From: a virus
Strand: one strand, 5' to 3'
IMG/VR virus record: IMGVR_UViG_3300031857_011419
Coordinates: 1-22,247 of that record
Length of the DNA: 22,247 bases
Within the stretch, counting starts at the first letter, position 1. The number at the start of each line of letters is the position of its first letter. Under the pieces are notes generated by a model. The model was given only the letters and a program-made list of their open reading frames with translations. It had not been told where the DNA came from and made no database searches. This document shows, piece by piece, positions 1-22,247 of the stretch. Made by a program: the position numbers and the translations under genes.

Positions 1-581
1 ATTGCTACTGGTGCAGAGATACTTAGAATGACACCTGCCCACATCTGGGGATTGGTCCATTCATACTGCCAGAAGTCAAGGGTGTGGAATCCATTAGCAG
101 CAACTGCAATTGCACCGAACATAAACATACCCCAGAATGCACCACCTGCTCGTTCAGGCAATCCATCTTCATCGATGCGAGACTTAAGAACAAGATAAGC
201 AATCAGGAATAACACATACATTAACTCAATAAAGAAAAAGAATAGTGTAGCCATCCAAGGTGCTGACAGTCCTACATACTGTGCTACTGCTGTGATGCCA
301 TTAAAAGATACTACAGCAGATGCAAAGAATGCAATCACGATGCCGACAATCCAGGTCCACAGAACGATTCCCTGGTCTACCTGGACCTTAGATGCACGTT
401 TGGATTCCTGTCGTGAGTACAAGGCAAGCTTTGCTTTCTGAGCCTTAGACTGTGCAGTCTGTCTTGTTGTCTTACGCTTTGTTCTAGTTGCTGTTTGCTT
501 GTCTTCATTTGTTGCAGGAACTACGATCTCAGGCTCGTTACCGAAGTAAGAGCGTGGGTAGCTATTATTTGGTGTAGTCAT
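1..581 (-). CDS. DUF2637-like membrane protein (partial, runs off left edge)
   Basis: An open frame starts at ATG 581 and runs off the window without a stop (193 codons seen). Residues 1-70 are hydrophilic and rich in Lys/Arg/Thr/Gln, likely cytoplasmic. Three hydrophobic segments follow, at about residues 72-95, 106-132 and 149-165. The spacing and residues (SFNGITAVAQ, then a Trp/Phe-rich helix with an internal Glu, then AVAANGFHTL) resemble the DUF2637 family of actinobacterial membrane proteins, known from Streptomyces plasmids (Spd-like) and actinophages; this is recalled, not searched. The SD-like AGGAG lies 12 nt upstream, inside the end of thyX, whose stop is only 7 nt away, so it is the last visible gene of the groES-thyX unit. 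Function is unknown; the C-terminus is outside the window. Confidence 0.75.
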   Translation of the reverse strand, partial: MTTPNNSYPRSYFGNEPEIVVPATNEDKQTATRTKRKTTRQTAQSKAQKAKLALYSRQESKRASKVQVDQGIVLWTWIVGIVIAFFASAVVSFNGITAVAQYVGLSAPWMATLFFFFIELMYVLFLIAYLVLKSRIDEDGLPERAGGAFWGMFMFGAIAVAANGFHTLDFWQYEWTNPQMWAGVILSISAPVA

Positions 582-588
582 AATACTA

Positions 589-1290
589 TTATACTCCTAA
601 TGAATTAAAAGTTGCAGGAAATGCTTGTGCAGAAAGACTCTTGACTGCCTTTGCATATTCCTGAATCTCTACCTGTGCATCGTGTCCTAAGCGTTGCTCA
701 AGGAATGTCATAACTCCCTGAAGAGATACCGTCCAACGCCATCGTACATAAAGTCCGTATGCAGGTAAGAATAGTCGTGCTTGCTCTGGTGCAATGCCAG
801 CGTTGAGAGCACTTTCATAAAGATTATGCCCATTGATCACAGTCTCTGTTAGCTTTTCGGTAAAGGCTCTTCCAAAATCTAGGATGATTGGCTCACCGCT
901 ACCCTGCTTACTATTTTCGGGAGCACTTCTCCATTCGTGTGCTTCAGGAATATAGAACCTATCATCCTCTGTAATGTAACGACGTGACGACTCATTCCAA
1001 CCATTCTGGTCTTCTACATGTGTAGATGCCACAGCATACTTCCACCATTGACGTGCTACAAATAGTGGTGCATACACCTCAAACGTTAGTGCAGCGTGTC
1101 GGAAAGGGCTTGTATGTCCCTCACGGATAAGGAACTGCAAAAGCTTTGCATCTTTCTCACCAAAGCCTTCTGACTCTTTATCGTAAGATACACGAGCAGC
1201 ATTAACTACAGATGTATCATTACCTAATTGATCAACAAGACGGACATAGCCTTTGTCAAGTACGCTTATCTTAATCTTCTTCACCTTCAA
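589..1290 (-). CDS. thyX: Flavin-dependent thymidylate synthase ThyX
   Basis: Makes dTMP from dUMP using FAD, NADPH and methylene-tetrahydrofolate, for phage DNA synthesis. The 233-aa length fits the family. Seen: ARQWWK at residues 79-84, NESSRRY at 99-105, and the C-terminal LEQRLGHDAQVEIQEYA block carrying the usual Arg and AQxEI. The signature R-H-R is replaced by R-Q-W, and about 12 extra residues separate it from NExSxRY; I recall this variant from other phage ThyX proteins. The frame opens at TTG 1290, 20 nt inside the groES end. A GTG at 1284, giving MKKIKISV, is an equally possible start; neither has a strong SD, so reinitiation after groES is likely. It sits in one unit with groES and a DUF2637-like gene. 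Confidence 0.95.
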   Translation of the reverse strand: MKVKKIKISVLDKGYVRLVDQLGNDTSVVNAARVSYDKESEGFGEKDAKLLQFLIREGHTSPFRHAALTFEVYAPLFVARQWWKYAVASTHVEDQNGWNESSRRYITEDDRFYIPEAHEWRSAPENSKQGSGEPIILDFGRAFTEKLTETVINGHNLYESALNAGIAPEQARLFLPAYGLYVRWRWTVSLQGVMTFLEQRLGHDAQVEIQEYAKAVKSLSAQAFPATFNSLGV

Positions 1291-1564
1291 TTACTGCAAT
1301 GATGTCATTGTATGAAATGATTACATAGTCTTTATCATCGTGTCGGACTTCTGTACCGCTATACTTTGCAAAAATTACCTTCTGCCCCACCTCAAGTGGG
1401 ATGGGTACGTGTACACCATTCTTTGTTGTAACTCCTGTGCCTACAGCGATAACGATAGCCTCCTGTGGCTTTTCCTTATCCCCTGTAATGATAATGCCAG
1501 ACTTTGTTACCTGAGCATCTTCGATAGTTTTAATAACTACCTTATCTTCTATTGGTTGAATCAT
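1271..1564 (-). CDS. groES: GroES-like co-chaperonin
   Basis: A 97-aa Cpn10 protein, the normal length. It opens with IQPIEDKVVIK, matching the usual first beta strand. It has a mobile-loop region at about residues 15-30 (AQVTKSGIIITGDKEKP), and later KYSGTEV and the C-terminal YNDIIAVIEG that close the barrel. GroES caps GroEL and governs folding of enclosed clients. Phage copies, such as T4 gp31, let the host chaperonin fold large capsid proteins. No GroEL is present here, so it would work with host GroEL. Its ATG shares one base with the stop of the 58-aa gene upstream (TAATG), and AGGAAGG lies 6 nt before the start. It overlaps thyX downstream by up to 20 nt. Confidence 0.95.
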   Translation of the reverse strand: MIQPIEDKVVIKTIEDAQVTKSGIIITGDKEKPQEAIVIAVGTGVTTKNGVHVPIPLEVGQKVIFAKYSGTEVRHDDKDYVIISYNDIIAVIEGEED

Positions 1565-1740
1565 TAATAGCCTTCCTCGTGTGTTATGCCGTGCTTCTCG
1601 TCAATGTACTTGTGTACCTTGCGGAATGCAACGATTCGTCCAAGCAAAAAAGCGATGCCAAACCAAACAGTATTCCAGAACATCTCTGCAATAACGTGTT
1701 CAGTACCAAACATCACCTCAAGCAGTTCATCAGTATGCAT
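1564..1740 (-). CDS. Small membrane protein, 58 aa
   Basis: Found by translating the minus strand directly. ATG 1740 is preceded by AGGAG with a 5-nt spacer and the frame ends in TAA overlapping the groES ATG by one base (TAATG). The protein begins MHTDELLEVMFGTEH, has one hydrophobic helix at about residues 20-39 (ending FLLGRIVAF), and then a basic then acidic tail with three His residues. It is the first gene after the consensus promoter at 1774-1802. Function unknown. Its position, SD and coupling to groES argue that it is translated. A holin-related or membrane-anchoring role is only a guess. Confidence 0.75.
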   Translation of the reverse strand: MHTDELLEVMFGTEHVIAEMFWNTVWFGIAFLLGRIVAFRKVHKYIDEKHGITHEEGY

Positions 1741-1773
1741 TGTCTCTCCTAATGCGTTAGTTGTTATACTTAT

Positions 1774-1802
1774 ATTTTACAGCATAAGAGACGTAATGTC
1801 AA
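1774..1802 (-). promoter_or_regulatory. Consensus sigma-70-type promoter for the groES-thyX unit
   Basis: On the minus strand TTGACA (1797-1802) and TAAAAT (1774-1779) are separated by exactly 17 bp. The -35 overlaps the stop codon of the 603-aa gene. Transcription would start near 1767, leaving a leader of about 27 nt that contains the SD for the 58-aa gene. It fires into the small membrane gene, groES, thyX and the DUF2637-like gene. Confidence 0.7.
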
Positions 1803-3610
1803 ATACCGAAAGCAGACCCACTCCAAATATCAGAGTCCATCTTGTTGCCTTCTGGCTTCTTGTCTGTTGCTCTTGGATGCCCCTTGGGAAAAAGATCTAG
1901 GTCGAATGGCTTGCGTGGGAACCTGCCTCTTAGACCTGCCATAAATGCATTTACACGACCCATTGCCCACTGCTCTGCACTTGTCACATTTGGACGAACG
2001 GAGCCTGGATTAGTTCTGTATGCACCGATGCCACGATTATATACTTGCCTAAGTGCTCCAACAGTAATTCTCTTATTGCCCTCTTTGTTCTTGTTATAGT
2101 TATCTGCAAGCTCTTGTAGCCTTGAGGTAGAAACTTTTTTCATTTCTTCGTCTTCGTAATAGGAACTTTCTTTTAGCTCACTATCCATAACTCTAAGACT
2201 GCTAAATGATTTTGGCACACGCCTATCTGTCTTAGCGTATCCTCCACCCTCTCTAACTGCCCAGACACGAACAACAGCAACAGGGTTAGCTGAAGATGCT
2301 TCTATTTTTTCATTTCCAACCGTTACAGTTCCAGAGCGTTCAACTCTTTCTACTTCACCGTGAGCATACTCTGTTGGTTGTGGATCTTTTGGTACAGCAA
2401 AAGTGACGTGATCTCCTACAGAAACGGACTTTGCCTTAAATAAATCTACTGGTTGAGACTTTGTGTAATCTTTACCAAAATTAGCAAACAAAGCCTTGTC
2501 CCTCATACGCTCTGCAATTCCACGTGACCAAGAGAATCCTGCATCTCCACCCCAAGCGTCCCACATAATTCGACCATTACTAGGATTAGCAGTGTTATAA
2601 AAGTCCTTGCCCTTCTTGTCTACCTCGTGACGTGAGAAGAAAGAGTACATACGCTTAACAGTACTAAGAGACATTGGTCGCCCAGCTACAATATCAGTTG
2701 CTCTTCCCCATCCGACTGGAGTTCCTGCACCTGTAGCTTTGCCTTCAGCTTTCCATTTAAGAGCACGACGTGCAGCAGCCTTCATACCCTCTGTTGGAGA
2801 ATATGTTTCTGCTTTTCTCATTAAAGCTTCGTGATACTTCTGAACTGGAACACAGTTTGGAACCATGCCTCCATTTTGTCCTGGCTTCATTCCACGCTGA
2901 GTGTAGCCTTCCCAACATGGAGATGCTTTTGCAAGACGTTCAAGTTCTTCCATATCTTCTTCGTCTTCGTCTTGTCCAATTGGAAGTTTTGGAATCTTCT
3001 GTGCATCCATCATACGCATACCAATTGAGTATGCTGTTGGGTAGTACATCCCATCTTCTTCTTCAAAAACTCTTACAGCCATAGCTGGATTTTCTGGTGT
3101 TGACTGAACTGCATACTCTGTTCCAGGAACTCCGTAGATACCACCCTCAGTCATAACATGTTCGACCTGACCAGTGACCATGCCTTCTACAGTCATTCCC
3201 ATTACGTAGTCGCCTTCTTTGATATCAGCTTTTTCCATTTCGGCTGCCGCCTCCCATGCTTTACAATAGTAGTCTGCCCTTACGTAGTCATCCCACTTAG
3301 TACAATAGGCTTTTCCGTCTAACACCTTTGAGGTGTCATAGAACATGCAGTTGGCACAATTTCTTCCTGCAGGAACTCCATCTGCTGAAGCAGGTCCATA
3401 TGCATCTGGCAAAGCTTTTCTAATTGGCGACTCTTCTGGATTTTTAATACCAACACCAGCTTCAATGTTGCCTTCACTAACATTGATGGCATAAATTTGA
3501 TTAGCAGCTTCTTCAGCTGTCTTGTGGCAACCCATTACTGTTCCGTCGTCTTTGACGGCTGGGTAACCTGAGCAACCGTAAGATCCTTTTTCTCCAACGC
3601 TATATGGCAT
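1799..3610 (-). CDS. Multi-module phage protein, probably head/portal-associated
   Basis: A 603-aa mosaic of short modules that I recognise from phage head-region proteins. In order: residues 1-46, Cys/His-containing PAVK..GTVMGCHKT..A; 85-119, a Cys-rich block (CANC, YC, YYC) like high-potential iron-sulfur proteins; 130-205, an SH3-like barrel opening with EGDYV; 230-254, PCWEGY..GMK..VPNCVP; 272-362, a block with VKRMYSFFSRHEVDKKG and WDAWGGDAGFSW; 396-476, a second barrel opening with VGDHV; 515-575, QWAMGRVNAFMAGL and a DLDLFPKGHP end. No catalytic triad is obvious. Such modules accompany portal, MuF or prohead protease genes in other actinophages (recalled). It starts at ATG 3610 with no SD; a -10 hexamer six bases upstream suggests a leaderless mRNA. 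Exact role unknown. Confidence 0.8.
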   Translation of the reverse strand: MPYSVGEKGSYGCSGYPAVKDDGTVMGCHKTAEEAANQIYAINVSEGNIEAGVGIKNPEESPIRKALPDAYGPASADGVPAGRNCANCMFYDTSKVLDGKAYCTKWDDYVRADYYCKAWEAAAEMEKADIKEGDYVMGMTVEGMVTGQVEHVMTEGGIYGVPGTEYAVQSTPENPAMAVRVFEEEDGMYYPTAYSIGMRMMDAQKIPKLPIGQDEDEEDMEELERLAKASPCWEGYTQRGMKPGQNGGMVPNCVPVQKYHEALMRKAETYSPTEGMKAAARRALKWKAEGKATGAGTPVGWGRATDIVAGRPMSLSTVKRMYSFFSRHEVDKKGKDFYNTANPSNGRIMWDAWGGDAGFSWSRGIAERMRDKALFANFGKDYTKSQPVDLFKAKSVSVGDHVTFAVPKDPQPTEYAHGEVERVERSGTVTVGNEKIEASSANPVAVVRVWAVREGGGYAKTDRRVPKSFSSLRVMDSELKESSYYEDEEMKKVSTSRLQELADNYNKNKEGNKRITVGALRQVYNRGIGAYRTNPGSVRPNVTSAEQWAMGRVNAFMAGLRGRFPRKPFDLDLFPKGHPRATDKKPEGNKMDSDIWSGSAFGI

Positions 3611-3616
3611 ACAAAT

Positions 3617-3645
3617 ATTATATCACAAAAAAAATAGAGTTCCTC
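3617..3645 (-). promoter_or_regulatory. Leaderless-type promoter for the 603-aa gene
   Basis: Minus-strand TATAAT (3617-3622) lies six bases before ATG 3610, so transcription would begin at or next to the start codon, as in the leaderless genes common in actinobacteria. No SD is visible. Sixteen bases upstream of the -10 is GAGGAAC (3639-3645), part of an inverted repeat shared with the rightward promoter; it is not a TTGACA-type -35. Confidence 0.55.
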
Positions 3646-3723
3646 ACACCGAAATCCGCTGCAGTTAGCCACGGTCTTATAATTTGGGTAACTAGTCCAT
3701 CCTAAGATAGTGTGAGGAACACT
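3636..3723. repeat. 14-bp inverted repeat in the divergent promoter region
   Basis: Arms at 3636-3649 and 3710-3723 match at 13 of 14 positions when one is reverse-complemented (core GTGTGAGGAAC pointing outward on both sides). Arm centres are 74 bp apart, about seven helical turns. Inside is a second, shorter inverted repeat at 3663-3670 / 3686-3693 (7 of 8). Each arm ends 13-15 bp before a -10-like hexamer facing outward, so the arms may be paired operators or shared activator/-35 sites for the 603-aa gene and the glycosyltransferase cassette. Confidence 0.7.
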
Positions 3724-3741
3724 TATAGTATACACTACAAT
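3714..3741 (+). promoter_or_regulatory. Candidate promoter of the glycosyltransferase cassette
   Basis: On the plus strand GAGGAAC (3714-3720) is followed after 15 bp by TACAAT (3736-3741); TATGAT and TAAAAT overlap just downstream as alternative -10s. This mirrors the leftward promoter, where the same GAGGAAC precedes TATAAT by 16 bp. The leader would run from about 3748 to the TTG start at 3777 and contains the SD AGAAGAGG (3764-3771). Confidence 0.45.
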
Positions 3742-3776
3742 ATGATAAAATAGAATTACAAACAGAAGAGGTTATT

Positions 3777-4733
3777 TTGGCAAAGATTACATTTCTTGGA
3801 AACTTCCAGGTAGATTTTAGCAGTGAGAATCATCACGCAAAATCATTAGAGGCATTGGGTCATACCGTTATTAAATTCCAAGAAGGACGTGGTACAACAA
3901 TTGGCAAAGTACTTCGTGAAGCCTCTACATCAGACCTCTTTGTTTGGGTTCATACTCATGGATGGCATACTCCTGGTCAGGAAAGAATAGATATCCTTAG
4001 AGAATTAAAGTATGCTGGTGTGCCAACTATGACCTATCACTTAGATCTATGGTTTGGTCTTAAACGTCAGCATGATCTTGAGAACGATCCATTCTACAAA
4101 AACATTGGTCATTTCTTTGCTACAGATAAACTTATGGCTGATTGGTTTAATGAGAACACTAAGGTCAAAGGTCACTTCCTTCCTGCAGGAGTGTTTGGTC
4201 CTGAGTGTTATGTTCACTCAGACTATGACGGCACGTTTGATTATGATGTTATCTTTGTTGGTAGCAAGGGGTATCATCCTGAATATCCTTACCGCCCAAA
4301 ACTTGTAGATGCCTTAAGAGAACTTTACGGTAAAAGATTCTTGCACGTTGGTGGAGACGGAGATACAGGCGTTGTGAGAGGCGACGATCTTAATCGTATC
4401 TATGCTCGTAGTAAAATTGCGATTGGCGACACACTAAACATTAACTTTAACTATCCCTACTATTCTTCAGATAGACTATTTGAGTCTACTGGTCGTGGGG
4501 GCTTTACTATTTACCCCAACATTGTAGGACTTGACGCTTTCTTTGAAGATAAGAAAGAGATTGTTTTCTATCAGCACGGAAGCCTTAAAGATTTAAAAAC
4601 AAAGATTGATTACTACCTTGAGCACGACGAAGAGCGAGAAACAATTAGACTTGCTGGACATGAACGTGCAAAGAGTGAGCATACATATAAGCACAGATGG
4701 GCAACGATCTTAAAGGAACTTGGAATAAAGTGA
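3777..4733 (+). CDS. GT-B glycosyltransferase, CgeB-like
   Basis: A 318-aa cytoplasmic protein, first of four overlapping glycosyltransferase-like genes. The N-terminal half starts with a Rossmann strand (KITFLGNF) and has HTHGWHT at residues 59-64. The C-terminal half carries DRLFESTGRGGFTIYPN (about 232-248) and the closing HTYKHR at 302-307. That pattern is typical of the CgeB/spore-maturation glycosyltransferase group, in which the C-terminal domain binds the nucleotide sugar and the Arg/Glu pair (R233, E236) sits at the site. The start is TTG 3777, supported by AGAAGAGG five bases upstream. Donor and acceptor cannot be read from sequence; virion protein or host surface glycan are the main options. 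The stop overlaps the next gene's GTG start (GTGA). Confidence 0.85.
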   Translation: MAKITFLGNFQVDFSSENHHAKSLEALGHTVIKFQEGRGTTIGKVLREASTSDLFVWVHTHGWHTPGQERIDILRELKYAGVPTMTYHLDLWFGLKRQHDLENDPFYKNIGHFFATDKLMADWFNENTKVKGHFLPAGVFGPECYVHSDYDGTFDYDVIFVGSKGYHPEYPYRPKLVDALRELYGKRFLHVGGDGDTGVVRGDDLNRIYARSKIAIGDTLNINFNYPYYSSDRLFESTGRGGFTIYPNIVGLDAFFEDKKEIVFYQHGSLKDLKTKIDYYLEHDEERETIRLAGHERAKSEHTYKHRWATILKELGIK

Positions 4734-5575
4734 TAGCTTATTCTTTTACTCCAAGGGGCAAAGGTTTCCCAGATGATAAGTGGGACTTTGGATTTTTACA
4801 AGAAGCATTTACAAGAAACAATGTAGAGGTTATCAAGGTAAACAAGCTTCCAGAAACAGATAGAGCGTTTGTAGTAGTACCTGGTTTTGAATGGACTGGT
4901 CGTGAAGATGTTCTTAATGAAAATCTATCTAGAATTAAAAGACTTGTTTTATTTATTACAGCAGACGAACTTGGTGTATTTGGTGTTGACAAGATCTCCC
5001 ACCCTAATGCAGAAATTTGGGTTCAGTATCCATATCCTCGTCATCAGGCTTATAACAAGCTACCGCTTGGAGTTCCAAACCACAAAGACGATGTTGTTCC
5101 AGACTATCCAGAAAAAACAACAGACATTTACTTTGCTGGTCAAATAACGCACCAACGTAGGGAACAGCTTGCAAAGGCTCTAAAGAGGCTTCCAGACGCA
5201 GTATACAGGCTCACAGAAGGCTTTACTCAGGGAGAAACACCCAAAGACTATTATAAATTACTGGCTTCTGCTAGGTTTGCTCCTGCACCTGCTGGGGCAG
5301 CATCAATAGACTCATTTAGATTTTATGAAGGACTAGAGATGTTAGCTTTGCCAATTGCTGATAACATTAGTAGTGTTGGTGAAGCATATGGATTCTGGGA
5401 TATTTTATTTAAAGATATGCCAATTCAGCAAATAAAAGATTGGAACAAGCTTCGTTTAGTAATTCCACAACTTTTAGAAAAATACCCAGCAAATATGCAC
5501 CAAGCTGTTTCTTGGTGGATCAAACAAAAGAGAGACTTTGCATATAAAATTATGGAGCAGATAAATGAACATTAA
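4730..5575 (+). CDS. Exostosin-like GT-B glycosyltransferase
   Basis: I take the GTG at 4730 (281 aa): it overlaps the previous stop by 3 nt and has AAAGGAAC about 9 nt upstream. An upstream in-frame ATG at 4697 has no SD and would overlap the first gene by 37 nt. The central segment, TDIYFAGQITHQRRE at about residues 131-145, and the later FAPAPAGAASIDSFRFYEGLEMLALP (about 183-208, here abbreviated at its ends) match the exostosin/GT47-like fold: DxxFxG, then a Ser-Phe-Arg..E motif at the nucleotide-sugar site. No signal peptide or membrane segment. Ends EQINEH, overlapping the third gene by 11 nt. Substrate unknown; it probably adds one sugar in a chain built by the cassette. Confidence 0.8.
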   Translation: MIAYSFTPRGKGFPDDKWDFGFLQEAFTRNNVEVIKVNKLPETDRAFVVVPGFEWTGREDVLNENLSRIKRLVLFITADELGVFGVDKISHPNAEIWVQYPYPRHQAYNKLPLGVPNHKDDVVPDYPEKTTDIYFAGQITHQRREQLAKALKRLPDAVYRLTEGFTQGETPKDYYKLLASARFAPAPAGAASIDSFRFYEGLEMLALPIADNISSVGEAYGFWDILFKDMPIQQIKDWNKLRLVIPQLLEKYPANMHQAVSWWIKQKRDFAYKIMEQINEH

Positions 5576-6326
5576 TGATATAACAATAGTTATTCCAACA
5601 TCAGTGAGTCCAGTTCATCCAAGCACAGAGATTATTGATGAAGTTATTAGAAGCATTAGACAATACTTTCCAGATAATGAAATTATTCTTCAAGTTGATG
5701 GATTGAGACACGAGCAGTCCCACCGCAAAGATATGTATGATGAATACAAGAATAGGGTTCTTTGGAAGTCTATGCACAAGTGGAAGAATGTTCTACCAAT
5801 TATTTTTGACGAGTTCAGCCATCAGTCCGACATGATGAATAAAACAATAGGTCTTATTAAAACACCACTTATGTTTTATGTAGAGGGCGACATTGCTTTT
5901 CAAGATAATCTAGATATTGATTGGCAAAGTGTAATAGATATGATATCTTCAGACAAAGCATATACGGTTAGATTTTACACATACAATAGAGTAATTGAGC
6001 CAGTTCATATGTATCTTATGGGAGATCAGGATGGTGACTTTATTAAATGTTCTCAGTGGAGCCAGCAGCCCCATATGTCTTACGTATGGTATTATCGTGA
6101 TGTGGTGCTACCTAACACTACCCCCAAACTTTTTATTGAAGATAAATATTATGGAAAACTTTTATCAGACTGTAAAGATAGTGAAGATGGGTGGATGTCT
6201 CACAGGCTTTGGCTATATAATCCACAAGACAAAGACGATATTAGAATTGTAAATAATCTAGATGGAAGAAAAAATATGAAAAAGTTTACTGGTGACGACG
6301 AGGCTTGGGGTCTCACAGAAGCATGA
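5565..6326 (+). CDS. GT-A (family 2-like) glycosyltransferase
   Basis: A 253-aa protein beginning with ITIVIPTSVSPVHPS at residues 6-20, the classic first strand of a GT-A fold. QVDG follows at 43-46, and VEGD at 106-109 stands where the metal-binding DxD usually lies (here E-G-D). A later ED..W region (about 210-214) could supply the catalytic base. No membrane helix, so it is soluble, unlike polymerising GT2 enzymes. It starts at ATG 5565 inside the end of the second gene and its stop overlaps the fourth gene (ATGA). Its GT-A fold among GT-B neighbours suggests a different linkage or donor. Assignment to family 2 is by fold pattern only. Confidence 0.75.
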   Translation: MNINDITIVIPTSVSPVHPSTEIIDEVIRSIRQYFPDNEIILQVDGLRHEQSHRKDMYDEYKNRVLWKSMHKWKNVLPIIFDEFSHQSDMMNKTIGLIKTPLMFYVEGDIAFQDNLDIDWQSVIDMISSDKAYTVRFYTYNRVIEPVHMYLMGDQDGDFIKCSQWSQQPHMSYVWYYRDVVLPNTTPKLFIEDKYYGKLLSDCKDSEDGWMSHRLWLYNPQDKDDIRIVNNLDGRKNMKKFTGDDEAWGLTEA

Positions 6327-7357
6327 GACTAGGAATAATAGTAAGGGCAGACAACACTGGTCTTGGCAATCAGACTTACGAGTTGACGCAAATGCTGAAT
6401 CCACACAAAGTTATGATTATTGACTTTACATCTTATAATGGAAACAGTCAACACTTTGAATGGTATGCAGATCGTGACTATGTTATCTGTAATGGTTTTC
6501 CAACTGATGAAGAGATCAATAACTTTTTAGATAGCATAGATGTTTTGTTAAGTTGTGAAACATTTTACAATGACAATACCCCAACTCTTGCAAGAGAGAA
6601 AGGTGTCAAGACATGCCTTCAGTATAACTACGAACTGTTTGGAAACTTAAAGCCAGGCAAAACACCCCTGGCAGATGTGCTTCTCTCTCCAAGTCCTTGG
6701 ATGATAGATAGGGTACAGAAGAAATTTTCTCACCAAGTATCGGTACTACATCTTCCGCCACCAACAAGACCTGAGCTTTTTGAAAACGCATTGCAAACTA
6801 ATCTATCAAAAGATCACAATAGGATCTTACATATTGCTGGCAAGGCTGCTGCGAATGATCGTAACGGAACAAACAGTGTAATTGAAATGATGAAATACTC
6901 TAAGGAAGACTTTGAATTAGTTATAAAAAGCCAGACACCAATCAACACCAAGAACATGGACTCACGCATTACAGTTGAGGTTGACAATGTAAAAGATAGA
7001 CAAGATATGTACACTGGCTTTGATGCGATGATCTTACCTAGAAGATATGCTGGTCTATCTCTGCCTATGAATGAGGCACTGCTTAGCGGTCTACCAGTTT
7101 TTATGACAGACATTTCTCCAAACAATATGATTCTTCCAAAGGAGTGGCTAACTGTTTCTGAAGAACTTGGAGTAATGAGACTTGCAGCACCAGTAATTTA
7201 CTATGATGTAAATCCAAAAAGCTTTGCACAAAACATTGACCATTACGTAGCAATGTCTGATAAGAATGGCGAGAAGCAACGTGCGTTTAATATTGGCTAC
7301 AAATCCTTTTCACCTATAGTATTAAAGTCTAGATACTTAGAGATTTTAGGGCAATAA
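6323..7357 (+). CDS. GT-B (family 4-like) glycosyltransferase
   Basis: Start chosen at ATG 6323, which overlaps the previous stop as ATGA; an in-frame TTG at 6305 adds six residues but lacks support. 344 aa. The N-terminus RLGIIVRADNTGLGNQTYE is a glycine-rich sugar-binding loop, as in GT-B enzymes that handle glycan chains. The C-terminal domain holds RRYAGLSLPMNEALLSGLPV, matching the E-x7-E-type donor site of family 4, followed by MTDISPN. No signal peptide. Last gene of the cassette; a bidirectional terminator follows 2 nt after the stop. Acceptor unknown. Confidence 0.82.
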   Translation: MRLGIIVRADNTGLGNQTYELTQMLNPHKVMIIDFTSYNGNSQHFEWYADRDYVICNGFPTDEEINNFLDSIDVLLSCETFYNDNTPTLAREKGVKTCLQYNYELFGNLKPGKTPLADVLLSPSPWMIDRVQKKFSHQVSVLHLPPPTRPELFENALQTNLSKDHNRILHIAGKAAANDRNGTNSVIEMMKYSKEDFELVIKSQTPINTKNMDSRITVEVDNVKDRQDMYTGFDAMILPRRYAGLSLPMNEALLSGLPVFMTDISPNNMILPKEWLTVSEELGVMRLAAPVIYYDVNPKSFAQNIDHYVAMSDKNGEKQRAFNIGYKSFSPIVLKSRYLEILGQ

Positions 7358-7358
7358 A

Positions 7359-7384
7359 AAGTGGGCTACCGAAATAGCCCACTT
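7359..7384. terminator. Bidirectional intrinsic terminator
   Basis: A perfect 10-bp stem, AAGTGGGCTA (7359-7368) against TAGCCCACTT (7375-7384), with loop CCGAAA. It lies between the convergent ends of the glycosyltransferase cassette (plus) and the small-gene operon (minus). T-rich DNA follows on the plus side, and TTTTATTG on the minus side, so it can stop transcription from both directions. Confidence 0.85.
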
Positions 7385-7394
7385 AATTATTTAA

Positions 7395-7622
7395 TTACTT
7401 TTTTGCTGTTCTAGCTGCAGCATCAACTTCTTCTGGTGTTGGTACACGACCAAAACCTGGATCATTTGGATTAACGTAGCGAATCACTACTGGAAGTAGT
7501 GCAGCCCATAGTGCATTTGCAAGCTGCGTTGGCTCTGTTACTCCTGCAGCATATAGTGCAAGCCCAGCAGCCAAAAGGCTACGTCCATATGATGCAAGCA
7601 TTGCGATCATTTGCTTATTCAT
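7395..7622 (-). CDS. Small membrane protein, possible holin (r1t-like)
   Basis: 75 aa with two hydrophobic stretches, about residues 7-27 (rich in Ala/Leu) and 35-49 (LANALWAALLPVVIR), then YVNPNDPGFGRVPTPEEVDAA. The ending ...NPNDPxFGR is reminiscent of r1t-type phage holins (recalled), which make lesions in the membrane at lysis. The start ATG 7622 shares one base with the stop of the gene before (TAATG) and has AAGGAG seven bases upstream. Last gene of the leftward operon before the terminator. Other small membrane proteins in the window compete for the holin role. Confidence 0.65.
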   Translation of the reverse strand: MNKQMIAMLASYGRSLLAAGLALYAAGVTEPTQLANALWAALLPVVIRYVNPNDPGFGRVPTPEEVDAAARTAKK

Positions 7623-8035
7623 TATTTCTCCTTGTTATTTTGTTCAGGTAGCAGTTTTTGTAGTTCACGGTATGCAGCTAGAATATCTTCTAGACCTTCT
7701 ACATGTGGACTTATTGTTACCCTGCCATATTTGTCGAAGTACTCAAGTCGGGGACCTGCGGCTTCAACAAACTTTTCCAAGCCATTCTGAACGGTTTCGA
7801 TATATTCGAATGCCCAATCTCTTGACTCTGATAGAAATTTTACAAACCCTTCGGTTTGTTCAATATCTTTTTCATCTTTTCTTTCCTCGATGCCCCTTAA
7901 GATCATGTCATTATCAATAATTAATTGAAGAACATTCTCTGCTAGTTTATAGGAAAGAAATTTTTGTCTAACAAATAGTGCTGTCAAGACTACAACAGCT
8001 ATTGATAGAGTTGCGATTGCAATTGTCTCAATCAC
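7622..8035 (-). CDS. Membrane-anchored coiled-coil protein, unknown
   Basis: 137 aa. An N-terminal helix (residues 3-23, IETIAIATLSIAVVVLTALF) would anchor it in the membrane; the rest is charged and helical, with a coiled-coil-like stretch around 45-90 (SESRDWAFEYIETVQ) and an acidic helix near the end. Coupled at both sides: ATGA overlap with the gene upstream and TAATG with the holin-like gene downstream. The pairing of a bitopic protein with a possible holin would suit a spanin-like or antiholin role, but no family is recognised. Confidence 0.6.
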   Translation of the reverse strand: MIETIAIATLSIAVVVLTALFVRQKFLSYKLAENVLQLIIDNDMILRGIEERKDEKDIEQTEGFVKFLSESRDWAFEYIETVQNGLEKFVEAAGPRLEYFDKYGRVTISPHVEGLEDILAAYRELQKLLPEQNNKEK

Positions 8036-8277
8036 TGTGGCACTGCCTTTCTGGTTAGCTGTACAATTGCACCATTATCTTCAAGTGCTTTTTTTACTCG
8101 TACCATATATTCTACAGCAGAACGCTTGTCTGTGTCAAGTAGTTTCATAAATTTAATTTCATCCGCTACCAACTCAATCCACGTAATACCTTCAGTGTTA
8201 TGCTCAACAATGTCTAGCCCAAATCCCTTTGGTGCATTAATTGAATGAACAGCACGTTTCATTGCATCAGTGTACAT
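8032..8277 (-). CDS. Conserved small phage protein, unknown
   Basis: 81 aa from ATG 8277, chosen because AGGAGG lies 6 nt upstream; a longer frame from 8325 would overlap the neighbour by 59 nt. The protein is MYTDAMKRAVHSI... with central ITWIELVADEIKFMKL and a C-terminal helix RSAVEYMVRVKKALEDNG then IVQLTRKAVPQ. No Cys, no membrane segment. It looks like an alpha/beta protein. Starts inside the end of the three-helix membrane gene and its stop overlaps the next gene's ATG. Function not recognised. Confidence 0.65.
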   Translation of the reverse strand: MYTDAMKRAVHSINAPKGFGLDIVEHNTEGITWIELVADEIKFMKLLDTDKRSAVEYMVRVKKALEDNGAIVQLTRKAVPQ

Positions 8278-8491
8278 CTGAGTCCTCCTTCCAATGCAGA
8301 TATGACCTAATATATACTGCTGCATATGCTACAGCAGAAACAATAAAGCCATACTGCTCAGTAACTAGTGCGTAAGTAATCCAAATTATTTCATTAAACA
8401 ATAGGATTAGCCAACCCCAAATAGTTTTTCTGCCAACAAAATAAATTCCTGATACGCCAATTGCTGCTAGTATCCATGACCATAGTTCCAT
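8267..8491 (-). CDS. Three-helix membrane protein, PnuC-like fragment
   Basis: 74 aa, three hydrophobic segments (about 3-20, 24-42, 48-62) separated by short polar turns: MELWSWILAAIGVSG, then TIWGWLILLFNEIIWITYA, then YGFIVSAVAYAAVYIRSYLHW. The WGW..L...IW..YA and GF..SA..Y pattern resembles one part of PnuC-type vitamin transporters, but it is far shorter, so it may be a miniature relative or a holin-type protein. The start is 2 nt after the WhiB-like stop. No clear SD, so coupling is likely. Confidence 0.6.
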   Translation of the reverse strand: MELWSWILAAIGVSGIYFVGRKTIWGWLILLFNEIIWITYALVTEQYGFIVSAVAYAAVYIRSYLHWKEDSDVH

Positions 8492-8493
8492 AA

Positions 8494-8781
8494 TTATTTA
8501 TCCGTTACTAAAGATTGCCAGGTCTCAGCCCAATCAGCCTTTGACCTGTGTCTGTTAAATTCCCTTGAGATCTTGCCATTTTCAAGATATACACCGCCCC
8601 AGACTCCCCAAGCTTTTTGAGAAACTCCAGTGGCAAAACACAGCCTGGCAACAGGACAACCTGCACAAAGATTATCTATACCAACTCTGAGGTCAAGGTC
8701 TTCTTCATACTTGTCGAAGAATAGGTTTGTATCGTAACCTTCGCAACGTGCTTGCTTTTTCCAGTCTTCACTTTGCATCAT
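8494..8781 (-). CDS. WhiB-like Fe-S transcription regulator
   Basis: 95 aa from ATG 8781. A start at 8859 is possible but would overlap the gene before by 92 nt. Four cysteines C13, C39, C42 and C48 (spacing C-x25-C-x2-C-x5-C) and the GVWGG turn at 59-63 are the WhiB signature; they hold a [4Fe-4S] cluster and the protein binds the principal sigma factor. Actinobacteria and their phages carry these. Phage WhiB proteins can redirect host transcription and block superinfection (known for mycobacteriophage TM4 WhiBTM4). C-terminal basic residues (EFNRHRSK) would touch DNA. It shares a short overlap with the gene before. Confidence 0.92.
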   Translation of the reverse strand: MMQSEDWKKQARCEGYDTNLFFDKYEEDLDLRVGIDNLCAGCPVARLCFATGVSQKAWGVWGGVYLENGKISREFNRHRSKADWAETWQSLVTDK

Positions 8782-8989
8782 TCCCCACAAACTTATTGGG
8801 AATTTCCCAACCGTCATAGCCAATGCTGTAATTCTTTTGAACGAACCATTTGCCATCACGGAAGAGTCCGTTTGTCTTTGTCCATCCTGTTTGTGATGGC
8901 GTAACTTCTTTTACGTTCCAGCCATCCCAGAAAAGAGACTTATTGTTTTCTACAATGGTCTCCATTTGTTCTAGAGAGTTAATCTTCAT
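8768..8989 (-). CDS. Small Trp-rich phage protein, unknown
   Basis: 73 aa with five Trp and several Gly/Lys: MKINSLEQMETIVENN then LFWDGWNVKEVTPSQTGWT, DGKWFVQKNY, YDGWEIPNKFV. The N-terminal helix followed by an all-beta part suggests a small barrel. GGAGAAGG lies just upstream of ATG 8989. It overlaps the deaminase gene by 11 nt and the WhiB-like start by 14 nt. No family recognised. Confidence 0.6.
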   Translation of the reverse strand: MKINSLEQMETIVENNKSLFWDGWNVKEVTPSQTGWTKTNGLFRDGKWFVQKNYSIGYDGWEIPNKFVGNDAK

Positions 8990-9359
8990 TACCTTCTCCT
9001 ATTGTGTATATTACTTTTTTGATTTGTGCCGCATCAATTACTGATTGGCATCTAATGCAAGGCTTACTATCTCTATCCGAACCCTGGGCATTTACCCTGG
9101 CTACATATAGAATAGCTCCCTTGACATTCCAGTTTGCATCTCTGATTGCATCCACCTCTGCGTGAACAGAGCAATGTGTTTTGATGTGCTCAGGTGATAC
9201 GTAATATGGATTGTTACGATCCTTATTATAGCCTGTGCCAACTACTCGCCCAGACTTTACTACTACCGCACCATGCATTCTACGAGACTTCGACTTCGAA
9301 GCAAAGTATCTTGCAACAGATAGGTAAGCTTTTTCTTTGTTACTCAGGTCGTACTCCAT
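8979..9359 (-). CDS. Deoxycytidylate/cytidine deaminase-like zinc enzyme
   Basis: 126 aa. Zinc-site motifs are present: HAE at residues 66-68 (His ligand and catalytic Glu) and PCIRC at 100-104 (two Cys ligands). The order and spacing fit the CDA/dCMP deaminase superfamily. In phages such enzymes turn dCMP into dUMP, the substrate of ThyX, which is encoded in this window. An exact substrate (dCMP, cytidine or another base) cannot be fixed from sequence. The ATG overlaps the stop of the SLOG-like gene (TAATG). Confidence 0.85.
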   Translation of the reverse strand: MEYDLSNKEKAYLSVARYFASKSKSRRMHGAVVVKSGRVVGTGYNKDRNNPYYVSPEHIKTHCSVHAEVDAIRDANWNVKGAILYVARVNAQGSDRDSKPCIRCQSVIDAAQIKKVIYTIGEGNED

Positions 9360-9709
9360 TAGTATCTAAAGATCCCAACGTCAATATCCTTATCTTCTGC
9401 TTCACGCACAAGGTCAGATGTTGGCTCCTTGGGCTTGCTAAAGAATGCAAAATAGTCAAGAGTGTGCATGATATCCTTTAGTGCCTTTGGTGGTAATTTG
9501 AATACTCGTGTACGAATACCCTGAGACTTTAGGCTACGCTCTGTAATGTTGATAAACTCCATTGCGAAAGCATTAACCTTGACAGGTCCGACTGTGTAAA
9601 TGAAGAACTCTTCGTCCCCCTCTTTGATCTCTGAAAGAGCAACACGCATTGCACGTAGAAATACGTTATAGTCTTCAAAGGATCTAGTCCCTTGGATTCC
9701 AACCTTCAT
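9359..9709 (-). CDS. SLOG/DUF2493-like nucleotide-binding protein (tentative)
   Basis: 116 aa. It begins MKVGIQGTRSFEDYNVF, where the GxRSFxDY start is like DUF2493/SLOG Rossmann-type proteins that bind nucleotides or their derivatives. A Gly-Pro loop (YTVGPVKVN) follows the next strand, then a helix ITERSLKSQGIRTRVFKL and a Lys/Glu tail ending DVGIFRY. Length is short for the family, and residues after position 80 are not diagnostic. Start at ATG 9709 overlaps the stop of the gene before (TAATG) with AAGGA upstream. Function unknown. Confidence 0.6.
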   Translation of the reverse strand: MKVGIQGTRSFEDYNVFLRAMRVALSEIKEGDEEFFIYTVGPVKVNAFAMEFINITERSLKSQGIRTRVFKLPPKALKDIMHTLDYFAFFSKPKEPTSDLVREAEDKDIDVGIFRY

Positions 9710-10104
9710 TACAATCCTTCTTTTAGTTTCTCGACAATAAAAATCATTTTCTTTAATTGTACCTTATCCATAGCCATTGTGTCAACCTCTCTGGTTGTTT
9801 CTTTTTCAACTTCACCGTCAATGACTTCTGCCACGAAAACTGTGTTATTTTTAATCCAGTAAGCTTCATTGTCAATGATAAGAACTCTAGTGCTTTTTGC
9901 ATCGAAGTCTTTCATTGCTTGGCTAGTTGCTTTGGGAAAGGACGGGTCTGGCATAAATACTTTTTTAAATAATTCATTTGTACGGCTTTGGCTTACAACA
10001 ATCTTAATTGATTTTCTTGGGACAGCAGTTTTTACAAACCACCTATACGTAAAAAATATAGTTGTGGCAGTAACAATTGCTCCAAATAAATATTCCATAG
10101 CCAT
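9709..10104 (-). CDS. Single-pass membrane protein with soluble beta domain, unknown
   Basis: 131 aa. Residues 4-20 (EYLFGAIVTATTIFFTY) form an N-terminal membrane helix; the remainder is soluble: RKSIKIVVSQSRTNELFKKVF, then VLIIDNEAYWIKNNTVFVAEVIDGEV, and a C-terminal helix QLKKMIFIVEKLKEG. I recall related sequences in other actinophages but no function. No SD precedes the ATG at 10104; instead TATAAT stands six bases upstream, suggesting a leaderless start as for the 603-aa gene. Confidence 0.6.
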   Translation of the reverse strand: MAMEYLFGAIVTATTIFFTYRWFVKTAVPRKSIKIVVSQSRTNELFKKVFMPDPSFPKATSQAMKDFDAKSTRVLIIDNEAYWIKNNTVFVAEVIDGEVEKETTREVDTMAMDKVQLKKMIFIVEKLKEGL

Positions 10105-10110
10105 TAATTA

Positions 10111-10116
10111 ATTATA
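10111..10116 (-). promoter_or_regulatory. Possible leaderless -10 element
   Basis: Minus-strand TATAAT ends six bases before ATG 10104, the same geometry as at 3610, and the gene has no SD. No good -35 is visible, and the hexamer overlaps the DNA just after the upstream stop codon, so it may be chance in AT-rich sequence. Confidence 0.35.
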
Positions 10117-10446
10117 CTACGAATGTTCTTCAATTGATTTAATTATAAAAAATAGATTAGCCCTTGTAAAGTCTGGAAGAGCATCTATGCTTTTTTGATC
10201 ATAGGCTTTTGGTGTAAGAGTAATTACTGGATTTTCTTGAGATACATCCATAGAAATAAATCCAATTTCCCACAGATAAAGTACCTGCTGGTACATTTGT
10301 TTAATAATGTTTTTATAAATATCTGGTTCAAGATCTTTTAACTTATCTGTAAACCTATAAAGAAAGTCTCCAGAGCTACTCAAGCTATCTACTTCCATTG
10401 CACCACTTAAAATAAGCTCGTCAATCTTTGTAATTTTTTCATCCAT
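10117..10446 (-). CDS. Conserved phage protein, unknown (winged-helix-like?)
   Basis: 109 aa, mostly helical: MDEKITKIDELILSGAMEVD, then SGDFLYRFTDKLKDLEPDIY, a third helix KQMYQQVLYLWEIGFI, a beta-like DVSQENPVITLTPKAYD, and a last helix. The helix-helix-beta order could be a small winged helix, but no DNA-binding motif is clear. Acidic overall. Its ATG overlaps the stop of the DUF7455-like gene (TAATG), with GGGAG 7 nt upstream. Function not recognised. Confidence 0.6.
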   Translation of the reverse strand: MDEKITKIDELILSGAMEVDSLSSSGDFLYRFTDKLKDLEPDIYKNIIKQMYQQVLYLWEIGFISMDVSQENPVITLTPKAYDQKSIDALPDFTRANLFFIIKSIEEHS

Positions 10447-10667
10447 TAGTCATCTCCCTTAAGACGATTTTCAATAAGTTGATCACGCTCGTCAATGATT
10501 TCAAAAGCAAAGTCTTCAAGTTTATTCTTGTCTGCTTTGTTATAGTGGTGTCCACATAAGAACAACTCTCCTACAACACCCTTGACGTGTACGTAAGCCT
10601 GTGATGGGCATCCATCGCAACGATCATTTGCAGTGAGTGTCCACTGCTTTGTCTCTAGTTCTGTCAA
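10446..10667 (-). CDS. DUF7455-like Cys-rich actinobacterial protein
   Basis: 73 aa. The start is TTG 10667, decided by AGGAG five bases upstream. Contains LTANDRCDGCPSQAYVHV and then GELFLCGHHYN: a CxxC and a CxHH pair that would bind zinc. This arrangement (DRCDxCxxQAYV ... ELxxCxHH) matches the DUF7455 family of small actinobacterial proteins (recalled), of unknown function. The tail is an acidic helix absent from the cellular family's core. It is a marker for an actinobacterial host. Confidence 0.75.
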   Translation of the reverse strand: MTELETKQWTLTANDRCDGCPSQAYVHVKGVVGELFLCGHHYNKADKNKLEDFAFEIIDERDQLIENRLKGDD

Positions 10668-10675
10668 TGTATCTC

Positions 10676-10858
10676 CTACTTGTCGGTGGAATAAAAACCA
10701 GAGCCTTTAAAACTAACTCCTACATTAGAGTATACCCTAGTTAGTGCAGAATTGCAAGTACCACACGAATACCCACCAGTGGGTTCATTTTCACTGATGG
10801 GTCTCGTGATAGTCTTTGTCTGACTGCACTCCGAACAAGTGTAATCATATAAAGCCAT
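10676..10858 (-). CDS. FmdB-type zinc ribbon protein
   Basis: 60 aa. Two CxxC knuckles (C8/C11 and C32/C35) and the C-terminal FKGSGFYSTD are the hallmark of the FmdB/CxxC_CxxC_SSSS putative regulatory family; the aromatic YDYTC start also fits. Cellular members are annotated as putative regulators without a fixed role. AAGGAAAC precedes the ATG at 10858; the next gene follows after 8 nt. Probably a small nucleic-acid- or protein-binding zinc protein. Confidence 0.85.
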   Translation of the reverse strand: MALYDYTCSECSQTKTITRPISENEPTGGYSCGTCNSALTRVYSNVGVSFKGSGFYSTDK

Positions 10859-10866
10859 TTGTTTCC

Positions 10867-11517
10867 TTACTTGTTTGGTGTCTTTTTAACTGTTGGTTTT
10901 TCAGCTACTGGCTTAACTTTACGAACTGTAGTGTTTGCTGCTTCTCTTTCAGCTTTTGCTACCTCTGCTGCACCCTTATTGTCGTGAGTAGGTGCTGCTG
11001 CAACTGGAGCATCATCTGGAGTAACTTCTGGAGCCGAAGCAATAGCCTTTTCCTTAGCAATTAGAGCCTTAAAAAATTTAACTGGTTCGATAAAGTTTTT
11101 ACCGTTTGCACTCCAAACCAAAGATCTCCCTTTCTGGAGTTCCCAGTGAAGGTGCTTGCCAGTTGACATACCAGTTGAACCCATTTTCCCAAGGGGAGTT
11201 CCAGCCTCAACCTTCTGACCCTTCTTAACTTTAATTGAACCATTTGCCATATGTGCATAAATTGTAACATAGGGCTTTCCGTCAATTTTGTGAAACAAGG
11301 TAACGCTGTTGCCAAAACCGCTAGGGTTGTTTCCTACTGCAATTACCTTACCTGCGTATGGTGCTTCAATCCAGCAAGGATCTTTTGCCGACCAGATATC
11401 TGTACCATTGTGATGCTTCTTAACTTTTGTTACTGGGTGAATACGCCAACCCATCGTGGAGGTTACTTTCCACGCCTTTCCTGGTTTCCCATCTATTGGG
11501 AATTGTGCTTTTGTCAT
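10867..11517 (-). CDS. M23 (LytM-type) peptidase endolysin
   Basis: 216 aa. A zinc endopeptidase of cell-wall cross-bridges. Zinc ligands and catalytic His are visible: H36 and D40 (HHNGTD), H89 (YAHM), and H122/H124 (GKHLHWEL). The catalytic domain covers about residues 10-150. The C-terminal 60 residues are low-complexity Ala/Pro/Lys/Glu, ending in a basic KPTVKKTPNK, possibly binding wall polymers. No signal peptide or membrane helix, so export would need a holin. GGAGG is 10 nt upstream of ATG 11517. It lies just downstream of the tRNAs. A virion-borne role cannot be excluded. Confidence 0.9.
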   Translation of the reverse strand: MTKAQFPIDGKPGKAWKVTSTMGWRIHPVTKVKKHHNGTDIWSAKDPCWIEAPYAGKVIAVGNNPSGFGNSVTLFHKIDGKPYVTIYAHMANGSIKVKKGQKVEAGTPLGKMGSTGMSTGKHLHWELQKGRSLVWSANGKNFIEPVKFFKALIAKEKAIASAPEVTPDDAPVAAAPTHDNKGAAEVAKAEREAANTTVRKVKPVAEKPTVKKTPNK

Positions 11518-11560
11518 AGTTATATGACCTCCTTCTATACAAGTATATCAGGATTCTTTG

Positions 11561-11633
11561 AGCCACCTCAGAGATTCGAACTCTGCACCTACGCATTACA
11601 AGTGCGTTGCTCTACCAAATGAGCTAAGGCGGC
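11561..11633 (-). tRNA. tRNA-Thr (anticodon TGT)
   Basis: Folds as a full cloverleaf on the minus strand: acceptor GCCGCCT/AGGTGGC (one G-T pair), D-arm TAGCTC..GAGC, anticodon stem ACGCA/TGCGT with loop CTTGTAA (anticodon TGT, codon ACA), T-arm CAGAG-TTCGAAT-CTCTG, discriminator T. The 3' CCA is not encoded. Confidence 0.95.
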
Positions 11634-11638
11634 AAAGA

Positions 11639-11681
11639 GGTTTATCCAGTGAAATATCGTTGAGTGATGCTAGGATAAACC
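11639..11681 (-). other. Hairpin between the two tRNAs
   Basis: A perfect 9-bp inverted repeat, GGTTTATCC (11639-11647) and GGATAAACC (11673-11681), with a 25-nt loop, fills most of the 50-nt spacer between the tRNAs. It has no T-run on either side, so it is not a classical terminator; it may guide tRNA processing or be a small RNA stem. Confidence 0.55.
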
Positions 11682-11683
11682 AG

Positions 11684-11755
11684 CTCTCCCTCTTGGATTC
11701 GAACCAAGAACCTACGAGTTAACAGCTCGTTGCTCTGCCGTTGAGCTAAGGAAGA
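11684..11755 (-). tRNA. tRNA-Asn (anticodon GTT)
   Basis: Cloverleaf on the minus strand: acceptor TCTTCCT/AGGGAGA (one T-G pair), D-arm TAGCTC..GAGC, anticodon stem ACGAG/CTCGT with loop CTGTTAA (anticodon GTT, codon AAC/AAT), T-arm CTTGG-TTCGAAT-CCAAG, discriminator G. No encoded CCA. Confidence 0.95.
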
Positions 11756-11763
11756 AAATATAT

Positions 11764-11862
11764 TTAGTTATTTATTTTATTTATAATAAACCAAATAGCA
11801 AGAATTATAAAAGCTATTGGATATCCCGAAACCAAAAAACTACCTGGCTGAAAAAGTTCCAT
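11764..11862 (-). CDS. 32-aa single-helix membrane peptide
   Basis: Found by direct translation. ATG 11862 begins one base after the stop of the 57-aa gene, with AGGGAG (overlapping that gene's end) 4-5 nt upstream. The peptide starts MELFQPGSFLVSGYP, has one strongly hydrophobic helix (about residues 16-27) and ends in NKINN, ahead of the tRNA-Asn gene. A short membrane peptide in a lysis/tRNA region could be a holin modulator, but function is unknown. Confidence 0.6.
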   Translation of the reverse strand: MELFQPGSFLVSGYPIAFIILAIWFIINKINN

Positions 11863-11863
11863 G

Positions 11864-12037
11864 TTACTCCCTGCTTTGTTCTATAAACTTTATAACAAAA
11901 CAGCAAGGGTCTCCGCCGTCTTCCCACTCTTGCTGCTCTTCTTCAGTCATATATGGATCGCCATCGTGAGTCATACAGAACTGTTCTGTAATCCACCCAT
12001 TGTCAATTCCAATTTGATACCATTCGCCCATTTCCAT
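11864..12037 (-). CDS. 57-aa acidic Cys-containing protein, unknown
   Basis: Found by direct translation of the minus strand. ATG 12037 has GAGAGGG 8 nt upstream and lies directly downstream of a consensus promoter. The sequence has three Cys and six or more Glu: MEMGEWYQIGIDNGW, then FCMTHDGDPYMTEEEQ and WEDGGDPCCFVIKF. The pattern of a Cys-x-x-His-Asp-Gly followed by E-E and GGDPC recurs, as I recall, in small proteins of other actinophages. Residues C21, H24 and C45/C46 could bind a metal. It is followed by the 32-aa gene with a one-base gap. Function unknown. Confidence 0.7.
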   Translation of the reverse strand: MEMGEWYQIGIDNGWITEQFCMTHDGDPYMTEEEQQEWEDGGDPCCFVIKFIEQSRE

Positions 12038-12045
12038 AAGACAAA

Positions 12046-12088
12046 CCCTCTCGCTAGTATGTATATAGTATACACCTAAACGAGAGGG
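12046..12088 (-). promoter_or_regulatory. Inverted repeat flanking the -10: putative operator
   Basis: CCCTCTCG (12046-12053) and CGAGAGGG (12081-12088) form a perfect 8-bp inverted repeat with a 27-bp AT-rich centre. One arm sits in the spacer of the 12067-12095 promoter, the other just past its start site, so a dimer bound at both would cover the -10. The downstream arm also contains the SD of the 57-aa gene. Confidence 0.6.
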
Positions 12089-12095
12089 CTGTCAA
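12067..12095 (-). promoter_or_regulatory. Consensus sigma-70-type promoter for the 57-aa/tRNA/endolysin unit
   Basis: On the minus strand TTGACA (12090-12095) and TATACT (12067-12072) are 17 bp apart, near-perfect for the principal sigma factor. The start would be near 12060, giving a leader of about 22 nt to the 57-aa gene. It lies immediately downstream of the holin-like gene's stop (12101). Confidence 0.8.
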
Positions 12096-12100
12096 GTGGT

Positions 12101-12346
12101 TTATCTTGGTTCTGGTGTGTTTGTAGCGAATGCATCGTTGATCTCTTTCTTTGAAAGCTTGCCATCATTTAAGTAGCTACGAGAAAGGTCTTCGACAACA
12201 TTTGCAACTCCCATTACACCTGCAAGGATTGCAGTCTGTACTGTGTCAATTCCAATGATTGCACCAGCACCAACTGTTGTTAATGCTGATACTAGAAATA
12301 GTGCAACCATTCTTCCGAGAATGCTCATTGTTGTTTCTTTATCCAT
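12101..12346 (-). CDS. Holin-like membrane protein, 81 aa
   Basis: I use ATG 12346, with AGGAG 8 nt upstream; a GTG at 12355 is in frame but too near that SD. Two hydrophobic segments, about residues 8-28 (ILGRMVALFLVSALTTVGAG) and 34-48 (VQTAILAGVMGVANVV), then a charged tail DGKLSKKEINDAFA. Length, two helices and the polar tail fit phage holins, and similar proteins are often annotated so in actinophages (recalled). It lies next to another small membrane gene and upstream of the endolysin unit. Confidence 0.75.
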   Translation of the reverse strand: MDKETTMSILGRMVALFLVSALTTVGAGAIIGIDTVQTAILAGVMGVANVVEDLSRSYLNDGKLSKKEINDAFATNTPEPR

Positions 12347-12351
12347 ATATA

Positions 12352-12543
12352 TCACTCCTTTCCTTTATCTTTTGGATTGCGTAGTCTGAATGTTATTATC
12401 CAAACTGAGATAGTTATTAGGATTAGATACCCTGTTAACTCTCTGGCAGACCCTTCTAGTACTAACCAGGCAATAGCCATACCTAGAAGTGTCCAAGATT
12501 GCTCAATCATATCTTTGAGTAAATCTGCAAAAAATTTCTTCAT
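12352..12543 (-). CDS. Small two-helix membrane protein, possible holin partner
   Basis: 63 aa: basic start MKKFFADLLK, helices at about residues 16-30 (SWTLLGMAIAWLVLE) and 37-51 (TGYLILITISVWIIT), then a strongly basic tail RLRNPKDKGKE. GGAGG, within the last codons of the secreted-protein gene, lies 6 nt upstream, and ATG 12543 directly follows that gene's stop. It may be a holin, an antiholin or part of a pair with the 81-aa protein. Confidence 0.65.
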   Translation of the reverse strand: MKKFFADLLKDMIEQSWTLLGMAIAWLVLEGSARELTGYLILITISVWIITFRLRNPKDKGKE

Positions 12544-13815
12544 TTATATCCTCCTTATCGATGCAGAAGACATTGCTGACATTGTACTAATTTGTGCTAT
12601 CTGACCTACAATGACTGCTGCAACAATTGTTTTCTTTGCAGACTCACGTACTTTTGGACTTATGTCCGATCCTACGTTTCCTGCAAAGTTAATTAAATCT
12701 GTTAATCCTTGAGCTATATTTCCAACAAGTGGAATTGCTAACAACTCTTCATCAAGAACAATATCGTCTGCCTCTGCCACAAAAAATAGTGCATCTAGTG
12801 CTTCTTCATACTCTGCAGAACCTTGTTCAGATGTTTCTAAAGTTTCGTATGCTTCGCTCATAATTTGTACAATTTCTTGTGCTGTTAGATCTTGTGGAGA
12901 CTCTGCTAAAAGTTCTTCTGTTGTTGGCTCTTCGATTACCTCTTCAGTTTGTGGGTCTACTTTATCTACTGGCTCAATAGGAACTTCTGGTTCAACAGGA
13001 ACTTCTGGTTCTACTGGAGGATCTATTGGTGGTTCGGGGTCCACAGGAGGCTCTGTAGGCTGCGTTGGCTCTGGGGTTGGTTCTATGGTTGGTTCGGGTG
13101 TAGGCTCTACTGTAGGCTCTGGTGTAGGCTCTACAGTGGGTTCTGGAGTAGGTTCTACAGTTGGCTCAGGGGTTGGTTCCGTAGTAGGTTCTGGTGTGGG
13201 TTCTGGTGTTGGGGGAACGACTGGAGGCTCTGTTACCTGAGTAAATCCTGCTTCTTCTAGGGTCACAATACTTCTATCGTGTAGACGAGCACCAGTTCTT
13301 AATTGAGTTTGTCTGCTCCAGTCTGTTCCACTAATTGTGTATGTTAATTCGTATGAGCCATCTGTTCTTTTAATTGCTGTAACTGTAATGTTTGTTGTAT
13401 CTGGTGTTCCTTGACTCCAAATTGGTCTAGCTGAAATATCTATCTGAAATCCTGCATCGCTAACTGTAATAATTAAATGTTCATCTGCTCTGTTTTGTGG
13501 ATATACAACCCAGTCCATTGACATAATCGATAATGATGGTGTCATGGGGTAATCCCAGTAAGTACCGTCGGGGGTTCCGAATGTTATTGTTGAATTTGTG
13601 GTTGCATAAATCGTTGAGTATTCTACTCCGTCAAATACGATTGGTGTTGATAGTGGAATTCTGTAAGATGAATCATCTCCACCACAAGTATTAAATATTG
13701 CTACATCGCCAGACGCAGGGGTATAGATCTGGTGATTGTATACGCACCCTTCAGCTCTTGCAGGTACGGCAAAGGCAACGACAATGTAGATTGCCATTAA
13801 AAATATAAGACTCAC
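12544..13815 (-). CDS. Secreted Pro/Thr-repeat phage protein
   Basis: 423 aa from GTG 13815. The N-terminus is a signal peptide: hydrophobic core LIFLMAIYIVVAFAV and an Ala-x-Ala site (PARA) at about residue 21. Next a beta-rich domain (about 24-190) with two Cys (C24, C44) and many Thr/Ser/Asn. Then a linker of TPEPTxEP repeats (203-251) passing into Asp/Glu-Pro motifs (to about 283). Last, a helical domain (about 296-423) with SPKVRESAKKTIVAAVIVGQ and a basic end SIRRI. The best SD (AGGAG 13846-13850) suits an upstream ATC codon at 13836, which would add KKLVSYV to the signal peptide. A cell-surface or cell-wall-spanning role is inferred. Followed directly by two membrane genes. Confidence 0.75.
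   Translation of the reverse strand: MSLIFLMAIYIVVAFAVPARAEGCVYNHQIYTPASGDVAIFNTCGGDDSSYRIPLSTPIVFDGVEYSTIYATTNSTITFGTPDGTYWDYPMTPSLSIMSMDWVVYPQNRADEHLIITVSDAGFQIDISARPIWSQGTPDTTNITVTAIKRTDGSYELTYTISGTDWSRQTQLRTGARLHDRSIVTLEEAGFTQVTEPPVVPPTPEPTPEPTTEPTPEPTVEPTPEPTVEPTPEPTVEPTPEPTIEPTPEPTQPTEPPVDPEPPIDPPVEPEVPVEPEVPIEPVDKVDPQTEEVIEEPTTEELLAESPQDLTAQEIVQIMSEAYETLETSEQGSAEYEEALDALFFVAEADDIVLDEELLAIPLVGNIAQGLTDLINFAGNVGSDISPKVRESAKKTIVAAVIVGQIAQISTMSAMSSASIRRI
13063..13209 (-). repeat. In-frame 24-nt tandem repeat encoding EPTPEPTV
   Basis: About six degenerate copies of a 24-nt unit encode Thr-Pro-Glu-Pro-Thr-x-Glu-Pro inside the secreted protein (residues 203-251). Third-position changes are frequent while the amino acids stay the same, so the protein repeat is under selection rather than freshly duplicated. 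Such stretches form extended, stiff spacers. Confidence 0.85.
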
Positions 13816-13852
13816 ATACGAGACTAATTTTTTGATTTCCCTTCACTCCTTT

Positions 13853-13874
13853 GTTAAGCCTGGGGAAGCTTAAC
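13853..13874 (-). promoter_or_regulatory. 5'-end hairpin in the leader of the secreted-protein mRNA
   Basis: GTTAAGC (13853-13859) and GCTTAAC (13868-13874) form a 7-bp stem with an 8-nt loop. The predicted start site is near 13874, so the hairpin would sit at the very 5' end of the transcript, upstream of the AGGAG at 13846-13850. Such stems protect mRNAs from 5'-dependent decay. It lacks a T-run, so it is not a terminator. Confidence 0.55.
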
Positions 13875-13880
13875 TATTTA

Positions 13881-13889
13881 ATTATACCA
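13881..13889 (-). promoter_or_regulatory. Extended -10 promoter for the secreted-protein/holin unit
   Basis: Minus-strand TGG-TATAAT (13881-13889) is a TGn extended -10 with a perfect hexamer, directly downstream of the nrdF terminator. The -35 region is only a T-run, which is acceptable with an extended -10. Start predicted near 13874. Confidence 0.65.
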
Positions 13890-13902
13890 GATTTTAGGTA
13901 AA

Positions 13903-13924
13903 GAAAAAGGCTGCCGAAGCAGCC
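13903..13924 (-). terminator. Intrinsic terminator after nrdF (UUCG loop)
   Basis: On the minus strand GGCTGC-TTCG-GCAGCC followed by TTTTTC. A 6-bp GC-rich stem with the very stable UUCG tetraloop and a T-run, 15 nt after the nrdF stop. It closes the terminase-nrd unit. Confidence 0.92.
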
Positions 13925-13939
13925 CAATTCCTGTGTTTG

Positions 13940-14899
<960 letters not shown>

Positions 14900-17017
14900 C
14901 TAAAGCATACAACTTACACACTCTGATACGTCAGTGCCTTCTAGAGCCATCTGTCGAATTCTGATGTAGTAAATTGTTTTAATTCCCTTACTGAAGGCAT
15001 AAATCTGTGCCTTGTTAATGTCACGTGTTGTAGCGGTATCCTTGAAGAATAAGGTCAGTGACAACCCCTGGTCTACGTGCTGTGTTGCTGCAGCGTAGGT
15101 ATCAATGATAGCCTCTGGTCCGATCTCATACGCATCCGCAAAATATTCACGGTTATCGTTGGTAAGGAATGGTGCAGGGTAGTAGACACGACCAAGCTTT
15201 CCTTCCTTACGAATCTCAATCTGAGAAGCGATAGGGTGAATAGATGATGTTGAGTTGTTGATGTATGAGATTGATCCTGTAGGTGGTACTGCCTGAAGGT
15301 TCTGGTTATAGATACCGTGCTTCTTGACAGACTTAGCAAGTGATTCCCAGTCCTGCTGTGTTGGAATCTCAATCTTTGAATCTGTAAATAGCTTGGCAAC
15401 CTTCTTAGTTGCTGGCTTCCACTCTTGCTCGATGTACTTAGTGAAGAACTCACCATTTGCATACTTAGAACGCTCAAAGCCGTCGAATGGGCTACCAGTT
15501 TCTTTAGCAAGCTTGTTAGATGCCTTTAGAGCGTAGTACAATACAGTGTAGAAATAAATATTGGTAAAGTCAATACCCTCTTCAGAACCGTAGTGAATCT
15601 GCTCACGACCAAGGTAGCCGTGTAGGTTCATCTGTCCCAGACCAATGGCACGAGACTTCTTGTTGCCCTCAGCAATTGACATTACAGATTCGATGTAAGA
15701 CATATCTGCAACTGCTGTCAATGCACGGATAGAAGTTTCAATAGTCTTTTCAAAGTTCTTACCATCCATAACTGCAGCAATGTTTAGTGAGCCAAGGTTG
15801 CAAGAGATATCTTTACCAATCTGGTCATAGCTCAAGTCTGCGTTGTATGTGGTTGGTGTGTTAACCTGAAGAATCTCGGAGCACAGGTTGGACATATTGA
15901 TGCGACCATCAATTGGGTTGGCATCGTTTACTGTGTCTTCATAGACAATGTATGGATACCCTGACTCAAACTGAAGTTCTGCAATACGCTCAAACAACAC
16001 ACGAGCCTTGATCTTGCTCTTGCGAATTTCAGGATTGTCAACCATCTCTTGATACTTTTCAGTAACAGAGATATCGCTCATTGGCAATCCGTAGATACGC
16101 TCAACGTCATAGGGTGAGAAGAGATACATATCTTCGTTAGTCTTAGCAAGCTCTAGGGTGATGTTTGGAATAACAACGCCAATGCTAAGAGTCTTGATAC
16201 GCATTTTCTCGTCTGCATTCTCACGCTTAGTGTCAAGGAAGTTAAGGATATCTGGGTGGTGTGCGTTTAGATACACTGCCCCAGCCCCCTGACGAGCACC
16301 TAGCTGGTTAGCGTAGGAGAATGAATCTTCGAGAAGCTTCATTACTGGAATGACCCCAGAAGACTGGTTCTCAATCTTCTTGATTGGAGCACCTGCTTCA
16401 CGAAGGTTTGTGAGGTTTAGTGCTACACCACCGCCACGCTTTGACAGCTGGAGTGAGGAGTTGATTGCACGAGCAATCGATTCCATGTTATCCTCAATAC
16501 GGAGTAGGAAGCAAGAAACAAACTCTCCCCTTTGTTTCTTAGCAGCATTGAGAAATGTTGGTGTAGCAGGTTGGAAGCGACCAGAGATTAGTTCATCAAC
16601 TATATCAATCGCAAGCTTTTTGTTTCCATTCGCAAGCATAAGAGCTGTAACAACTACACGATCTTCAAATCGTTCTAGGTAGCGTGAGCCATCGAATGTC
16701 TTGAGTGCATATGAAGTATAGAACTTGTATGCTCCAAGAAATGTTGGGAAGCGGAACCTCTGTGCATAGGTGTGCTGGAACGCAGACTTAATAAAAGGAA
16801 AGTCATAGAGATCTAGAACATCCTTGTCGTAGTATTCATGCTCAACTAGATAGTCTAGCTTCTCCTGAAGGCTGTGAAAGAAAACAGTATTCTGGTTCAC
16901 GTGGTCAAGGAAGTATGCCTTTGCAGCCTCCTTGTCCTTATTAAACTGAATCTGACCGTTCTCGTCATAGAGATTCAGCATTGCGTTTAGCTCGTGGTAA
17001 CTGTAACCGTTTGTCAT
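14900..17017 (-). CDS. nrdE: Class Ib ribonucleotide reductase alpha subunit NrdE
   Basis: 705 aa, the usual class Ib size with no intein and no N-terminal ATP-cone. Reduces ribonucleoside diphosphates. Active-site residues: C169 and C406 (redox pair, SCFLL and SCNLGSLN), N377, C379 and E381 (NLCSEI, with C379 the thiyl radical). [11 protein letters not shown] is the conserved phosphate loop, the YYIR Tyr pair lies near the end, and the C-terminal ECVSCML provides the shuttle cysteines C700/C703. The ATG overlaps the nrdI stop (ATGA). NrdH, the usual reductant, is not in the window, so host NrdH or thioredoxin would be used. Confidence 0.97.
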
Positions 17018-17409
17018 ACTAGCATCGCCAGCCTTTCCTTAATTGTTATTGTGTCTTCTTCTGTGCCGAATATCTCTACCCTGCCTAATATGGGGACACC
17101 TGTTTTAGCTGCAATCATATCTGCAGCCTTGCAGTAGTCTTCCCCAAAGTTTGTGTTTCCTAGACCTACGACAGCAACCATCTTTTGCCTGTTCGACTCT
17201 ACGTTTAGGAATGATCGAACTTGTCTTGGAATAGCGTGATTCTCGCTCCCACCACCATATGTGGGAACAAATAGTACGTATCTATCTGGTACTATAATTG
17301 GATTATCAGAATCCTTAATTGGAATTCTAATTGATTCTAGCCCTAACTTTTCTACAAACCTTTTAGTGTTTCCAGAATAGTTAGAAAAATAAACAATGCC
17401 TAAACTCAT
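17014..17409 (-). CDS. nrdI: NrdI flavodoxin-like activator
   Basis: 131 aa. An FMN protein that provides superoxide to assemble the Mn cofactor of NrdF. Phosphate-binding loop [12 protein letters not shown] (about residues 7-18), the VPTYGGGSE loop (48-56), and [13 protein letters not shown] (101-113) are standard NrdI motifs. Order nrdI-nrdE-nrdF is as in many bacteria. It lies 9 nt downstream of terL, whose stop is at 17419, on the opposite side of the gene order from nucleotide genes in many other phages. No SD beyond weak AGGAG at 9 nt from the ATG is clear; it may be coupled. Confidence 0.93.
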
Positions 17410-17418
17410 TGTATGCTC

Positions 17419-19203
17419 CTAAATTGTTTTGAATTGGTCAAGATAGTCGCGTACATCATTTGGTATAGAGTTATATTCTATCACGCCTTTAGAACTTTCC
17501 GCAAGTTGTTTTTTAGGTTTTTGCTTAAACGTATGAACCTCTACTTGAAGGTTTAGGTCTTTGGGTGTGTGAGAGATTGCTCCAAAAACTGCACCACACA
17601 CAGCATCTGCAAGGTCCTTAGATTTCTTGCGAGGGTGATCAACTCTATTGTTTCTCATAATCTTAAGCTCTGTTAGCTCTTCAAAAAGAATATCGATAGA
17701 TGGCATAGCAAGACGCTCTTCATAAATGAGCATTGCCATATCTTCATAGTGTTTCTTAGCAACAGAAACAGTCTCTGTTCTAATGCCAACTTGTTTAAGT
17801 TCATTCTGAATGTCAAAGGATTGCCAGCGGTCAAAGCTTACCATGCCAAGATTAAATCCTAGACGACGAAGATTCTGAATCCACTGCTTAACTTCTGACA
17901 GGTTAACTGGACCTTCTGTCTTTGGCTCCCACCACGCCACAGCATCTACTACAACTACTGGTGCTACCTGCTGGTAATCCTTGATTACCTGAATGTTTAC
18001 CCACTTATCTACGTGAGCAATTGCTACCGCACACTTGTCGTGGCGTTGTGCAAGGTCGGCGTGAACGTAGTAAATCTTGTCTGGGTCTGGGACAAACGTC
18101 TCGTCAAAGCGACGATTGGCATCTAGGGGATTACGCAGTGTCATTGAGCTCTGGACCTTTTCGATCTGCTTAAAGAATGCATCTGAGCTATAGGTAGGCA
18201 CACAGGCAAATCGCATCATAGCGTCTCCCAGGTCGGTATAGAAAGCAAGCTTAAAATCGTCTATTTTACGAGTAGGGTTTACCACCCACGTTGGTCTCTT
18301 TACTGCAAACATTCCAGGATACTTGTAGTTGATAATTGTATCTTCATCCCACGAAATTTCTAGACTGTTGCCGTCTGCATCTTCTGGAAGGTCTGGATTC
18401 ATAATAAACTTATGAGTCTTTGTGATAATTTCTTTATCCATAATTACATCGTCATAACGTTGGGAGATAAAGTCTCCAGGGTAGCGAGGGAATGAGAGAA
18501 GTGCTACCTTGCCCAAGTCTGGGAATCGAGAATCTACAGAAGCACGGAATGCCTTGTAGATGTTGTCTGCGGTCTTTCCCTGGTCATTGCCAGTATTTGT
18601 CTCTTGTGCAAACCCAGAGATCTCGTCAAGGACGGCTAGGATAAGGTTAAGACCCTCGTGGCTCTCTCGTTCAGAGTGACCAGAGTAAACGGTGATAGCG
18701 TTATCAAACTCAATACTATCAACCTTAGCAAAGTACTTTCCAGCAAACCAAGGTGAGCGTTCGATCTTAGACTTAAATCCTTTGAAGAAAACGTTCTTGG
18801 CTTGCTGTGCGTTGATAGCTACGTTGATAATGTCAATAGCATCTCCAGATGGCTTACCAAAGTAACGTGCTGGATCTTTAAGACATAGAAGCTTGTATAC
18901 GATATATGCACAGGCTACGGTAGATACAAAGTCCTTACCGCTACCCTTGCCAAGTTGAAGGATAACTTCATTCTTTGTGTACTTCTTGTAGTAGCGAGTT
19001 CCTTCTTCTGTGCCAAGAATGTCTATAAGATCTTCCATCTTGTAAATTTGGCTCATAGCCTCTACAATGTCGTATTGAATTTGTGAGAGTGGTGGTTGCC
19101 CAAGATATGCTTCACCCTCAACAAAGGTCTTAGCATCTACTGGAATTTCTTCAAAGTTATTATCTTTTAGAACTTCAAAGAAATCATCAAACATCTCTGA
19201 CAA
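17419..19203 (-). CDS. terL: Terminase large subunit
   Basis: 594 aa packaging motor and head-filling nuclease. ATPase: Walker A LGKGSGKD (about residues 84-91) and Walker B LILAVLDE (187-194, with D193 and catalytic E194). RNase H-like nuclease: HADLA with D383, SFDRW with D458, and KDLADAV with D530/D533. Length is normal. The start may be TTG 19203 (SD AGAGGTGA 7 nt upstream) or ATG 19194. It overlaps the terS end by 17 nt. Tightly followed by nrdI, so packaging and nucleotide genes share a transcript. Confidence 0.95.
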   Translation of the reverse strand: MSEMFDDFFEVLKDNNFEEIPVDAKTFVEGEAYLGQPPLSQIQYDIVEAMSQIYKMEDLIDILGTEEGTRYYKKYTKNEVILQLGKGSGKDFVSTVACAYIVYKLLCLKDPARYFGKPSGDAIDIINVAINAQQAKNVFFKGFKSKIERSPWFAGKYFAKVDSIEFDNAITVYSGHSERESHEGLNLILAVLDEISGFAQETNTGNDQGKTADNIYKAFRASVDSRFPDLGKVALLSFPRYPGDFISQRYDDVIMDKEIITKTHKFIMNPDLPEDADGNSLEISWDEDTIINYKYPGMFAVKRPTWVVNPTRKIDDFKLAFYTDLGDAMMRFACVPTYSSDAFFKQIEKVQSSMTLRNPLDANRRFDETFVPDPDKIYYVHADLAQRHDKCAVAIAHVDKWVNIQVIKDYQQVAPVVVVDAVAWWEPKTEGPVNLSEVKQWIQNLRRLGFNLGMVSFDRWQSFDIQNELKQVGIRTETVSVAKKHYEDMAMLIYEERLAMPSIDILFEELTELKIMRNNRVDHPRKKSKDLADAVCGAVFGAISHTPKDLNLQVEVHTFKQKPKKQLAESSKGVIEYNSIPNDVRDYLDQFKTI

Positions 19204-19720
19204 CAGTAATCACCTCTTGGTTTTTAGAAACCTCAGATAGCCTACGCATAATCTTGTCACGCACTTCTGGATGCTCTGCAGCAATATCTTTTAGAATATC
19301 TTTTAGAATATCCTGTCTACGCTCAATCTCCAGCATTTCGTCTGCCAGTTCTTTGTTCTCTAATAGTCCTGCTTTTTGCAGCATGTCGATACGCTTGGAC
19401 TCAATGTCGAGCACGAGTTTAATACCTGCAGTTTTTGCACCGAGGTTAGCAATTGTGGTTGCTTCATCGATAACCTCATATGCCTTACTAATTAGTTTGT
19501 TATAGTGTGTGTCTGCTACTACAAGAGCTTCTTTGGCACGAGCACGAATTGCAGCATTGTCTGCAGCCATAAGTTTCCATTGGTTGATGTGGGCAACAAC
19601 CTTTTGACGTGGAAGTGCAAGATCTTTAGAAATCTGCGTAGGCTCAGAACCCTGAAGGTATTTTTCTACAACCTTGTTTATTTCATCAAGGTGTTCTACT
19701 GTAAGGTCTTCAAACGACAC
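19187..19720 (-). CDS. Terminase small subunit (putative)
   Basis: 177 aa immediately upstream of terL. N-terminal region (about residues 20-48, KYLQGSEPTQISKDLALPRQKVVAHIN) is a helix-turn-helix with a typical ISKDLALP turn for recognising the packaging site. The rest is helical and acidic, including ILKDILKDI near 137-145, and would form the oligomerisation ring. Position, HTH and helical bulk support the call; sequence similarity to a named terS family is not obvious to me. Confidence 0.8.
   Translation of the reverse strand: MSFEDLTVEHLDEINKVVEKYLQGSEPTQISKDLALPRQKVVAHINQWKLMAADNAAIRARAKEALVVADTHYNKLISKAYEVIDEATTIANLGAKTAGIKLVLDIESKRIDMLQKAGLLENKELADEMLEIERRQDILKDILKDIAAEHPEVRDKIMRRLSEVSKNQEVITVVRDV
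19283..19313. repeat. 12-bp tandem duplication within terS
   Basis: AATATCTTTTAG occurs twice in tandem (19283-19294, 19295-19306) with a partial third copy (AATATCC). On the coding strand it gives ILKDILKDI. It probably arose by slippage, adding helical residues to the small terminase. Confidence 0.8.
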
Positions 19721-20012
19721 TAGCCTTAGCCTTCCTTGGTCTACGCTTTGGAATACGCTTTACACGGTCAATAGAGAATGATCTATACGCACCTTGTCGT
19801 CCTCGCCACATCTCAAAACAGTCCACCCATACCGCACCATTTACTGGGTTAGTAGTAATCGACTCAAACTTAAAGCGTGTTCCATACTCTCCAGTAATCT
19901 TGATAAGTTCTCCACGCTCAATGACAAAGTTCTCATACTTCATTTCATTTACACGAATAAATGGGTCATTGATTGCAACACTGGGGGAATCGGTTTTACG
20001 TAATCTAGCCAT
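19710..20012 (-). CDS. Conserved basic phage protein, unknown
   Basis: 100 aa. Starts MARLRKTDSPSVAINDPF, with a central beta-rich part ERGELIKITGEYGTRFKFE, then VNGAVWVDCFEMWRG and a very basic C-terminus RVKRIPKRRPRKAKAS. I recall close relatives upstream of terminase genes in other actinophages, without a function. The beta core plus basic tail suggests DNA binding. ATG 20012 overlaps the DUF3310 stop (TAATG). It overlaps terS by 11 nt. Confidence 0.7.
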   Translation of the reverse strand: MARLRKTDSPSVAINDPFIRVNEMKYENFVIERGELIKITGEYGTRFKFESITTNPVNGAVWVDCFEMWRGRQGAYRSFSIDRVKRIPKRRPRKAKASVV

Positions 20013-20248
20013 TAGAATTTTCCTTCAAGTCGTTTAATTTCATCCTGAATATAAAAGATAGCTTTTTCAAGATCTTGGATTGTCTTAGCCTGGTCTTTAA
20101 GACCTGCTCTCCACAAATACTTGAACGCATTCCCTACGTTAAAGTTGCGGTGGCGTGTTATCTGAATGCACTCAACACCACTTGGGTCCTGTGTATAGTG
20201 TGGTGGATGGTTAACCTGGTCTACAGTTATTTTTAGATTTTCACTCAT
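20012..20248 (-). CDS. DUF3310 protein
   Basis: 78 aa from ATG 20248 (overlaps the HTH gene's stop as ATGA). An upstream in-frame start adds 22 unrelated residues. VNHPPHYT at 12-19, the FNVGNAFKYLWRAGLKD block (36-52) and the final DLEKAIFYIQDEIKRL helix are the DUF3310 pattern found in many phages. The family is sometimes annotated as nucleotide kinase-like, but without an NTP-binding loop here I leave the role open; a nucleotide-pyrophosphohydrolase-like helical fold is possible. Confidence 0.9.
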   Translation of the reverse strand: MSENLKITVDQVNHPPHYTQDPSGVECIQITRHRNFNVGNAFKYLWRAGLKDQAKTIQDLEKAIFYIQDEIKRLEGKF

Positions 20249-20400
20249 CTTTTGCTCTTTCGTAGTTTGAATTTTGCAAGGTAAACATAAATTGTTTCTG
20301 TGGTAGTCCCACACTCTTTAGCAATTTCATCTGGTGTCTTCTTGTCGATCCAGTATCGCTTCTTGAGCCAAGCCTCATTAGTATACAGTTTACTACCCAT
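20245..20400 (-). CDS. Small helix-turn-helix protein, 51 aa
   Basis: MGSKLYTNEAWLKKRYWID, then KKTPDEIAKECGTTTETIYVYLAKFKLRKSK. The segment 21-42 is a helix-turn-helix (EIAKECGTTTETIYVYL), with a basic tail. I start at ATG 20400, since the frame upstream overlaps the resolvase gene. It lies 4 nt after the resolvase stop, and its stop overlaps the next start. It could be a small DNA-binding regulator or a remnant of a homing-type or transposase HTH. Confidence 0.75.
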   Translation of the reverse strand: MGSKLYTNEAWLKKRYWIDKKTPDEIAKECGTTTETIYVYLAKFKLRKSKR

Positions 20401-20415
20401 AAGCTTACTTGTCAA
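20387..20415 (-). promoter_or_regulatory. Weak internal promoter candidate
   Basis: Minus-strand TTGACA (20410-20415), 17 bp, TAAACT (20387-20392), overlapping the junction of the resolvase and HTH genes. Spacing is ideal and the -35 perfect, but the -10 matches at only four positions and TTGACA lies in coding sequence (the codons for Val-Asp-Lys), so it may be chance. Confidence 0.3.
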
Positions 20416-20980
20416 CCTTTTCCCAATTGTGGATAGCCCAATGCCCAATTCCGATAGCATCTGCCACGTCATTATCACTAATAGACTTATTATAATACGT
20501 GCTAACATAGCGTATTGTTTTTTGTTTTCTGATTTCACGTTCTTGCCCCTTATACCAAGATTCGGATTTGTTAGGATTGTCTTTGCGGAGCTGCTGCTTC
20601 TCTACCGCAGGTAACTTTGTGTTACCGATAAATGATTGCCAGGTGATAGGATTAACAGATCCACCAATCTTTATACCGTTAATCTGTGCAGCTCCTAGCA
20701 TGGCTCCCTGAACTAATGCAAGGTCTGCAGCAGTCTTGGGACTATTGATAAAGACAGTGTGTTCAATAACAATAGAATCAATATTAAATTGTTTAAAGAA
20801 TGCTAAACACTTTTTTGCAGCATCCCCAACTTTTTCGTATGCATTTCTGCCAACAAAACTAATCTTACCAAATCTAATTAGTGACTTGTTTTCAAAGATA
20901 GCAAACGCTAAGCTGTTAGTGCTTGCATCTATTGAGCAAACTGTTTTAGGTGCTGTATTAATCAAGCTCAATTTTACCAT
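20405..20980 (-). CDS. RuvC-like Holliday-junction resolvase/endonuclease
   Basis: 191 aa from ATG 20980 (GGGA 6-7 nt upstream). RNase H-like fold: first strand CSIDASTNSLAFAIFE with D18, then VIEH with E73, then SDNDVADAIGIGHWA with D171 and D174. These acidic residues make the two-metal site. Resolves four-way DNA junctions before packaging. Phage RuvC-type enzymes are frequent beside terminase genes. It overlaps the upstream zinc protein by 23 nt. Confidence 0.9.
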   Translation of the reverse strand: MVKLSLINTAPKTVCSIDASTNSLAFAIFENKSLIRFGKISFVGRNAYEKVGDAAKKCLAFFKQFNIDSIVIEHTVFINSPKTAADLALVQGAMLGAAQINGIKIGGSVNPITWQSFIGNTKLPAVEKQQLRKDNPNKSESWYKGQEREIRKQKTIRYVSTYYNKSISDNDVADAIGIGHWAIHNWEKVDK

Positions 20981-21251
20981 CAGCAATCCCTTTCAGTTCT
21001 TTTAAAATCTTATTTACTTCAGATGGGTTAATGTCGCATCCAGCACAAGTCTCTTCATCATTATAAATAGATAGTTTTGATCCGCAATTTTTACATTTTC
21101 TGTTCTTACGAGAGGGCTTTTGTAAACGATTTCTAGCATAGCGTTCAGCTATTTTTTCTCTCGTTGCTTGCTCTCTACACTCAGCAGAGCAATATATCTG
21201 ATAAGATACATTTGGTTTAAACTGGTTATCACACCATTGACAATGCTTCAT
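20958..21251 (-). CDS. Cys-rich zinc-binding protein, unknown
   Basis: 97 aa with two metal-binding blocks. First, CQWC at residues 4-7 and YCSAEC at 20-25: an MYM/FCS-like finger. Second, CKNC at 53-56 and CAGC at 69-72: a zinc ribbon. Between them a basic helix REKIAERYARNRLQKPSRKNRK. Double zinc modules with a basic linker suggest nucleic acid binding. GGAG is 7 nt before ATG 21251. It lies between the Cas4-like and RuvC-like genes, so a recombination role is plausible. Confidence 0.75.
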   Translation of the reverse strand: MKHCQWCDNQFKPNVSYQIYCSAECREQATREKIAERYARNRLQKPSRKNRKCKNCGSKLSIYNDEETCAGCDINPSEVNKILKELKGIADGKIELD

Positions 21252-22032
21252 TGATTGGCTCCATAGACTTTATTTTTATCGTCCCTGGACCAGCGATATC
21301 GCAAGTTGCCCTTACAGGGCATGTCTTGCAAATCTTAGAGTTTGATCGATAATTCTTAGTAGGAAGAGTTTTATTCTCCCAAGCACTACGAACCTCTCGC
21401 ATCCAATCAAACGTGGAGTCTACCCACCCCTTAAGATAATCGTTCAGCACTACTGGGAGTACAAGCAACTCGTGGTTATTCTTGTTCTCATAGATTAGTA
21501 CTGCACGTTCTCTTCCTAGAATCTTCATATAGATAAGCAACTGTACGAGGTGACCAAGCTTTGGCTTCCCTGCTGCTTTTCGATATTCGAATCCTTCGTT
21601 TGGCATTGTTTTAATTTCGCCAAGCAAATCTTCTCCACCCCACTTGAGGATTACGTCACCGTAACCAAAGATTGGTGGGTCTTGACTTGTAATCTTAAAC
21701 TCAGAGTCAACGAGAAGATCTGGTACGTTTGCCATAGCTTGCTGGATACGTTCGTGTGACTTTGTACCAGCAGTCATATTGGCTCCACCATATGCATCTG
21801 CATTGTCTGTAAATGTTGCACCCTCAAAAGCAATGTACCAGTAACGAGGACACTCTCCGTGAGAGAACGCAATCGTGCTTGGTGCAAAGGTTTTCTTTTG
21901 CTGATGCTTATCAACACGGTTAATTATATATCCATGTTGAATCTTTTGGATAAGCTCGTCTGTATCTAAGAATGTTTTCTTCTTATCTGATGCACCTTTG
22001 AGCATAACCTGATTTAGTAAGTTTTTAGCCAT
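21229..22032 (-). CDS. Cas4/RecB-type Fe-S exonuclease
   Basis: 267 aa from ATG 22032; an upstream frame to 22077 would overlap the neighbour by 38 nt. PD-(D/E)xK nuclease motifs: H93 (KSHER), D126 (GYGDVILK), E139-x-K141 (LGEIKT) and Q164 (HLVQLL). Four Cys (C61, and C235, C238, C244 in CKTCPVRATC) would hold a [4Fe-4S] cluster, as in Cas4 and AddB. Such phage enzymes are 5'-3' exonucleases for recombination. No cas genes or CRISPR repeats are here, so this is a recombination enzyme, not an adaptation module. Confidence 0.9.
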   Translation of the reverse strand: MAKNLLNQVMLKGASDKKKTFLDTDELIQKIQHGYIINRVDKHQQKKTFAPSTIAFSHGECPRYWYIAFEGATFTDNADAYGGANMTAGTKSHERIQQAMANVPDLLVDSEFKITSQDPPIFGYGDVILKWGGEDLLGEIKTMPNEGFEYRKAAGKPKLGHLVQLLIYMKILGRERAVLIYENKNNHELLVLPVVLNDYLKGWVDSTFDWMREVRSAWENKTLPTKNYRSNSKICKTCPVRATCDIAGPGTIKIKSMEPINEALSMV

Positions 22033-22039
22033 AATGTTT

Positions 22040-22247
22040 TTAACGAATAATATATTTAAGTGCAGCAACAAGTTCATTAATTGAACTAGCAGCTGTAAAA
22101 TAAATATTCTTCTTCGCCCTATCTCCCTTATCTACGTTTGCCATCCAAGTAGCCTTGAACGACATTTTAGCAGCAATGGCTTGCAAGCGAACAATCTCAA
22201 TAGAGGCTACCTGTGCAGGAATCTCTGGCTTGAAAATAACCTTTGCA
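22040..22247 (-). CDS. Unknown phage protein, C-terminal part only
   Basis: The last 68 codons of a gene that enters from the right edge. Ends ...SSINELVAALKYIIR. The visible part has alternating Ala/Lys and hydrophobic residues (AKVIFKPEIPAQVASIEIV, RLQAIAAKMSFKATWMA), consistent with a helical domain. No family recognised; 7 nt separate its stop from the Cas4-like start, so they are likely co-transcribed. Confidence 0.7.
   Translation of the reverse strand, partial: AKVIFKPEIPAQVASIEIVRLQAIAAKMSFKATWMANVDKGDRAKKNIYFTAASSINELVAALKYIIR

Follow-up and report, generated by a model that had tools for sequence, protein, structure and literature searches.

What does a phage build with four adjacent glycosyltransferase (GT) genes set on a strand of their own, and on what does the product sit? 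The question is raised by a locus in a 22,247-nt stretch of viral DNA (IMG/VR record IMGVR_UViG_3300031857_011419, hereafter the window), in which four rightward ORFs, GT1 to GT4, occupy positions 3777-7357, while the remaining accepted genes all lie on the minus strand (Table 1). An earlier note, made from the DNA letters alone, had described this arrangement as a tightly coupled cassette of three GT-B enzymes and one GT-A enzyme, and the ORFs and their strands bear out the layout. Phage virion glycosylation is known from a few mycobacteriophages.

Table 1. Features of the glycosyltransferase cassette and its surroundings in the window
Feature	Position	Strand	Remarks
603-aa protein	1799..3610	-	head-maturation-protease-like N-terminal part; phrog_80 E 3.7e-18, DUF5824 E 8.9e-7
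Candidate sigma-70-like promoter of the cassette	3729..3756	+	9/12 matches, not above chance
GT1, 318 aa	3777..4733 (TTG)	+	GT-B family, PF13524 (CgeB-type) C-terminal domain
GT2, about 281 aa	4730..5575 (GTG; longer reading ATG 4697)	+	GT-B, exostosin/RXYLT1-like signal
GT3, 253 aa	5565..6326	+	GT-A enzyme by structure prediction; no detectable sequence family
GT4, 344 aa	6323..7357 (ATG; longer reading TTG 6305)	+	GT-B, probably GT4-type (weak matches)
Hairpin terminator	7359..7384		where the cassette and the leftward genes converge
75-aa hydrophobic protein	7395..7622	-	downstream synteny anchor

Layout and flanking elements

The four genes are indeed tightly coupled, with overlaps between reading frames of 4, 11 and 4 nt once the starts are revised (37, 11 and 22 nt with the longer starts). 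The most likely start of GT2 is the GTG, predicted within a GTGA that overlaps the GT1 stop by 4 nt, because codon 11 of the longer reading is an in-frame stop in one relative (L002) and the alignments of many relatives begin only at residue 11-14. The dN/dS of 1.7 obtained for L002 GT2 is an artefact of this stop upstream of the true start and was discarded. GT4 most likely starts at the ATG of an ATGA overlapping the GT3 stop.

The 3' end of the cassette is a hairpin with a stem of 10-11 bp (fold z -3.8), which confirms the hairpin of the bidirectional terminator proposed earlier; its T-tract is good in the leftward direction and weaker in the rightward one. In 70 of 72 relatives, GT4 is followed by the gene for the 75-aa hydrophobic protein, which lies on the opposite strand, and the gene for the 603-aa protein is also the left neighbour of the cassette in close relatives. 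A promoter region of the cassette's own, likewise proposed, was not demonstrated, since promoter-like matches are no commoner than in shuffles (15 observed versus 12.5); the A+T-rich stretch at the candidate promoter is kept in close relatives. The GC content of the cassette (36-40%) is only slightly lower than that of the flanks (41-43%) and its GC3 (27-34%) lies inside the range of the neighbour genes, so that nothing clearly marks it as a recent foreign block, and a recent transfer argued from unusual composition was rejected.

The intergenic region to the left of the cassette also holds a structured RNA of about 82 nt on the minus strand (3639-3720), with compensatory changes. Its stems were read sequence by sequence because the MAFFT alignment misplaced the left arm, and RNAalifold run on that alignment missed the covariation. 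A second match to the RNA pattern, in relative L032, was discarded, as it is coding sequence and lacks the stem.

Four credible glycosyltransferases

All four ORFs are credible glycosyltransferases, GT1 and GT4 by profile and GT2 and GT3 by structure prediction, and the count of three GT-B enzymes and one GT-A enzyme holds. GT1 matches Pfam Glyco_trans_1_2 (PF13524) with E 5.6e-29 (101.4 bits, curated cut-off 25) and PHROG 28745 (glycosyltransferase) with E 3.1e-33. GT4 matches PHROG 2170 (glycosyltransferase) over near-full length (E 1.8e-7) and Pfam Glyco_trans_1_4 with E 1e-5, its 26.2 bits being slightly under the cut-off of 27. Solved structures searched by sequence with GT1 and with the profiles of all four genes gave no credible match.

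The GT3 sequence has no match in Pfam, PHROG, NCBIfam or PDB. The best fold match of its AlphaFold2 model (pLDDT 89.6) is human B4GALNT1 (Z 17.2); Z is at least 8 for 937 of the 997 aligned chains, the best of which are glycosyltransferases. The predicted Rossmann-like GT-A fold and an invariant DxD-like motif, E107-x-D109, place GT3 among the GT-A enzymes.

An RXYLT1_C match is found in 39 of the 44 members of the GT2 family, and the AlphaFold2 model of GT2 (pLDDT 90.4) has a GT-B fold. Its best fold match (Z 16.4, rmsd 3.5 Å, 230 aligned; next unrelated chain 13.7) is A075L, the capsid xylosyltransferase of chlorovirus PBCV-1 (PMC11571054). The model thereby places GT2 close in fold to family GT114 (A075L-like), whose criteria also include the catalytic Asp73, the donor-binding Arg158 and Arg208 of A075L, and xylosyl transfer. 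D90, E91, R154, R155 and R208 are invariant or near-invariant in GT2, in its own numbering. By sequence, a 44-row GT2 profile found no match to A075L at E 10, in a type of search that remote relatives can escape.

Conservation and gene exchange among relatives

Conservation of the cassette as a coding unit is far beyond chance. A search for synteny of the four genes, as suggested in the earlier note, found the order and strand of GT1-GT4 kept in all 72 IMG/VR loci of sufficient length. The cassette is also present, contig room permitting, in every close relative found independently of the GTs via an unrelated neighbour gene, and the genes behave as an evolutionary set, in keeping with the single unit that had been claimed. 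A dN/dS of about 0.07-0.16 for the cassette genes indicates purifying selection which, together with the strict order seen over a broad range of relatives, argues for a function in the phage. Some more distant members of the family are without the cassette, which is thus not essential to the family.

Relatives carry one to four extra sugar genes, mostly inserted between GT1 and GT2 and nearly all sugar-tailoring: FkbM methyltransferase, epimerase/dehydratase, other methyltransferase or extra GT-A. The form in the window is the minimal one, without inserts and hence without the FkbM methyltransferase found in 67 of its 87 relatives. GT3 alleles have been exchanged within otherwise similar cassettes (AU p 3.6e-66, for a test group named after identities had been seen). 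The FkbM methyltransferase accompanies GT3 of type A in 0 of 12 cases and type B in 67 of 75; no functional link is claimed, the pattern on the trees being largely that of one clade. Acquisition of the cassette as a unit, which the note had considered, is not supported, as GT3 alleles are swapped singly and accessory genes come and go. Rather, the site and order of the cassette are inherited and single genes exchanged.

The cassette is a lasting, shuffled trait of a large group of uncultured lake and wetland actinophages, and its fixed order, combined with mixing between relatives, suggests that these phages probably build their own sugar coat, most likely around the virions themselves. No homologue of GT2, GT3 or GT4 was found in the phage collection searched, and in Wofford (Stanwilliamsviridae; TerL 53% identical) no GT is annotated within 52-133 kb.

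Proposed function and alternatives

A glycan chain made by the phage, as previously suggested, is the likely product; the choice between virion and host had been left open, and the evidence leans towards the virion. On balance, we consider it probable that the cassette is a cytoplasmic modular glycan pathway of an actinobacterial phage acting on a virion protein; the acceptor, the transfer order, the sugars and the benefit are those that we infer. GT1 would act first, attaching the initial sugar to a structural protein of the phage, be it of the tail fibre, tail or capsid; GT2, GT3 and GT4 would then lengthen this to an oligosaccharide, drawing on the nucleotide sugars of the host. The extra enzymes of relatives would modify the chain through O-methylation, the conversion of sugar nucleotides or one more sugar, and, with single genes exchanged (GT3 alleles, inserts), the glycan would differ from phage to phage, as expected if host receptors or virion binders select on it. 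GT1 is the most conserved protein of the cassette (mean column identity 79% in 42 relatives, versus 60-65% for GT2-4), which is what an enzyme with a fixed acceptor would be expected to show. No transmembrane segment was found in GT1-4 or in 142 insert proteins (best 19-residue hydropathy 1.69), as expected of soluble enzymes with a cytoplasmic acceptor.

The location of the GT1 homologue of Streptomyces phage Wentworth, 42 bp after the tail-fibre gene (PHROG 16641, E 0) and with an FkbM methyltransferase two genes further on, leans towards a virion acceptor. The predicted likeness of GT2 to a viral capsid xylosyltransferase leans the same way, a match that speaks to fold and not to substrate. 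Two points count against such an acceptor: in the long relative nearest to the window, about 26 kb and a change of strand separate the cassette from the tail genes, and the tail-fibre-linked Streptomyces modules hold no GT2-4 homologue.

Phages are well known to carry GTs that change host surface glycans, and GT4-type and GT25-type enzymes occur also in envelope polysaccharide synthesis. The cassette has a strand to itself, borders a small hydrophobic gene and is remote from structural genes, and it might alter the host surface glycan or its precursors in infection, resulting in superinfection block or receptor shedding, a role proposed for the GTs of cultured Nanopelagicales phages (PMC10202952). 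We regard this as unlikely: unlike in Gtr systems of serotype conversion, flippase, polyprenyl-phosphate GT and transmembrane GT are absent in and beside the cassette, neither GT1-4 nor the 142 inserts providing them, and the GT1 homologue adjoins a tail-fibre gene in Streptomyces phages. That the target is a small molecule, a lipid or another non-virion molecule, or that the genes are passing cargo without a defined phage role, would fit with GTs being promiscuous and with fold matches that span enzymes of many pathways; purifying selection and the strict order speak against it, as does, in a weak test with only two short usable patterns, the failure of the GT1 profile to find a homologue in bacterial genomes, making it quite improbable. 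Glycosylation of modified phage DNA bases for nuclease protection, proposed in general terms for freshwater actinophage GTs (PMC10202952) and compatible with the phage's own nucleotide metabolism (thyX, nrdIEF, dCMP deaminase), is very improbable. Among 10 long relatives, whose records may be incomplete, none has a ThyA-type hydroxymethylase (PF00303) or a TET/JBP protein (Tet_JBP) above cut-off, with weak matches to the latter in one; moreover, four serial GTs with sugar O-methyltransferases and epimerases exceed the needs of known base glucosylation.

If a virion protein is the acceptor, a further, tentative proposal is that of a combinatorial glycan locus, in which the first enzyme and the order would be fixed, GT alleles swappable and methyltransferase, epimerase or GT genes plugged in, giving differing virion glycans in close relatives, and in which GT2 and GT3 might found new GT families, of possible use in sugar chemistry. 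Such a locus would be the counterpart, in bacterial viruses, of the antigenic variants of chlorovirus glycans. A four-GT pathway in widespread aquatic actinophages, which meet no antibodies, opens the way to asking what phage glycans do in nature: whether they serve in adsorption, in host range, or in withstanding grazing or proteases.

Comparison with known systems

The cultured 'Ca. Nanopelagicales' phages E7/F5 and G2/G3 are, like the phage of the window, freshwater actinophages with whiB and GT genes, but they are 39-kb phages of another group, for which a four-gene cassette is not described (PMC10202952). Streptomyces phages Wentworth, Lizz, Dryad and others carry a cluster of GT, hypothetical and FkbM methyltransferase genes behind the tail-fibre gene. 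This cluster holds the GT1 homologue (hhalign 99.6%, E 2e-23; about 27% identity) and the same type of FkbM methyltransferase as most of the window's relatives (67/87); in contrast to the cassette, it is without GT2, GT3 and GT4, and lies on the strand of the tail-fibre gene, directly after it.

The capsid N-glycan pathway of PBCV-1 (A075L, A064R, A061L; PMC9614988, PMC11571054) resembles the cassette in its virus-encoded O-methyltransferases and GTs, the latter mostly predicted to be soluble (PMC9614988), and in variants that differ through loss or change of single enzymes. A075L, the nearest solved fold to GT2, was once also annotated as an exostosin, as is the GT2 signal. However, PBCV-1 is a eukaryotic virus and its genes do not form one cassette.

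The closest functional parallel may be gp108-110 of mycobacteriophage Che8, which, according to the papers citing that work, glycosylates a virion protein (Freeman et al. 2023, cited in PMC11256854, PMC12363180). Both are sets of adjacent, overlapping GT genes at the far end of an actinobacterial phage genome, and the sugar methyltransferase domain of the Che8 module has a counterpart in the methyltransferase of most relatives, which the window lacks. Che8 has two GT2-type enzymes and one GT25 enzyme, versus three GT-B and one GT-A here, with no detectable homology between gp108-110 and GT1-4 (hhalign probability < 4% for all pairs), and its glycan is reported on a virion protein, whereas the cassette is known from its genes. 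In the best reading, the cassette would work like the Che8 module while not being homologous to it.

Organization and distribution of the cassette

The four genes lie where the earlier note had placed them, all rightward in a window whose remaining genes run leftward. The GT2 start was moved to a GTG, most likely the true start, with a 4-nt overlap with the GT1 stop, because an in-frame stop interrupts the upstream part in L002, a close relative, and the alignment of many relatives begins at this GTG; GT4 most likely starts at an ATG within an ATGA overlap. The predicted terminator was found as a strong hairpin behind GT4, and a cassette promoter is plausible, although consensus matches do not rise above chance. 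The terminase, 53% identical to that of Stanwilliamsviridae of Streptomyces, and the whiB gene encoded in the window indicate an actinobacterial host.

Features of the window and of relative loci (L-numbers, IMG/VR; positions are those of the locus named)
Feature	Locus	Positions	Strand
GT1	window	3777-4733	+
GT2 (revised GTG start)	window	4730-5575	+
GT3	window	5565-6326	+
GT4 (revised ATG start)	window	6323-7357	+
Strong hairpin, 3' of GT4	window	7359-7384	
Intergenic structured RNA	window	3639-3720	minus
Same RNA	L198	16308-16400	
Same RNA	L189	13986-14076	
Same RNA	L172	10460-10549	
thyX	window	589-1290	minus
GroES-like co-chaperonin	window	1271-1564	minus
Neighbour gene used as search seed	window	9359-9709	
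tRNA-Thr	window	11560-11633	minus
tRNA-Asn	window	11683-11755	minus
423-aa Pro/Glu/Thr-repeat protein	window	12544-13815	minus
Collagen-like fibre protein	L014	2602-3171	as GT1
223-aa gene, GT2-GT3 gap	L066	3244-3915	
NodU/TobZ-type carbamoyltransferase	L079	3593-5038	
NodU/TobZ-type carbamoyltransferase	L187	9422-10846	
NodU/TobZ-type carbamoyltransferase	L189	18431-19906	
230-aa Stealth_CR2-like protein	L006	3985-4677	
230-aa Stealth_CR2-like protein	L163	2365-3054	

A GT1 search of IMG/VR returned 164 relatives, 80 of which were examined. All four genes are covered in 72, in every case in the same order and on the same strand; in the other eight the contig ends before GT4. The GT2/GT3 and GT3/GT4 spacings are constant within a few bases in nearly all of the 72, and the same 75-aa leftward gene follows GT4 in 70. 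A second search, seeded with an unrelated neighbour gene and hence independent of the GTs, gave ten close relatives, of which eight carry the complete cassette, while that of L178 is cut by the contig end and L177 is too short to judge. In members farther removed (49-62% identity in the neighbour gene), the corresponding stretch holds no cassette, and GT1 was not found in eight records of such members, two of them measuring 111 and 116 kb. Rather than being universal, the cassette is thus a stable feature of a single large subset of the phage family.

Predicted folds of the four enzymes

GT1 matches PF13524 (E 5.6e-29) and a PHROG glycosyltransferase (E 3.1e-33), and GT4 gives weak GT4-type matches just under the Pfam cut-off together with a PHROG glycosyltransferase match (E 1.8e-7); their folds are predicted from profiles only. 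The exostosin/RXYLT1 signal is weak for the single GT2 sequence, and 39 of 44 GT2 relatives match RXYLT1_C. The AlphaFold2 model of GT2 (pLDDT 90.4) has a GT-B fold and is nearest to PBCV-1 A075L (Z 16.4; next unrelated chain, 13.7). Sequence searches of Pfam, PHROGs, NCBIfam and the PDB assigned GT3 to no family; its model (pLDDT 89.6) has a GT-A fold, best matched by human B4GALNT1 (Z 17.2), and its E-x-D motif is invariant. Since both models show GT folds and GT1 and GT4 match GT profiles, no two genes of the cassette lack a predicted one, in line with the four glycosyltransferases first supposed.

Gene exchange within a fixed frame

Most relatives carry one to four additional genes between GT1 and GT2, encoding an FkbM methyltransferase (67 of 87 distinct loci), an NAD-dependent epimerase/dehydratase, SAM methyltransferases, an extra GT-A enzyme or a fusion of a PIG-L deacetylase with a methyltransferase; 13 of the 87 loci, the window among them, are minimal forms without a recognised insert. 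Farther upstream, some relatives encode a GT25, a GT2-type enzyme or a NodU-type carbamoyltransferase. Over GT1, GT2 and GT4, the relatives L006 and L010 mostly share 72-90% DNA identity with the window, dropping to 52-69% over GT3 alone. Mapped onto the GT1 and GT2 trees, the two GT3 allele types switch six times; GT3's own tree needs a single switch. An AU test on the GT3 data rejects the grouping given by the flanking genes (p 3.6e-66). Cassette genes are therefore exchanged singly within a fixed frame, which speaks against the suggestion that the cassette was acquired as a unit, at least in the recent past. A dN/dS of 0.07-0.16 shows that all four genes are maintained.

Several other genes were observed in and around this region. 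The 223-aa gene of the GT2-GT3 gap (L066, also L056 and L065) has HxH...GH.H motifs resembling by eye a 2-oxoglutarate oxygenase, with nothing above cut-off in Pfam or NCBIfam. NodU/TobZ-type carbamoyltransferase genes lie near the cassette or, in relatives without it, near the same strand-switch region, a site with the look of a general decoration locus. The GroES-like gene adjoins thyX, a pair conserved beside the cassette in close relatives, two of which encode near thyX a protein weakly matching Stealth_CR2 (sugar-phosphate transferase-like); this protein was not found in the window, where just a partial, different gene lies beyond thyX. Two tRNA genes are also present.

An intergenic structured RNA

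Between the divergent genes, an RNA of ~75-91 nt across loci folds as a three-way junction with an 11-14 bp closing stem and two inner hairpins; it recurs in about 17 distinct loci besides those tabulated. The closing stem varies among relatives with pairing retained by compensatory changes (e.g. GTTCCTCACAC/GTGTGAGGAAC, GTCCCTCACAC/GTGTGAGGGAC, CCCCGCATAGG/CCTATGCGGGG, GCCTCACGTAGG/CCTACGTGGGGC), and includes several G-U pairs that would become mismatches were the opposite strand the RNA. A conserved core, CTTAG..GATGGAYTAGTTACC ... GACCGTGGC, follows the stem, often with a T-run, and a TATAAT-like box lies a few bases 5' of the ATG that opens the following gene (for the 603-aa protein, an epimerase or an HNH-like protein). 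No credible Rfam match was obtained. As the RNA also occurs in members without the cassette, there ahead of the HNH-like gene, it belongs to the phage family and not to the cassette.

Candidate acceptors

No membrane segment was found in the cassette enzymes or in 142 insert proteins, and no flippase or lipid-carrier GT is present, which fits cytoplasmic transfer onto a soluble acceptor. Glycosylation of the phage DNA is disfavoured by ten long relatives, from which a ThyA-type enzyme is absent and none of which has a TET/JBP enzyme above cut-off. The strongest pointer to the acceptor, an indirect one, comes from nine Streptomyces phages encoding a GT1 homologue (hhalign E 2e-23), the sole recognisable homologue of the cassette, shortly after a tail-fibre gene and with an FkbM methyltransferase nearby (Wentworth examined in detail, others by tail-gene coordinates). 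In the closest long relative the cassette lies ~26 kb from the structural genes, which is no objection to a virion target because the Che8 module, which is reported to glycosylate the virion (PMC11256854, PMC12363180), likewise occupies the far end of the Che8 genome. On these grounds, we lean modestly towards a virion protein as the glycosylation target, on which GT1 would prime the chain. GT1 is much the most conserved (79%, vs 60-65% for GT2-GT4) and is shared with the Streptomyces phages; it would therefore act first, the order of action being deduced.

Two proteins were noted in this context. The 423-aa protein, with a signal-peptide-like start, a long Pro/Glu/Thr repeat (EPTPEPT) and no match in Pfam or PHROG, is a candidate O-glycosylation target or export-linked phage protein. 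A cluster of five loci, L014 among them, encodes a collagen-like (GPQGPQG) fibre protein ~4.8 kb upstream of GT1, a possible acceptor in those phages.

Comparison with known systems

The cassette would work like the Che8 module, of whose type it is not a homologous member, and like the chlorovirus capsid glycan pathway. By predicted fold, GT2 may be likened to A075L, the xylosyltransferase of the capsid glycan, formerly classed as exostosin/GT47 and now founding GT114 (PMC11571054). New relative to the known modules are the four different GTs in fixed order, the swappable tailoring section, and the occurrence in an uncultured, widespread phage group.
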